From: Deltaproteobacteria bacterium
Lineage (GTDB): Bacteria > Myxococcota_A > Polyangia > Polyangiales > Polyangiaceae
Length of the DNA: 61,678 nt
Assembly: GCA_016875405.1 (NCBI GenBank)
Contig: VGRJ01000019.1
Location: 1-61,678 of the forward strand
Direction: 5' to 3'
The notes under the pieces were generated by a model. That model was not told where the DNA came from and did not search any database. It saw only the letters and a program-made list of their open reading frames with translations. The position numbers and the translations under genes were made by a program. Positions 1 through 61,678 of the stretch are shown piece by piece; positions within the stretch are counted from its first letter, which is position 1; each line of letters begins with the position of its first letter.

Positions 1-52
1 GGCCGCGGCGCTCCCGCGCCGAGCGGCCCCGAGCGGTCAAGGGTTCAACCCT
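1..52 (+). repeat. Palindromic repeat unit, truncated by the window edge
   Basis: The first 31 bases match the conserved box seen at 939 and 61421. It forms a nested hairpin: GGCCGC pairs with GCGGCC, GGCGC pairs with GCGCC, and the loop is TCCC. It is followed at 40-52 by a second palindrome, AGGGTTCAACCCT. The unit lies just past the stop codon of the leftward gene ending at 59, so it could help end that transcript. Anything to the left is outside the window. Confidence 0.75.
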
Positions 53-58
53 CAAGAG

Positions 59-877
59 TCAAGGGAGAGCAGCAGAGCCGGCGCAGCGAAAGCCAAGGTC
101 GTCGCGCTGGTGCGTGGGTCCGTCCCCGTGGCGGAAGGCGGAGCGGGCGCACGACGGGTCGACGCAGCCCCAGCTGCCGCCGCGGCGGACGCGGTATGAG
201 CCCTTCTGAGTCGACGTCCACTCCCACACATTTCCTACCATATCAACGAGCCCGAACGGCGAGCGGCCCTTGGGGTACGCGCCCACGGGGCAGGTGGACT
301 GGCGGTTGCCCTGGCCCTTGTCGTTGCCCTCGCCATCCCAGCAGAGCTGCTTCGACGGCTCCGCGTTGCCCCAGGGAAAGAGGCGACCGTCCGTGCCGCG
401 CGCGGCGTACTCCCACTCCTCCTCCGTGGGGAGGCGCAGGCCCTGGGCCGTGCAGTAGGCGTCGGCCTGGTTCCAGTCGACGCAGTTGATGGGGTGGTTC
501 TGGCGCCCCGCGACGCCCGCGTTGCAGCCGTATTCGGTGTCCGCCGGCGTGCACTTGCCCGCCTTCACGCAGGCGGCGTAGGCCGCCGTCGTCACCTCGG
601 TCCGGTTCATGCAGAAGGCGTCGACCGTGACCTGTCCGGCCTTCTCCGTGTTCTCGTCGTCGCCCATCGTGAAGGTGCCCGCGGGGATGGGGACCATCCC
701 GGGCTTGCACTTGTGCTTTGCTACCGGCGCAGGCTTCGCCGACGGCGCGGCGCTTGGCGAGCCACTCGGCGCGGGCTTCGCCGGAGCGTTGCCGTTCTGT
801 GCTGCGGCGGGCAGCGTCATCCATGCCGCGAGACCGAGCCCCGCCACCATCGTCCCCACCAGGAGTTGCGTTCGCAT
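59..877 (-). CDS. Secreted formylglycine-generating-enzyme-fold (FGE-sulfatase domain) protein
   Basis: The product is 272 aa. Residues 1-27 look like a Sec signal peptide ending in AAA-Q, followed by an Ala/Pro/Ser linker to about residue 56 and then an FGE-sulfatase domain to the C-terminus. Family hallmarks are PAGTFTMG, TEVT, RLPTEEEWEYAARG, FPWGN, VGNVWEWT, RRGGSW and LGFRCA. C238 and C243 form the C-x4-C spacing used by aerobic FGEs to bind copper, so catalysis is possible, but most bacterial members of this fold are not sulfatase activators and no sulfatase lies nearby. The start at 877 was chosen because the signal peptide begins there; the upstream frame is low-complexity. The gene follows the propeller gene in the same direction across 277 bp filled with repeat units. 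Confidence 0.88.
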   Translation of the reverse strand: MRTQLLVGTMVAGLGLAAWMTLPAAAQNGNAPAKPAPSGSPSAAPSAKPAPVAKHKCKPGMVPIPAGTFTMGDDENTEKAGQVTVDAFCMNRTEVTTAAYAACVKAGKCTPADTEYGCNAGVAGRQNHPINCVDWNQADAYCTAQGLRLPTEEEWEYAARGTDGRLFPWGNAEPSKQLCWDGEGNDKGQGNRQSTCPVGAYPKGRSPFGLVDMVGNVWEWTSTQKGSYRVRRGGSWGCVDPSCARSAFRHGDGPTHQRDDLGFRCAGSAALP

Positions 878-938
878 GGCGCGCGAGTCTGCCACCGCGC
901 GAGCCCCCTGGGAAGGCGAACCGGCAGCCGGCACGAAG

Positions 939-1063
939 CCAACACCGGCCGCGGCGCTCCCGCGCCGAGCGGCCCCGCGATGGCGAGGAGCGTTCGCGGC
1001 CCAGGCGGACTCGAGGACCGAAGCGCAGCGACCTTTAAGGTCGTGAGCATCGGACCGGAGAGG
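939..1063 (+). repeat. 125-bp structured repeat unit A
   Basis: A complete unit. The conserved box starting CCAACACCGG holds a nested hairpin at 947-974 (GGCCGC/GCGGCC outside, GGCGC/GCGCC inside, TCCC loop). A conserved spacer follows (GCGATGGCGAGGAGCG), then a hairpin at 1029-1043 (CGACCTT, T, AAGGTCG) and TGAGC. The next unit starts exactly 125 bp on. The spacer and the hairpin position recur at 61321-61420 with changed stem bases. Confidence 0.85.
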
Positions 1064-1124
1064 CCAACACCGGCCGCGGCGCTCACACGCCGAGCGGCCC
1101 CGCGAAGGACTTGAAGGCCGCTGG
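1064..1124 (+). repeat. Structured repeat unit B, diverged
   Basis: The same box as unit A starts at 1064, with two substitutions in the inner loop (TCAC for TCCC, then A for G) that shorten the inner stem. The downstream part is shorter and diverged, but the motif CGTGAGC is kept at its end. The gap between the propeller gene and the FGE-fold gene (878-1154) holds units A and B and no coding region that I can support. Confidence 0.75.
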
Positions 1125-1154
1125 ACACGTGAGCCCAGAGAGCCCCTGCACGGC

Positions 1155-2528
1155 TCATCGACGTCGTCGCCGCCGCGCTGCGATGCTCGCGACGGCGAGG
1201 CCCACGAGCCCGAGCGGCGCTGGGTCGACGCGCTCGGCATCGCGCGGGACGACCGCGCAGCCCGACTCGTCCGGCGGCTCAGGCGGCGGGTCACACGTCA
1301 ACGGCGCGACCAGCTCTTTAGCCTCGATCGTCCAGAGCGGGCCGCACGTGCCCCCGACGTCGCTCGCGGCGTCGCACGACTTGGGGCCGCACGCGCTCGT
1401 GAGGAAGGTCACCGGCGCGAACGTCGCGCCGTCGTCGGTGCTGCGGCCGACGCTGAACCCGTCGACGAAGGCGTTGCCGCACACGTAGAGCGCGTCTTCC
1501 TGCCAGCTGAGGCACGCGACGCGAGTCTTCTGGAGTTTCTTCGACTGCGCAGCGTCCTCGAGCGCCGCGACCGGCGCGACCAGCAAGCCTGCTTTCTCAC
1601 CGCCGAACGCCACCCGCGTCCCGTCGGGCGAGAGCGAGAAGCCCGGGAGCAGCTCCTTGGCCTCGGCGTAGGTCGTGAAGCTCGCCCCGCCGTCTCGGCT
1701 GACGAGGTTTCGCTGCTCGCGGATCGGCGGCGCGTCGAGGACCGCCGACACGAACACCGTCGGCGGCTCGGTCGGCAGGACGCCCTGCAGGTACGGGAGC
1801 GTCGCGAGCCCGTCGACGCCGTCGAGCTCGAGGCGCTGCCACGATGTGCCGCCGTCGTCGGAGCGAAACAGCACGCCGTGGTACCCGCCGTCGAGCGTCC
1901 CGTCGCGCCCGCTGAGGAAGATCGTCCCCCACTCGAGCGCGTCGCTCGCGCTCGGAGCCGCGACGACCGAGAGCGCGAGAAAGTCCTTGGGCAGGCTCGC
2001 GGCGAGGTCCTTCCAGGAGGCAGCCCCATCGCGCGACTCGAAGAGGCGCACGTCGAAGACGTCCTCGCCTACCCCGTTCGACGCGAGGGCGAGCACCGGA
2101 GAGCCCGGCGCGGGGGCGTCGCGCGTCGGCAGGGCCGCGAGCTCGACGATGTAGTGGTCCTTCGTCGCCGGCACGAGGTCGTACCCGCAGCGGTCCTCCG
2201 AGGCGACCACGAGGCCACCGAAGGTGCCGACCACGAGGTGCCCCTCCACGAGCGTGAGCGCGGGATCCTCCTTGTTGGCGTCGTAGCCGATCGCCGACGA
2301 GCAGAGCCAGCGCCAGCCGCCGCCGGGACCTGCCTCGAGCTCGGGCGTGTCGTAGAGGCCGAAGGTGGTACGGACGACGGCGTGGTCCGGCGCGGCCCGA
2401 TCGAAGCGCACCGCGTTCGACGCAGGAAAGCGTCCGTGCGCATGAGCGTCGCGGGTGCCGAGCGACGCGAGCGCGAGCAAGGCAGCGGCGAGCCAGCGGC
2501 TTCGGAGAGTCGACGTGTCGCGATCCAT
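1155..2528 (-). CDS. Secreted BNR/sialidase-type beta-propeller protein with MYXO-CTERM-like tail
   Basis: The product is 457 aa. The signal peptide spans about 32 residues and ends in DAHA. The body has Asp-box style blades such as LFESRDGAASW, LFRSDDGGTSW, LVSRDGGASF and GRSTDDGATF, which mark a BNR/VPS10-like propeller of photosystem-stability-factor or sialidase type. The last 35 residues contain a Cys, a hydrophobic stretch and a run of six Arg, like the MYXO-CTERM sorting signal. Sialidase catalytic Arg residues are not evident, so a binding role is likelier than glycosidase activity. An ATG at 2561 lies in frame but would overlap the divergent gene; 2528 fits the signal peptide better. 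Confidence 0.82.
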   Translation of the reverse strand: MDRDTSTLRSRWLAAALLALASLGTRDAHAHGRFPASNAVRFDRAAPDHAVVRTTFGLYDTPELEAGPGGGWRWLCSSAIGYDANKEDPALTLVEGHLVVGTFGGLVVASEDRCGYDLVPATKDHYIVELAALPTRDAPAPGSPVLALASNGVGEDVFDVRLFESRDGAASWKDLAASLPKDFLALSVVAAPSASDALEWGTIFLSGRDGTLDGGYHGVLFRSDDGGTSWQRLELDGVDGLATLPYLQGVLPTEPPTVFVSAVLDAPPIREQRNLVSRDGGASFTTYAEAKELLPGFSLSPDGTRVAFGGEKAGLLVAPVAALEDAAQSKKLQKTRVACLSWQEDALYVCGNAFVDGFSVGRSTDDGATFAPVTFLTSACGPKSCDAASDVGGTCGPLWTIEAKELVAPLTCDPPPEPPDESGCAVVPRDAERVDPAPLGLVGLAVASIAARRRRRR

Positions 2529-2536
2529 GTGCTCGA

Positions 2537-3313
2537 ATGGTGTCACGCGTGGCAAGACCAAGAGTCATCCTTGCATCGCCGGAGGCCGGCGTCACGGTCA
2601 GGCTCATCGCTTCGCTGAACCCGAAGCGCTACCGCATCGAACACCTGCACGACGCGAGCGAGGCGCTGTTGCGAGCCGAGTTCGTGCTCGCGCACGCGGT
2701 GGTGCTGCACGCCAACGCGATCGACGAGCCGCTCCGCCGGCGGCTCGAGAGCGCGCGGGTGCATGGGGTCGGGCTCGTGCTCGTCGGCGACACGGCGGAC
2801 GTCGAGCGCGTCGCGGACGAGGTGGACGCCCACTACCTCACGACCGGCTTCACCGTGCCCGAGGTCAAGCGACGCGTGCTCGACGCAGTCTCCGACGCGC
2901 ACCTCGAGCGCTCGAGCGAGCCGTCGCTGCCGTCGCGACGCGACCTGCGAACCGTGGTGAGGAGAGTGCTCCTGCTCCTCGAGGAGCGCGAGGCGGCCGA
3001 GGTCATGGCGGCGCTCTTGCGCGGTCAGCTCTCGGTCGCGTGCGACGTGACGACCTCGGTCGACGAGGCGTTGGGAGAGCTCGAGCGAGGGTTCGACTGC
3101 GTCGTCGCGCGACCAGCGAAATTGCTCGGAAGCAAGGCCGGGGCAGACTTCGCGCGGAAGCTCGCGCGGCGAGGCGTCCCCGTCGTCCCGGTCCCCGCGA
3201 CCGAGGAGCTCGACGCGGCGACGGCGGGAGCGGTCGCGTGGTCGCTGCTGCCGCAGATCCGGCGAACCGTGGCGGCGCGAGAGCGACGCGCGAACGACTC
3301 GGCGACCCGCTAG
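2537..3313 (+). CDS. Tandem degenerate response-regulator receiver protein
   Basis: The product is 258 aa. Two CheY-like alpha/beta domains can be outlined: one opening at RPRVILASPEAGVTVRLI (about residues 7-115) and one opening at RRVLLLLEEREAAEVMAALL (about 137-245). In both, the acidic pocket and the phospho-acceptor Asp of ordinary receivers are missing or replaced: the first has VVLHANAID and the second has CVVARPAK. I infer a phosphorylation-independent pseudo-receiver. The gene starts 8 bp from the divergent propeller gene, and its stop overlaps the stop of the convergent TPR gene by the 4 bases CTAG, so packing is very tight on both sides. Confidence 0.7.
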   Translation: MVSRVARPRVILASPEAGVTVRLIASLNPKRYRIEHLHDASEALLRAEFVLAHAVVLHANAIDEPLRRRLESARVHGVGLVLVGDTADVERVADEVDAHYLTTGFTVPEVKRRVLDAVSDAHLERSSEPSLPSRRDLRTVVRRVLLLLEEREAAEVMAALLRGQLSVACDVTTSVDEALGELERGFDCVVARPAKLLGSKAGADFARKLARRGVPVVPVPATEELDAATAGAVAWSLLPQIRRTVAARERRANDSATR

Positions 3314-4983
3314 CGCGTGACGGCGGCCTCCCAGGCGTCCCGAACGAGCGTGAGCGCGGCGACCTCGCCGAGGACCGTCAAGCTCCCGGCCGACGCGGCG
3401 AACACGGTCGCGTAGAGAGGCTCGAGGTCGACCCCGTCGAGCGTCGCGGACGGCTCTCCGCGGAGCGGCGGCGCGACGACGCGTCCCGCCGAGAACCATG
3501 CAAGCACCGCGCGCAATTCCGGAAGCTGCGAGCGCATCTCCGCCACCTCGCGCGCGAGGTCGCCGGCGGACACGTCGCCGCGCCACGCCCAGACCGCGAG
3601 CGAGGGCGCGCCGCCGACGACGACGCCCTGCCCCGCTGCATCGGGAACGCTCGGGGCCACGAGCGACGGATGCGCGAACGCCGCCACGACGAGGCCCCTC
3701 GGCGCGAGCCCCATCGCCGCGAGCCGAGCGAGCGACCGCCCCGCCCTCACTCGTCGTGTGGTCTCCGAGGCGAGCGCGTCCGGCCGCCGATGCAGGAGCT
3801 CGAGCTCGTGCGCGGCCGAGAGGTGCTCGAAGGGCTGGGTGACCGCGGCGAGCGCGGCGTCGAACGTCGCCCCGTCGGCGGCGGCCCGACGCTCGAGGAA
3901 GAGCAAGGCGAGGCGCTGCTCGAGGCCGAGGCTCGCGAGCTCCCAGGCCGCCACGTCCCACGCGTCGGCGAGGCCGTGGCGTGAGCGATCCCACGCGACG
4001 AGCGCGCCGCCGAGGCGATTGCCCGCCGCCGCGAAGCGCTGGGCCGCGTCCTCGAGCGCCTGGGCGCCCGCCGGGTCACCGAGCTCGAGGCGGGCCCGAC
4101 CGCTGACCCGCACGGCCTGGGCGGCCCACACCGCGAGCGGCGGGTGGACGCTCGTCGCGAGCGCGAACGCCTCGTCGGCGATCGCTCGGGCTTCGTCGGG
4201 ACGCGCGAGCTCGAGGGCGAGCTCGGCCAGCAACACGAGCGCACGCGCGCGACCGAAGGTGTCGCCGACGCGCGACGCGAGCCACTCCTGCCGCCGCAGA
4301 TGACGGCGCGCGAGCTCACGGTCGCCGCGCGCCAGCGCAGCGCTGCCGAGCTGACCGAAGGCGATCGCCTCGCCGACCACGTCACCGAGGCAACGCGCGA
4401 GCTCGGCCGCGTGCTCGAGGAGCGAGGTGGCGGCGCCGTACGCGCCGGTGAGCACGTAGATCGTCCCCAGCGAGTTCAGGATCGGCGCGCGCTCGGGGAG
4501 CATGCCGGCGGAGCTCGACAGCGCCTGGAGCAAGCTCCGCTGCGTGGCCTCGAGGTTCCCCGCCGCTCGCTCGGCCGTCCCGAGGTAATGGCGAGCGACG
4601 ACCGCGACCCGCTCGGTCGTCGCGGCCTCCGCGAGCGCCTCGAGCGAAGCCCGCGCGTCGGAGAAGCGAGCTCCTGCCCCGCCGTGCTCGAGCGGGACTC
4701 CGCCACGACGGATCCGCGCGAGCCACTCCTCGCACCGCGCGAGGGCCGCCGCCTCGAGCTCTCCGAGCGCATCGAAGCCGTCCGCCGCCAGGGCGAAGGC
4801 CTCCCGCGCGGCCTCGCTCCGCCCGTCGCGGAACGCGAGCGCACCTCGACCGAACGTCAGCGCAGCGCGTTCGCACGGCTCGGAGAGCGAGCTGTCGAGC
4901 GCGTCGAGCAGCGCGCACACGTCGGGGGCGGGCTTGCCGCGGAGCGCGGCCTCGAGCGTCGGGAGCGGATCGAGAGGGCGCAC
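3310..4983 (-). CDS. TPR-rich cytosolic protein
   Basis: The product is 557 aa and starts at a GTG. It has no signal peptide or membrane segment. Residues about 40-330 are helical repeats of TPR type (for example ILNSLGTIYVLTGAYGAATS, AFGQLGSAALARGDRELARR, LVLLAELALELARPDEARAI). The C-terminal third is less regular and I do not recognise it. It is the last gene of a four-gene leftward operon: its start lies 12 bp after the subtilase stop. By analogy with other TPR proteins it is probably a scaffold or a sensor's partner; nothing in the sequence gives a substrate. Confidence 0.78.
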   Translation of the reverse strand: MRPLDPLPTLEAALRGKPAPDVCALLDALDSSLSEPCERAALTFGRGALAFRDGRSEAAREAFALAADGFDALGELEAAALARCEEWLARIRRGGVPLEHGGAGARFSDARASLEALAEAATTERVAVVARHYLGTAERAAGNLEATQRSLLQALSSSAGMLPERAPILNSLGTIYVLTGAYGAATSLLEHAAELARCLGDVVGEAIAFGQLGSAALARGDRELARRHLRRQEWLASRVGDTFGRARALVLLAELALELARPDEARAIADEAFALATSVHPPLAVWAAQAVRVSGRARLELGDPAGAQALEDAAQRFAAAGNRLGGALVAWDRSRHGLADAWDVAAWELASLGLEQRLALLFLERRAAADGATFDAALAAVTQPFEHLSAAHELELLHRRPDALASETTRRVRAGRSLARLAAMGLAPRGLVVAAFAHPSLVAPSVPDAAGQGVVVGGAPSLAVWAWRGDVSAGDLAREVAEMRSQLPELRAVLAWFSAGRVVAPPLRGEPSATLDGVDLEPLYATVFAASAGSLTVLGEVAALTLVRDAWEAAVTR

Positions 4984-4995
4984 GAGCTCTCGACC

Positions 4996-5763
4996 CTACC
5001 CCAGGACCGTCGACGCGGCGATGGCGTGGAGCGCAGATTTCACCGCCTCGATCGGGAGCCTCGGCCGCGCCGCGAGGATCCGCGCGACGTGCGCGGTGAC
5101 GAACGGCGTCGCGAACGAGGTCCCGGTCCAGTGGCGCTCACCCCCGCCGAGCGCGGGAGCGACGACGTCGGTGCCGGGGGCGAGCAGCTCGTGGTCCTCG
5201 GAGCGCGCGCTCTCGAGGCGCTCGAGCTCGGCAAATGGGCCGCGCCCGACGCCGACCAGCGACTTGAATTTTCCCGGATAGGTGCGGACCTCGGGCAAGT
5301 TCGGGCCCGCGGCGACGAGCACGACCCCCGCGGTCACCGCCGCATCGGCGAGCTCGTAGAGCGCGAGGATGGGGAGCGTGTCGCCGCTCCGGAGCGCTGC
5401 CCGCCGAGGCACGTCGATCCCCAGGCTCAGATTGACGACATCGTAACGCGCCTCGATCGCGTGCCGGAGGGCCGCGAGCAGCGCGCCTCGAGAGCCGCGT
5501 CCGTCGTCGCCGAGCGCGCAGACATCGACGAGCCGCGCCGCCGGCACCATGCGATGCACGATACCGGCGCAAGCGGTCCCGTGGCCGCTCGCGTCGACGC
5601 CGAGCTCTCGCGCGACCACGCGATGACCGTCGCCGACCCGCTCGACCCCCACGTGCTCGAGCTTCGCCTCCGCAAGCCAAGGGTGCGACGCGTCGACCCC
5701 CGAGTCGATGAGCGCGACGCGGATCCCCGCGCCGTCGCGGCCGAGCGGGACCGACGCGCTCAT
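4996..5763 (-). CDS. Compact cytosolic subtilisin-like (S8) serine protease
   Basis: The product is 255 aa. The catalytic triad is readable: D20 in LIDSGVD, H61 in SGHGTACAG and S216 in GTSFATP. The oxyanion-hole region reads AAGPN rather than the usual AAGN. There is no signal peptide and no I9 prodomain, so the enzyme should be intracellular and made active or controlled by partners. Its start overlaps the stop of the GAF-like gene (ATGA), which fixes the start at 5763. An ABC exporter lies upstream in the same operon. Cytosolic subtilase plus ABC exporter also occurs in peptide-maturation systems such as QhpE/QhpF, but no precursor peptide or radical-SAM enzyme is visible here. Confidence 0.85.
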   Translation of the reverse strand: MSASVPLGRDGAGIRVALIDSGVDASHPWLAEAKLEHVGVERVGDGHRVVARELGVDASGHGTACAGIVHRMVPAARLVDVCALGDDGRGSRGALLAALRHAIEARYDVVNLSLGIDVPRRAALRSGDTLPILALYELADAAVTAGVVLVAAGPNLPEVRTYPGKFKSLVGVGRGPFAELERLESARSEDHELLAPGTDVVAPALGGGERHWTGTSFATPFVTAHVARILAARPRLPIEAVKSALHAIAASTVLG

Positions 5764-6554
5764 CGGGCTCCGTCGAGCGGCCCCGAAGGCGTACCCACGG
5801 CAGCCCCGAGCCCGTCGAGGTAACGCTCGACGTCGGCGATGAGGCGCGCCGCGAGCTCGACCGCGGCGTCGCCATGCCCCGCGAGTCGGCCGATGGCTCC
5901 CGCGAGCGCGAGCCTTCGACGGTACTCGGGGGCGAGCCGCAGCGAGTGGACGTAGCGCTCGAGCTCGCGGGCGAAGCCGGTCTCTCCGTCGCTCGAGACG
6001 AGCTCCGGCAGCGCGAGCGCGAACACCTCGAGCAGCGCCCGCTCGGTGCGGTAGGCCTCGACCGCGCCCGAGGCCACGTCGGCGAGCTGCTCGCCAAGCA
6101 AGAGCTCGCGATCGCCGGTGCGTCGCGACCCGTCGAGCAGCGCGACGCCGCCGACCACCTCCGCGCCGAGCCGAACGGGGACGAACACCCCGTGCCGCGG
6201 CGTCGAGCGCAGGAGCCCCGCGAGGGCGGCGAGCATCGGGTCGTCGGGCACGAGCTCGGCCGCGTGCCCGCCGCCGCCGGCGAAGAGGAAGGCGAACGGC
6301 GTCCCGAGCGGCGAGAGCTCGACGTCGGCGGGCCGCCACTCGTCGGCCGTCGCGACGCCCGGGACGTGCATGCGCCCGAGGTGCTCGAGCTCGATCGCGA
6401 CCAGGGCCTCATCGCAAGGGACGGTGACGCACGCGAAGCGAAGCAGGCTGCCGAGGCTACGGAGCCGCCGCTCGGCCGCGCCGAGCACCGCCGTCGACTC
6501 CAGCGTCGAGAGGACGTCGAGCAGCCGAGCCGCGAACGCATCGAGCGTCGTCAT
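5760..6554 (-). CDS. GAF-like regulatory protein
   Basis: The product is about 264 aa. The middle (about residues 80-165) reads like a GAF fold, with VFVPVRLGAEVVGGVALLDG followed by a helix, LLLGEQLADVASGAVEAYR. The N- and C-terminal parts are helical. There is no output domain. Two ATGs lie six bases apart (6560 and 6554); an AGGA is 9 nt from the second and only 3 nt from the first, so I chose 6554. It lies 33 nt after the ABC gene and overlaps the subtilase start by 4 nt, so the two should be made together. A role as ligand sensor for the operon is inferred. Confidence 0.68.
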   Translation of the reverse strand: MTTLDAFAARLLDVLSTLESTAVLGAAERRLRSLGSLLRFACVTVPCDEALVAIELEHLGRMHVPGVATADEWRPADVELSPLGTPFAFLFAGGGGHAAELVPDDPMLAALAGLLRSTPRHGVFVPVRLGAEVVGGVALLDGSRRTGDRELLLGEQLADVASGAVEAYRTERALLEVFALALPELVSSDGETGFARELERYVHSLRLAPEYRRRLALAGAIGRLAGHGDAAVELAARLIADVERYLDGLGAAVGTPSGPLDGAR

Positions 6555-6587
6555 CGCCATTCTTCCTACCACACCGGCCGCGCGGGC

Positions 6588-8438
6588 TCAGGCCTGCGGC
6601 TCCTCGGCGAGGAGCGCGCGGTAGTCCTCCGAGCGCGCGACGAGCTCGTCGTGCGTCCCGGTCGCGACCACGCGACCTTCGCGCAACAGCACGTTGAAAT
6701 CCGACGCGAGGAGTCGCGGCGCGTGCGTCACCACCAGGTGCGTCACCCCGCCCGATGACGACTTGACGGAGCGCAAGACGTCCTGCGCGGTCGCCGCGGG
6801 CAATCCGGCCTCGGGCTCGTCGAGCACCCGCACCGGCGCATCCCCGAGGACGACGCGGGCCAGCACGAGGCGGCGCGCTTCGCCGCCCGATAGGTTCGGG
6901 GGCTGCCGACGTACGAGCGTGTCGAGGCCGCGCCGACCATCCGACGACGCGAGCTCGTCGAGCCCGACGGCCGCCAGCGCCGCGCGCATCGAGGCCTCGT
7001 CGGGTGGAGGCTCGAGGCCGAGCGACAGGTTGTCGCGCACGCTGCGCTCGAGCGGCTGCGCGCTCTGCCGGAGCACGCCGAAGAGCGCGCAGAGGTCGTC
7101 GGGCTCGAGCTCACGAAGGTCGACGCCGTCGAGGAGGATCCTCCCTTCGTCGGGCTCGTCGAGCCGCAACAGCAGACGGACGAGCGTCGATTTGCCGGAG
7201 CCGGAGCCGCCGCACACGCCGACCGTCGCGCCCGCCGGTACGCGAAAGCTCACGCCGTCGAGGACGGGCGCGCTCGCCCCCGGCGGAGTGAAGCGCACGC
7301 CCTCGAACGTGAGCTCGCCGCGGGCGCGCGGCGCGAGTCGACGTGGCGAGGCTGGCCGGCTCGGGGACTCGGGGAGCTCCAGCAAGGCGCGCATCGCGTC
7401 GAGGCTCGGGCCGCGCTCGACGAAGCCCTGCCGCACGCCGTCGAGCACCTCCAGGCGACCGATGAGGAGCGGCACGTAGAGGAGCAGCGTCGCGACCTCG
7501 CCCGGCTCGGCGGCGCGCCCCGAAGCGGCGAGCCCCGCGAGCACCAGCAGCGGCGAGAGGGCCGCGAACACCACGCGAACCTGCCCGGACGCCGCCATGG
7601 CGGTCGCCAAGCGTCGCTTCGCGTCCGCACCTGCCCGCGCGAGCTTCGCGAACTCCGAGAGGGCCACGCCGCGCCCGCCGAGGAGGCGCAGCTCCTCGAT
7701 GGCACCGAGCGTCTCTTGCAGCTGCGCGAACACCGCCGTGTCGGAGCGAGTGAGCTCGCCGCGCACGTCGATGACGCGGCGCGAGGCGCGCTCGACGGCG
7801 AGCCGTGAGGCGAGGAACAAGACCCCACCGCCGAAGAGGACGCCGAACGCGCCCCGAGTCACGAGCTCGACGGCCAGCACCGCGACGGTGACGAGCGCCT
7901 GAGGGAGCGCGAGCATCGACGAGACGACGAAATCCGCGGTCGCGCCGGCCTCGCGGGTGATGGCGAGCTGAAGCGCCGCGAGGCCCTGCACGTCGGAGGT
8001 GGCGCGGGCGTCGGGAGGTCGCGGCGAAGGCCCGACGCCGACGGCCGACGCTCGCTCGAGCGCGTAACGGGGCGAGGCCGCGAGGACCACGCGGAGGAGC
8101 GCGATGCGGAGCGCCGAGGCGAGCTCGGCGGCGAAGCTTGACGAGCGCCGCGTCGCGAGCACACCGACGCCCACGACGAGCCCCGTGACGACCAAGGTGG
8201 CCCCGACGATCGCCAGCTTGCCGGGCGGCACCAGCGCGAGGAGAAGCCCCACCGGGCCGGCCTGGCCTCGCGCCGGCTGACCGCCGAGCACCGCGATGGC
8301 CTGCCCAATCACCGCCGGCAGGACGCCCGCCGTCGCCCCCGCAGCGACCCCGGTCGCGAGCACGAGCGCGACCTCGAGCGGCAACGAGCCGCGGAACGTG
8401 CCGCGCGCGGATGCGAGGAGCGGTGCGATTCGCCTCAC
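6588..8438 (-). CDS. ABC transporter, fused membrane and ATPase domains (exporter type)
   Basis: The product is about 616 aa from a GTG start. Residues about 1-340 are the membrane domain, with several hydrophobic spans (for example LEVALVLATGVAAGATAGVL and AIVGATLVVTGLVVGVGVL). The ATPase has Walker A GGSGSGKST near 410, a Q-loop at FGVLRQSAQPL, signature LSGGEARRLVLAR near 513, Walker B VRVLDEPEAG and H-loop VVTHAP. This is the one-polypeptide exporter (ABCB/MsbA-like half-transporter) layout, working as a dimer. There is no C39 peptidase domain. It leads the operon with GAF-like, subtilase and TPR genes and starts 51 bp from the divergent J-domain gene, a likely shared promoter region. Confidence 0.88.
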   Translation of the reverse strand: MRRIAPLLASARGTFRGSLPLEVALVLATGVAAGATAGVLPAVIGQAIAVLGGQPARGQAGPVGLLLALVPPGKLAIVGATLVVTGLVVGVGVLATRRSSSFAAELASALRIALLRVVLAASPRYALERASAVGVGPSPRPPDARATSDVQGLAALQLAITREAGATADFVVSSMLALPQALVTVAVLAVELVTRGAFGVLFGGGVLFLASRLAVERASRRVIDVRGELTRSDTAVFAQLQETLGAIEELRLLGGRGVALSEFAKLARAGADAKRRLATAMAASGQVRVVFAALSPLLVLAGLAASGRAAEPGEVATLLLYVPLLIGRLEVLDGVRQGFVERGPSLDAMRALLELPESPSRPASPRRLAPRARGELTFEGVRFTPPGASAPVLDGVSFRVPAGATVGVCGGSGSGKSTLVRLLLRLDEPDEGRILLDGVDLRELEPDDLCALFGVLRQSAQPLERSVRDNLSLGLEPPPDEASMRAALAAVGLDELASSDGRRGLDTLVRRQPPNLSGGEARRLVLARVVLGDAPVRVLDEPEAGLPAATAQDVLRSVKSSSGGVTHLVVTHAPRLLASDFNVLLREGRVVATGTHDELVARSEDYRALLAEEPQA

Positions 8439-8489
8439 CTGAGCCACGCTACACCGGGCGAGCCGCGAGGGCTGCCCGCTCGATGACCC

Positions 8490-8903
8490 GTGACGGAGGG
8501 CGGAGGCCTCAAGGACCGCGGCGAGCGGCCGTTCCGTTCTTCGATGGACGACCCCCGCTTCGACGACGTCCTCGAGGCGGCGATGGCCGCCGAGGCCGCG
8601 CGCGTCCGGCGCGCTCACGAAGACGAGGTCGCGCGGTTTCGAGCCCGCTACGCCGAGGAGCCACGACGCGCAGAGCCCACCGGCCGGCGAGAGCCCCCGC
8701 GCTCGACGTCCCGAGTCACCCACGCCGAGTCCCCGTTCTCGTCGCTCGGGCTCGTGGCGGGCGCGTCCGTCGACGACGTGCGCCGAGCGTTTCGGCAGCG
8801 GGCGTACGCGACGCACCCCGATCGAGGCGGCTCGATGGCCGCGTTCGTGGCGCTCGAGGCGGCCTACCGCGCCGCGCTCGACCTCGCGTCGCGCGCAGCC
8901 TGA
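8490..8903 (+). CDS. Small J-domain (DnaJ-like) protein
   Basis: The product is 137 aa with a C-terminal J domain (about residues 80-135). The key HPD tripeptide is at 109-111 (YATHPDRGGS), preceded by helix II DDVRRAFRQRAYAT. There is no Gly/Phe region, zinc centre or substrate domain, so it is a type III-like co-chaperone whose partner Hsp70 is not defined. Two divergent Hsp70 homologues lie about 40 kb away in the window, but a link is only a guess. The start at 8490 is a GTG; an ATG at 8544 (MDDPRFDD) is an alternative and neither has a clear ribosome binding site. Confidence 0.75.
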   Translation: MTEGGGLKDRGERPFRSSMDDPRFDDVLEAAMAAEAARVRRAHEDEVARFRARYAEEPRRAEPTGRREPPRSTSRVTHAESPFSSLGLVAGASVDDVRRAFRQRAYATHPDRGGSMAAFVALEAAYRAALDLASRAA

Positions 8904-8941
8904 CTTGACGACCTCCGACCCCCGGGCGAGAAACTCCGCCC

Positions 8942-10093
8942 ATGGGAACGGCCCATTCGATCGTGGTGCTTCCGGGCGACGGCGCGGGAGTCGAGGTGGC
9001 GGCGCAGGCGCGTCGGGTGCTGGAGGCGGTCTCCGCGCGGACGGGCGAGGCCTTCGCGATCGAGGAGATCCCCTGCGGCGGGCGCTACTTCCTCGAGCAC
9101 GGCCGCGACTGGCCCGAGGGCTCGGACGAGCGCTGCCGCGCCGCCGACGTCATCCTCCTCGGCGCGGTCGGCTGGCCCGACCCGAAGGGCGGCGGGCCGG
9201 TCACGATGCCGGACGGGAAGATGGCGGGCTGGTCCCCGGTGATCGGCAACCGAACCCGCCTCGATCTCTACGCCAACATCCGACCGGTGAAGCTCTACCC
9301 AGGCGTGCGCACCCGCATCAGCGGCGCGCCGATGTCGGTGTGGAAGCCCGAGAACGTCGACATGGTGTTCATCCGCGAGAACACCGAAGACCTCTACACC
9401 GGCATGGGCGGCGTGCTCGCGCCCGGCGGCAAGGAGGTGCTCGCGACCGACACCCGCGTCATCACGCGCGCCGCGTCGGAGCGCGTGATTCGCCTCGCGT
9501 TCGAGCTCGCTCGCAAGCGAAACGGCGCGCCCAAGGACGGCAAGAAGCGCGTCACCGCGATCGTGAAGAACAACGTGCTCGAGGGCTGCAGGCTCTTCAC
9601 CCGCGTCTTCCTCGAGCTCGGCGCGGCCTACCCCGACGTCGAGAAGGACGTCGCGATCGTCGACGCGGTGACCCAGTGGCTCATCACGCAACCCGAGCAC
9701 TACGACGTGCTCGTCACGACCAACATGTTCGGCGACATCCTGACCGATCTCGCGAGCGTGCTGCAGGGCGGGATGGGCATGGCGGTCGGCTGCAACGTCG
9801 GCGACGACCACGGCATGTTCGAGCCGATCCACGGCTCCGCGCCGAAGGAGGCCGGCCAGGACAAGCTGAACCCGATGGCCATGATCCTCGCGACCGCCGA
9901 GGCTCTCCGCTGGCTCGCGCCGCGCAAGGGCGCTCCGGCACTCGGCCGCGCAGGCGACGCGATCGAAGAGGCCGTGCGGCGCGTCCTCGCGCAGGGTCGC
10001 CCCCTCACGTTCGACCTCGTCGGAGCCGAACACGCCGCGCGCATGAGCGCGGTGACGACGGCGCTCCTCGACGAGCTCGACACCCTGCTCTAG
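8942..10093 (+). CDS. Isocitrate/isopropylmalate dehydrogenase family enzyme
   Basis: The product is 383 aa, the usual length for beta-decarboxylating dehydrogenases. It opens with VVLPGDGAG (nucleotide-site start) and carries DLYANIRPVKLYPGV, IRENTEDLYTGMGG, KNNVLEG, VTTNMFGDILTDLAS and EPIHGSAP, covering metal- and NAD(P)-binding segments. The substrate is unclear: the RENTEDLY segment resembles isocitrate-type enzymes, while the LLGAVGWPDPKGG and DLYANIRP segments resemble isopropylmalate- or tartrate-type enzymes. It probably acts as an oxidative decarboxylase of a 2-hydroxy diacid. No leucine-pathway gene lies next to it; the shell protein 94 bp downstream points the same way and could be co-expressed. 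Confidence 0.9.
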   Translation: MGTAHSIVVLPGDGAGVEVAAQARRVLEAVSARTGEAFAIEEIPCGGRYFLEHGRDWPEGSDERCRAADVILLGAVGWPDPKGGGPVTMPDGKMAGWSPVIGNRTRLDLYANIRPVKLYPGVRTRISGAPMSVWKPENVDMVFIRENTEDLYTGMGGVLAPGGKEVLATDTRVITRAASERVIRLAFELARKRNGAPKDGKKRVTAIVKNNVLEGCRLFTRVFLELGAAYPDVEKDVAIVDAVTQWLITQPEHYDVLVTTNMFGDILTDLASVLQGGMGMAVGCNVGDDHGMFEPIHGSAPKEAGQDKLNPMAMILATAEALRWLAPRKGAPALGRAGDAIEEAVRRVLAQGRPLTFDLVGAEHAARMSAVTTALLDELDTLL

Positions 10094-10187
10094 GCGCCTC
10101 ACCCCAGCGCACAGCGAGCCTCACGCGAAAGCGCTACCCGCGGAGCGCGAGGTCGTATTAACGTCTCGGGCTTCGAGAGAGTTCGTC

Positions 10188-10817
10188 ATGGCAGAGACCA
10201 CCGGCTTCCAGCTCCGCGCCTACGTGTTCATCGACTCGCTGCAGCAGCAGCTCGCCCAGTACATGGCGAAGACCAATCGCGTGTACGACCCGCGCGAGTA
10301 CGACGCCGCGCTGTTCGTCGAGATCGCGCCCGCGATGGAAATCCACGCCAAGATCGACCAGGCGCTGAAGGCGACTCGGGTGCACCTCGGCGCCATGATC
10401 ACCGAGCGCGTGTTCGGGATGATGCAGCTCCACCACCAGGATCAGGGCGAGGTGCTCGCCGCGGGAGAGGCCGTCCTTTCAGCCTCGGGCCTGAAGGCGA
10501 GCGACCGCGCGAAGTGCAAGATCCTGCAGAACAAGATCATCCGCTCCATCGAGCAGGACCACGCGATCGCCTTCACCGGCAACGCTGCGGGCAACATGGT
10601 GCTCGCCGGTGACTCGGTCCTCATCATGGAGGCCGAGCCTGCGGCGTACCTGTCGATCGCCTGCAACGAGGCGCTCAAGGCCGCGAACGTGAAGCTCATC
10701 GACGTCATCGTATGGGGCGCGACCGGCCGCCTGATCATGGCGGGGCCCGAGGCCGAGATCGACTACGCCGCCAGCGCCGCCACGGCCGCCCTCGAGAACC
10801 TCAACCGCGGCCTCTGA
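10188..10817 (+). CDS. Tandem-domain bacterial microcompartment shell protein (BMC-T, EutL/PduB-like)
   Basis: The product is 209 aa with two BMC folds. The second (about 142-205) is the clearer: NEALKAANVKLIDVIVWGATG, then RLIMAGPEAEID and an Ala-rich helix, matching the family pattern in which a helix ending ALKAANV-x-L is followed by a Gly-rich pore turn. The first (about 39-100) has FVEIAPAMEIHAKIDQALKA. Such proteins form trimers with a gated central pore in microcompartment facets. In this window no BMC-H hexamer, BMC-P pentamer or encapsulated-enzyme signature is seen, which is unusual. The upstream neighbour is a dehydrogenase and the downstream gene is convergent. Confidence 0.82.
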   Translation: MAETTGFQLRAYVFIDSLQQQLAQYMAKTNRVYDPREYDAALFVEIAPAMEIHAKIDQALKATRVHLGAMITERVFGMMQLHHQDQGEVLAAGEAVLSASGLKASDRAKCKILQNKIIRSIEQDHAIAFTGNAAGNMVLAGDSVLIMEAEPAAYLSIACNEALKAANVKLIDVIVWGATGRLIMAGPEAEIDYAASAATAALENLNRGL

Positions 10818-10829
10818 CGGCCGCGCGCC

Positions 10830-11519
10830 TCAGGCGAGCCCGACGTAGAGCTGCTGGACGTCGTCGTCCTCGTCGAGCGCCTCGAGGAACGCCTCGACTT
10901 CAGCCCGCTTGCCCTCATCGTCGAGCGCGACCGGGTTCTTCGACTTCCAGATGAGCCGCGCGCTCGAGAGCTGCCAGCCGCGCTCCGCGAGCGCCTTCGA
11001 CACGGCGTCGAGGTCGGTGGGCTCGGTGTAAAAGACGGTCGCGCCTTCGTCGCCTGGCTCGAGATCCTGCGCGCCGGCCTCGATGGCCGCCTCGTCGGCG
11101 TCCGCGCGCTCCGGGTGAGTCGCCTCGATCGCGCCGAGCCGGGCGAAGTCCCACGCGACCGCCCCCATCTGCCCCTTGCGGAAGATCCCTTTGATGTTCG
11201 CGGCGGTGCGGTTGCGGTTGTCCGTGAGGCACTCGACGATCACCGGCACCTGATGGGGCGTGAAGCCTTCGTAATTGACGGTCTCGAAGATCACCGTCTC
11301 ATCGAGCAGTCCAGCGCCCTTCTTGATCGCGCGCTCCATCGTGTCGCGCGACATCGACGCTTTGCGCGCCGCCTCGACCGCCATTCGAAGCCGCGGGTTC
11401 ATCGTCGGATCGGCGCCGTCGCGCGCGGCGACCATCAGCTCGCGCGAGATGCGCGTCATGATCCGACCCTTGGCGTTCGCGGCCGCTTCGCGGCCCTTCT
11501 GCTTCCACTGAGCTCCCAT
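10830..11519 (-). CDS. YebC/PmpR/TACO1 family protein
   Basis: The product is 229 aa, slightly under the common length of 240-250. It begins [19 protein letters not shown], a variant of the MAGHSKWANIKHRK start of the family, and keeps [10 protein letters not shown]-like, [53 protein letters not shown] and FRKGQMG. Members were long called transcriptional regulators; recent work assigns them a ribosome-associated role in relieving polyproline stalls, which would suit this Pro-rich proteome. The C-terminus ends in an acidic [16 protein letters not shown], typical of the family. The start at 11519 is set by the conserved N-terminus. It is divergent from the lipoprotein at 11593. Confidence 0.93.
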
Positions 11520-11592
11520 GAGGGAGCGCACTATCACCTTCGGGCGAGCGCGACGAGGCCCGCGACGCGCGACCCATGGTAAGGGTTTCTGG

Positions 11593-12201
11593 GTGTCGGC
11601 TCGTGTGCTCGCCCTGCTCCTCGCGACGCCCCCGCTCGCGGGGTGTCGGAAGGCCGAGCCCGAAGCCGCGCCCTCCGTCGAGGTGACGGCGGCCCTCGCC
11701 GATGCGGCGCCGACGCCCACCCCTGCTCCCCGACGCCCCGACCCCGCAGCGCTCGCCGAGCTCGTCGCGGCCGCCCCCGGCCCGCCCGCGTCGTCGGTCG
11801 CCCTGACGCTCGTGGGTACGGACACCGGCCTTGCGACGGGCACGTCCAGCCAGAGCTCCCCCTCCCTCGGCGCCACGCCTCCGCGGGTGGTGCCGCGGCC
11901 ACCGCTCTCGTCCCCCGCGCTCGAGCGCGCCGCCCGCGCACAGCTCTACTGGCCGCTCTCGCAAGCCTGCCGCTTGCCGAGCGGCGAGCTGCCGCCCGCC
12001 GACAGCGTGGTCCTGGAGTTCGAGATCCAGGCCGACGGCTCCGTGTACCCGGGGAGCGTCGCCGCGAGCGCCGACGACGAGCGCTACCGCAGCGTGGCGG
12101 AGTGCGTCGAGCGGGTCTTCTCCGCGTCCGGCTTTCGTGGCCCTTTCGAGGGCCGCGGCTCGTACACCAGCGTGCGCATCGGCTGGCCCTCGATCGACTG
12201 A
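11593..12201 (+). CDS. AgmX/PglI-like lipoprotein
   Basis: The product is about 202 aa. The chosen GTG start has AAGGG upstream and opens a signal peptide whose lipobox is LAGC. An Ala/Pro/Ser-rich linker follows to about residue 110. The C-terminal 85 residues have two Cys (QACRLPSG and AECVERVF) around [10 protein letters not shown], the pattern of the AgmX/PglI C-terminal domain, which is related to the TonB C-terminal fold and is common in myxobacteria in gliding and envelope contexts. The gene is convergent with the giant kinase gene, separated by 24 bp. Function within the envelope is inferred only from the family. Confidence 0.72.
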
Positions 12202-12225
12202 AGGCCGCGCTCGTCACGGCGGCGC

Positions 12226-15200
12226 TCAACGCAGTCGAATGCGTGGCGCGCCGCTCGGATCGAGCTCCGCGACGAGGTTCGACGCGCGCGCCGCGACCTC
12301 TCGCGCGAGCCCCGCGCCGATCGGCACGAGCTCACCTTCGGGAGGCCCCGCGAGCGCGAACCCGAACGCGACCACCGAGCCGTCGGCGTCCCACGACGCG
12401 AAGCGCTCGCGCCCCTCGATCTCGGTCGAGCCGAGCAGCTCCCCCCGGGCGAGATCGACGAGCGCGAGCCCGCCCGACCACCCGAGGAGACCGACTTCCC
12501 CGCCAGGGAGCGTACGGGCGTCGCTCCATTCGCGATCCGACTGGGGCGCGACGACGCGTCGATCCTGCGCGCCCGTCGCCCGAACGAAGACGCCCGCCTC
12601 GTCGGCGAACAACAGCTCACCGTCGAGCGGACCATCGGCCATCGCCGTCGCGCGCGGCGCGGCGTGCCCGTACGAGCGCAGCGCACCGGACGCATCGGCG
12701 CGAGCCATGGCGCCCGTGCTCCACGCGAGCCACAGCCCGGGCTCGAGGTCCCCGCGGGCCGCGCTCGGGCGCACGTCGAAGACGTAACCGTCGACCGCAT
12801 AGCCGCCTGCACCTGGGTCGATGACGCGAGGCTCGACGACGGCCTCGGCGGGTCCGTCGAGCGACGCCGACGCGACACGACCATCGAGCCGTTGAACGAA
12901 GAATCGGCGACAGCTCGGCTCGACGCCGAGCACGAACCCGGGCGCGCGACGTACGCGCTGAACGACCTTGTCGGCGACGGCGTCGAGAACCTCCCACGCA
13001 TCCCCCGCCGCTCGCCACGCGAGCGCGCGGCCATCGGGGCAGATCGCCAGCAAGCTCGCCTCGCGACGGAACCGCACGCTTCGATCCGCGCCGACCGCGA
13101 CGAGGCTCCTGCCGTGCTGCCAGAGCACGCCGTCACCGAGCCGCGCGACCGCGACGACGGCGTCACCGGACGCGCCGCCCTCCGGCGAAGCGAGCCGCGT
13201 CAGCGCCGAGAGCGACCGCGCGGTCGGGTCGAAGGCCACGAGATCGCGCGTCATGCGACGCCCGTCCTCGAGCTCGAAGCCACCCTCGAACCGACGAGGT
13301 CCGAGCGAGACCGAGTCGCCGATCGCGGGCTGATAATCCGAGAAGGATCGCAAGGTCGGCGGCCCCGCGGCGTCCAGCCGACACGCGCTCGATGCGCTCG
13401 GCTGCGCCCCGTCTTCGGGTGCCCGACCGCCGTCTCGAAGGTAAAGGACGGCCCCGACGCCCGTGACGTCGCAGACCGCGAGGTCGACCCCGCTCTCGGT
13501 GAAGCGCGCCCGAACCGGCTCGCCCACGCCATGAACGCGAGGCGAGGCGGCGAGCAGGCGGCGATGATTGACCGTCGTCAAGTCGTAGAGGTGCGCTTCT
13601 CGCGCGGTGACGAGCGCGACGACGGCGCCATGCGCCGAGAAGGCGGCCACCGTCGTCGGGGACTCGGACGGCGACGCGAGCTCGACGGCCGCCCTCCCCT
13701 CGCGCCAGACCTGGACCCGACGCTGGCGCGCCGCCGCCACCCAGGTGCCGTCAGGCGACAACGCGAGCAAGCGCCCCGCGAGCGGCAGCGTCGCCGCGTG
13801 GTCCGCCCGCAGATCCCATCGGACGAGCCCATCCGCCGTCGCGCAGGCCACCACCGGCGCGCGGTCGGCGACGTGGAGCCTCGACAGTCCGCGCTCGCAG
13901 CGCATCGGCGAGATGGCCGCGAGCGCGAGCGTCCGATCGTCGCGGAGCCGCCAGACCTTGAGCGTTCCGTCGAGCCCGCGGGTCACGAAGCCGCGCCCGA
14001 AGGCGAACGGCTCGACGTCGTGGATGCCCTCGTCGTGGGCGGCGACGCGCGTCTCGACGGCGCCCCAGTCGCGCCCTTCGTCGGGGAGCAAGTCGAGCAG
14101 CGTGACGTACGAGCGAGAGTGCCCGAGGAGGTGGCGCGACTCCCAAGGAAATCGCGGCACCTCAGGAGGCTCGAGGGTCAAAAACCTCGCCTCGGGCAGA
14201 CGACGCGTCGCCGCGAAGAGCTCGAGCGAGAGCAAGCGATCGCGTGAGCCCCCGGCGACCGCTGCGCCGAGGAGCGCGATCCTTCGGTACGGGTCCGTCG
14301 TGCGCCGCGACGCCATGACGAGCCGCTCGACGGCCGCGCTGCGCCGGACCGCCTCGAGCTCGCGTACCTGCGCCTCCGTGTGCCGATCGCGGACACGCTC
14401 ACCCGACACGATCCCCGCCAAGAGCGCGCACGCTCCGGCCGCGAGGCCCCACCGTCGAAGCCTCGCGCGACGCCGCGCACCCCGGCTCGCGGAGACGAAG
14501 GCGCGCTCCGCGGGGCGCAGCTCCTCCTCGAGGCTGGGGAAACGCTCGGCGAGCGCGACGACCCGCTCCTCGGGCCACAAGCCTGACGCACCTCCGCCCT
14601 GTTGACGCCAGCGCGACGCAGCGTCGCACAGCTCCTCGAGGAACGTGAGGCGCTCCACGTCATGAAGCCGGCGGTCGTGCAACCGCGGCCAGCGAAGGGC
14701 GAGCGCCGGATGAGTGAGAGAGAGCCTGCCTGCGCGCTCTCCGATCACACTCGCGCGGACGAGCTCACCGACGACCGTTCGGACGAGCCCAGGCTCCGGG
14801 CTCGCGTCGACGAGCTCGGCGAGCTCCACCTCGCGCGACGAGCCGTCCGCGCGCACGAGCCTGACGAGCAACCACTCCGCGACCGAGATCTTCGCGGCGC
14901 CAAGCGACGCAACCACTCGCTCGGCGTGCTGCGCAAGCGCGCCGACGACGCCTCCTCCCTCGCGCCAACGAGCGACGGTCGGAGCGTCGCGCCACAGCCG
15001 CTCGAGCGCGAGGCTCACCGCGGCGAGGCTCGCCCCCTCGCGTTCGAGCTCGGCCTTGACGTCGGTGACGATGGACGACGCGCCATCGATACGGACACGC
15101 GCGGCCGCAGCAGGCTCACGCACCAGCGCCTCGGCCGCGGACGGCGTCGGGAGCCCGACGAAGCGCGCAAAGGGCCGCAGCTCGCGCCCGAACTCGGTCT

Positions 15201-16722
15201 CGACGAGCGCCTCGAAGCCGTCGGTCCGCGTGAGCCCCACGACACGCAGGCCGAGCCTCGGCGCAGACTCGTCGACTCCGAGCGCGACCGCGAGGCTCGA
15301 GCCCGCCGACAGCGTCACGCAAGCGTGTAGGTCCTCGAGGACGAGCGCGAGACCGAAGGGCGCTCCTTCCAGCGCGCTTCGCATCGCGTCGAGCGTGGAC
15401 GGCGGCACTCCGCTCGACGTCGACGCGCCCTCGACCGGAGCGAGGTGTCCCTCCGCGACGCGAGCCGCCCACCACTCCTTCAGCGCGCGCTCGAGCGCAG
15501 CCTCGGGCTCGTCGCCGAGGCGTACGTGGCATGCGTGCCAGTCCTCGCGACCGTCGGCGAAGCGCCGAGCGAACTCGGGAACGACGCCGGCAAGCGCGAG
15601 CGAGGTGAGCCCCGCGCCCGCGGGCCCGTAGAGGACGAGCGCGGGCTGTTCGACGAGGTCCCGCGCGAGCCGCTCACTCTCCGCATCGCGGCCAGGCAGA
15701 CACCCCTCATGCTCCGAGCGAAACGTCGAGAGCCCCTGAAACGGCGGCGATGGTGCGCCGAATGGCCGCTCCCAGACCTCATCGAGACGACGTCGAAGCT
15801 CGCCCGGGCGGATTTCGCGCGCGACCGGATCGAGCCGCAGCCATTCATTGACACATGTCAATATCGCAGGCGGAAGCCCGAGCCCGTCCAGCGACCGCAG
15901 GCGACCGTGGACCGTCGCCGTCTGGACCTCGGACAGCCAGGTCGAGACCTCGCTGGCGTCGTCGCGGCGTGGGCGCCGTCCGACGTCTTGCGGGAGATGC
16001 CCCGTGATGAGCTCGACGAGGCATGCGGCGAGCGCGTAGGCGTCCGCAGCGTGCGTGGCCTCCCCGCCCTCGAGCACCTCGGGCGCCATGAAGCCCGGCG
16101 TTCCGATCGCCTGGCGCGTGCCACGACTCACGGTGACCCCGCCCGCACTGCCAGGGACGTCTCGCTCGAGGAAGGCCGCGGTCGAGAGGCCATCTCCCTC
16201 TCCCACGTCGACGACCTCTCGCTCGCGCCCTTGCCGCGCGAGGCCGAAATCGAGGACCTTCACTCCGCCCGGCGCGAGAAAGAGGTTCGAAGGCTTGAGG
16301 TCCAAATGCACGACGCCGGCGCGATGGATCTCGTCGAGCGCCGCCGCGACCTCGCGAGCCCACGAGAGCGCGCGCCGCCATGCCACGCGCCGTCCGCGCG
16401 CCACGAGCGCCCCGAGGCTATCCCCGCGCAAGAGCTCCATGGCGACGAAAGGCAGCTCCCCCGCGTCGGTGCCAAGGATGCCCGCGGCGTACACGGTGAC
16501 GAGCGCAGGGTGGCGGAGCGTCGCGATGATGCGTGCCTCTTCGGCCCAGTCCGAGGCGACCGCGCGGACGAGGAGCTTCAGCGCGACTTCGCGGAGAGGC
16601 TTGCCGTCCGGCAGAAGCTCCTCGGCGCGCCATACGTCGCCGAAGCCACCTTGCCCGAGCCGCTCGACGAGGCGATAGCGGTCTCCGAGGACCTGGCCTT
16701 CCGTCCGCTCGCGCTCGCTCAC
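12226..16722 (-). CDS. Giant Ser/Thr protein kinase with degenerate P-loop ATPase-like and propeller-like regions
   Basis: The product is 1498 aa from a GTG start. The kinase domain (about 14-300) has GQGGFGDVW, VALKLL, VVHLDLKPSN (L in place of the Arg of HRD), LDFGLARQ and GTPGFMAPEV. Around residue 360 a nucleotide-binding-like segment reads LVLYGPAGAGLTSLALAG, where the Walker A Lys is Leu; helical sequence follows. One membrane span lies near 760 (WGLAAGACALLAGIV). The remaining 700 residues show repeated short strands with W/R/D spacing, reminiscent of WD40-like propellers. The layout kinase, STAND-like module, membrane span, propeller suggests a membrane-bound signalling receptor whose ATPase part may not hydrolyse ATP. 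It is the third gene after the other kinase and a YkgJ gene in the same direction. Confidence 0.85.
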   Translation of the reverse strand: MSERERTEGQVLGDRYRLVERLGQGGFGDVWRAEELLPDGKPLREVALKLLVRAVASDWAEEARIIATLRHPALVTVYAAGILGTDAGELPFVAMELLRGDSLGALVARGRRVAWRRALSWAREVAAALDEIHRAGVVHLDLKPSNLFLAPGGVKVLDFGLARQGREREVVDVGEGDGLSTAAFLERDVPGSAGGVTVSRGTRQAIGTPGFMAPEVLEGGEATHAADAYALAACLVELITGHLPQDVGRRPRRDDASEVSTWLSEVQTATVHGRLRSLDGLGLPPAILTCVNEWLRLDPVAREIRPGELRRRLDEVWERPFGAPSPPFQGLSTFRSEHEGCLPGRDAESERLARDLVEQPALVLYGPAGAGLTSLALAGVVPEFARRFADGREDWHACHVRLGDEPEAALERALKEWWAARVAEGHLAPVEGASTSSGVPPSTLDAMRSALEGAPFGLALVLEDLHACVTLSAGSSLAVALGVDESAPRLGLRVVGLTRTDGFEALVETEFGRELRPFARFVGLPTPSAAEALVREPAAAARVRIDGASSIVTDVKAELEREGASLAAVSLALERLWRDAPTVARWREGGGVVGALAQHAERVVASLGAAKISVAEWLLVRLVRADGSSREVELAELVDASPEPGLVRTVVGELVRASVIGERAGRLSLTHPALALRWPRLHDRRLHDVERLTFLEELCDAASRWRQQGGGASGLWPEERVVALAERFPSLEEELRPAERAFVSASRGARRRARLRRWGLAAGACALLAGIVSGERVRDRHTEAQVRELEAVRRSAAVERLVMASRRTTDPYRRIALLGAAVAGGSRDRLLSLELFAATRRLPEARFLTLEPPEVPRFPWESRHLLGHSRSYVTLLDLLPDEGRDWGAVETRVAAHDEGIHDVEPFAFGRGFVTRGLDGTLKVWRLRDDRTLALAAISPMRCERGLSRLHVADRAPVVACATADGLVRWDLRADHAATLPLAGRLLALSPDGTWVAAARQRRVQVWREGRAAVELASPSESPTTVAAFSAHGAVVALVTAREAHLYDLTTVNHRRLLAASPRVHGVGEPVRARFTESGVDLAVCDVTGVGAVLYLRDGGRAPEDGAQPSASSACRLDAAGPPTLRSFSDYQPAIGDSVSLGPRRFEGGFELEDGRRMTRDLVAFDPTARSLSALTRLASPEGGASGDAVVAVARLGDGVLWQHGRSLVAVGADRSVRFRREASLLAICPDGRALAWRAAGDAWEVLDAVADKVVQRVRRAPGFVLGVEPSCRRFFVQRLDGRVASASLDGPAEAVVEPRVIDPGAGGYAVDGYVFDVRPSAARGDLEPGLWLAWSTGAMARADASGALRSYGHAAPRATAMADGPLDGELLFADEAGVFVRATGAQDRRVVAPQSDREWSDARTLPGGEVGLLGWSGGLALVDLARGELLGSTEIEGRERFASWDADGSVVAFGFALAGPPEGELVPIGAGLAREVAARASNLVAELDPSGAPRIRLR

Positions 16723-16784
16723 CAGTAAACGCTACACCGAAGACGGTCGTGCCAGCGCAACGGAAACCCACGGCGCCGAGGCGC

Positions 16785-17213
16785 TCAACACCCGGCCCTC
16801 GAGCGCCGTTGCTCGGCCGCGTGCGCACGGATGACCGAGACCGGGACGAGCGGAGCCTCGAGCCGGGCGCCTTCGCAGTCGGCCTTCACGCCCTCCCAAC
16901 TCTCCGAAGCCTCGATGAGGTGCGGCCAGAACGGATAGGTGCGGCACTGCGTCGGGCGCCCGTCGTACACGGTGCACCCGCGCGTCTCGCGACTCCAGAA
17001 CTCGCAGTCGCCGTTGAAATGCTCGAGGAGCGAGCGGCGCCCCGCCAGCCGACGCAGGTGCTTCGCCTCGAACTCGACAGGCCCGAGCCCGAGGTGCGCG
17101 GCGAGCCGCGCGACGTCGTCGTCATCGACCCACACCGCGCCAGGAGCACCTGTGCAACAGTCGCCGCACCCGGTGCATCGAAACGGGAGCCCCTCGCCGA
17201 ACCACTCGCTCAT
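16785..17213 (-). CDS. YkgJ family Cys-cluster (metal-chelating) protein
   Basis: The product is 142 aa. Cysteines are grouped as FRCTGCGDCCTG near the N-terminus, then GDCEFW, RGCTVYDGRP and QCRTYPFWP, the pattern of the YkgJ/UPF0153 putative zinc- or iron-chelating domain. Members have been annotated as Fe-S oxidoreductase-like, without a settled reaction. The start at 17213 gives MSEWFGEGLPFRC. It lies 23 nt after the FHA kinase gene and 62 nt before the giant kinase gene, so the three are probably co-transcribed; whether it serves the kinases is unknown. Confidence 0.85.
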   Translation of the reverse strand: MSEWFGEGLPFRCTGCGDCCTGAPGAVWVDDDDVARLAAHLGLGPVEFEAKHLRRLAGRRSLLEHFNGDCEFWSRETRGCTVYDGRPTQCRTYPFWPHLIEASESWEGVKADCEGARLEAPLVPVSVIRAHAAEQRRSRAGC

Positions 17214-17236
17214 CGTCGCCTCACCTCTCGGGTCGA

Positions 17237-20200
17237 TCACACGACGAGCGTCCGCAGGAGCGGCGGGAGTCGCCGCGGATCGCAGGTCGTACCGAGCGTT
17301 TGCCCCGTCACGACCGCGCTCATCGTGCACGCGCCCGGACGCGGCAGGTGATCCATCCAGAAGAGCTCGAACCGGTCCTCGTGCGCGACGCGCCGAACGA
17401 ACGGCTCGAGCGGCAAGACGAGGCCGTCACGCCAGCGCGCGAGGTAGACGACGTTCGCGAGCCGCATCGGCGAGGCGAACCCAAACCTGCGCCGCGCACC
17501 GCTCGCGTGCGGACCGGTGTGATCGACGAACTCGACGGTCTGCGACTCGCCGAAGAGGTCCGGCTCGGTGCGCTGAACCGTGACGAGCGTCCAGGCGCAG
17601 AGCGGCCGCAAGGCGCGGAGGAGCGTGCGGGTCATGTGCTCGAACTCGGGCAGATCCGCGGCAGCGCGGGCCTCGCCGTAGTGCCCATGCGCGAAGGCGT
17701 TCCGCTCGGAGTGCATCAGGTTCGAGAGCTGCTCGAAGGTCTGATTGTCACCGACCTTCACCTCGAGGACCTGACGAGCGAGGTGTCCGATCGGGTCGTC
17801 GTTGCCCCCGAACCCCTTCACGGCAAGCCGCGCGAGCTCTCGGAAAGCACCGAGGGGGAGCCCCGTGCGGGTCGCGTGCCGCTCGCAGAACGCGCGCATC
17901 GACGCATGCTCGTCTTCGGTCCCCTTGGCAAAGTACGCGGCGCCGAGGACGATCGCGATGAAGCGCCACGCGCCCTCGAGCACGTCGAAGAGCATCTTGA
18001 CCCGCTCGACCGCGCTCTCGGCCGCGATCGCAGCGTGCACGCGGCCCGCGATCGGATACGGGAGCCCGCCGCTCAGCGCAGAAAGGACGCCGTGGGCGTC
18101 GGCGCACTCGCGCGAGAGCTCGGCCGCACGAGCCTCGGCCCTCGTCGCGTCGCACTCCTCCCAGCTCACCGTGCGGGGCAGCTCGAGCTTGCCGTCGGTC
18201 ACCGGCGCGCGCGCGTGCCACTCGCATTGGATGGCGATGCCGAGCGTCGTGGCGTCAACCTTGCGGGGGATCGCGGCCCCGAGGACGCCGGGGGCGAGGC
18301 GCGCGAGCTCGCCACCCGGACCGACCGCGCTCCCGATCACGGCCGCGAGCTCCTTCTCGAGGGCACCGATGACCTGCGGCCCCACCCGCGAGAGCGCGCT
18401 CTGCTCCTCGAGGCCGAACAGCAAGAGCTGGTGCTTCGGGCTCGCGGCGCGCTCGAGGACGAGGTGCGTCGCATGGAGGCTCGGGCGGGCGACCATGCTG
18501 CGCAGGTCGACGGGGAGACCCGCCTGACCAGCCGGACCTGCAGCGCCCGCGACGGCGTCGAGCGCGAGCTCGACCTCGCTGCCCGCGTACGCAGCCTCAC
18601 CCTCGAGCGCCCAGAATCCGGAAGCGAGGACGCTCCGCCCCGCGCGCCCCGCGAGCGAAGCCACTTGCCCCGCGAGGGCCGCGCCGTCGTGCTGGCCGCG
18701 CGCGAGCAAGACGACCACGTCGTCGATGCGCGCCACGACGTTTTGCGGAAACGCGCGGTGCACCTCGACGGCGGCGAGCGCAGGAGCCGGCCCCGCCGCG
18801 GTCGCCGCCTCGCTCCCGAGCACCGCGAGCGCCAGAACCCCCTTGCCCCGCTGCAGCGCGGTCGCGACCTCCTGCTCGAGACCGCCGCGCGCGAGGAGGC
18901 CCGAGGCAGGATCGATCGTGCCCGCCACGACCTGACGCGTCACGTACCGTCGATCGACGAAGGTCGCGCGCATGGCACCGACCGCGACGACGACGCCGTG
19001 AACGAGCGGTGCGCGCTCGCCTCGACCGAGGGAGCGCTCGCCGACGAGGACGGGGACGCTGCACTCGTCGCGTCGCTCGAGCCACCATCGGACGCCGTCG
19101 TGCACGAGCCGCGCGGCGAGGCGCGAGGCGACGTCGGGGTAGACGAGCTCGTTGGTCTCGGCACCGACCTGCGCCGCACGCCCGAGGCGCAACACGCCGA
19201 CCGGGGTGAGCCGCAAGTCACGAACCCGATCGTCAAGCGTCTCGATCCTCAGGCGGTCGGGCGACTCGACCTCACCGCGCCAGATCGAGAAGATCGGCGT
19301 GTCGGAGAGCCACACCGTCGAGGCCCCGCGGGTCTTCGGCAGGATCGTCGCGTCGAGCGGCCCGGCGCTAGGCTCGTCGTCGAGCACCGCGATCTCGCGG
19401 GGCGTGACGACGACGCTCTCCTTGGGCGCGGCGCTGCGCATTGTGGGGACGACGCCGCCGCTCGAGGCCACCTCGGGGACGGCGGTGACGAGCGCCGACA
19501 GGAACTCGTCCGCGGAAGCGAAGCGTCGGTCGCGCTCGCGGGTCATGGCGCGGGCGATGACGGCCTCGAGCTCGACCGACACGGCGGAGTTCTCGCGTGA
19601 GATCGGCGAGGGATCGCGCTGGCAAATCGCCATCACGAGCCGCGCGTAAGAGGAACCGAGAAACGGCGGCGCGCCGGCGAGCATCTCGTAAAGGATCGCG
19701 CCGAGCGCCCACACGTCCGCGCGCGCGTCGACCTCGACGAGGCCCTCGATTTGCTCGGGTGCCATGTAGAGCGGCGTACCGACGACCGTCCCGCTCCGAG
19801 TCAGGCGGGCCGTCCGCTCGAAGTCCTCGGAGGACGCGGCGCGCGGCTCGGGCTCGATGAGCTTCGACAGCCCGAAGTCCACGATCTTGAGGTGGAGGCG
19901 GTCGTCGTCGCCGGTGACGAGCAAGAGGTTCTCGGGCTTCAGATCGCGGTGCACGATGCCCGCTTGATGAACCTTGCGGAGGCCGCGCAGCGCCTCGACC
20001 GCGAAGCGAACCGCTTCGTCGACCGGCAAGCGCCCGTGGCGCTCGAGCCGAGCCGCGAGGTCGCGCCCCTCGAGCAGCTCCATCACGAGGTACGGTGCGC
20101 CAGCGTCCCCCTGGCCCCAGTCGAACACCTTGACGACGTGGTCGCTGTCGACCGCGCAGATCGCGCGCGCCTCGAGCTGGAACCTCGCGAGCGCGGCCGC

Positions 20201-20374
20201 GTCCGACTCCGCCGCGACGTGCAGGAGCTTGACCGCTACGCGCTTGCCGAGCGCGACGTTCTCGGCCTCGTAGACGCACCCCATGCCGCCCGAGCCGAGC
20301 AGCCGGGTGACCCGGTACTTGCCGCCGAGCGTGCGCCCGAGGAGGTCTCCCGAAAAATCGCCCTGCGTCGTCAC
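17237..20374 (-). CDS. Ser/Thr kinase with FHA-like, degenerate GGDEF-like and HEPN-like regions
   Basis: The product is 1045 aa from a GTG preceded by GAGGCAAGG. The kinase (about 19-290) is complete: GSGGMGCVYE, K49 in VAVKLL, VHRDLKPENLLL, DFGLSK and GTPLYMAPEQ. Around 385-475 there is an FHA-like strand region (VLRLGRAAQ, a Ser/Arg stretch, VPVLVGERSLGRGE). Around 480-610 a GGDEF-like fold starts at DPASGLLARGGLEQE but lacks the GG(D/E)EF catalytic loop. Near the end, MHSERNAFAHGHYG contains R891-x4-H896, the motif of HEPN nucleases, within a helical region. There is no membrane span. Kinase and FHA modules often occur together; the other parts are read by eye and need structural checks. 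Confidence 0.85.
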   Translation of the reverse strand: MTTQGDFSGDLLGRTLGGKYRVTRLLGSGGMGCVYEAENVALGKRVAVKLLHVAAESDAAALARFQLEARAICAVDSDHVVKVFDWGQGDAGAPYLVMELLEGRDLAARLERHGRLPVDEAVRFAVEALRGLRKVHQAGIVHRDLKPENLLLVTGDDDRLHLKIVDFGLSKLIEPEPRAASSEDFERTARLTRSGTVVGTPLYMAPEQIEGLVEVDARADVWALGAILYEMLAGAPPFLGSSYARLVMAICQRDPSPISRENSAVSVELEAVIARAMTRERDRRFASADEFLSALVTAVPEVASSGGVVPTMRSAAPKESVVVTPREIAVLDDEPSAGPLDATILPKTRGASTVWLSDTPIFSIWRGEVESPDRLRIETLDDRVRDLRLTPVGVLRLGRAAQVGAETNELVYPDVASRLAARLVHDGVRWWLERRDECSVPVLVGERSLGRGERAPLVHGVVVAVGAMRATFVDRRYVTRQVVAGTIDPASGLLARGGLEQEVATALQRGKGVLALAVLGSEAATAAGPAPALAAVEVHRAFPQNVVARIDDVVVLLARGQHDGAALAGQVASLAGRAGRSVLASGFWALEGEAAYAGSEVELALDAVAGAAGPAGQAGLPVDLRSMVARPSLHATHLVLERAASPKHQLLLFGLEEQSALSRVGPQVIGALEKELAAVIGSAVGPGGELARLAPGVLGAAIPRKVDATTLGIAIQCEWHARAPVTDGKLELPRTVSWEECDATRAEARAAELSRECADAHGVLSALSGGLPYPIAGRVHAAIAAESAVERVKMLFDVLEGAWRFIAIVLGAAYFAKGTEDEHASMRAFCERHATRTGLPLGAFRELARLAVKGFGGNDDPIGHLARQVLEVKVGDNQTFEQLSNLMHSERNAFAHGHYGEARAAADLPEFEHMTRTLLRALRPLCAWTLVTVQRTEPDLFGESQTVEFVDHTGPHASGARRRFGFASPMRLANVVYLARWRDGLVLPLEPFVRRVAHEDRFELFWMDHLPRPGACTMSAVVTGQTLGTTCDPRRLPPLLRTLVV

Positions 20375-20568
20375 CCTTGCCTCGTCGCGTCGGCCCTCAC
20401 GTCGCAGGAGTCTGCGTCAACCGTGCCCGGCCGTCTACCGTCGCCGCCGAGGCGGTGGCCCTCGAGCCGCGACGCCCGGCTGCCTCGCGCGCCGCGGCAG
20501 GGGTCGTGACCGTGCCGACCGGTTGGTGCGCACCAGCAGCCGGTGTATGCGGGGGGCTCGTGAAAGCG

Positions 20569-20886
20569 ATGAGCGAGCCTAACTCACCCCCACATTTCGC
20601 CATCCCGCTCCCGGGCGGTCGCGTCGCGCGTATCCCCGCGGCGCTCGTCGAGGCGCACATCGTGCCCGAGGCGCGTTGCTCGCACGGCGACGGCGCAAAC
20701 GAAGACTCGGTGGTCACCGCGCACCACCTGTCCGTGGACGCCGCGACCGGCACGCACGACTGGCACACCGACTGGGAGTTCGGCGAGTGTGAGTACGTCG
20801 ACGACGCCGGGTTTTCGCAGCGTCGCCACGCGTGGCACCGGCACCCCTTCGGAACCGAGTACGCCGAGCTCTACGAGGGGCGATGA
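20569..20886 (+). CDS. Small His-rich hypothetical protein
   Basis: The product is 105 aa with no signal peptide or membrane span. I do not recognise a family. Its second half is dense in His, Trp, Asp and Glu (AHHLSVD, GTHDWHTDWEFGECEYVDD, RRHAWHRHPFG), with a Cys earlier in EARCSHGD, so a metal site is possible. The stop overlaps the start of the next gene (ATGA at 20883), which supports it as a real gene and the first of a three-gene coupled set. The start at 20569 is an ATG; a GTG at 20560 is closer to a G-rich stretch and could be used instead. Confidence 0.6.
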   Translation: MSEPNSPPHFAIPLPGGRVARIPAALVEAHIVPEARCSHGDGANEDSVVTAHHLSVDAATGTHDWHTDWEFGECEYVDDAGFSQRRHAWHRHPFGTEYAELYEGR

Positions 20887-22097
20887 GACGCCGGCACCAA
20901 ACGCACGCCGCATGGCTCGTGGTCGCGCTCGCAGCGTCTTGCGTCGAGCCACGGCACCCGCTCGCGAGCGACGGAAGCGCCGATTTTCGCCTTGATCGCT
21001 TGCCGCTCTTTGCCGTCGATCAAGTCGACGAGGAGGGCGCCCCGGCGACGCCGAGGCAGGCTCCGTTCGAGAAGCGCGTGCAGCTCTACCTCACCCAGGC
21101 GGGCTCCCCCGACCGAGGCGGCTACGTCGACGTCGCCGTCGACCCGCCGCAGCTCCTCGAGCTTGCTCAGGCAGAGGCCGCCGACGGCGCGGGCCCCGAC
21201 GGTAGCTGCGTGGCCCTCCCTGGCACGTTTCGTTGCACCGCAGGGGCTGACGGCTTCGCGTCGTTCGTCGTGCGCAGCGTTTCCGACCAATCGGGGCTCG
21301 CCGAGCTTCGACTCGTGGGGCGGAGCGAGAAGGCGACGGTCGAGGTCCTGCCCGCAGGCCTCCCGCCGGGCAGCTCGGGGCTCGAGCTCTCCATCGAGGG
21401 CACCTCCGATGCGCGGGTCCACGCACGCTTCGACAAGCTCGCCTGCAGCCTCGCAGCCTCGCCCGATACGCCGTTCGACAAGTGGCCTACCGGCGCGATC
21501 CGAGTCCGCACCGCCCGCGTGATCGCGTCGCCTCCGCTCGCCAATCCCGGCACGATCGAGCACGCCCCGGTGTTCGTCGAGACGCTCCACCCGGAGGCGT
21601 TCGTCTCGCTCGATCCAAGCTGCGCTCCGCCCCACACGAGCCGCGTCCGTGTCGTGCTCGATGCGCTCGGTCGCTCCCCGGACATCCACGTCTGCTTCAG
21701 CGATCTCGGAGGAGACGTGGTCACGCTCCGCGCGGCATCCGGCCTCAATCGCGAGACGACGCGGACGCTCAAAGTAGACGCCGAGCCGCGCCTCCTTCGG
21801 GTCGAGACGCTGGTGGACACGCTACCCGGCGGCTCGAAGAGCCCACTCCTCGCCTTGCAGCTCTCGGCCTACGACGCCGATCTCAACCGCGTCCCGCTCG
21901 AGGTCGAGCTCTCATCGAGCGACAAGGCCGTCCTCGCGCCCGAGATGGCCAACCTGAAGCTCCTTGGCAAAGCTCAAGGCGATGAAGACGTGGACGCCTA
22001 CGTCACGACGGGCGTCGCAGGTGAAGCCACCATCACGGTGCGCCCGCTCCTCTTCACCACCCCGTCGTGCGACTCGCGCGCGCTCGAGGTCGAATGA
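20883..22097 (+). CDS. Large hypothetical lipoprotein
   Basis: The product is 404 aa. The signal peptide is short, with lipobox LAASC near residue 16, so export to the outer or inner membrane leaflet is likely. The body is rich in beta-strand-like segments with Thr/Val alternation and contains several Cys (GSCVALPGTFRCT, KLACSLAAS, DPSCAPP, PSCDSRALEVE) that could form disulfides. Segments such as LLRVETLVDTLPGGSKSP and VELSSSDKAVLAPEMANLKL resemble Ig-like or invasin-type repeats, but I cannot assign a domain. Both ends overlap neighbours by ATGA, so its translation is coupled to the small His-rich protein and to the next secreted protein. Confidence 0.72.
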   Translation: MRRRHQTHAAWLVVALAASCVEPRHPLASDGSADFRLDRLPLFAVDQVDEEGAPATPRQAPFEKRVQLYLTQAGSPDRGGYVDVAVDPPQLLELAQAEAADGAGPDGSCVALPGTFRCTAGADGFASFVVRSVSDQSGLAELRLVGRSEKATVEVLPAGLPPGSSGLELSIEGTSDARVHARFDKLACSLAASPDTPFDKWPTGAIRVRTARVIASPPLANPGTIEHAPVFVETLHPEAFVSLDPSCAPPHTSRVRVVLDALGRSPDIHVCFSDLGGDVVTLRAASGLNRETTRTLKVDAEPRLLRVETLVDTLPGGSKSPLLALQLSAYDADLNRVPLEVELSSSDKAVLAPEMANLKLLGKAQGDEDVDAYVTTGVAGEATITVRPLLFTTPSCDSRALEVE

Positions 22098-24277
22098 CGA
22101 TGCGCCGACATGCCCTTCAAGCGCTGCTCGTCGTCGCCTCGCTGGCGCAAGCCCACGACGCCGAGGCGCAGCCACGCCGTCGCGCCGCGCCTGGCCCGAA
22201 CGCACCGGTGTCTCCCTCGGAGCTCGCGCCCACCGACGCCCCGCCCCCGGAGGAACCACCTCCGGACGAGCTGCCCCCTGAGGCACGTCGGGGCCCATCG
22301 AGCCGCCCCGCCTTCGAGCCGACGTCGGCGTCGCCGCTCGGCCTCGATTGGAGCCTCGCCGACCGGGTGCTGCGCGTGCGCGGAGCGGACGGGATCGGGG
22401 CCGCCGAAACTCACGCTGCGACCGAGATCTTCCCCGACGCGGATCGGGTTCACATGCAGGTGCTCGGCGCCGAGGCCGCGCCGATCGAGGCGGCGAGGCG
22501 GGGCGCGAAGCCATGGCTCTGCAGCGCGGGGTGCGCGCGTACCGGCCCCTCCGACGGCGCGCTTGACACCGTGGCGAACGAGCTCCTCCAGTCGATCAAG
22601 CTTCAGACGCCGACGAGCCCGATGCCGCTCACGGTGTGGCAGCCGGCGCTCGAGGCGCGCGGCGACGGCTTCGGCAAGCTGCTGTTCGATCCGCGGCTCA
22701 TGACGCGGCGCGACTACCACGAGCGGTGCGCTTACCCGCCCGTCACCGCTCGAGCCAAGCTGGGGGACTCCGTCGGCGAGTGTTTTACCGAGCGTCAGAT
22801 GACGCCTCGACCCGCGAGCCCCACGCTCGCCCCCGACACCGCCGAGATGTTCCTCGGGCTGCGGCTTCCGCCGGCCGCGGCTGCCGCGCGGTTCCAGTAC
22901 GTCGCGGTGACGGACTCGTGCGGCAACGCGCTCGTGTACCCGTTCCAGAGCACGCTCTCGGTGCCGGTCTTCCTCGTCTCGTCGAGCGGCTGCGGAGTCG
23001 CCGACGGCCGCGTGCTGCGGGTGTTTCCGGGGGGCGGCTTCGTTCGGGTCACGCCGTTCAACCTCGACGTCCCGGCGGCCGACGGGGTCGCGAGCGTGAC
23101 CTACCGCATCGCGGTGCCGCCGCTCGAGGATCTCGTGAGCCCGGAGCCCGCCGCGCTTTTGTTCCCGGAGGTGCGCCCCGACGAGCTCGTCCTCGACTGC
23201 GGACCGCAGCCGCTGCGCGCGCCCACGCCGCTCGACGCGCGCCCGCCCGGAGCCGCGCCGCCGGCAGTCGCTCCTCCGACGACGCCGTCCCCCGAGACGA
23301 GCGCGGCCCGACGAGAGCCGGGCGTCCCGCTCGCTCACGAGAGCCTCATCGTGGGACCCGAGCCGATCCTAGGAGGCAACTGCCGCATCGAGTACCGAAG
23401 CCAGGCACGCCGTCGGCTCGTCGCGCCGCTCGCGCTCTCGGTCCGCGTCGTTCGCACCGACAAGGCCCCCGGCGACAAGGTGCTGCTCGACGCCGACTGG
23501 GTCATCACGCCGACGAGCTCGACCTTCCGAGTCCCGAAGCTGCCGGTCGACGGAGAGTCGCGCCTCGTGCTCGAGGTGCTCTCGAACCCGCTCTCGCCGC
23601 TCGGCAACGTCGTCTTGCTCGGAGACGCCGGCCGCTATCAGCGTCGCTCGCGCGCCGAGGCCGAAGGACCGAACGCGCTGCGCCGCCTGCTCGGCTCGGC
23701 CACGCTCCACCTCGCACCGCTCTGCGGCTCCTCGAACGTCGAGCCCGCCGAGCGCGTCGGCCGCTGCGTCCGGGGCTACTTCACGGTGCCCGCGATGCTC
23801 GCGACCTTGCAGGTGACGCGCGCGCCCTGGGTCGAGCGTCCGCTCATCACGCGCAACGTGCTGAGCGCGGTGGGCGTCGCGTTCGCGGTCGATGGCTACG
23901 ACCCGGTCGAGCGGCGCGCCTTCCCCGTCGCGTTTCAGATGGGCGGCTTCGTCGAGGACATGGGCGATGCGCGGCTCGGCCTGACGAGCTACCTCGGCGT
24001 GGCGCCGACCATCCCCGTGCTCGGCTCGGGAGGGAATACGACGAACATCGGCCTGCTCGGCGGTCTCGGCATGACCTACATCACGCGAACGAACGGCGCC
24101 GACGAGGGCTTCAAGCCGACGGCGTTTTTGTCGGTCGTGGTGCAGGTCGGTCAAATCAACCCGACGTTGCGAGACGGTCAGGGCAACGCCTTCGGGACGT
24201 ACGGGACCTTCAGCCCTGGCGGCGTCGGCGGCGCGAGCGGCGGCGCCTCGACGGGCTTCGACGGCAGCGCTTATTGA
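22094..24277 (+). CDS. Secreted Pro-rich protein with barrel-like C-terminal region
   Basis: The product is 727 aa. A signal peptide (MTMRRHALQALLVVASLAQA) is followed by a Pro/Glu-rich linker (about 25-80). Cys are scattered in pairs (WLCSAGCARTG, RCAYPP, DSCGN, SSGCG). The last 150 residues alternate hydrophobic and polar residues with Gly-rich turns (VAFQMGGFVEDMG, LGLTSYLGVAPTIPV, IGLLGGLGMTYITR), like strands of an outer-membrane barrel, and end in a Gly/Ser stretch. The start at 22094 is fixed by the ATGA overlap with the upstream lipoprotein. It probably forms an envelope complex with that lipoprotein; no family is recognised. Confidence 0.7.
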   Translation: MTMRRHALQALLVVASLAQAHDAEAQPRRRAAPGPNAPVSPSELAPTDAPPPEEPPPDELPPEARRGPSSRPAFEPTSASPLGLDWSLADRVLRVRGADGIGAAETHAATEIFPDADRVHMQVLGAEAAPIEAARRGAKPWLCSAGCARTGPSDGALDTVANELLQSIKLQTPTSPMPLTVWQPALEARGDGFGKLLFDPRLMTRRDYHERCAYPPVTARAKLGDSVGECFTERQMTPRPASPTLAPDTAEMFLGLRLPPAAAAARFQYVAVTDSCGNALVYPFQSTLSVPVFLVSSSGCGVADGRVLRVFPGGGFVRVTPFNLDVPAADGVASVTYRIAVPPLEDLVSPEPAALLFPEVRPDELVLDCGPQPLRAPTPLDARPPGAAPPAVAPPTTPSPETSAARREPGVPLAHESLIVGPEPILGGNCRIEYRSQARRRLVAPLALSVRVVRTDKAPGDKVLLDADWVITPTSSTFRVPKLPVDGESRLVLEVLSNPLSPLGNVVLLGDAGRYQRRSRAEAEGPNALRRLLGSATLHLAPLCGSSNVEPAERVGRCVRGYFTVPAMLATLQVTRAPWVERPLITRNVLSAVGVAFAVDGYDPVERRAFPVAFQMGGFVEDMGDARLGLTSYLGVAPTIPVLGSGGNTTNIGLLGGLGMTYITRTNGADEGFKPTAFLSVVVQVGQINPTLRDGQGNAFGTYGTFSPGGVGGASGGASTGFDGSAY

Positions 24278-24323
24278 CGTACGCGATGCCGAGATCGCGC
24301 CAAGTTCGGGCGATTCGAGGTAA

Positions 24324-24347
24324 CGTCTCGGCGCCCGCGCCGAGACG
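24324..24347 (+). terminator. Perfect 10-bp GC hairpin between operons
   Basis: CGTCTCGGCG pairs with CGCCGAGACG around a CCCG loop. It lies 46 bp after the coupled trio and 23 bp before the next lipoprotein start. There is no T-tract on the plus strand, so it could be a factor-assisted terminator, an mRNA-stabilising 3' end or a 5' leader element of the next gene. Confidence 0.5.
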
Positions 24348-24370
24348 ACTCGCGCGCGGAGCGGAGGATC

Positions 24371-25036
24371 ATGCGCTTGCGTAACACGTTCCATGCTTGC
24401 ACCGCGCTCGCCGCGGTCGCGCTCCTCGGCTGCCCGAACGCCGAGGGTGAGTTCAACGACTTTCAAGACCGGTACGACGCGGTCCACCCCGACACCGCCT
24501 CGTCGAGCAGCACCGGCGCGTCGTGCGCCGCCCCGGCCGCCGGCGACGCGGACGGCGACTACGTGTTCGCGCTCTCGGCGAGCCTCGATCCGGCGAGCCC
24601 GGTGCGCTTCGCCGCCAAGGTCGCGACCAGCGAGGGCGCAAGCGGCCTCGAGGTGAGCTTCACGCTGCAGGCGCTCGACACCTGCGACCGCACGACGCCC
24701 GTAGGCGAGATCTTCGACCTCGGACCGTTCGCGGTCGCGGCCGACGGCAGCTTCACCGCGGCCTTCCCGCCGCTCGAGGTCACGGGGCTCTCGAACCCAT
24801 TCTCCGAGAACCCGATCACGGCCGAGGTCACCCTCACCGGCAACCTCTGCGCCGCGTCGAACACGATCTGCGGCGCGCTCGGCGGCAACGTCACGAAGCC
24901 CTCGGTGATCAAGCTCGACGGCTCGAACTTCCGCTTCGACCGGCTCGAGGCGACGGGCGAGTTCCCCGACGTCGTCGCGCTCAACTGCGCGGGGGACCTC
25001 TCCAAGACCAAGCTACCCTCGAAGTGCGCAAAGTGA
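24371..25036 (+). CDS. Hypothetical lipoprotein upstream of a FadL channel
   Basis: The product is 221 aa. GGAGG lies 5 nt before the ATG. The signal peptide ends in lipobox LLGC. A short Ser/Thr linker follows, then a compact beta-rich domain with Cys at SCAAP, DTCDRT, LCAASNTICG, NCAGD and SKCAK, suggesting several disulfides. The motif LDGSNFRFDRLEATGEFP near the end is not one I can assign. It is followed after 8 bp by the FadL-type channel gene, so the two are in one transcript and the lipoprotein may act with the channel at the outer membrane. Confidence 0.75.
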   Translation: MRLRNTFHACTALAAVALLGCPNAEGEFNDFQDRYDAVHPDTASSSSTGASCAAPAAGDADGDYVFALSASLDPASPVRFAAKVATSEGASGLEVSFTLQALDTCDRTTPVGEIFDLGPFAVAADGSFTAAFPPLEVTGLSNPFSENPITAEVTLTGNLCAASNTICGALGGNVTKPSVIKLDGSNFRFDRLEATGEFPDVVALNCAGDLSKTKLPSKCAK

Positions 25037-25044
25037 GGAAGACG

Positions 25045-26520
25045 ATGATGAACCGCAGCCACCACCGACTCGGCACCACCCTCCTCCGCCTCGCCGGCGG
25101 GCTCGTCGCAACGAGCGCCCTCGTCGTCGGACGCGACGCGCGCGCGGCGGGCTTCGCGACGGCGCGCTTCGGTGGCGAGACGGGCCACCCCCTGACCTCG
25201 AACCCGACCGCCATCTATTACAACCCCGCCGGCATCGCGCTGAGCCGGGGCCTCACCGTCTTTGCCGACGGGACCCTCGCGCTCCGCAACCTCACCTACG
25301 ACCGCAGGCCGGATCCGAACGCCCCCGGCGAGGTCCCCGAGCCTGCCGACGCGATCGGTGCGAACACCGGCACCGCGTCGCTCACCAACTTCGTCGCGGC
25401 CCCGATGCTCGGCGCGACGCTGGGCGTGCCGCTCGGCGAGTCGGTCAGCGTCGCGGGCGGCCTCGCGCTGATGGTGCCGTTCGGCGGCAGCGCGACCTGG
25501 AACAAGAACGACGCCTTCGCAAACAACCCACGCTACCCCGGTCCTTACGACGGGCAGCAGCGCTACTACACGATCCACGGCAGCCTCCGCTCGATGTACA
25601 TCTCGGCCGCGGCGGCGCTCAACGTGGGCCGCTTCGTCTCGGTCGGCGTGAGCGGCGGCGTGGCCCTCAACTCGGTGGACTCGGTCCGCGCGCGCAACGC
25701 CCCAGCCGACACCGACCTCGACACCGAGGGTCGCGCCTGGCTCCGAGCCAAGAACGTCACGCCTCAGCTCGGCGTGGGCGTGATGCTCACCCCGCTCGAG
25801 GATCAAGACGCGCTTCGCATCGGCGTCAGCTACCAGGCGCCGCCCAACTTCGGTCGGATGAAGCTCCGCGGCCTCCTGCAAAAATACTTCGCGGGGAACC
25901 TGAGCGGGGAGCGTCAAGGCGTCGACGACGTCGAGCTCCACCAGACCTTGCCGGACATCGTCCGCGCGGGCATCAGCCTGCGCCCGGTCCGCTTCCTCGA
26001 GCTGCGCATCATGGCCGACTACACGCGCTGGAGCCTGTTCGCCGATCAGTGCATCAACAACGCGGGCCAGCCGTGCGAGGTGAGCCACGGCGACGATGGC
26101 CTGAAGGACGGCGCACCGAAGCCCGGCTCCGAGACGATCTCGGTGAACCTGCCGCGGCGCTTCCGCGACACGATCGCAGGCCGGGCGGGCATGAGCGTGT
26201 TCCTCTCGCCCCGCGCCGAGCTCTACAGCGGCGTCGGCATCGATCAGAGCGCGATCCCGGACGCCACCGTCGAGCCGTCGATGGTCGACTTCAACAGCGT
26301 CAGCGTGGCGGCGGGCGGGCGCTTCGGCATCACGCGACACCTCACCGCGGGCTTCACCTACACCCACTTCTTCTACAGCCCTCGTGACACGACGGGCCGC
26401 TCGAACATGCCGAATTTCGCGGCGCCTTCGAACGCTCCGGACGCGGGCGGCCTCTACCAGCAGCGGATCGGCGTCCTCGACGTCAACCTGCAGGCGCACT
26501 TCGACGTCATGGGCAAGTGA
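25045..26520 (+). CDS. FadL/OMPP1/TodX family outer-membrane transporter
   Basis: The product is 491 aa with a signal peptide ending ARAA. The mature part starts GFATARFGGETGHPLTSNPT and continues AIYYNPAGIALSRG, the N-terminal hatch signature of the FadL family (variable start, then NP-x-A-x-x-YNPAG). Alternating beta strands fill the rest, ending in an aromatic-rich segment (TAGFTYTHFFYSP) and a final strand. FadL proteins take up long-chain fatty acids and other hydrophobic compounds across the outer membrane. GAGGAAG precedes the double ATG at 25045. A fatty acyl-CoA ligase and a lipid kinase lie downstream, consistent with lipid uptake and activation, although a 328-bp gap and an esterase gene intervene. 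Confidence 0.9.
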   Translation: MMNRSHHRLGTTLLRLAGGLVATSALVVGRDARAAGFATARFGGETGHPLTSNPTAIYYNPAGIALSRGLTVFADGTLALRNLTYDRRPDPNAPGEVPEPADAIGANTGTASLTNFVAAPMLGATLGVPLGESVSVAGGLALMVPFGGSATWNKNDAFANNPRYPGPYDGQQRYYTIHGSLRSMYISAAAALNVGRFVSVGVSGGVALNSVDSVRARNAPADTDLDTEGRAWLRAKNVTPQLGVGVMLTPLEDQDALRIGVSYQAPPNFGRMKLRGLLQKYFAGNLSGERQGVDDVELHQTLPDIVRAGISLRPVRFLELRIMADYTRWSLFADQCINNAGQPCEVSHGDDGLKDGAPKPGSETISVNLPRRFRDTIAGRAGMSVFLSPRAELYSGVGIDQSAIPDATVEPSMVDFNSVSVAAGGRFGITRHLTAGFTYTHFFYSPRDTTGRSNMPNFAAPSNAPDAGGLYQQRIGVLDVNLQAHFDVMGK

Positions 26521-26848
26521 GCCCACGGCCACCTCGCCGCTCGGCCGCACCGGTCGAAGCGGCGAGCCGCCCTCGGACGCCGCGTCGACGCGAGCGCAAA
26601 AAAGCAATCGACGCGGTGGCCGTTGCGCTAGGCCATCGCGTCGATTCCCGGATCCGAGCGAAGGATCCGAGCCAGCGTCCGAGCCTGGCCCGCAAGCGCC
26701 GCCTCCCGCCACAGTCGGCGGCGAAGGGAGCCAGGGGATGGGCGCTCGGCGCGCCGTCTCAGTTGGGGGAACGGACGCCGCGGCCGGACCTTGAGCGCCG
26801 CGCCGTCTTTTCTCTCGATGTCGATCGGGTGTAATCACGGGAGCCGTC
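26521..26848. other. 328-bp intergenic region rich in inverted repeats
   Basis: No coding region is supported here. It holds a long hairpin (26606-26646), an oligo-A run at 26598-26603, a repeat pair GGATCCGAG at about 26650-26669, and GC-rich sequence up to the esterase start. The esterase promoter must lie in the last 100 bp or so; no clear -35/-10 pair was seen. Confidence 0.6.
26598..26646 (-). terminator. Strong hairpin with T-tract on the minus strand
   Basis: The arms AATCGACGCGGTGGCC and GGCCATCGCGTCGATT pair over 16 bp with one G-T wobble and a 9-nt loop. On the minus strand the stem is followed by GCTTTTTT, the layout of an intrinsic terminator. There is no leftward gene to its right for 9 kb, so it may end an unannotated leftward RNA or antisense transcription into the FadL gene. 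Confidence 0.55.
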
Positions 26849-28117
26849 ATGTTCTGTCGAGGGAGACTCTCGCTCGTCGTCGCGCTCCTCGCCTTTTCTT
26901 GCGCGTGCGCTGGAGGCCCGAGCGACGCCAGCACCGGGAGCGGCTCGGGCGGCGCAGGGAACGGAAGCGCGGGAGGCGAAGCGTCGAGCAGCCAGAGCGG
27001 CGGAGAGCTCTCGAACCTCGATGCCCTGCTCGCGGCGCTCCGGTCCGATCGGTACGCCACGTTGCTCGCGGTGAGCCGTGAGGGCGGCTGGCCTGCCAAG
27101 GTGGACGACGGCTGGCTCGTCGTCTCGTCCGACCTCGCCCGCACCATGGTCGCGGGCGACGCGACGGACTGGATGCCGATGGCGATGACGCTCGACGAGG
27201 GCTTCGCCTGGCGCGTCGTCGACGGCGCGACGGGCTCTCGCTACAAGCTCACCGACGGCGCGAGCGACTGGGTCGCCGACCCTTGGGCTCGCGCGCTCTC
27301 GTACGACGACAACGGCGAGATGAGCCACCTGTCGCCGCCGACCATGCCGCACCTCGAGCGGCACCTCGCCGTCGCCTCGCACGGCCTCGCGCCGCGGGCG
27401 GTCCGCGTGTGGCTGCCGTCGCAGCCGGCGGCGCGCGTGCTCTACCTCCACGACGGACAGAACCTCTTCGACCCTGCCGCGATCGGGGGCGGCTGGCACC
27501 TCGCCGAGAGCGCGCCCGACGCCATGATGCTCGTCGGCATCGACAACACGGCCGCGCGGATGGATGAGTACACCCACGTGGCCGACGATCTCGGCGACGG
27601 TCCCATCGGTGGCGCCGGCGACGCGTACGCCGATTTTTTGCACGAGACGGTCCGCGCCCTCGTGACGAAGCACTACGGCGAGCCCTCGATCGTCGGGGTC
27701 ATGGGCTCCTCCCTCGGGGGGCTCGTGAGCCTCCACGTCGCGCATCGCTACCCAGGCGCCTATCGCTTCACAGGGTCGATGTCGGGGACGCTTGGCTGGG
27801 GCTCGATTGGCCCGCAGAGCCACGCCGAGACGATGATCGAGCGGCTCGCGGCGACGGGGCTCGAGGGCGCCGTCGTGTACCTCGACTCGGGCGGTGATGG
27901 CCCGTGCGCGGATCTCGACGCGGACGGAATCGATGACGACGGCGACGGGACCGACAACTACTGCGAGACGAAGCAAGTGCAAGCGGCGCTCGTCGCAAAG
28001 GGCTACACCGACGGCGTGGATCTGCATCACTGGCACGAGCCGGGCGCGCCGCACCACGAGTCGGCATGGGCCGCGCGGGTGTGGCGTCCGCTTGAGCTCT
28101 TCGGGGCGTTGCCCTGA
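26849..28117 (+). CDS. Lipoprotein esterase of the esterase D / enterochelin-esterase-like family
   Basis: The product is 422 aa. The N-terminus is a signal peptide with lipobox-like AFSC/CAC, then a Gly/Ser linker to about residue 52. The alpha/beta-hydrolase domain shows YLHDGQNLFDP, the nucleophile elbow MGSSLGG (S288) and a late His-rich segment DLHHWHEPGAPHHESAW that should supply the catalytic His. An insert near residues 352-366 (DLDADGIDDDGDGTD) has the spacing of calcium-binding thrombospondin type 3-like loops. The esterase D family cleaves esters of siderophores, acetyl-xylan or thioesters; the substrate here is unknown. It starts the rightward run leading to lipid-metabolism genes. 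Confidence 0.85.
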   Translation: MFCRGRLSLVVALLAFSCACAGGPSDASTGSGSGGAGNGSAGGEASSSQSGGELSNLDALLAALRSDRYATLLAVSREGGWPAKVDDGWLVVSSDLARTMVAGDATDWMPMAMTLDEGFAWRVVDGATGSRYKLTDGASDWVADPWARALSYDDNGEMSHLSPPTMPHLERHLAVASHGLAPRAVRVWLPSQPAARVLYLHDGQNLFDPAAIGGGWHLAESAPDAMMLVGIDNTAARMDEYTHVADDLGDGPIGGAGDAYADFLHETVRALVTKHYGEPSIVGVMGSSLGGLVSLHVAHRYPGAYRFTGSMSGTLGWGSIGPQSHAETMIERLAATGLEGAVVYLDSGGDGPCADLDADGIDDDGDGTDNYCETKQVQAALVAKGYTDGVDLHHWHEPGAPHHESAWAARVWRPLELFGALP

Positions 28118-28137
28118 GCCTAACGAGGACCTCGAGC

Positions 28138-29184
28138 GTGCCGTCCTCCACGAAGCGTCACCTCCTCGTCGCGAACCCCACGGCCCAGTCCGGGCGCGCG
28201 CGCGAGCACATCGCCGAGGCGCTCGACGCGCTGCGGGCCCGCGGCCTCGTCGTCGAGACGTGCACCACGGAGCCCGACCGCCGCACCATCGCGAAGGTCC
28301 GAGATCGCATCGTCGCAGGCGGAGTCGACGTCGTCATCTACCTCGGCGGCGACGGCACCTTCCACGAGGTCGCGACGGCGCTGCTCCTCGCGAGCGAGCA
28401 AACGGGCTCGACGCTCCCGCTCGGCATGCTGCCCGGCGGCACCGCGAACGACCAGGGCCTCTCGTTCGGCATCGAGCGCGGCGAGACCGAGCGCAACGTC
28501 GAGGTCATCGCCGACGCGCACGTGACGCAGCTCGACGTCGGCCGGATCGAGCTCCTAGGCGCGAACGATGTCGTCGACGAGTGGAGCTGGTTCTTCGACT
28601 CGGCCTCCTTCGGCGTGTCCTCGGACATCCTTGCGATGCGGAACCGGCATCGCTCGCTCGTCTCGGAGGTTCCGCTCCTCCGCGAGGTGTACCGCGACAA
28701 GCTCGTCTACTTCAGCGCCACCATGGCGAAGCTCCTCGAGTCGTACGTCGAGCCGCTCAAGTTTCGCGCCGACGTGACGGTCGACGGGGAGGCGCACACG
28801 CTGGAGGGGCTGCTCGACCTCATCGCGAGCGCGACGCCAATCTACGCCGGGCACTGGGTGCTCGACCGACACGCCGAGCCCGACGACGGCGTGTTCGAGC
28901 TCATCCCGATGCAGGGGCGCCGCGACTGGGTCAGCAAGGCGATGCGCGATCTCGCCGTGAGCCCGATCTGGCAAGAGCAGCTCGATGCTCTCGGCGTGAC
29001 GCACTCCTCGACGCTGCGAGGCCGCACGTTCGTCCTCGATCTCTTCCGTCCCGAGCGATGCGAGGTCCTCGCGCAGGTCGACGGCGAGGAGTGGCACGCC
29101 GGCAACCGCTACCGGATCGCGGTACTGCCGCGGCGACTGCCGGTCCTCACGCCGCGCGAGTTCAAGCCGCCGTGGCGCCCCTGA
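28138..29184 (+). CDS. YegS/diacylglycerol-kinase-like lipid kinase
   Basis: The product is 348 aa from a GTG, with GAGGAC upstream. It starts KRHLLVANPTAQSGRA, the family's NP-x-SG-type opening, then YLGGDGTFHEVATALL (ATP-binding GGDGT) and LGMLPGGTANDQGLSFGI (PxGTxND). The C-terminal half has the beta-sandwich features of YegS/DgkB, ending in an Arg/Pro-rich tail. It phosphorylates a lipid such as diacylglycerol, phosphatidylglycerol or a sphingoid base at the inner membrane; the exact lipid cannot be read from sequence. It lies 20 bp after the esterase gene and 66 bp before the acyl-CoA ligase gene, suggesting a lipid-handling operon. Confidence 0.9.
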   Translation: MPSSTKRHLLVANPTAQSGRAREHIAEALDALRARGLVVETCTTEPDRRTIAKVRDRIVAGGVDVVIYLGGDGTFHEVATALLLASEQTGSTLPLGMLPGGTANDQGLSFGIERGETERNVEVIADAHVTQLDVGRIELLGANDVVDEWSWFFDSASFGVSSDILAMRNRHRSLVSEVPLLREVYRDKLVYFSATMAKLLESYVEPLKFRADVTVDGEAHTLEGLLDLIASATPIYAGHWVLDRHAEPDDGVFELIPMQGRRDWVSKAMRDLAVSPIWQEQLDALGVTHSSTLRGRTFVLDLFRPERCEVLAQVDGEEWHAGNRYRIAVLPRRLPVLTPREFKPPWRP

Positions 29185-29250
29185 GCCCGTTGGGTAGGCG
29201 CGTGCGAGGGCCCGTGCTACGCGCGCCGCAGCCCTGACGGGGGGTACCGC

Positions 29251-31059
29251 ATGGCCGCCGACACCATCGTTCACCGTTTCTTGAAGCAGTCCGAGCTCCG
29301 CCCGCTCGCGCCCGCCTACCACGTGAAGAGCGGCGGCGCCTACCGCGCCACGAGCTGGCGCGACTACGTGACAGAAGTCAAGACAGCCGCCCGCGCCCTC
29401 CTCGCTCTCGGCATCGGCGAGCGCCACCGCGACGCGTCGCTTCTAGCGCCGTCGTGCGTGTGCCTGCTCGGCTTCAACCGGCCCGAGTGGGCGATCGTCG
29501 ACCTCGCGACGATGGCGGTCGGCGGCGCACCCGCGGGGATCTACACGACCTCGTCTCCCTCCGAGGTCGCCTACATCGTGCGGCACACGGCCGCGAAGGT
29601 CGTGCTCGTCGAGGACGCGGCGCAGTGGCGCAAGCTCGCAGCGGAGCGCGACACGCTGCCCGACCTCCGGCACGTCGTCACGATGCGGGGCTGCGAGCGA
29701 ATCGACGATCCGATGGTGCTCTCATGGGAAGACTTCCTCGCGCGCGCGGCCGCGACCTCGGAGGCGACCTTGCAAGCGCACGTCGACGCGCTCGATCCCG
29801 CGCGCCTCGGGACGCTCATCTACACGTCGGGCACGACCGGTCCCCCGAAAGGCGTGATGCTCTCGCACGCGAACCTCGCGTGGACCGCCAAGACCGCCGC
29901 CGATATCCTTCCGAATGCGAGCGCCGCCGACACCACCCTGTCGTACCTGCCGCTCTCGCACATCGCCGAGCAGGTGTTCTCGCTGCACCTCCCCGCGACG
30001 CTCGGCTCGCAGGTCTACTACGCCGAGGCGCTCGATCGCGTCCCCGACAACCTGAAGGAGGTGCAGCCGACCATCTTCTTCGGCGTGCCTCGCATCTGGG
30101 AGAAGCTCCACGAGAAGGTCGCGGCGAAGCTCGCCGGCGCGAGCGGCATCAAGCGCAGGGTCGTCGAGCTCGCGCTTTCGACCGGCCGTGAGGTGGCCGA
30201 GCTCGAGTCTCGAGGCGCGCGGCCATCAGGGCTCCTCGCGCTCCGCTACGCCTACTTCCAGGGCAAGATCTACCGGCCGGCCAAGGAGGCGATGGGCCTC
30301 GCGCGCGCGAAGATGTGCGTGTCGGGCGCCGCGCCGATCAGCCCCGAGATCCTGCGCTTTCTCGCCGGGCTCGACCTCGTGATCCGAGAGGTCTACGGCC
30401 AGAGCGAGGACACCGGGCCCACCAGCTTCAACGTGCCGGGGCGCACCCGCTTCGGCTCGGTCGGCCCAATCGTCCCCGGCGTCGAGGTGTCGGTAGCCGA
30501 CGACGAGGAGATCCTCGTGCGTGGCCCTAACGTGTTCCTCGGCTACTTCAAGGAGCCGGAGGCCACGGCCGAGGCGCTCGTCGACGGCTGGCTTCGCTCG
30601 GGCGATCTCGGCCGCATCGACGCCGAGGGCTTCCTGCACATCACCGGCCGCAAGAAGGACCTGCTCATCACCGCTGGCGGCAAGAACATCGCACCGAAGA
30701 ACATCGAGGCGGCGCTGAAGCTCGAGCCGCTCGTCGCCGAGGCCGTGGTTGTGGGCGATCGGCGCAAGTTTCTCACGGCGCTCCTGTCGCTGAACCCCGA
30801 GGCGGCCGACGCGTTCGCGAAGGAAGCGGGCCTCGACGCCTCGCGGGTCCACGACTCGCCCTCCTTGCTAACGCGCCTCCAGGCCCACGTCGATCGGGTG
30901 AACCAGGACCTTGCGCGGGTCGAGCAGGTGAAGAAGTTCACCGTCGTGCGGCGCCCGTTCAGCATCGAAGGCGGCGAGCTCACCCCGACCCTCAAGGTGC
31001 GGCGCAGCAAGGTGAACGAGCACTACGCGGCCGACATCGAGGCGATGTACGCGGAGTGA
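29251..31059 (+). CDS. Long-chain fatty-acid-CoA ligase (AMP-forming)
   Basis: The product is 602 aa, the usual size for FadD/FAA-type ligases. Motifs in order: the P-loop-like LIYTSGTTGPPKGVMLSHANL core (near 190-210), YLPLSHIAEQ, FFGVPRIWEKLHEKV, YGQSEDTGPTSFN (adenylate-binding) and GWLRSGDLGRIDAEGFLHITGRKKDL, then ITAGGKNIAPKNIE with the catalytic Lys region. It activates fatty acids to acyl-CoA through an acyl-AMP, at the cytosolic face. The RKKDLLITAGGKNIAP segment is typical of the bacterial long-chain ligases that resemble FAA. Its stop overlaps the RsmG start by GTGA. Confidence 0.93.
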   Translation: MAADTIVHRFLKQSELRPLAPAYHVKSGGAYRATSWRDYVTEVKTAARALLALGIGERHRDASLLAPSCVCLLGFNRPEWAIVDLATMAVGGAPAGIYTTSSPSEVAYIVRHTAAKVVLVEDAAQWRKLAAERDTLPDLRHVVTMRGCERIDDPMVLSWEDFLARAAATSEATLQAHVDALDPARLGTLIYTSGTTGPPKGVMLSHANLAWTAKTAADILPNASAADTTLSYLPLSHIAEQVFSLHLPATLGSQVYYAEALDRVPDNLKEVQPTIFFGVPRIWEKLHEKVAAKLAGASGIKRRVVELALSTGREVAELESRGARPSGLLALRYAYFQGKIYRPAKEAMGLARAKMCVSGAAPISPEILRFLAGLDLVIREVYGQSEDTGPTSFNVPGRTRFGSVGPIVPGVEVSVADDEEILVRGPNVFLGYFKEPEATAEALVDGWLRSGDLGRIDAEGFLHITGRKKDLLITAGGKNIAPKNIEAALKLEPLVAEAVVVGDRRKFLTALLSLNPEAADAFAKEAGLDASRVHDSPSLLTRLQAHVDRVNQDLARVEQVKKFTVVRRPFSIEGGELTPTLKVRRSKVNEHYAADIEAMYAE

Positions 31060-31748
31060 GCGAGCGCGAGCGCATCCCGCTGCCCGACTTCAGGACCCTC
31101 GAGGTCCCTTTGGAGTTCGCGGCGCGCCTCGACGCCGTGGGCGTCCGGCTCGACGCCGCAGTCCTCGCCGAGGTGGGCGGCTTTCTCGGGCTCCTCCTCG
31201 CGATGAACGAGCGCGTCAACCTCACCGCGATCGTGGAGCCTGGCGCCGTCTGGGAGCGACACGCGCTCGACGCGCTCTCGCTCTTGCCCGACCTCACCGA
31301 GCTCTCCGAGGGTGCGCGGGTGGCCGATCTGGGCTCGGGCGGCGGAGTCCCCGCCATCCCGCTCGCCCTCGCGCGGCGCGAGCTCGCCTTCACGCTCGTC
31401 GAGTCCATTCACAAGAAGGCGGCGTTCCTCGACGACGCCGCGCGGCGCTTTGGCCTCGAGCGCGTCGAGGTGCTCGCCGAGCGCGCCGAAGACGTCGGAC
31501 GCGGGCCGAAGCAGGGGACCTTCGACGCGGTGACGGCGCGCGCCGTCGCAAAGCTGAGCGCGCTCGTCCCGCTCGCGGCGCCGCTCTTGCGGCCCCTCGG
31601 TCGCATGATTTTCATCAAGGGACAGCGCGCAGGCGATGAGCTCTCGGAGGCCGCGGGTGCGCTCCGACGAGCGCGGGTGCGGCACCTCGCGACGCGCGCG
31701 ACTCCGACCGGTCGCGTGGTCGTGCTCGAGAAGCTGCCGGAGCGCTGA
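31056..31748 (+). CDS. rsmG: 16S rRNA (guanine527-N7)-methyltransferase
   Basis: The product is 230 aa from a GTG overlapping the previous stop (GTGA). It has FLGLLLAMNERVNLTAI (a variant of the conserved LL-x-WN-x-x-xNLT motif), the SAM motif VADLGSGGGVPAIPLALARR, and FDAVTARAVAKLSALVPLAAPLL followed by a Gly and KGQRAGDE. RsmG makes m7G527 in 16S rRNA, and loss gives low-level streptomycin resistance in other bacteria. It usually sits with gidA/parA/parB near the origin; here it is alone behind an acyl-CoA ligase, so its usual cluster is broken. Confidence 0.9.
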   Translation: MSERERIPLPDFRTLEVPLEFAARLDAVGVRLDAAVLAEVGGFLGLLLAMNERVNLTAIVEPGAVWERHALDALSLLPDLTELSEGARVADLGSGGGVPAIPLALARRELAFTLVESIHKKAAFLDDAARRFGLERVEVLAERAEDVGRGPKQGTFDAVTARAVAKLSALVPLAAPLLRPLGRMIFIKGQRAGDELSEAAGALRRARVRHLATRATPTGRVVVLEKLPER

Positions 31749-31867
31749 GCCGCAACGGTCGACATCGACCAAGGGTCGCAGGCGCAGTAGACTACAATGC
31801 CCTTGAATGCGAGCCTCGGGGCGGCCACTTAAGATGGGCTCGCGCCGCCCTCCCAAGGAGTCTCCCC

Positions 31868-32794
31868 ATGCGCCTTCCCCTCGTCCTCGCCTCCGCCACG
31901 CTGCTCGCCTCGACCGTCGCCTGCGGCGGCGATGACGAGCCCGCCACCGCCGCGTCGGGTTCGACCTCGAGCGGCGCCGGCGGCGCGCCCACGTCGTCGA
32001 GCAGCACCGGGGGCGGTGCGACCGACGCCGTCACGGTGACGTTTGCGGCCAAGGTCAACGGTGCCACCTTCGCGTGCGGCACGACCTACGACGGGCTCGG
32101 CGCCCCCGCGACCAAGGCGGACCTCAGCGACTTCCGCTTCTACGTGCACGCGCTGCGGCTCGTCGACGGCGACAAGGAGGTCCCCCTGACGCTCGACCAA
32201 GACGGCGTGTGGCAGCACGAAGACGTCGCGCTCCTCGACTTCGAGGACAAGAAGGGGGCCTGCTCGAACGGGACCGCCGTGACCAACGCGACCGTGCGCG
32301 GCACCGTCCCCGCCGGAACGAAGCACGGCGCGATCCGCCTCAAGCTGGGCGTTCCCTTCGCGCTAAACCACGACGACGCCTCGACGGCGCCCTCGCCGCT
32401 CAACCTCTCGGCGCTCTTCTGGAACTGGCAAGGCGGCCACAAGTTCTTGCGGATCGACGCGCTCCCCGAGGGCTCGATGAAGCCGTTCAACCTGCACGTC
32501 GGCAGCACCGGCTGCGACGGCGATCCCGCGACGGGCGGTGTCACCTCGTGCGCGAGCCCCAACGTCGCTGAGGTCGAGCTCGGGGGCTTCGACGCCGCGA
32601 CGAACACGATCGTGCTCGACTACGGAAAGCTGGTCGCCACGACGAAGCTCGCTGGCCCCGACGGCGGCGGCGCGCCCGGCTGCATGTCGAGCAAGACCGA
32701 CCCCGAGTGCGAGCCGCTCTTCGCGCGGCTGGGGCTCGAGCTCACAAGCGGGATGCCGAAGCCAGGAGCTCAGGCTACCTTCTCGGTGGAGTGA
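31868..32794 (+). CDS. mbnP: MbnP-like periplasmic copper-site protein (metallo-mystery pair)
   Basis: The product is 308 aa and looks like a lipoprotein: C19 follows a short signal, then a Ser/Thr/Gly linker to about 50. Features of the MbnP four-Cys family are FRFYVHALRLV, GVWQHEDVALLDFED, C132 in GACSNG, FWNWQGGHKFLRID (W185, W187), and C216 and C228 around a short loop, with C70 making the fourth core Cys. MbnP binds copper; its partner MbnH oxidises a Trp in it to kynurenine in methanotroph systems. The gene is upstream of the MbnH-like gene by 5 bp. A weak -10-like TACAAT lies at 31793-31798. Confidence 0.88.
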   Translation: MRLPLVLASATLLASTVACGGDDEPATAASGSTSSGAGGAPTSSSSTGGGATDAVTVTFAAKVNGATFACGTTYDGLGAPATKADLSDFRFYVHALRLVDGDKEVPLTLDQDGVWQHEDVALLDFEDKKGACSNGTAVTNATVRGTVPAGTKHGAIRLKLGVPFALNHDDASTAPSPLNLSALFWNWQGGHKFLRIDALPEGSMKPFNLHVGSTGCDGDPATGGVTSCASPNVAEVELGGFDAATNTIVLDYGKLVATTKLAGPDGGGAPGCMSSKTDPECEPLFARLGLELTSGMPKPGAQATFSVE

Positions 32795-32799
32795 GCACG

Positions 32800-33987
32800 A
32801 TGGCTCGACGGCCCGCACGCACCCTCGGTTGGCACGTCGTCGGCGCAACAGCAGCGCTCGTCGCGTCGGCATGCGGCGGGCTCGTCCCGATCGACACCGG
32901 CACCACCGGGGGCGGGAGCTCGAGCTTCGACTTCGGCCTCCCTGCAGGCGTCCCGAAGCCGCGCATCCCCGCGGACAACCCGATGACCCGCGCAAAGGTC
33001 GAGCTCGGGCGTCATCTGTTCTACGACGCGCGCCTGTCGCTGAACGAGACGCAGGCCTGCGCGAGCTGCCACCTCCAGGACCGCGCCTTCACCGACGGCC
33101 TCGCCACCTCGGTCGGCTCGACCGGCGACCACACCCCGCGGGGCTCGATGAGCCTCGTGAACGTCGCCTACCTCACCACCCTCACGTGGGCAAACCCAGC
33201 GCTCGTCGCGCTCGAAGACCAAGCGCTCGTCCCGATGTTCGGCGAGCACCCCGTCGAGCTCGGGCTCGCGGGCCAGGAGGAGACGCTGCTCGAGCGACTC
33301 GGCGCCGACCCCACCTACGCGACGCTCTTCCAAGCCGCGTTCCCCGCTACCGACGAGCCGCTCTCACTCGCCTCGGTTGTCCGCGCGCTCGCCTCGTTCG
33401 AGCGGGCGCTCCTGTCGTTCTCGTCGCCCTACGATCGCTACGCCTACGGCGGCGAGCCCGACGCGCTCGACGAGCGCGCCAAGCGGGGCCGCGACCTCTT
33501 CTTCTCCGACTCGCTCGAGTGCTTTCACTGCCACGGGGGCTTCAACTTCTCGGACTCCACCGCCCACGAGGGGACCGCCATCGTCGAGACGATGTTTCAC
33601 AACACCGGCCTCTACAACCTCAACGGCAGCGGTGCGTATCCCGCGGCGAACACCGGGCTCTACGAGCACACCGGCGTGCCCTCCGACATGGGGCGCTTCC
33701 GAGCCCCGACGCTCCGCAACATCGCGCTCACCGCGCCGTACATGCACGACGGCAGCATCGCGACCCTCGACGCGGTCCTCGATCACTACGCGGCAGGCGG
33801 GCGCACGCTCGCCTCGGGGCCAAACGCCGGCGTCGGGAGCGCGAGCCCGCTTAAGAGCGAGTTCGTGAACGGCTTCACACTCACCCAAGACGACCGCGCC
33901 GACCTCCTCGCGTTCCTCGAGAGCCTCACCGATCCGACGCTCGCGACGCGGGCAGACCTGTCGAACCCCTGGGCCGCCGCGCCATGA
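32800..33987 (+). CDS. mbnH: MbnH-like di-heme cytochrome c peroxidase family protein (metallo-mystery pair)
   Basis: The product is 395 aa, a lipoprotein by its lipobox SACGG. Two heme c sites are present: CASCH (C87, C90, H91) and CFHCH (C241, C244, H245). The region between carries the family's RGSMSLVNVAYLTTLTWANP, where peroxidases usually have R-x-x-PSL-x-N, and the late APYMHDGSIATLDAVLDHY supplies the Met/His ligand area. MbnH forms a bis-Fe(IV) state and modifies MbnP. The ATG at 32800 is 8 nt after GGAG; a GTG at 32791 overlaps the MbnP stop. Co-occurrence with MbnP defines the pair. Confidence 0.9.
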   Translation: MARRPARTLGWHVVGATAALVASACGGLVPIDTGTTGGGSSSFDFGLPAGVPKPRIPADNPMTRAKVELGRHLFYDARLSLNETQACASCHLQDRAFTDGLATSVGSTGDHTPRGSMSLVNVAYLTTLTWANPALVALEDQALVPMFGEHPVELGLAGQEETLLERLGADPTYATLFQAAFPATDEPLSLASVVRALASFERALLSFSSPYDRYAYGGEPDALDERAKRGRDLFFSDSLECFHCHGGFNFSDSTAHEGTAIVETMFHNTGLYNLNGSGAYPAANTGLYEHTGVPSDMGRFRAPTLRNIALTAPYMHDGSIATLDAVLDHYAAGGRTLASGPNAGVGSASPLKSEFVNGFTLTQDDRADLLAFLESLTDPTLATRADLSNPWAAAP

Positions 33988-34052
33988 TTTTCAGTCATTT
34001 CCAAGGGACGGCTCGGAGCGTCGTCGCAGCGCTCGCACTCGCCTCGGCCTCG

Positions 34053-34143
34053 CCCCCCTGACGCCCTGACCGGGGGCTCGCGTTCGTCGTCGGTCCTCGT
34101 TGGAGCTAGGCGTGGCAGCTGGCCCCTGCTAAGGGACGGGGCC
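34053..34143 (+). terminator. Two GC hairpins after the MbnH gene
   Basis: CCCCCC at 34053-34058 can pair with GGGGG at 34072-34076, and GGCCCC at 34121-34126 can pair with GGGGCC at 34138-34143. Neither has a T-tract. They occupy the 199-bp gap between the MbnH gene and the next lipoprotein and may end the pair's transcript or fold in the next leader. Confidence 0.4.
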
Positions 34144-34186
34144 TTGGGAGGCGTCGGCCGTCGGGAGCCGCGCGCGAGGAGGCTTC

Positions 34187-36370
34187 ATGACCAGGAACAT
34201 GACAGGGAAGAAGACCGCGCTCCAGTCGGCGCGCGTGATGTTGGGGCTCGGTGCGGCGCTCGGGCTCGCCTGGGCGGGCTGTAGCAGCAGCGACGCGACC
34301 ACCGATCCGACCGTGACCGGCTCGACGGGCACCACGAGCCTGTCGACGACCAGCGGCGCGGGGACGGGCGGCAGCGCGGACGTGTGCCCGGGCGGGACGC
34401 TCTGCGGCGACACCTGCACCAACACCGCGTTCGACCCGCAGAACTGTGGGGCGTGCGGCAAGGCCTGCGCCGACGGCGAGCTCTGCTCGATGGGCACCTG
34501 CGGCCTCGGCTGCTTCGGCGGCACCACCAAGTGCGGCGACTCCTGCGTCGACACGAACAGCAGCCCGCTGCACTGCGGCGAGTGCGGCAAGGCCTGCGGC
34601 GCGGGCCTACTCTGTGCCGCCGGAAAATGCGTGCTCTCGTGCGACGAGGGCGGCGGCAAGGAGTGCAACGGACTCTGCGCCGACATCCAGAACGACGAGA
34701 AGAACTGCGGCGACTGCGGCAAGGTCTGCGGTCCGACCGAGGTGTGCGACAAGGGCGCGTGCGTCCTCGAGTGCGAGGCTGGCCTCACGAAGTGCGACGC
34801 GGGCTGCGTCAACCTGGCGAACGACCCGAACGCCTGCGGGAGCTGCAACAAATCATGCGATCTCGCCGCCGGCCAGCTGTGCTCGCAGGGGCTCTGCACC
34901 TTCGGCTGCCTCGGCGGCAGCACGTTCTGCAGCGGCCTGTGCGTCGACACGCTCTCCGACCCGAAGAACTGCGGCGGCTGCGACACCAAGAACGCTCCGA
35001 AAGCCTGCAAAGCCGGCGAGGTCTGCACCGCCGGCATGTGCCAGGCCGCCTGCGGCGGAAACCTGCAGAAGTGCGGCAGCTCGTGCTTCGACTTCCTGAC
35101 CGACAAGAACCACTGCGGCGACTGCAACACCATCTGCAAGAGCGCCGAGTCGTGCGTGCAGGGCAAGTGCGTCGCGTGCGACTCGACCAAGACCGACTGC
35201 GACGGCGACGGCTGGCTCGTGTCCGAGGGTGACTGCTGCGACAAGCCAGGCGCCTGCGGGGCGTCGCCCAACCTCGTGAATCCGGGTGCGGTCGAGGTCG
35301 TCGGCAACGGCATCGATGACAACTGCAACGGCAAGCAGGACATCTTCGACACGGTCGACACGACGGCCTGCGATGCGGTCCTCTCCTCGAACTCGAGCAC
35401 CGCGGGTGACTACGCGAAGGCGCTCGGGATCTGCCGGACGACGACGCTCGCCCCCGCGCTGAAGAAGGACAAGACCTGGGGCCTCATCAGCGCGAAGCTC
35501 CTGCGCGCGGACGGCACGACGCTCCCCACGACCAGCACCCAGCGCTCGATCCGCAGCGCGCTCGGCAGCGTCTCCCCGCCGACGCTCGAGGGCCAGAAGG
35601 CCGCGGTGCTCTCGACCGGCATCGCCTCGGACCTGACCCAGCCGAGCCCGGGGCCGGCCAGTTCTAACGCTTTTGGCACCGACCTCTCGAGCACCGTCAA
35701 CATCGCGAACTGCGCGAGCGCCTCATGCATCAAGGACTGGTTCACGACCGCGAACCCACCCCTAAAGAAGGCGAACGAGCTCCCCGTGGCGCCGAACTGC
35801 GGCAGCGGAAATGCAGGCATGCCCTCGAGCGCGCATGACTCGGTCATGCTCGAGCTCGTGATGCGTGCGCCCACCAACGCCCGCGCGTTCTCGCTCAACA
35901 CGTACTTCATGTCGCAGGAGTTCCCGGACTACGTGTGCTCGGACTTCAACGACCAGTTCGCCGTGCTGATCGATACGCCCAAGCCGACGAGCCCGGTGCC
36001 GAACCCGAAGGACAAGAACCTCCTCGTGTTCGACGACGGCAACGGCCTGTGGCCCATCGGCATCAACATCGCCTCGGGAACGGGGCTCTTCAACGTCTGC
36101 GATCTCGCGGCTGCCAAGGCCGCGAAGCCCGACGTGAGCAACGCCTCGTGCGCGCTCGGCAAGGCCCAGCTCGCCGGCACGAACTGTGCGACGGCCGGCG
36201 GCACCTTCTGGCTCACCACCAAGGGCAACATCGTGCCGGGCGAGAACGTCACGCTCCGCATCGTGATCTGGGACGTCGGCGACAACGACCTCGACTCGCT
36301 CGCGCTGGTCGATGCGTTCAAGTGGCTCTTGAACTCGACCGTCCCGGGCACCTCGGACGGCTCGAACTGA
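34187..36370 (+). CDS. Cys-rich-repeat lipoprotein with choice-of-anchor L domain
   Basis: The product is 727 aa. Its signal peptide ends in lipobox AWAGC. A Thr/Ser/Gly linker leads to six Cys-rich repeats (about 65-330) of the pattern NCG-x-CG-x-x-C followed by a loop with further Cys, such as FDPQNCGACGKAC and EKNCGDCGKVC. A short DCDGDGW...DGNGIDDNCNG segment resembles the MopE-like Ca-binding repeat region. The C-terminal half (about 400-720) reads like choice-of-anchor L: SAHDSVMLELVMRAPTNARA, FSLNTYFMSQEFPDYVCSDF, NDQFAVLIDTP and LRIVIWDVGDNDLDSLALVD. Such proteins are surface or secreted in Myxococcota. It is transcribed alone and ends against a convergent operon. Confidence 0.88.
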   Translation: MTRNMTGKKTALQSARVMLGLGAALGLAWAGCSSSDATTDPTVTGSTGTTSLSTTSGAGTGGSADVCPGGTLCGDTCTNTAFDPQNCGACGKACADGELCSMGTCGLGCFGGTTKCGDSCVDTNSSPLHCGECGKACGAGLLCAAGKCVLSCDEGGGKECNGLCADIQNDEKNCGDCGKVCGPTEVCDKGACVLECEAGLTKCDAGCVNLANDPNACGSCNKSCDLAAGQLCSQGLCTFGCLGGSTFCSGLCVDTLSDPKNCGGCDTKNAPKACKAGEVCTAGMCQAACGGNLQKCGSSCFDFLTDKNHCGDCNTICKSAESCVQGKCVACDSTKTDCDGDGWLVSEGDCCDKPGACGASPNLVNPGAVEVVGNGIDDNCNGKQDIFDTVDTTACDAVLSSNSSTAGDYAKALGICRTTTLAPALKKDKTWGLISAKLLRADGTTLPTTSTQRSIRSALGSVSPPTLEGQKAAVLSTGIASDLTQPSPGPASSNAFGTDLSSTVNIANCASASCIKDWFTTANPPLKKANELPVAPNCGSGNAGMPSSAHDSVMLELVMRAPTNARAFSLNTYFMSQEFPDYVCSDFNDQFAVLIDTPKPTSPVPNPKDKNLLVFDDGNGLWPIGINIASGTGLFNVCDLAAAKAAKPDVSNASCALGKAQLAGTNCATAGGTFWLTTKGNIVPGENVTLRIVIWDVGDNDLDSLALVDAFKWLLNSTVPGTSDGSN

Positions 36371-36381
36371 CCCACCGAGGA

Positions 36382-36408
36382 GAGGCGTCGCTCCCACGGC
36401 GGCGCCTC
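36382..36408. terminator. Bidirectional terminator candidate between convergent genes
   Basis: GAGGCG at 36382-36387 pairs with CGCCTC at 36403-36408, with extra C-G pairs inside. It lies between the stop at 36370 and the stop of the leftward NlpC/P60 gene at 36407, whose last codon it touches. No T-tract is present. Confidence 0.45.
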
Positions 36409-39400
36409 ACCTCGCAGGTCGTCTGCGCGAGGCGAACCAGCTTCGGTAGCTCTCCATCCGCGCGAGCTGCTGGCGCGGCGCACGACGCTTGCAGGGCACG
36501 CGCTCGGGGGAGCCCTCGGGCGCGCCCCAGCGAACCTCGACGCAGTCGTTCGGGTTGTAGGCGACCTCGAGGGCCGGCGCGCGCGCGAGCACGTCCGCGA
36601 GCGAGAGAGTCTGTCGGCTCCCGTCGGAGCGCGTGTACTCGAACGCGAGCTCGCCGAGGCGCGCCTTGATGCGCGCGTCGAGAGCGCCCACCGCGGACTC
36701 GAGCTCAGCTCCGCTCGCGGGGAGCCCGAAGCGCTGCGGCTGACGACGCACCGCGTCCGGGAAGCCGGTGACGGTGTCGACCGCGATGAGCAGGCGCATG
36801 TCGCGCGAGGGCGTCGAGTAGTCCTCCCAGTCGCCCGTGGTCTCGAACACCGCGTGGCCCGTCGGCATCTCGATGGTCTTTCGACTCGAGGAGACGCGGG
36901 CCTCGCCGTTGTCGACGCTGACCACGCGCGCCTTGGCCTGCTCGAAGAGCGCGGAGAGGAGGACCTCGAGGGCGTCCTCGAGCCGCAGCGGGCGCGGGTT
37001 CACGAGCCCCTCGACGCGGTCGTAGAAGCCGTCCTTCGTGAGACCGTACTGCTCCCCGCTCCAGGGCGCGAGTTCGGGATGCTCGGTCGCGATCCGCTCG
37101 TTGGCGAGGCCGATGACCTCACCTCGGCGCGCGGTCACGGGACGGAACCGCTTGAACCCAGCCCCCGCCTCGGTCGTGTCGGGCTCGAACAAGAAAGTCC
37201 CGCGCCAGAAGCGGCGCCGGCCGATCGTTCCGTCGGGCTGCGCGTCCGCGCCGAGCAACACGCCGTGCGTGCGGAGGCCCTGCGGGACCCAACGCACGAC
37301 GACGTAACCGTGACCATAAGGATCCGCGAACACCGCGCCCGGCGCGAGCGCCTCGCGCGTCAACGGCACCGGGTAGTGATCGGTGCGCGAGTCGTTCGGG
37401 GCCGTGCGCCCGGAGCCGGAGTGAACCCCGTTGGCGAGCGCGCCGCGCGTGAAGGTCTCGAACTGCTCGACCGCGTCGTCGCCCTCCGGATCCTCGTCGA
37501 GGTTCGAGTGCGTCTTCGGGTCGCAGCGAGGCGCCTCGCCCTTGCGACCGCGGTTGCAGTGCCGATACGCGAACGGCAGCCTGAGCTTCCACGCGAAGTA
37601 CGCGCGCAGGAAATACGGCAGATCCGCGCAATCGGGCTCGAGCGAGAGGCGCCCTTCTTCGCCTGCGCCGAGCGAGCCGAAGAGCAGGTTGCGCTCGGCG
37701 TCACGCAAGAGCGAGTGCAGGTTCGTCCAGCTGCGGTCGTCGATCGGGTAGTCGAAGAGGGCCTCGACGAAGGTCGAGTAGAGCCGCTCGTGGCCGGCGG
37801 TCCAGCGCTGCCTGACGGGCCAGGCGCTCCCGCCCGGGCCCTCGCGATGCGGAGGCCGCGCGTTCACCTTGACCGACGCGCACGCGAAGGTGCTCGACCC
37901 ATCGCCCACCCGAACGAGCTGGAGCCCCGCGGCAGGCGCGGCGATCTCCGCGACGAACCCGAAAGGCGGGCCGCCGTAACGCCGCGTGGGCGGCCGCGCC
38001 ACGACGCCGTCGTCACCCTCGAAGGCGAACGTCACCGAGCCGAGATCGCGCGCGCTCGAGACGATGGCGCGGAGCGGCTGCCCCGGGTGCGGGTGCTTCG
38101 GCACGACGAGCAGCGTCACGTCGTCGCGGACCTCCTCGGCTCGGCACGCCCCCCGCGCCTCGACCGGAGCGGCGGGTCGACGTGCGGCGACGCCCTCGAG
38201 CGCGGGCCCGGGGCTCGTCCCGAGCACCGTGATTTTCGTCAAGCGCTCGAGGAACGAGCGGCGTGAGGTGCCGGCCCCGAGCCTGAGATCGCTCACCTCG
38301 ACGCGCTCGACGCGGCGCAGCGTCTCGCCCGCGCCGCCGCACGCCTCGAGGTACTCGGCGAAGGCGTGCATCGCCATCGGGATGCCCTCCTTGGTCCGAC
38401 CGAGGTAGAGCATGATGTGCCCGGGAAAGCTGAGGAGCACGACGCCGCGCTCGGTCGCCGCGTCGAGCAGCGCGAGCCGTGCCCCCTCGTCCTCGGCCGC
38501 CGTCACCTCGAGCGAGAACGAGCCTGCCTGGGCCTGGTGCCCGCTGTTCCGCGGGAGCTCGAGGCCGAAGGCCCCAAACACCGTCGCTAGGAACTCGGAG
38601 CAGTCGCGACCGCCGCCGCGCCCTCCCCAACCGTACGCGCTCCCGAGGTAGCGGAAGGCCTCCTCGAGGAGCGCCCGCCGCGTGAGGGGCCTCAGGGTCT
38701 CGGCACCGTCGAGCGGCTGGCTGACCTCGAAGCCATCGGCCGTCGCGAAGCGAGCCCGAGCTCCGTCCGCGCGCGCGAGGAAGGTCCAGGGCGCGACCTG
38801 CGTCGAGCGACTCGCTCCGGTGAGGATGGTCTCACCTGTCACACGCAGCCGCGCCGGGCTGGCAAACGACGCGGCGAGCGCTTCGGGGACCGGCGGCGAG
38901 AGCGCCGCCGTCGGGTCGATCCAGCCGAGCGCCCCGCGCGATCGGACGAGCCACAGACCGTTCGGCTCGCGCGCCAACACCGAGAACGCCTCCTGCGGCC
39001 GCAGCGTGCTGCAGAGGTTGCGGTCGAAGTTCGCCTGCGCGTCACCGGCCTTGAAGAGCCCTGCCCGGGTCGGACCGCAGCGGAGCGGGACGAGGTCGAG
39101 CGCTACGCGCAGCTCGCCGCCCGTCGACGGGGATACGAAGACGGGACTCGCCGAGCGCGGCGCGAAGGGAGCCGCATCCACTTGCGTTCCGTCAAGAGCT
39201 ACGTACTCGCGGGCCTCGACCTTTTTTCGAAGGTAGGCAAGCCGAGCCACGACCTCGCCCGAAAGGCGCGCCTCGTCGACGGGCGCGCGCAGGTCGAAGG
39301 GCGCGAGGGCATCGGTCTCGGGGTTCGCCGCGTCGCGCGCGCGGAACGCCGCGTTGTGGTCGTGGATCGCAGCGCTCGAGAGCACCTCGGCATCCGGCTC

Positions 39401-39631
39401 GGGAACGCGTGCGAGCCAGTACTCGACGCCGCGAGCCTCCGGCGGAACGCGCGGGAGAGGAATCGGAGCGGCCGCCTCGCGCGGGCACGTCTCGGTCCCT
39501 CCCCCGCTCGCCGCGGCCTCGGTCTCGCTCCTCGACGCCGCGCCGAAACGCACGCAGGCGGCAAGAACCCCGACGACCCCAAGGATGGGCGCCGCGGCGC
39601 CCACGACACGCCACCGTGTCGCGAGCCTCAT
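36407..39631 (-). CDS. Large lipoprotein with SH3-like and NlpC/P60 peptidase domains
   Basis: The product is 1074 aa. The start at 39631 opens a signal peptide with lipobox LAAC; an ATG at 39670 is in frame but adds a charged tail. SH3-like strands lie at about 225-290 (FSVLAREPNGLWLVRSRGAL). The NlpC/P60 domain follows, with YLGSAYGWGGRGGGRDCSEF (catalytic Cys near 342), LELPRNSGHQAQAG and FPGHIMLYLGR (His). The C-terminal 600 residues, including FDYPIDDRSWTNLHSLLRD and DPYGHGYVVVRWVPQG, belong to no family I know. It likely cleaves peptidoglycan cross-links or another gamma-D-Glu peptide in the periplasm. It follows the thioredoxin-TPR gene by 103 bp. Confidence 0.83.
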   Translation of the reverse strand: MRLATRWRVVGAAAPILGVVGVLAACVRFGAASRSETEAAASGGGTETCPREAAAPIPLPRVPPEARGVEYWLARVPEPDAEVLSSAAIHDHNAAFRARDAANPETDALAPFDLRAPVDEARLSGEVVARLAYLRKKVEAREYVALDGTQVDAAPFAPRSASPVFVSPSTGGELRVALDLVPLRCGPTRAGLFKAGDAQANFDRNLCSTLRPQEAFSVLAREPNGLWLVRSRGALGWIDPTAALSPPVPEALAASFASPARLRVTGETILTGASRSTQVAPWTFLARADGARARFATADGFEVSQPLDGAETLRPLTRRALLEEAFRYLGSAYGWGGRGGGRDCSEFLATVFGAFGLELPRNSGHQAQAGSFSLEVTAAEDEGARLALLDAATERGVVLLSFPGHIMLYLGRTKEGIPMAMHAFAEYLEACGGAGETLRRVERVEVSDLRLGAGTSRRSFLERLTKITVLGTSPGPALEGVAARRPAAPVEARGACRAEEVRDDVTLLVVPKHPHPGQPLRAIVSSARDLGSVTFAFEGDDGVVARPPTRRYGGPPFGFVAEIAAPAAGLQLVRVGDGSSTFACASVKVNARPPHREGPGGSAWPVRQRWTAGHERLYSTFVEALFDYPIDDRSWTNLHSLLRDAERNLLFGSLGAGEEGRLSLEPDCADLPYFLRAYFAWKLRLPFAYRHCNRGRKGEAPRCDPKTHSNLDEDPEGDDAVEQFETFTRGALANGVHSGSGRTAPNDSRTDHYPVPLTREALAPGAVFADPYGHGYVVVRWVPQGLRTHGVLLGADAQPDGTIGRRRFWRGTFLFEPDTTEAGAGFKRFRPVTARRGEVIGLANERIATEHPELAPWSGEQYGLTKDGFYDRVEGLVNPRPLRLEDALEVLLSALFEQAKARVVSVDNGEARVSSSRKTIEMPTGHAVFETTGDWEDYSTPSRDMRLLIAVDTVTGFPDAVRRQPQRFGLPASGAELESAVGALDARIKARLGELAFEYTRSDGSRQTLSLADVLARAPALEVAYNPNDCVEVRWGAPEGSPERVPCKRRAPRQQLARMESYRSWFASRRRPAR

Positions 39632-39734
39632 CGCTCCGTCTCGTTCCTCACGACGCCTCGACGTGGCCATAGCCTCGACATCCCGGCGGGGACCAGTTTC
39701 GAGGGCACCAGCGCCCTACGCCCGCCAGCGCTCG

Positions 39735-42383
39735 TCAGCGCAAACGCCGCAACCGCTTCCGCGCTTCCGTGAGACCGCTGACGTTCGCGGGGTGCCTCCG
39801 CTGAGTCGGCGGCTGCGCTTCGTACGCCGCGACGATCGCCGCGACGACCTCTCGCTCGCGCTCCCGACGCCCGAGGCGCGCGAGGAGATCGGCCTGGAGC
39901 GAGAGGTAGCGAAGCCTGCGAGGCCCCTTCACGAGCGCGAGCGCCTGCTCGATGGCATGGAGCGCCTCCTCGTCGCGCCCGAGCGACGCCAGCGCCTGCG
40001 CGAGCCTCGCCCTCGGCTCGTATGCGCTCGGCATCTCGAGGGCGCGCTCCTGCAAGAGCGCGACGGCCCGCTCGCCTTCACGTGCGGCGAGGTAGAGGTT
40101 CATGCGGGCATAGTCGAACGCCGCGCGCGCCTCCGGGGAGCCCGCGCGGGCAGCGGCCTGCTCGAGGAGCGCGCGCTGACGATCCAGCAGCGCCTCGGCT
40201 TCCGGTGCCTCCCCTCGAGCGCGCAGGGCCACGGCGAGCTGAGCGAGCGCGTCGGACCGGTCGTCGACCGACGCGCCCGCCGAGGGGCTCGCGACCTCTC
40301 GACGGAGGCGCTCGATCGCCACGTCGTAGGCTCGCGCACGCGCGCCGGGATCCGAGAGTTTATCCGCGCAATCGAGCAGCGTGCCCGCGAGATCCGCAGG
40401 CACCGAGGCCCCGTCGGCGCGGGGAACTTCGAGGAGCCCGGTCTCGACGCACGCCGCGTGACGCCCCTCGCGTCGCTGACAGTAGAGCAGCCCCTTTACC
40501 GCCTCGCCTCGACGAGCGAAGCCGTCCCCGCCGAGCGCGAGCGCTCGCGCGAAGGCCCCGATCGCCTCGCCGCAGCGCCCAGCCGCAGCGGCCCGCGCGC
40601 CCGCGAGCAGGGCCGCAACCGCCGGATCGGGCTGACGCCCGCGAGCGTCGAGCGAGCCACGGACGAAGCGCACGAGCTCCTCGGCCGACGCCGAGCCCTC
40701 CCAGGCGCCGAGCACCGCACCGTCGCGAGGATCGAGCACGAAGAACGTCGGCCACACGCCGGGCCGATGCTTGCCGAGGAAGGCCGCGTTGCGCTCGTTC
40801 TCGCCGTCGACCGTCGCGAAGACCACCTCGCTCGCGAGCGCGGCGACGCGCGGATCCGGCAGCACGTACGCCTTCATGCTGAGGCAGGTGTGACACCAAG
40901 CCGCCCAGACATCGACGAGCACCGGAGCCCCGCGCGCGCGGCCCGCAGCGAGCGCGGCCGGCACGTCGTCATCGATCGTGGGGGGAGTAGGAGGAGTCGC
41001 AGGCGCGACGGATTCGCTCGACGTGGCGGCGTTCACCCTGGCCGGCGGCGCGGAGCTCGCGACCGGCGCGGCCGAGGCGCTCGTCGCACGAGGTCCGCTC
41101 GCCGTCGCGGAAGAGACTTCGCTCGCTGACGACGCGGACGGGGCGGTCTCGGGGCCCCGCACGAATGGCGCGCTCGACGGCGGCGCACTGCCGCACGCGC
41201 TCGATGCCCACGCGATGGCGCCGAAGAGGACCAGCATCGCGACGTGGCGGCTCCACGCGAACACCTCGAGGAGGACGCGCCGCCAGCGCTGCGCCAGGAG
41301 CTCGGAGCCGAAGCGCGCGAGCTCGTACGGGCCGTGATCGCTCTCGAGCACCAGACGATGTGCCTCCCCATCCGCCTCGATCGAGAGCCCCGTCACGCCG
41401 CCCAAGGCCAGCGCCGCGCCGTACCGGCCTTCGGGGGCGAGCGCGATCTCGCCGCGCCGAGACACCCACGGGGACGGCACGAGCCTGTCGCGATGAACGA
41501 CGAGGATCGGCTCCCCGTCGGCCTCGTAGCGCGCGGAATGGAGGGCGATGTGCACGACCGCGTAGGAAGCGATCGCTGCGACCACACCGCATACCCCTGC
41601 GATCGCGGCGCGCTCACGCTGGCCTGCGTGCCACGCGAGCGAAGCGAGAACGCCACCGCCAAGCGCCGCCGACACGAGCGCGCCGAGCAGCAAGAGCTCA
41701 CGCCCGAGCGCGGCGCGTGGCCCCGCGCTCCCGCGGTTCCGAAGAACCCACCGCCCGGCCTCGCAGCGAAGCACGTAGGCCGCGAGCTCGTGCGCCGACA
41801 GCGACTCCGACGTGTCGCCCTCGAAGCCCGCGAGCTCGACGTCCCCGGCGGGCTCGTGCGGCGCGCCATCGACCGCGACGTCCTCGACGCGAGCGCCCTC
41901 GACCGGAACGCGGACCCTGCGCGCGAGGGCCACCGCGACCGCACGCGCGAGGCCTGAGTCCCCACCCTCGTGCACCGTGAGCCGTGTGTCGCCGTCGGCG
42001 TGGTCGCAGAGGAGCGCCACCTCGAAGCTGGCGCGCAGCCTCTCGCAGCGCGCCGCGTCGCAGCAGTGATCCTCGTGACGAACGAGCGCGACCGCGCGCG
42101 CCGAGAGGGCCTTCGTCTCGCCGCCGACGAGCGGCGCGACGACCAGGGCGGGCGAGTCCTCGAGCCGCAGCCACACCGGATCACGGGGCGCGGGTCCGTG
42201 AGCCTCGGTGCTCGCGACGAGCGGTACCCCGACTCGGAGGACGACGGGCGCCGCGCCGTCGAGCGCACGCACCACCTTGACAGGCGTCAAGGACGCATCA
42301 TGCACTCCGCCGAGCGCGTCGGCGCCCAGCGCCGCGAGCGCGCGCAGGACCCCCGCGCGTAGCCTCGCCGTCATCGCGTCCAT
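39735..42383 (-). CDS. Membrane protein with thioredoxin-like and TPR regions
   Basis: The product is about 882 aa. The N-terminal 240 residues are a soluble domain of unknown family. Membrane spans then appear (LLLLGALVSAALGGGVLASL, AIAGVCGVVAAIASYAVV and later VAMLVLFGAIAWASSACG). After a Ser/Ala-rich linker comes a thioredoxin-like fold, APVLVDVWAAWCHTCLSMKA with the redox site WCHTC near 493 and GVWPTFFVLDPRDG carrying the cis-Pro. The last 250 residues are TPR-like (CVETGLLEVPRA, ARLAQALASLGRDEEALHAI). The layout resembles the C-terminal domain of DsbD fused to TPRs, so reduction of envelope partners is likely. An alternative ATG is at 42374. It starts 4 bp after the protease stop. Confidence 0.8.
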   Translation of the reverse strand: MDAMTARLRAGVLRALAALGADALGGVHDASLTPVKVVRALDGAAPVVLRVGVPLVASTEAHGPAPRDPVWLRLEDSPALVVAPLVGGETKALSARAVALVRHEDHCCDAARCERLRASFEVALLCDHADGDTRLTVHEGGDSGLARAVAVALARRVRVPVEGARVEDVAVDGAPHEPAGDVELAGFEGDTSESLSAHELAAYVLRCEAGRWVLRNRGSAGPRAALGRELLLLGALVSAALGGGVLASLAWHAGQRERAAIAGVCGVVAAIASYAVVHIALHSARYEADGEPILVVHRDRLVPSPWVSRRGEIALAPEGRYGAALALGGVTGLSIEADGEAHRLVLESDHGPYELARFGSELLAQRWRRVLLEVFAWSRHVAMLVLFGAIAWASSACGSAPPSSAPFVRGPETAPSASSASEVSSATASGPRATSASAAPVASSAPPARVNAATSSESVAPATPPTPPTIDDDVPAALAAGRARGAPVLVDVWAAWCHTCLSMKAYVLPDPRVAALASEVVFATVDGENERNAAFLGKHRPGVWPTFFVLDPRDGAVLGAWEGSASAEELVRFVRGSLDARGRQPDPAVAALLAGARAAAAGRCGEAIGAFARALALGGDGFARRGEAVKGLLYCQRREGRHAACVETGLLEVPRADGASVPADLAGTLLDCADKLSDPGARARAYDVAIERLRREVASPSAGASVDDRSDALAQLAVALRARGEAPEAEALLDRQRALLEQAAARAGSPEARAAFDYARMNLYLAAREGERAVALLQERALEMPSAYEPRARLAQALASLGRDEEALHAIEQALALVKGPRRLRYLSLQADLLARLGRREREREVVAAIVAAYEAQPPTQRRHPANVSGLTEARKRLRRLR

Positions 42384-42387
42384 CGGG

Positions 42388-43476
42388 TCAACGTCGACGC
42401 GACGCGCTCGTCCGGGCTTCCGTGCGCCGCGACAGGAGCGCGAGCGCCGCGACGCTCGCAAAGGTCATCCAACCAGGCGCATCGTCCCGCTCGCCTGACG
42501 GCGACAAGGCGCACGTCGTCGAGAGCGCCGTGCCGCGGTGCTTGTCCAGCGTCACATCGCCAGCAGTCCATTGGTCGGACGCGCCCGCGCCGCTCGTCTG
42601 GCTCGCGCCGCCGGCGCCCGTCGCCCCGACGCTAGAGCTCGCAGCGACCGAATCGGACGACGAGCCGCCTGCCCCGCTCGTGGCAGAGCTCGACGCGCTC
42701 GACGAGGTGCTCGCCCCGCCCGCGTTCGGGAGCGTCCCGACGAACGGCACGATGAAGGTGTCGAAGACGGCCGAGACGCGGCCGCTCACGCCGAAGACCG
42801 CGCAGTTCTCGTCGCCATAGGAGACGACGCCCGCGACACGACGCCCGTACGGAGTATCCACGAGCTGCGGGCCTCCGCTGTCGCCCAAGCATGGCCCGGA
42901 CTTCGGCTGGTCGTAGGCGAGCTGGAGCTTGGTGAGCTGGTCGATCGTGCCGAAGGCGCGGTGCCGCTTGGTCGTCGAGCCGTCGGGGCTCTTGATGAGC
43001 CCGTAGCCCGAATGCTCGATCGCCGCGCCGACCTGGAGGTCATCCTCGTCGGGCGACATCGGCAGCACCTGCGGTACCGCGCTCGAGGCCGTCTTCGCGC
43101 GGATTATCGCGAAGTCGTAGAGGATGTCACCCGACCCGCCCTTCCCCGAGTACTTCGGGTGCACCTCGTAGTCGACGACGTCGAGGACCTGCACCGGGTT
43201 GGTGTAGTCGGCGCCGCGGACCACCACATTGATCGGGTCACCTCCGAAGCAGTGCGCGGCGGTCAGGACGTACGCGGAGCCCTGCGCGACGTGGAGGATC
43301 GTCCCCGTACAGCCGCCCGTGTCGCTGAAAACCGCCACGACCGCGTCGTTCACGGTGTCGAGCGTCCCGTTGATGATCGAGGACTCATGCGCGGCGACCG
43401 TCTCGCCGTCATCCGGAGCGCAGGCCGCGAGCGCGGGCACGAAAGCCAGGAGCCATGAAAACCGTCTAGCCTGCAC
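42388..43476 (-). CDS. Trypsin-like serine protease lipoprotein with MYXO-CTERM-like tail
   Basis: The product is 362 aa. The GTG at 43476 has a strong GAGGAGG 7 nt upstream and opens a signal peptide with lipobox LAAC. The S1 fold starts at SSIINGT (a variant of IVGG), then YVLTAAHCFGG (His), DILYDFAIIRAK (Asp) and GPCLGDSGGPQLVD (Ser), with GVVSYGDENCAVFG forming the specificity region. A Ser/Gly/Ala linker and a C-terminal Cys, hydrophobic stretch and Arg cluster follow, resembling MYXO-CTERM; both a lipobox and such a tail in one protein is odd. It leads the leftward envelope operon. Confidence 0.88.
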   Translation of the reverse strand: MQARRFSWLLAFVPALAACAPDDGETVAAHESSIINGTLDTVNDAVVAVFSDTGGCTGTILHVAQGSAYVLTAAHCFGGDPINVVVRGADYTNPVQVLDVVDYEVHPKYSGKGGSGDILYDFAIIRAKTASSAVPQVLPMSPDEDDLQVGAAIEHSGYGLIKSPDGSTTKRHRAFGTIDQLTKLQLAYDQPKSGPCLGDSGGPQLVDTPYGRRVAGVVSYGDENCAVFGVSGRVSAVFDTFIVPFVGTLPNAGGASTSSSASSSATSGAGGSSSDSVAASSSVGATGAGGASQTSGAGASDQWTAGDVTLDKHRGTALSTTCALSPSGERDDAPGWMTFASVAALALLSRRTEARTSASRRR

Positions 43477-43551
43477 CTTGTACCTCCTCGAAGTCGCGCC
43501 GAAGGATAGCAGAGGCCGCGCGCGCGTGGACGTTGCGTCTTCCGGACGACG

Positions 43552-44294
43552 ATGACGACGCGAGCGCCCCTCAGGAGACGCGGCACCGCGAGTTGCTGGC
43601 AGCGACGAACGCGACCACGAAACGTAGCGGATTGCCCTCACAGATGGCGGAGCACGTGGCTCGCGACGGCCTTGACTTCGACGACGGCCTGCTCGGTCGA
43701 CGGGGAGTTCCTCTTCGGCGAGGGCGGCTCCACGGGCGCCGGAGGGTCGAGCGATGCCGCGAGCTCCGGAGCAGGCGGGGCGCCCTGGTCGGGGACCGCA
43801 TCGAGCGGCCTCGGGGCATCGAGCAGCGCGTCCGCGGGAGCGAGCGGCTCGTCGGGCGGCGCGCCCTTGCCACTGCCGTGCGACGAGGTCACCGGCGACG
43901 GAAACGCGGGCGAGTCCTGCTGCCGGAACTCTACGGGGTGTATGGGGCGCCACTCGGCGCTTGTGTCTCCGGCCCGCCAAAGAGCGAAAACTGCGTGACC
44001 ATGGGCCACGGCTACGGTCCCGAGACGCTCATCGAGTGCAGCTCGAGCGACCAGTGCTCCAACGGCGAGGTCTGCTGCGCGACGCGCACCACCTACCATC
44101 AGGGGAACCAGGCCGGCGACCTCTACGAGAGCCTCCGCTGCGAGGCCTCCTGCTCCTACCCCGGCTTCGTCACCTGCAAGCCGGGCGTCACGGTGTGCCC
44201 GACCCTGCAGACCCAGAACGGCCCGGTGCAGCTCATCTGCAAGGCGAGCCAGCTCCTCCCCGCCGGCTACACGGTCTGCGGCTTTCCGCAGTAG
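43552..44294 (+). pseudogene. Cys-rich secreted protein gene split by a one-base frameshift
   Basis: Two frames look coding in succession. The first ends in a Ser/Gly linker and then GESCCRNSTGCMG; the second continues ACVSGPPKSENCVTMGHGYG with further Cys pairs (IECSSSDQCSNGEVCC, LRCEASCSYPGF) to a stop at 44294. They join if one G is added to the GGGG run at 43944-43947, giving CMGAPLGACVSG. So a 1-base deletion, real or from sequencing, has split the gene. The N-terminus is also uncertain: an ATG at 43552 starts the first frame, but the hydrophobic WLATALTSTTAC segment lies about 35 residues later. I do not know its function; it resembles secreted Cys-rich proteins of this group. Confidence 0.7.
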
Positions 44295-44304
44295 CGCTGC
44301 GCCC

Positions 44305-45888
44305 CTAGCGCCGTGCCTCGTAGTCGGGCTCGACGCGGAGCGGCGGCGTCAGGCCAACGGCCTCGACCCGCAGTCCGCGGCCCGGGAAGAACAGGTCGTC
44401 GACCGATACGCGCCGCCCTTTTCCGTCACGCAGCGCCACGCGCCGCACGAGCGCGTCGCTCCGATTCATCACGCAGGCGCCCGCAGCGCTCGCGTCACAC
44501 GCGATAAAGGGTGGGAACGTCTCGAGGAGCAGCCCCCGCTGCCGCTCCTCGAGCGGCGAGAGCACTCCGAGCCCGCGCGTCAGCGCGACCGCCCGCTCGT
44601 CGCCCAGATAGGCGAGCATGGTCGCCGCGTGAAGGCGCACCGAGGCGGGCGTCTTCCCCTCGAGCAGCCGTACGAACGTGTCGGCCGGCGCGAACGGTGC
44701 TCGCTCCGACGCCTCCGAAAAGTAGCTCGTCACCTTGAGCGCGTCGCCGCGGCTACGGACGCGCCAGCGCACCGCGCCTCCTGGCTCGAGCGCGTGCGGC
44801 CACGAGAGCCCGCGCTCTTGGATGTTCTTGCGCTCGTTGCCGTCGCGACGCCAGAACGTGAAGACGAGCGCGACCTCGGGCATCGTCACCGTGGTCCCGT
44901 TGACGACTTGAACGTCGAGCTCGATCACGTCCTTGCCGCGGTGCGCGACGGGATAGACCGCCTCGGGTCGCAGCAGCACCGCGTCGAGCTCCCCGCGCAG
45001 CGGCGTGACGAGGATCGCGACGCCCGGCGGAGGCGCAGACCAGAGCGTCGAATCGGCGCGGACGCAGCGGCACGAAGCGCGACGCGGCGCGACGTCGACG
45101 CGCGCATGCTCGAGGATGCGCGGGACGTCCGTGAAGAGTCTGCCGCGAGCCTCCGGCACCGGGAGCCGCACCCTCGCCACGACGCCGAAGCGCTTGACCA
45201 GCAGCGTCGCGCCGACGAGACCAACGAGACCGACGACCACCGCCGGAACGAGCCAGCGCGGACGGGCGACGGCCGCGAGCGTCGCCACCGCGAGCTCGTC
45301 GTCACGGACGTCGACGACCTCGACGTCCCCCGGAGTGATGCCGAGTCGCTCGGCGAGCCTCGCCTCGAGCTCGCGCGACAGGCGCTCGGCCGCAGCGCCC
45401 CCTTGGAGCCACCGCGCACGAAGGCGTGACATGGCGCTCCACGCGAGCCAGGCGACGCCGAGCCCGACGACCGTCGATACCGTGCGCCCGAGATTGCCGC
45501 GACCGCCAAGGAAGAACGCGGCGAGCCCGAGAAACGACGCGACGACGACCCCCACGAGCTTCGACCACGAGGCAAGCGAGCTCACCCGCGGGAGGCGCGC
45601 GTCGAGCTCGCGCTGCACGCGCGTGAGCACGAAGCGGTTGAACGGGAAGAGCACGCGCGGATCGAACGACACGACGAGGTAGGGCCCGGTCCGTACGAGC
45701 CCTCGCAGCGCCGAATAGGGGACGACGAGCGTCGCGTGCTGCGCCTCGCCACCCAAGGCGAAGCCCCGCACGTGCGGCCGCACGCCCGCGAGCTCGAGTA
45801 CGATGCCTTGCGGACCGAGCGTGAGCGCGATCTGCCCAACCGCGTTCGCTGCCGGGTGCGAAACCGCGAGCGCGGCGAAGCGATTCAT
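44305..45888 (-). CDS. Multi-span membrane protein of unknown function
   Basis: The product is 527 aa. Hydrophobic spans are visible near 110-160 (LVGVVVASFLGLAAFFLGG and TVVGLGVAWLAWSAM) and near 215-235 (LVPAVVVGLVGLVGATLLV). The N-terminal region reads like a PH-like beta domain (LGPQGIVLELAGVRP, LVVPYSALRGLVRTG). The C-terminal half is soluble, with an Ig-like DVQVVNGTTVTMPEVALVF segment and two Cys pairs. No family is recognised. It is the last gene of a four-gene leftward operon (lipoprotein, TerB-like, kinase, this), 46 bp after the kinase stop. The PH-like start and the kinase next to it suggest a membrane-associated signalling role. Confidence 0.72.
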   Translation of the reverse strand: MNRFAALAVSHPAANAVGQIALTLGPQGIVLELAGVRPHVRGFALGGEAQHATLVVPYSALRGLVRTGPYLVVSFDPRVLFPFNRFVLTRVQRELDARLPRVSSLASWSKLVGVVVASFLGLAAFFLGGRGNLGRTVSTVVGLGVAWLAWSAMSRLRARWLQGGAAAERLSRELEARLAERLGITPGDVEVVDVRDDELAVATLAAVARPRWLVPAVVVGLVGLVGATLLVKRFGVVARVRLPVPEARGRLFTDVPRILEHARVDVAPRRASCRCVRADSTLWSAPPPGVAILVTPLRGELDAVLLRPEAVYPVAHRGKDVIELDVQVVNGTTVTMPEVALVFTFWRRDGNERKNIQERGLSWPHALEPGGAVRWRVRSRGDALKVTSYFSEASERAPFAPADTFVRLLEGKTPASVRLHAATMLAYLGDERAVALTRGLGVLSPLEERQRGLLLETFPPFIACDASAAGACVMNRSDALVRRVALRDGKGRRVSVDDLFFPGRGLRVEAVGLTPPLRVEPDYEARR

Positions 45889-45934
45889 GCGGCCGAGCCT
45901 CCGCGGCTCGCGGCACGACGAACGCGAATCGAGC

Positions 45935-46831
45935 TCACCGGAACGAGGGCGGCACCGCGGGGTTCACGTGGCGCAGCATCCTGAGATCTTCCCACACGTC
46001 GCGAGCGAGCTGGTAGCGATAGGCGTCGCGTCGACGCAAGAGCTTCGCGATGACGTTCCCGATCGGCGTCCCAAGCGTCTCGGCGCGCTGCCGTGGGTAG
46101 CCTTCGGCGATCGAACGCGTCAGCTCGGTGTAGCTCGTGCCCTCGGGGATCGCGCTCTGACCGGTGTGCATCGAGAACATGAGGAGCCCGAGCTGGTAGA
46201 GATCGCTCTGGCGCGTGGTGTACCCCGCGGTGACGAGCTCGGGCGTCAGGATCTTCGGGTTCGCGACCTGCGGGCGAAACCAGTTGTCGCTCTCGAGCTG
46301 ATGCGAGACTCCGAAGTCGGTGATCTTCACCACCGGCGGCGGGAGCCCGACGCCCGGCCGGTACAAGGACTCCGCGTTCGTGAGCAAGACGTTGCCGCCG
46401 TGCAGATCGGAGTGCACGAGGCCGTTGTCGTGCAGGTAATCGAGGGCGACCAGCAGCTGCCTCGTGAGCTCGATCAAGAGATCGTCCGGGAGCGGCTGCA
46501 CGAACAACGAGCGGAGGCTTGTGTCGCAGCGCTCGAGCGCGATGTAGAACAGGTAATTGAACTCGAACGCGTCGTAGATGTAGACGATGTTCGGGTGGCG
46601 GAAGCTCTCGAGTCGCCTCATCTCCGCGGACCACTCGCTCTTGACCGTCTCGTAGTGGCGGTTCGCGGGGCGAAACATCTTCAGCGCGTACCGCTGATCG
46701 AACGGCCCAACGGCCTCGTAGACGGAGCCGTACTGACCGTCGCCGATCAGCGCGCCGACCGTGTAGGTCCCACGCGCCGACGTGAGGACGCTGCCCGGCG
46801 TGGGAAACGGGATGATCGCCGAGATCGTCAC
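45935..46831 (-). CDS. Atypical protein kinase with an HSDLHGGN catalytic loop
   Basis: The product is 298 aa, little more than a kinase domain, from a GTG start. IGDGQYGSVYEA is the Gly loop, K51 in YALKMF the ATP-binding Lys, TDFG (171-174) the metal site. The catalytic loop reads HSDLHGGN (140-147) where Hanks kinases have HRDLKPxN: the catalytic Asp and the Asn are kept but Arg and Lys are replaced by Ser and His, as in aminoglycoside-phosphotransferase-like and ABC1-type kinases (HGDLHxGN). The C-lobe fits a Hanks kinase (SDLYQLGLLMFSMHTG). So either a small-molecule or protein kinase is possible. It lies 18 bp after the TerB-like gene. Confidence 0.82.
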   Translation of the reverse strand: MTISAIIPFPTPGSVLTSARGTYTVGALIGDGQYGSVYEAVGPFDQRYALKMFRPANRHYETVKSEWSAEMRRLESFRHPNIVYIYDAFEFNYLFYIALERCDTSLRSLFVQPLPDDLLIELTRQLLVALDYLHDNGLVHSDLHGGNVLLTNAESLYRPGVGLPPPVVKITDFGVSHQLESDNWFRPQVANPKILTPELVTAGYTTRQSDLYQLGLLMFSMHTGQSAIPEGTSYTELTRSIAEGYPRQRAETLGTPIGNVIAKLLRRRDAYRYQLARDVWEDLRMLRHVNPAVPPSFR

Positions 46832-46849
46832 CGCGCCCGGCCCCTTTGG

Positions 46850-47293
46850 TCAGCGCGCCGACGCCTGCGCGCGCACGAGATCGGCCGCGCGATCAACGTC
46901 GAGCGCGAGGCCCTCGGCGAGCTCGAGCAGGAGCTCGCGCTCCGAGGTGCGAATGACCCCATCCGAGGCGATGATTCGCGCCGCGAGGACGAGCGCACCC
47001 TCGCACGCCGAGGCGCTGCCGAGCCGCTCGCGGACGCTGGTCACCCGCGCCTCGCGCCCCTCGCGAACGAGCGCCTCGCGCGCCGCGGCGAGCTGCTCCT
47101 CGAGCCGCGCGTTGGACAGCTCGCCGGCGAGCTCCGTCCCCTCGACGAGCGACGAGAGCGCCTCGGCGAGCGACCGACGCTCGTCCGCCTCGAACCCTCC
47201 GTCCGCCTCACCGGCGAGGGCCATGGTCTCGATCAGCGCGCCGAGCTGCGTGGCGTCGAGCGCACCAAAATACTGGCCGAGCTCTCCTGACAT
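46850..47293 (-). CDS. TerB-like (tellurite-resistance B fold) protein
   Basis: The product is 147 aa, all helical by eye. ALIETMALAGEADGGFEADER and VLAARIIASDGVIRTSERELL are two copies of the helix pair with an acidic turn found in TerB domains, in which D/E residues at the turns bind metal. TerB proteins occur with stress, phage-defence and signalling modules at the membrane. The start at 47293 gives MSGELGQYFG. It is second in the operon lipoprotein / TerB-like / kinase / membrane protein, 32 bp after the lipoprotein and 18 bp before the kinase. Confidence 0.68.
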   Translation of the reverse strand: MSGELGQYFGALDATQLGALIETMALAGEADGGFEADERRSLAEALSSLVEGTELAGELSNARLEEQLAAAREALVREGREARVTSVRERLGSASACEGALVLAARIIASDGVIRTSERELLLELAEGLALDVDRAADLVRAQASAR

Positions 47294-47325
47294 GTCGCAG
47301 TGCCTACACCGACCAGGCGACGGTG

Positions 47326-47682
47326 TCACTTCGTCGGGTTCGTCTGCCCCGCGAGCTCACGGAAAACGCAGAGGCCCTGCTTGCAGTAAATCTCGGGGGT
47401 GTCGCGGCAGGTCGCCTTCGCCTCGACGCACTTGCCCTGATCGAACTTCTCTTTGAACTCGAGGACACGCGCCTTGTTCTTGGAGCTCACCGGCTTCGCG
47501 CAGCCGGGCCAGTTCGTGGGGACGCAGTCGGCGTCGTCCGCGCAGACGTGCGCCGAGTTGATGACCTCGAAGGCCTGGCCGCGGAGCACCTCGCACTGAG
47601 CGTCCTCGAGCTTATTGCTGCAGCCGGAGGCGCTGAAGAACGCGACCGTCCAGCCGACGACCGCCATCGCTTCCTTTTTCAT
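47326..47682 (-). CDS. Small Cys-rich lipoprotein
   Basis: The product is 118 aa. The signal MKKEAMAVVGWTVAFF ends in lipobox SASGC. After it come eight or so Cys in DAQCEVL, HVCADDADCVPTNWPGCAKP, GKCVEAKATCRDT and IYCKQGLCVF, ending in a positive tail. The spacing suggests three or four disulfides in a small exported domain. I do not recognise the family, although similar DADC...W-x-x-C proteins are common in Myxococcota. It leads the operon with the TerB-like and kinase genes; it could be an outside sensor for that set, but this is inference. Confidence 0.78.
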   Translation of the reverse strand: MKKEAMAVVGWTVAFFSASGCSNKLEDAQCEVLRGQAFEVINSAHVCADDADCVPTNWPGCAKPVSSKNKARVLEFKEKFDQGKCVEAKATCRDTPEIYCKQGLCVFRELAGQTNPTK

Positions 47683-47729
47683 CGCCGAAGGGCTAACACG
47701 CCGGCGCCGCTCTGCACAGACTCGTCGCG

Positions 47730-48539
47730 ATGCGCTGCACCGTCCTCACCATCAACCTGTGGAACCGCTCCGGCCCGTGGGAAGCGCGCGCCGCTCTGCT
47801 GCGCGCCGGGATCGCGTCGCTAGCTCCGGACGTGATTGGGATGCAAGAGGTCATGAGCGACGGCTCGCACTCGCTCGCGCACGAGCTCGCGGCGGACCTC
47901 GGCTATGGGGTGGCGTACGGCGAAGCCAAGCCGCTCGGCGGCGGGATCACCTTCGGAAACGCCGCACTGTCACGCTGGCCGGTCGCAGTGCGTGAGGTCG
48001 TGCCGCTCCCGGGCGCCGGCACCGACGAACAGCGGAGCGTCCTCTTCTCCGAGGTGACGACGCCGAGCGGCGCGCTCCCGTTTCTCGTCACCCACCTCGC
48101 GTGGCGCATGCAGCACGGCTTCGTGCGCGAGGCTCAGGTCGCTGCCATCGCCGAGGCCATCGCGGAGCGCGAGCCCACGCGCGAGGATCGGCTGCCGCTC
48201 GTCTTGGTCGGCGACCTCAACGCCCGCCCCGACGCGACCGAAATCCGCTTCTTGAAGGGCCTCCACTCGCTCGGCGGTGCGAGCCTGCATCTGCTCGATG
48301 CGTTCGAGCTCGCAGGCGAGGGACCGGGTCACACCTTCGATGGCCGTTCGAACCCGTTCGCCGCGCCGATGAACGAGCCGCCACGGCGCATCGACTACGT
48401 GCTCTTACGCAGCCCCGACGAGTGGCACCGCGGGAGCGTCGTCTCGGCGCGCGTCGTGCTCGACTCCGTCGTCGACGGAGTCGCCGCCTCCGACCATTTC
48501 GGCGTCCTCGCCGAGCTCGACCTCGGGCGTCCCCGCTAG
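47730..48539 (+). CDS. Endonuclease/exonuclease/phosphatase (EEP) family hydrolase
   Basis: The product is 269 aa. It keeps the EEP core: TINLWN (metal Asn), DVIGMQEV (Glu), VTHLAWRMQHGF, LVGDLNARPDATEI (Asp/Asn), RRIDYVLLR and ASDHFGVLAEL (Asp-His pair). There is no signal peptide, so it should be cytosolic. The family includes DNases, inositol-phosphate phosphatases and sphingomyelinases; the length and lack of DNA-binding extensions suit a phosphodiesterase acting on a small or lipid substrate, but this is not settled. It is transcribed alone, divergent from the lipoprotein and convergent with the Hsp70 operon. Confidence 0.88.
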   Translation: MRCTVLTINLWNRSGPWEARAALLRAGIASLAPDVIGMQEVMSDGSHSLAHELAADLGYGVAYGEAKPLGGGITFGNAALSRWPVAVREVVPLPGAGTDEQRSVLFSEVTTPSGALPFLVTHLAWRMQHGFVREAQVAAIAEAIAEREPTREDRLPLVLVGDLNARPDATEIRFLKGLHSLGGASLHLLDAFELAGEGPGHTFDGRSNPFAAPMNEPPRRIDYVLLRSPDEWHRGSVVSARVVLDSVVDGVAASDHFGVLAELDLGRPR

Positions 48540-48549
48540 GCCGCGCGCG

Positions 48550-51198
48550 TCACTCGTCGAGCGCGCGAAGGCCGGCAGGGAGCTCGTCTCCGAAGAACGC
48601 GCCTTGGTCGGCAGCGCGGAGCGGGATCACGTCGTGGAGCGGGGCACGAAACGCCTCGTCGAGCCCGAGGGACGCGAGCTTGCGATCGACGAGCGCCCGC
48701 GTCCGCTCCGCGACGTCACGGTCACGGTCGCCGGTGAGCCGACACATCGAGACCGACGCGGCCGAAGCGGTTGGCAGCGCCTCCCACTTCTCGCGCACGA
48801 GGTGATCGAGCCACTTCTCGACGACCGCCGCCCTGACGACGTGGTGCGCGCTCGCATACGCGGGGAGGCGCCCTCCGACGCGGCCGAGCGCCGACCACAG
48901 GCGCGGGTCGCGCGTCGTCCAGGTGCGCTCGACGATGAAACCGCCGAGCTCCGCCCGTCGGGACGCGCCCGCGCGCTCGAGGCAGGCCGCGAGCTCGAGC
49001 ATCTCGGCGGACGCGTCGTTCCGGAATCCCTTGTCGCGCTTCAAGCGAGCCTCCGGTGGAGCGAGCTCCGGGTCGAGCACGTCGCGGAGCCTCCGTTGCG
49101 CCGCGTCGTCGAGGCCGGCGGCGATCCGCCGCCACGCGATCCAGAACTGTTGCCAGCTGCGCGGCTCGCCGTGCGCGAGGCGCTGCTCGAAGAGCCGAAA
49201 GAGCCCCGCGGCGCGCTCGGGATCGCGTGGCGCCCCCGCCCCCGGTCGCAGCGTGTAGCCCGCGAGCTGAAAAAACGCGCGCTCGTGCTCGACCGACTGA
49301 CGGCGCCCCTTGTGCACCTCGAAGAGCCGATCGAAGAGCGCGCGGCAGAGCTCGCCGTCCCAGGTCTCGCGCTTGCCGAGGAGCCGCTCGAGCTCGCGGA
49401 TGAGCTGCTTTGCGTCTCGCTCCGTGCCGCTCGCGCCCTTGCCGAACACCGCGGTCAGCAGAGCGCCCGCCAGCTCGGCGCGCCGGTCGCTCGCGCGCAC
49501 CTGGTCAGCCCGCTTCACGGTACCGCCGGACGCCGCATGGCGCAGCTCGAAGGACAGCTCGAAGCGACGACCATCCTTCGCGAGGCACGCGAGCTCGAGC
49601 GTCCCGACGGCCGAGAGGCGCACCTCGAGCTCGACGGTCACCGTACCCTCGCCCGGCAGCGTCGCGACGAGCGAGGGGAGCGACTCGAGCGCATCGACCG
49701 GCACAGCTTGACCTACGTCAACAACTACGTCGGCGCTCCAAAGCGCGAAGCGCACCGTACGACCGAGCACAAGCTCGAAGGCCGTCGGCAATCGGAACGA
49801 CGCGCCATCGTCTGCTCCGCGCGGCAGGACCCCGACCGCCTCGATCTCGCCGCCCGTCCCTGCCACGCCGACGAGGTAGCTTCGCGACGCACCCGCCCGG
49901 ACCCGTGCCCCGCGCCCCGCGAGCGCCAGCGAGTGCCTCACCGCGCCTCGAGCCACCGCCGTGTCGGGCCGCTCGAAGGCGAGGCTCGCGACCGGTTCCT
50001 CGGTCCACGAGCGCACGACCTCGACGAGGCGCTCGGCGAGTGCCGTCGCGTGGAAGACGCCACCGTTTAGGAGGACCGCGGTCGGCACGCCATGCCTACG
50101 GACGAACGCGGCGACGTGCCGCGTGATGGCGACGTCACGCTCGTAAGGGAGCCCGAAGGCCACCACGGCCGCACGCGCACGGATCGGCTCCGCGTCGAGC
50201 GGCACCCTCGGAAAGAACCCGTCGCAGAGGAGCGCCCGGACCTCGTCGCGAGGGAGCTCGACCGCGCGCGCCCCGCCGAGGAGCTTCGCGCCCGAGGCGA
50301 GGAGCGTCACGGTGGCGGTCTCGGGGGCGTCGTCTGCGAGGAGCCGCTCCTTTGCGCGTCGACACGCGGCGACGAGCTCGGCGAAGCGGCGCGCGGGGAG
50401 GCGCTCCTCGCCTTGCAGCCTGCGCTCGGAGAGGTACGCGAGCGTGAGGTCCATGTTGTCGCCGCCCAAGAGCAGGTGGCGACCGACGGCCATGCGCTCG
50501 ACCGCGAACGAGGCCCCGCTGCGCCGCACGCGCACGAGCGAGAGATCGGTGGTGCCGCCGCCGACGTCCACGACGAGCACGCGCCCCTCGTCGTGCCCCT
50601 TCGGGATGACCTCGTGGAGGCGCGCGCCGCCCTCGATCCAGTCGAGGAAAGCGGCCTGAGGCTCCTCGAGCAGGCTCGGCGAGAGGCCCGCGTCACGCGC
50701 CGCGCGAACCGTGAGCTCGCGCGCGACCGCATCGAACGAGGCTGGCACCGTGAGGACCACGCGCTGGTCGGCGAGCGGCGCTTCGGGGTGCTCGTCGTCC
50801 CAGGCGCGGCGCACGGCCTCGAGCACGAGGCGCTGCGCATCGATCGGTGAGAGGCGCGAGAGGCCCTCCTCGTCCTCATCGAGCTGCCAAGGGAGGATCG
50901 CCGCGGTCCGATCGACCTCGGCGTACGAGAGCCAGCTCTTGGCCGACGCGATCGAGCGCCCCGACGTCTCCGCCGCGCGCGTGCGCGCGAGCTCGCCGAC
51001 GAGCCAGCCATCGGAGAGGCGCTCGGGCCGCACCTCGCCCGCGACGGGCGAGTGGAGGACCGAGGGCAAGAGCGCGAGGCGATCCTCGACGTCGGGGCCG
51101 ACGAGCTGTCGGAGCGCGAAGCCGCGCACCTCGTCTCCCTCGGCGTAAGCGACCGCGACGTGGGTCGTCCCTAGATCGATGCCGACGTGGCGCTTCAC
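48550..51198 (-). CDS. Divergent Hsp70-family protein with a C-terminal extension (Hsp70 B)
   Basis: The product is 882 aa from a GTG start. The ATPase signatures are present: VGIDLGTTHVAVAY, VLTVPASFDAVARE, LLEEPQAAFLDW, VLVVDVGGGTTDLSLVRV and LLGGDNMDLTLAYL, with VLLNGGVFHA near the second phosphate site. A beta-rich part follows. The last 350 residues (for example LIRELERLLGKRETWDGELC and SVEHERAFFQLAGYTLRPG) form a helical domain that ordinary DnaK lacks; it matches my memory of the DUF3731-type Hsp70s. There is no DnaK C-terminal EEVD-like end. It is the last gene of the DUF2760 / Hsp70 A / Hsp70 B operon, 20 bp after Hsp70 A. Confidence 0.85.
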   Translation of the reverse strand: MKRHVGIDLGTTHVAVAYAEGDEVRGFALRQLVGPDVEDRLALLPSVLHSPVAGEVRPERLSDGWLVGELARTRAAETSGRSIASAKSWLSYAEVDRTAAILPWQLDEDEEGLSRLSPIDAQRLVLEAVRRAWDDEHPEAPLADQRVVLTVPASFDAVARELTVRAARDAGLSPSLLEEPQAAFLDWIEGGARLHEVIPKGHDEGRVLVVDVGGGTTDLSLVRVRRSGASFAVERMAVGRHLLLGGDNMDLTLAYLSERRLQGEERLPARRFAELVAACRRAKERLLADDAPETATVTLLASGAKLLGGARAVELPRDEVRALLCDGFFPRVPLDAEPIRARAAVVAFGLPYERDVAITRHVAAFVRRHGVPTAVLLNGGVFHATALAERLVEVVRSWTEEPVASLAFERPDTAVARGAVRHSLALAGRGARVRAGASRSYLVGVAGTGGEIEAVGVLPRGADDGASFRLPTAFELVLGRTVRFALWSADVVVDVGQAVPVDALESLPSLVATLPGEGTVTVELEVRLSAVGTLELACLAKDGRRFELSFELRHAASGGTVKRADQVRASDRRAELAGALLTAVFGKGASGTERDAKQLIRELERLLGKRETWDGELCRALFDRLFEVHKGRRQSVEHERAFFQLAGYTLRPGAGAPRDPERAAGLFRLFEQRLAHGEPRSWQQFWIAWRRIAAGLDDAAQRRLRDVLDPELAPPEARLKRDKGFRNDASAEMLELAACLERAGASRRAELGGFIVERTWTTRDPRLWSALGRVGGRLPAYASAHHVVRAAVVEKWLDHLVREKWEALPTASAASVSMCRLTGDRDRDVAERTRALVDRKLASLGLDEAFRAPLHDVIPLRAADQGAFFGDELPAGLRALDE

Positions 51199-51218
51199 GA
51201 GCCGTTGACCCCTTACGC

Positions 51219-53017
<1,799 letters not shown>

Positions 53018-53021
<4 letters not shown>

Positions 53022-53587
53022 AGCTCGACCTCCGCAGGGGCGACGATGGTCGCGTCGTGTCCGTCGAGCGGGCGCGGCAGGCGCAGGTCGCGGACGCGCC
53101 AGCCCGCGTGGCGCAGCGTGCCTTTGTAGGGCGGCCTCGTCGCGACCTTGCCGGTGAGCTTCACCGCTGCCGGCTCGTAGCCCTCCTCGAGCGTGACGCG
53201 GCTCTCCTCGGCCTCGCTCCTCAAGGGCGCGACGGTCGCGTGACCGCGGAGCGCCTTTCGGCAGCCCTCGTGCACGAGCCGTGCAGCCGCGCCGACGTCG
53301 GCGTCGGAGAACGAGGTCACGTCTTGCTCGAGGAAGTCGACGAGCCTGCCCTCGCGCTGAAAGAGCGCGAGGAGGGCGAGCCCACCTCCGGTCGCGAGCG
53401 TCTGCTCGTCCACGACCGGGGCCGCCACGGTCGGCGGCGTGGGCGGAGGAGCCGACGGCGCGGGCGACTCGCCGACCTCCTCGAGCCGAGCGAGGCGCGC
53501 GGCGAAGGCGGCGTCGACGAGCAGCCGGAAGAACGTCGCGAAGGCGATTGCGAGGCGCGCGAAAAAGCCAGGTCGAGCGTCGGTCAC
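53018..53587 (-). CDS. DUF2760-like protein of the Hsp70 operon
   Basis: The product is 189 aa from a GTG. The N-terminus has an amphipathic or membrane-touching helix (FFARLAIAFATFFRLLVDA), then a Pro/Ala linker (about 42-60) and a C-terminal domain with ALLALFQREGRLVDFLEQD, FSDADVGAAARLVHEGCRKA and GTLRHAGWRVRDLRLP. The second part matches my recollection of DUF2760, a family found next to Hsp70 genes and without a known function. It leads the operon and overlaps Hsp70 A by 4 nt. A role as adaptor that brings the Hsp70 pair to a membrane or client is an inference. Confidence 0.78.
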
Positions 53588-53715
53588 GTGGTGCGTCTAC
53601 ACCATCCGCGCCGGCCGGGCACGACGGTCGTGGCAGGGCCCGGCCGGCTCGCGGCGACGCGGCGACTCGCCGTCTCTTGCCGCGCGGCAGCTTCTTGCCT
53701 AACCTACGTTCCCCG

Positions 53716-54273
53716 ATGGCCAGCAAACCGTCCGTCATCAATTGCCCGTCCTGCGGCGCGAAGAACCCCAGCGACGCGCTGCGCTGCGGCTCCTGCGGCT
53801 CCACCCTCGAGGAGCTCGCGCCCGTCGTCGATGAGACGCGCGAGCGCGAGCGCCGCTATCAGCAAGAGGGCTTCAGCGCGAGCTGGGCGGGGATTTCCCT
53901 CGGCGTCCAAGCAGTCTTGACCGGCGTCATTCTGGTCGCGCTGCCGCGAGTGGTCGGCGCCCTCGACTTCGAGGGCTACAACGGCATGACGCTGGTGATC
54001 CCGATCTGGTTCTGCGGCGGGATGCTGGTCGGGATGATCTCGCCCGGAAAGACGTTCGTCGAGCCGGTGTTCGCCGCGCTCGTCGTCGCGCTGCCGACCG
54101 TGTTCTTCCTCTACAACGGCCTCTTCGGCACGATTGGCGCGGGGCAGACCGTGCGCACGATGCCCATCTTCATGTACGTGATCATGGCGATGATCGGCTG
54201 CATGTTCTCGCTCGTCGGCTCGTACGTCGGCGAGCGCATCCAGCTCGGCGCGCCCCCCAAACCTCAAGACTGA
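53716..54273 (+). CDS. Zinc-ribbon membrane protein
   Basis: The product is 185 aa. A zinc ribbon opens it (INCPSCGAKNPSDALRCGSCG, two C-x-x-C knuckles), then a linker with charged residues, and four hydrophobic spans follow: SLGVQAVLTGVILVALPRVV, TLVIPIWFCGGMLVGMI, PVFAALVVALPTVFFLYNGL and IFMYVIMAMIGCMFSLVGSY. No enzyme signature is visible. Such zinc-ribbon plus membrane proteins are widespread and largely uncharacterised. It precedes a small lipoprotein gene and ffh, which may be a chance order or an operon of membrane-protein biogenesis. Confidence 0.82.
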   Translation: MASKPSVINCPSCGAKNPSDALRCGSCGSTLEELAPVVDETRERERRYQQEGFSASWAGISLGVQAVLTGVILVALPRVVGALDFEGYNGMTLVIPIWFCGGMLVGMISPGKTFVEPVFAALVVALPTVFFLYNGLFGTIGAGQTVRTMPIFMYVIMAMIGCMFSLVGSYVGERIQLGAPPKPQD

Positions 54274-54341
54274 CGCGCCTGCGGCTCGGCACTGCCCCCG
54301 CGCTCCTCTCCTTTGTGGCGCGCGCACCGAACGCTCTCAGG

Positions 54342-54719
54342 ATGGCCTCGCCCCCCCGCCTCGCGCTCGCCGCGACGCTCGCCCTCGTCGCGTGCGGTCG
54401 GGAGGAGCGGCGCGAGCTCGAGCGCACCCTCGCGTCGGTCGAGCGGCTCCGCGACGCCGACGGCCCGGCGCGCCCGGCGGCGCTCGAGGCCCTCGACGCG
54501 CTGACGACCTCGCTGCCCGAGGCCGCGCGCGCGCGCACCGCGTGCCTCGATGCCTACCGCGCGCTCGACGCGACGAACCGCCTCGTCGCGGACGCCAAGG
54601 GGCCGCCCATCGATCGGGGGAAGCTCGACGCGGCCGAGCGCTCGCTCCGCGAGGCGCGGACCGGGCTCGAGTCGTGCCAGGCGGCGACGACCGCCCTCCG
54701 CCGTCGGTTCGAGCGCTGA
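54342..54719 (+). CDS. Small helical lipoprotein
   Basis: The product is 125 aa. The signal MASPPRLALAATLALVAC gives a lipobox LVAC. The rest is mostly helical and charged (RREELERTLASVERLRDAD-like heptads, then SLPEAARARTACLDAYRALDA and KLDAAERSLREARTGLESC), with two further Cys that may bridge helices. A coiled-coil rod anchored in the membrane is likely. A GTG at 54315 is in frame, but the signal peptide favours 54342. The gene is 50 bp before ffh. I do not recognise the family. Confidence 0.7.
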   Translation: MASPPRLALAATLALVACGREERRELERTLASVERLRDADGPARPAALEALDALTTSLPEAARARTACLDAYRALDATNRLVADAKGPPIDRGKLDAAERSLREARTGLESCQAATTALRRRFER

Positions 54720-54769
54720 GCGCGCGATCGCGCCCCGGGCGCCGCGTCGTGCTATGAGGGCCGACGGTC

Positions 54770-56464
54770 ATGTTCGAGACGATTTCGAAGGGGTTTCGCC
54801 AGGCTCGCAACCGGCTCGCCGGGTTGACCGAGCTCAACGATCAGAACATCGAGCCGGCGCTGCGCGAGGTGCGGCTCAGCCTGCTCGAGGCGGACGTCGA
54901 GCTCGGGGTCGCGAAGGCGTTCCTCGCCCGAGTCAAGGCGAAGGCGGTCGGGCAGACCCTCGAGACGCGCGTGAAGCACGGCGGCTCGACGCACGAGGTC
55001 GGCGCGGGGGAGCGCTTCATCAAGATCTGCCACGACGAGCTCGTCGAGCTGATGGCGCACGAGGGCGAGCCCGTCGTGTGGGCCGAGCGCGGCCCCACCA
55101 AGGTCGTGATGATCGGTCTGCAAGGCTCGGGCAAGACGACGACCTCCGCGAAGCTCGCGCGCTTCCTGCGCGAGGAAGAAGAGTGCAAGCCGCTCCTCGT
55201 CGCGGCCGACATGCAGCGCCCCGCCGCGGTCGAGCAGCTCCAGATCCTCGGCAAGCAGCTCGACGTCCCGGTCTTCAACATCCCCGGCGCGACCCCGGTC
55301 GCGATCTGCGCGGCCGCCGAGGCCGAGGCGAAGCGGCTCGGCTGCGATCTCATCCTCTACGACACCGCGGGTCGGCTCTCGATCGACGAGACGCTGATGA
55401 CCGAGCTCGACGCGGTGAAGTCGGCTGTCTCGCCGCAGAACATCTTCCTCGTCGTCGACGCGATGATCGGCCAGGACGCCGTCCAGACCGCGCGCAATTT
55501 CCACGAGCGGCTGGGCATCACCGGCGTCATCCTCACGAAGCTCGACGGCGACGCGCGCGGCGGCGCGGCCCTCAGCGTGAAGGAGGTCACCCAGGCGCCG
55601 ATCCTCTACTGCGGCGTCGGCGAGACGACCGACAAATTCGAGGAGTTCCGCCCCGACGGCATGGCGAGCCGCATCCTCGGCATGGGCGACGTCGTCGGCC
55701 TGATGCAGGACTTCGAGCGCGTCGTCGACGAGAAGAAGGCCGAGAAGGATGCCGCGCGCATGCTGAGCGGCGAGTTCACGCTCGACGATTTCCTTGAGCA
55801 GATCGCGATGATCCAACAAATGGGTTCGCTGCGCGATCTGGTAGACAAGCTCCCGCTCGGCGGCCTGCTCCCCGGCGGGCTGCCCGAGGGCGTCAACCTC
55901 GACGACAAGGAGCTCGTCCGGATCCGCGCCGTGATTCAGTCGATGACCAAGGCCGAGCGCGTCGACCCTTACGTGCTCATCCGCGAGCCAGGCCGCGCGA
56001 AGCGCATCGCGAAGGGCAGCGCCACGAACGAGCAGCAGGTGACTGCGGTGGTGCAGCAGTTCCTGATGATGAAGCAGATGATGAGCGCGATGGGCGGCGG
56101 CGGCGGCCTGCTCGGGAACCTCCCGGGCATGAAGGGCCTCGCCAGCATGCGCAAAATGAAGCAGCTCATGAAGAAGGGCGGCGGCCTCCCGGGGATGCCG
56201 GGAATGGGCGGCTTCCCCGGGATGCCGGGAATGCCGGGAATGGGCGGGATGCCGGGGATGCCGGGAATGGGCGGCTTCCCCGGGATGCCGGGAATGGGAG
56301 GCTTCCCCGGGATGCCGGGAATGGGAGGCTTCCCCGGGATGCCGGGAATGGCAGGAGGCGCGCGGCAGGAGGCCCCGAAGGCCCCGCTCACGCCGTCCGA
56401 GCGCAACGCCAAGAAGGCCGACCGCAAGCGCCAGAAGGACGCGCGCAAGAAGGGCCGCCGCTAG
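54770..56464 (+). CDS. ffh: Signal recognition particle protein Ffh/SRP54 with a Pro-Gly-Met repeat tail
   Basis: The product is 564 aa, longer than the usual 450. N domain (1-85), then GTPase with [15 protein letters not shown] (P-loop, from 116), [13 protein letters not shown] and [13 protein letters not shown]. The M domain has [33 protein letters not shown] and [16 protein letters not shown], the RNA-binding helix region. The surplus length is a tail (about 474-530) of Pro-Gly-Met-Pro-Gly-Met-Gly-Gly units followed by a Lys/Arg-rich end. Ffh binds signal sequences and 4.5S RNA to target nascent chains to the membrane; the Met-rich M domain makes the signal-sequence groove, so extra Met could enlarge it. 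Start at 54770 gives [11 protein letters not shown], typical for the family. Confidence 0.95.
56186..56350 (+). repeat. In-frame tandem repeat encoding Pro-Gly-Met units in ffh
   Basis: About five near-identical units of the form GGCTTCCCCGGGATGCCG plus GGAATGGG run in frame inside the ffh tail. The codon-level identity is high, implying recent copy-number change by slippage, and copy number may vary between strains. No effect on frame is expected because units are multiples of three. Confidence 0.88.
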
Positions 56465-56506
56465 TCGCTCGCGCGACGCGAGGCTCCTCCCCCACGTGAC
56501 GACACC

Positions 56507-57328
56507 GTGAAGGTCCACCACCTCGACTGCTGCACGATGCACCCGCTCGGCGGGCGCCTCGTCTCGGGGCGCGGCTCGATCTTCGACCGCTGCAAGCTCG
56601 TGTCGCACGTCGTCCTGCTCGAGTCGTCCGAGGGCCTCGTCCTCGTCGACACGGGCATCGGCACCGCCGACGTCGCCGACCCCGAGCGACGCCTCGGCAA
56701 GGCGTTCCTCACCGCCGCCAAGCCCGAGCTCGACCCCGGGCGCACCGCCCTGCGGCAGCTCGAGCGGCTTGGCTTCCGCGCGAGCGACGTGCGCCACGTC
56801 GTCCTCACCCACCTTGATTTGGATCATGCGGGTGGGCTTGCGGATTTTCCGCACGCCAAGGTGCACGTCTTCCGCGCCGAGCACGAGGCCGCGACGAGCC
56901 GCGTGACGCGTCAGGAGGCGCAGCGCTACCGGCCGATCCAGTGGGCCCACGGCGTCGACTGGGTGCTGCACGATGTCGCGGGCGGCGAGCGCTTCTTCGG
57001 GTTCGAGCGCGTGCGCGCGATCGTCGAGCCCGAGATCTTGCTCTTGCCGGCGCACGGCCACTCGCGCGGACACGCCGTGGTCGCGATCGCGCATGAGGAC
57101 GGCTGGCTCGTACACGCAGGCGACGCGTACTTTCACCACGACGAGGTCGCCGACCCGCCGAGCTGCCCCGCCGGGCTCGCGCTGTTCCAGCGGCTCGTGG
57201 CCCACGACGACGCGGCGCGGCTCGCGAACCAGACGCGCCTCCGCGAGCTCAAGCGCGAAGCGGGCGGGCGGGTGCGGGTGTTCTCCGCGCACGACGAAGA
57301 AGAGCTGGCCGCGTTCACGGGCGGCTGA
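56507..57328 (+). CDS. Metallo-beta-lactamase-fold hydrolase (lactonase-like)
   Basis: The product is 273 aa from a GTG. The metal-binding motif is HLDLDHAGG (H-x-D-x-D-H), a variant of the family's H-x-H-x-D-H, with later ligands in HGHSRGHAVV and VHAGDAY. The early segment SHVVLLESSEGLVLVDTGIG is typical. The dimetal pattern and length resemble acyl-homoserine-lactone lactonases and related hydrolases of the AttM/AiiA branch, but the first His position is Asp in the middle of the motif, so the reaction is open. It has no signal peptide. It lies 42 bp after ffh and 73 bp before a lipoprotein gene. Confidence 0.85.
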   Translation: MKVHHLDCCTMHPLGGRLVSGRGSIFDRCKLVSHVVLLESSEGLVLVDTGIGTADVADPERRLGKAFLTAAKPELDPGRTALRQLERLGFRASDVRHVVLTHLDLDHAGGLADFPHAKVHVFRAEHEAATSRVTRQEAQRYRPIQWAHGVDWVLHDVAGGERFFGFERVRAIVEPEILLLPAHGHSRGHAVVAIAHEDGWLVHAGDAYFHHDEVADPPSCPAGLALFQRLVAHDDAARLANQTRLRELKREAGGRVRVFSAHDEEELAAFTGG

Positions 57329-57401
57329 GAGCGGCGGGCGCGCCGGCGTGACCTCTCGATGGCGCTCGCGCCACGGGCGAGGCTGCGGTAGGGCTGACGC
57401 C

Positions 57402-57806
57402 ATGAACTCGCGTCGTCTTTCCAAGCTCGCTCACCTAACTCAGGGGGTCGCGCTCGTCGGCCTCGGCACCGCGCTCGTCGCCTGCGCAAAGGACTCGCAG
57501 AACCAGGGCCCTGTCGAGCCCGTCCACACCAACGCACCAGGCGCGCACGACGGTGACCACGACGGTGACCACGACGGTGACCACCACGGCGACCACCACG
57601 GCGAGCACGCTCACCGCCACGACGCGGACCACGCCGCCCCGAGCGCCACCGCCGCCGCCACCGCGGCGCCGACCGCCGAGTCGGCCGCGGTGCCGACCGC
57701 CGCACCGAGCGCAGCCCCCTCTGCCGCTCCCGTCGAGCCGGTGAGGGTCAACGCGCCCGCGCCGGTCGCGCCGAAGAAGACCAACGCGCCGGCTACGAAG
57801 CGCTGA
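57402..57806 (+). CDS. His/Asp-rich metal-binding lipoprotein
   Basis: The product is 134 aa. The ATG at 57402 opens a signal peptide with lipobox LVAC near residue 27. Residues about 49-78 consist of repeated His-Asp-Gly-Asp and His-His-Gly-Asp units with over ten His, a strong candidate metal buffer for zinc, nickel or copper. The rest is an Ala/Pro/Thr linker with two copies of a VEPV-x-x-NAP motif. Similar low-complexity His-rich lipoproteins are poorly conserved, so it is easily missed. It lies 7 bp before the ferritin-like gene, suggesting a shared metal-related role. Confidence 0.75.
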   Translation: MNSRRLSKLAHLTQGVALVGLGTALVACAKDSQNQGPVEPVHTNAPGAHDGDHDGDHDGDHHGDHHGEHAHRHDADHAAPSATAAATAAPTAESAAVPTAAPSAAPSAAPVEPVRVNAPAPVAPKKTNAPATKR

Positions 57807-57813
57807 GCGCCCG

Positions 57814-58665
57814 GTGTTTCCGCTCTTGCGCGTGAGCGGGCCGGCCCTCGGCCTGACCCGCGAGCACGACCTCATCGCCGCACCGCGCAAGGGCCGCGTC
57901 GACTGGGAAGCGTTCGAGCGCAGCGCCTACCCGGAGGCGGCGCTGGCCTCCGCCATCGTCGTCTGGCGCGAGCGAGCGGTCGAGGAGCTCTACTCCCTCG
58001 CGCTCTTCACCGAGCTCGCGTCGCACCTGCAGGCGCTCGGCGCGCCGCTCGACTGGTCGGGCGCCTTCGCGCGCATGATCGCGGACGAGGTGCGCCACAC
58101 CGATCTCTGCCTGCGCATGGCGGCCGCCCTCGGCGACACCGCGCCACCACCGTCGATCGACGAGCGCGAGCTGCACCTGCAAGGAGCCGCGCCCTCGCGA
58201 GCGCGCGTGCGCGAGACGGTGGTCGCGGCGTTCTGCGTGGGCGAGACGCTGAGCGGGCGGATGTTCAAGGGCGCGCGCAGGGCCACCGACGTGCCGCTCG
58301 CCGCCGACGTGGTAACGGCGATCCTCGTCGACGAGGCCTTCCACACCGAGGCCGGCTGGGAGCTCGGCGCGCTCCTCATGCGGCCCGACGGGCCGACGTT
58401 CGAGGCCGAGCGCGATGCCCTCGCGGCCCGCCTGCCCGGGCTCTTTGGCCACTACGCGACGCTGTGCCTCGCGCGCGACGGGCGCGCCCACGCCTTCCGC
58501 GAGCCCGAGCGCGACCCCGGCCCCAACTTCGGCACCCTGAGCCGTGCCGGCTACGCGCGCGCCTTCTTCGAGGGCATGGAGGCCGACGTGGTGCCGGGCC
58601 TCGTAGCGATTGGCCTCCCCGAGGCCGAGGCCGCGTACGCCGAGCTGCTCGTCACGCTGGCGTGA
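57814..58665 (+). CDS. Ferritin-like (di-iron) protein
   Basis: The product is 283 aa from a GTG start. It is helical, with the paired Glu/His ligands of a ferritin-like di-iron centre: AVEELYSLALFTELASH, ADEVRHTDLCLRM, then FCVGETLSGRMF and VDEAFHTEAGWELG, each with the E-x-x-H spacing of rubrerythrin or di-iron oxidase families. The C-terminal 60 residues (PNFGTLSRAGYARAFFEGME) are less ordered. There is no signal peptide. Substrate oxidation or oxygen/peroxide protection are both possible. The gene is tightly linked to the His-rich lipoprotein upstream. Confidence 0.82.
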   Translation: MFPLLRVSGPALGLTREHDLIAAPRKGRVDWEAFERSAYPEAALASAIVVWRERAVEELYSLALFTELASHLQALGAPLDWSGAFARMIADEVRHTDLCLRMAAALGDTAPPPSIDERELHLQGAAPSRARVRETVVAAFCVGETLSGRMFKGARRATDVPLAADVVTAILVDEAFHTEAGWELGALLMRPDGPTFEAERDALAARLPGLFGHYATLCLARDGRAHAFREPERDPGPNFGTLSRAGYARAFFEGMEADVVPGLVAIGLPEAEAAYAELLVTLA

Positions 58666-58694
58666 GGGGGCGTTTGCGCGGTCATCCGCTCCGA

Positions 58695-58707
58695 ATGGTC
58701 CGACCAT
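58695..58707. other. Perfect short palindrome in a convergent gap
   Basis: ATGGTC and GACCAT flank a central C. It is the only perfect palindrome I noticed in the 204-bp gap between two convergent genes, which otherwise holds GC-rich sequence without coding potential. It could be a terminator arm or a protein-binding site; no promoter is expected here. Confidence 0.35.
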
Positions 58708-58869
58708 CCGGTCGCGGCTCGCCTGGGTCGGGTCGCGAGTGGATGGCGCGCGGCGAGCGGGCCGCGGCGCGAACTCCTGCGGCTCGCGCTCAGCGGCGCG
58801 GAGCTTGCGGCGAGCTCCTCCTCGCCCGTGCTCCGTAACGGTCGGCGCTCGGCTCGGAGCGGCGCGCGC

Positions 58870-61251
<2,382 letters not shown>

Positions 61252-61320
61252 GGCCGGTGGTCGGGGGGCACACCCCGACATCAGGAGCGCTACCCCAACC
61301 ATGCCCCTAAGCAAACTGTG

Positions 61321-61420
61321 CCGAGCGGCCCCGCGATGGCGAGGAGCGTCCGCGGCCTAGGCGTGCAACGAGGAGGCCGCGCAACGTGCTCGAAGCACGT
61401 GAGCGGCTGACGAGGCAGCG
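61321..61420 (+). repeat. Structured repeat unit C, lacking the first box arm
   Basis: The unit starts at CCGAGCGGCC and keeps the spacer GCGATGGCGAGGAGCG of unit A. Its hairpin at 61385-61399 reads CGTGCT, CGA, AGCACG and is followed by TGAGC, at the same place as in unit A but with paired changes in the stem. The next box starts exactly 125 bp after the equivalent base. Confidence 0.82.
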
Positions 61421-61456
61421 CAACACCGGCCGCGGCGCTCCCGCGCCGAGCGGCCA
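61421..61456 (+). repeat. Structured repeat unit D, box only
   Basis: The sequence from CAACACCGGCC to GAGCGGCCA matches unit A base for base except at the end. It carries the nested hairpin GGCCGC/GCGGCC and GGCGC/GCGCC. The usual spacer is absent and is replaced by the long hairpin at 61457. Confidence 0.82.
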
Positions 61457-61492
61457 CGTCGCGCACGGGTCGTTCATTTGACCCGCGCGACG
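61457..61492. terminator. Long GC hairpin after repeat unit D
   Basis: CGTCGCGC pairs with GCGCGACG and GGGTC pairs with GACCC, 13 bp in all, with an AC bulge and an 8-nt loop of GTTCATTT. It stands where the variable hairpin stands in the other units. No T-tract follows. It may be part of the repeat family or a terminator. Confidence 0.6.
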
Positions 61493-61610
61493 GGCCGGGC
61501 GGGATGACGATGGGTGGGATGAGGACCGGCAGGACGGCGGTGGGCGGGCGAGCGCGGCGCTGGACGGGCCCGCGGAGAAATGATTCTGACGACGGAGGTT
61601 GCGTGGTCAG

Positions 61611-61638
61611 TTGCTTTGTATTATTATTGCCGTATCAG
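61611..61638 (+). promoter_or_regulatory. AT-rich promoter-like site
   Basis: TTGCTT at 61611-61616 and TATCAG at 61633-61638 are spaced by 16 bp in an island with TATTATTATT, the only markedly AT-rich stretch in the window. It would drive rightward transcription out of the window. The -10 match is partial. Confidence 0.4.
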
Positions 61639-61678
61639 GTTATGGGCTCCTCCGCGCGCAGAGCTACCGCTCCGCGTC

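Follow-up and report, generated by a model that had tools for sequence, protein, structure and literature searches.

What kind of element is the repeat that stands at both ends of the window, the stretch of 61,678 nucleotides analysed here, and is its structure kept as RNA? An earlier note on the sequence had described a box at 1, 939, 1064 and 61421, repeated with one period and orientation at both ends, and a hairpin whose stem had changed on both sides between units, from which it suggested a selected structure outside any named family. The sections below follow the repeat through its own genome and other bacteria, in relation to neighbouring genes and at the one locus where its insertion can be seen.

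Layout of the repeat

Exact matches to CAACACCGGCCGCGGCGCTC lie at 940, 1065 and 61421 of the window, with GGCCGCGGCGCT additionally at 1, and GCCGAGCGGCC is found at 18, 964, 1089, 61320 and 61445, which gives a period of exactly 125 at each window end. The boxes and the period are thereby borne out by exact string positions. The word near-identical, which the earlier note had used, has to be restricted to the box since the two units compared agree in only 99 of 128 alignment columns. The features of the repeat and its neighbourhood are as follows.

1..39, minus strand: box end of a unit, cut by the contig edge; 1-31 matches at 100% (blastn)
59..853, minus strand: formylglycine-generating-enzyme-like (FGE-like) gene between repeats (PF03781, 1.2e-51)
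939..1063, minus strand: complete 125-bp unit A, box and core hairpin (sequence, blastn, fold z)
1012..1059, minus strand: core hairpin (covariance model R1, 69.5 bits, E 6.9e-16)
1029..1043, no strand: variable stem CGACCTTTAAGGTCG
1064..1124, minus strand: second, partial unit (L008), a box and then degenerate sequence to near the stop at 1155
1155..2528, minus strand: gene without a Pfam family that lies upstream (in sense) of the 939-1124 array
61320..61458, minus strand: right-end array, one unit and a terminal box
61369..61415, minus strand: core hairpin of the right array (R1, 42.8 bits, E 4.0e-8)
61385..61399, no strand: variable stem CGTGCTCGAAGCACG

The units of an array are arranged head to tail. 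Read on the minus strand, a unit consists of a box hairpin, a linker whose last bases are GGTCC or GCTCC, the core and a second hairpin, so that the box of the earlier note is the start of the element and its hairpin the core. The core reads GATGCTCACG, three variable pairs, a loop and CG(C/T)T(G/C)CGCTTCGG, and is separated from the second hairpin by about CCTCGAGTCCGCCT(A/G)GGCC, while a second branch, present at the right end of the window and in contig C95, carries GCCGCTCACG...CGCTGCGCGGCC in place of the main core. Unit A (939..1063) has a fold z of -3.76 on the plus strand and -2.60 on the minus strand. The two-sided stem change that had been reported was located at 1029-1043 and 61385-61399.

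Several other features accompany these repeats. The FGE-like stretches at 1-1124 of the window and at C41:32284-33442 (L001) are paralogous, with repeats flanking both sides of each and the sequence adjoining the stop common to both, an arrangement that resembles a duplicated gene cassette bordered by the repeats. In L001, L004 and L005 (contigs C41, C63 and C95) the box variant runs on as GAGCGCGCTGCTTTCCCGCGTGACCGCCGCG and not as GAGCGGCCCCGCG, which represents a recurring short insertion. The stretch 61450-61560 (GCCACGTCGCGCACGGGTCGTTCAT...), which follows the right array, is shared with the end of contig C95 (L005) and is a second repeat beside the array. Other tandem repeats of the window have units of 27 bp (56180-56351) and 12 bp (57546-57712).

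Copies in the genome and at contig ends

The window is the complete contig C19 of an assembly of 218 contigs and 5.02 Mb, in which contigs C43, C63, C95, C126, C159 and C79 too have an end that lies in the repeat or no more than 100 bases away. The presence of copies at both window ends is therefore largely a consequence of assembly breaks; of the symmetry pointed out before, the period of 125 is real, whereas the shared ends are mostly an assembly effect.

The genome-wide box search that had been proposed found the box (at most 2 mismatches) at 15 places as against 1 for the reversed pattern as a control. A blastn search with 935-1125 gave 48 matches in the same genome at E<=10, of which 21 had E<=1.3e-4, and the covariance model R1, whose training set included 13 of them, recovered 19 core hairpins at E<=1.7e-4. 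In this genome the repeat is amplified in tandem, head to tail, with a 125-bp period.

Spread across bacteria

A scan for the exact core pattern, with one genome per species, gave at least 117 stretches, of which 80 were taken (L038-L117). These are mostly alphaproteobacterial, with 12 loci from Listeria, one Rickettsiales genome, one Saccharibacteria and three metagenome-assembled genomes labelled Myxococcales, Polyangiaceae or Deltaproteobacteria. Among the matches listed, the bulged core occurs in Gluconacetobacter, Mesorhizobium, Phyllobacterium, Asticcacaulis, sphingomonads, Listeria, a Rickettsiales and a Saccharibacteria, and none of the matches listed comes from L. monocytogenes. Copy number ranges from 2 to 59 in the 12 carrier genomes counted. 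The core is found in 31 of 59 relatives at E<=0.01 and in 26 of 282 genomes of a phylum sample at E<=0.001 under stricter filters, the genome of the window being included in both. Presence is patchy even within the genus, with 0, 1, 5 and 12 cores in the congeners G015, G013, G016 and G014 and 19 in the genome of the window. A sphingomonad copy had three matches in 72,556 plasmid records (Phyllobacterium, Sphingobium and Legionella) and no match among phage records. Tandem copies exist in Gluconacetobacter too (L045, spacing 166). The repeat of the window is a local, tandemly amplified branch of a hairpin family that crosses phyla.

Two relatives, G018 and G063 (L202-L221), hold a dozen or more similar copies each, many of them at contig ends, which suggests recent amplification. 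A longer mobile element behind the near-identical G018 copies was considered and rejected, as what these copies have in common extends over only about 90-200 bp, where the contigs end; in G063 the stretch common around the cores is mostly shorter than 180 bp.

Covariation in the core

The core hairpin is clearly kept by paired changes, and the covariation is strong. In alignment A3, with 48 cores (13 from the genome of the window and 35 from other genomes), 90.5% of the cells are paired and 59 cells are changed on both sides, compared with 12.2 in shuffles that carry no phylogeny; none of 500 shuffles reached this count, and shifting the partner by 1-3 columns left 1-16 such cells. Of five measures on A3, one, the number of further pair types, did not exceed the shuffles (17 compared with 16.1; 208 of 500 shuffles). 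Two further sets, both fitted to the structure of the model and judged by the same kind of shuffle, gave 101 both-sided cells compared with 32.6 (A4, 90 matches) and 58 compared with 13.9 (A5, 41 chosen loci mostly from relatives, in which L181 repeats a training-set sequence and L175 probably does too). Mismatches and bulges of the core are also kept at fixed places. The compensatory change described from two units is thus real, as all three alignments lie well above shuffles, but strong covariation in a repeat is by itself no proof of an RNA function.

Position at stop codons

The copies often stand at a stop codon and follow the orientation of the gene that ends there. This was seen in 77 foreign copies with a known upstream gene, out of 81 in all, which had been chosen by the exact core pattern and whose genes were called with a codon-usage caller made for this analysis. 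The upstream gene is co-directional in 66 of the 77 and oppositely oriented in 11, while it is co-directional at 1412 of 3800 random intergenic points. A stop lies 38-58 nt before the core in 51 of the 66 co-directional copies as against 233 of the 1412 control points. In Listeria 6 of 12 copies have a stop at this distance, and the arms begin up to several bases after it. All 12 rows of the genome of the window that have a known upstream gene are co-directional (six have no upstream call and one is a stray intragenic match), with a stop 43-54 nt before the core in 7 rows, and 7 of 16 further loci from relatives and this genome have their stop 38-51 nt ahead of the start of the model. Within the window, the box at 1..39 stands directly after a TGA (37-39) on the minus strand and 19 nt past the stop (59-61) of the FGE-like gene. 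The 939-1124 array is not placed directly at a stop: 30 nt of degenerate sequence separate 1124 from 1155, and the distance from stop to core is 103 nt.

The edge of the palindrome can be placed more exactly. The bases before it are TGA in 27, TAA in 12 and TAG in 13 of 52 copies, and in 41 of these 52 the 9-nt arm that directly follows the stop is paired to the far end with at most 2 mismatches, so that these copies have terminal inverted repeats. An edge test was made on 38 copies (37 alphaproteobacterial and one from Listeria), with L065, L091 and L108 excluded beforehand since an in-arm TGA had been mistaken for the stop; arm positions 0-8 pair by construction (<=2 mismatches), so that only the positions outside them are a test. 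The third base of the stop is paired in 33 of 38 copies and the second in 16 of 38, and further out the share is 21-37%. At the third base A faces T in 25 copies and G faces C in 8 (Fisher 1.9e-6), the far base being C in 8 of the 9 stops that end in G.

The genes that end at the element are diverse. Of 19 examined, nine from the genome or window and ten foreign, 16 have Pfam families and 3 have none; they include rpoD (a sigma-70 factor), GroEL, cytochrome c1, exonuclease VII, dehydrogenases and a LysR regulator.

The strand and the question of RNA

So sharp a position together with the orientation bias would be expected of a functional element at the 3' end of mRNAs, in which hairpins at stop codons are selected for mRNA stability, for termination or for an effect on terminating ribosomes and mobility is secondary. 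The conserved bulges and mismatches of the core also speak for this, and for REPs no more than 15 nt from a stop codon a lowering of translation is reported in E. coli (PMC12306157, where earlier work is cited for this). The composition of the pairs points elsewhere. Wobble pairs were counted in the loci L038-L117, chosen by the exact core pattern. The core of 90 copies has 1304 Watson-Crick, 10 G-T and 6 A-C cells and 120 others, which fall mostly on one bulge and on three pairs at the outside. In the arms, counted on the strand opposite to the mRNA, the pairs that both strands are predicted to form, a set that is by definition biased against wobble, sum over five groups to 2640 Watson-Crick, 59 G-T and 43 A-C, and those predicted on either strand to 268 G-T as against 72 A-C. 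Variable pairs, with more than one Watson-Crick type, comprise 1199 Watson-Crick, 94 G-T and 29 A-C, with several single columns giving most of the G-T. The excess of G-T therefore favours the strand that is not the mRNA, in 78 of 82 copies the complement folds better than the mRNA-sense strand, a T-rich stretch of the kind that follows an intrinsic terminator hairpin is present in only 3 of 67 copies, and presence is patchy among congeners. Selection as an mRNA element is for these reasons quite unlikely to be the general explanation.

The earlier expectation that the structure is selected probably as RNA is not supported by the counts, with 10 G-T beside 1304 Watson-Crick cells in the core and an arm excess on the non-mRNA strand, and an RNA function was not accepted from covariation alone once wobble had been counted. 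If the element is selected as RNA at all, the strand complementary to the mRNA of the upstream gene is the more likely one, because it carries the G-T excess and is the better-folding one in 78 of 82 copies, with a mean advantage of 13.7 kcal/mol. Fold energy as proof of a structured antisense strand was dropped, the alignment counts being mixed (59:43, 268:72, 94:29), and no strand is claimed here since much of the G-T excess also falls in few columns. Possible accounts are a constraint at the DNA level, template-switch repair of palindromes, and a role of the other strand as structured RNA or as single-stranded DNA.

A related proposal makes the complementary strand, which is the plus strand of the window, the working form, as RNA whose transcription runs towards the end of the gene or as folded single-stranded DNA, in a position comparable to that of integron attC sites. 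Its better folding, its G-T excess and the location after a stop codon are consistent with this; yet much of that excess stems from few columns common to related copies and shrinks to 59 against 43 in both-strand pairs. In attC sites the conserved part is not at the hairpin tip and R and L boxes form the outer ends, whereas here the conserved part is at the tip, the outer arms are variable and the empty site described below has a 3-bp duplication, so that this proposal is very unlikely.

Mobility and candidate machinery

Mobility can be read directly at one locus, which has a clean empty site. In Gluconacetobacter azotocaptans the sequence behind the exonuclease VII gene is split by a copy of about 160 bp, and in G. 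johannae it runs on unbroken: the former reads CTGA[GAGCCGG...CCGGCTC]TGAACC and the latter CTGACTTC, with TGA duplicated (3 bp). Eight other Gluconacetobacter genomes have no core directly behind this gene, and two of the eight have a copy further downstream, at about 0.6 kb (L226) and, diverged, at about 1 kb (L224). Exact duplication of the stop was found in 4 of 41 copies with a pairable arm and at 5 of 328 control positions; the rarity of exact duplications implies that old copies have diverged or that other joins occur. At the stop codon of rpoD the element is present in the genome of the window, in G016 and, in its first part up to the contig end, in G013, and is absent from G014 and G015. 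Similarity of G013, G014 and G015 to the sequence of this genome extends no further than the stop codon; for G013 the reason is an arm that, as in G016, is unlike the one found here. Read by eye, the arms of the rpoD copy are fully complementary to the far end in G016 and partly so in the genome of the window. The orthologues that two congeners have of the gene at 1155..2528 are not followed by the repeat; they were rejected as a clean empty site for the 939-1124 array, as the following gene also differs in G016, and a candidate empty site for L063 was rejected because only one flank matched.

Two transposase families were searched for in the carriers. REP or BIME elements moved by a Y1 tyrosine transposase of the RAYT type would be, like the present repeats, palindromic, intergenic, multicopy, partly clustered and located 3' of genes. 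The linked RAYT-type gene that had been proposed as a check was not found: the genome of the window has no Y1 transposase, and Y1 is absent from 10 of 14 other carriers and present in 4. There is also no constant GTAG end, and the empty site has a target duplication, which HUH-type transposition is not known to make. For most carriers tested this explanation was rejected for want of Y1, and as a general account it is highly improbable.

Ordinary MITEs served by transposases of the IS5/IS1031 type or by others, with a TNA target for which stop codons are merely convenient sites and a core spread horizontally, would account for the duplicated TGA of the empty site. In G. diazotrophicus an IS5-type element ends in GAGCCCGATCCGAAAG next to TTA, and its ends resemble the arms of several Gluconacetobacter copies, such as GAGCCTG...GAAAATG. 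A duplicated TNA target would explain the A-T cases at the palindrome edge, not the TAG cases, and 13 of the 52 stops are TAG, whose final G faces C in 8 of 9. Moreover, arms differ between lineages, even in the orthologous rpoD copies of the genome of the window and G016. The IS5-type domain DUF4096 was found in four of ten genomes and is missing in six, among them the genome of the window, L. grayi and the element-rich G. johannae. Mobilisation in trans by an IS5-type element would appear to fit Gluconacetobacter, judging by the likeness of the ends, and not the general case. Given that DUF4096 is missing in six of ten genomes, such MITEs provide no general answer, and this explanation is left as an unlikely rival. 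No transposase common to the carriers emerged from the two families searched (Y1 and DUF4096).

Next to the element at L101, on its downstream side, lies another repeat (about 115 bp) that is matched many times in G. azotocaptans and G. johannae.

A proposed mobile hairpin at the ends of genes

The reading that is preferred here, with a probability of roughly 0.55, is that of a MITE- or REP-like mobile hairpin placed at stop codons and amplified in tandem in the genome of the window. The repeat would be a small (about 120-170 bp) non-coding palindromic element with a conserved bulged core hairpin near its tip, probably recognised by some protein, and with arms that change fast yet remain complementary. 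Copies would land at the stop codon of a host gene with the strand reading GATGCTCACG in the direction of the gene, a placement and orientation by which the gene keeps a stop codon. In alphaproteobacterial copies the palindrome would start at the third base of the stop itself, and a copy that is co-transcribed with the gene would become a 3'-UTR hairpin from the stop codon on. A DDE-type transposase acting in trans may have moved the copy that duplicated TGA, and the position at stop codons could come from targeting or from selection.

A more specific version holds that these cross-phylum hairpins are actively directed to stop codons, oriented as the gene is and, most clearly in alphaproteobacteria, with the palindrome beginning at the third base of whichever stop is used, by candidate machinery without a name that would recognise the core, with the arms rewritten at each site so as to be complementary. 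This version is tentative and somewhat doubtful. If the placement of a mobile hairpin at stop codons is true, one small parasitic or domesticated hairpin would sit at the exact ends of genes, some of them likely essential, in alphaproteobacteria, Listeria, myxobacteria and others. It would provide a simple, testable example in which a mobile element takes the stop codon for its site and so does no damage, together with a ready collection of natural gene-end hairpins for the study of termination and mRNA decay.

Comparison with known systems

The suggestion that the repeat belongs to no named family agrees with Rfam, which has no match at gathering score in the window. The Rfam matches in 16 foreign loci were a lysine riboswitch and four tRNAs, all of them away from the elements. 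Below the gathering score three miRNA-precursor models (E 0.0004-0.0021) fell on the long hairpin of L080, and a lax search of the window and L058 gave nothing below E 0.7. An earlier description was not found in open-access PMC full text, although one may exist in subscription papers, supplements or preprints, which lie outside this scope. The literal strings GATGCTCACG, GCTCACGTAC, CGCTCCGCTTC and CGCTGCGCTTCGG matched papers there that, by title and among the matches listed, deal with unrelated subjects.

The GTAG and CGTC REPs and BIMEs, as described in the main text of PMC3733652, are similar in being short palindromic intergenic repeats of many phyla that lie mostly downstream of genes, show complementary stem changes and form clusters. 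The ends of GTAG REPs often supply a TAG stop codon (Di Nocera et al. 2013, PMC3733652), but GTAG is no constant end of the present element, given the TGA, TAA and TAG counts before the palindrome. REPs are also smaller, with 20-40 bp in the same source as against 120-170 bp here (a unit of 125 bp in the genome of the window and about 160 bp in Gluconacetobacter), and most of the carriers tested differ from those of tagged REPs in having no Y1 transposase. CGTC REPs are defined by a CGTC end, an 8-9 bp stem starting with A-T pairs and a CCA tail (PMC3733652); the sense strand of the genome of the window has CCGTCGTTGG inside many units, and inspection by eye found no such stem or tail there. 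Listeria, Gluconacetobacter, Mesorhizobium, Asticcacaulis and myxobacteria are absent from the main text of that paper.

Bacterial MITEs such as Correia/NEMIS, ERIC and RUP, in the account given by PMC2229807, share with the element its size, the lack of coding capacity and inverted-repeat arms, and a target duplication was seen at one site here. Unlike the MITEs of that account, the element has arms that vary between lineages, a conserved central core and an anchoring at stop codons. The CIR elements, from Caulobacter and further alphaproteobacteria, are likewise intergenic, about 110 bp long and built with long inverted repeats, and are set apart by their description, namely by GANTC methylation sites and two separate hairpins (PMC2229807). 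The Rickettsia RPEs, palindromes of 105-146 bp with a long stem-loop, are distinguished on the same descriptive basis, since they are described as inserted in frame within genes as well as lying between them (PMC2229807). The element behaves like a MITE or a REP, departs from the tagged REPs in end and transposase, and agrees with MITEs only in part.
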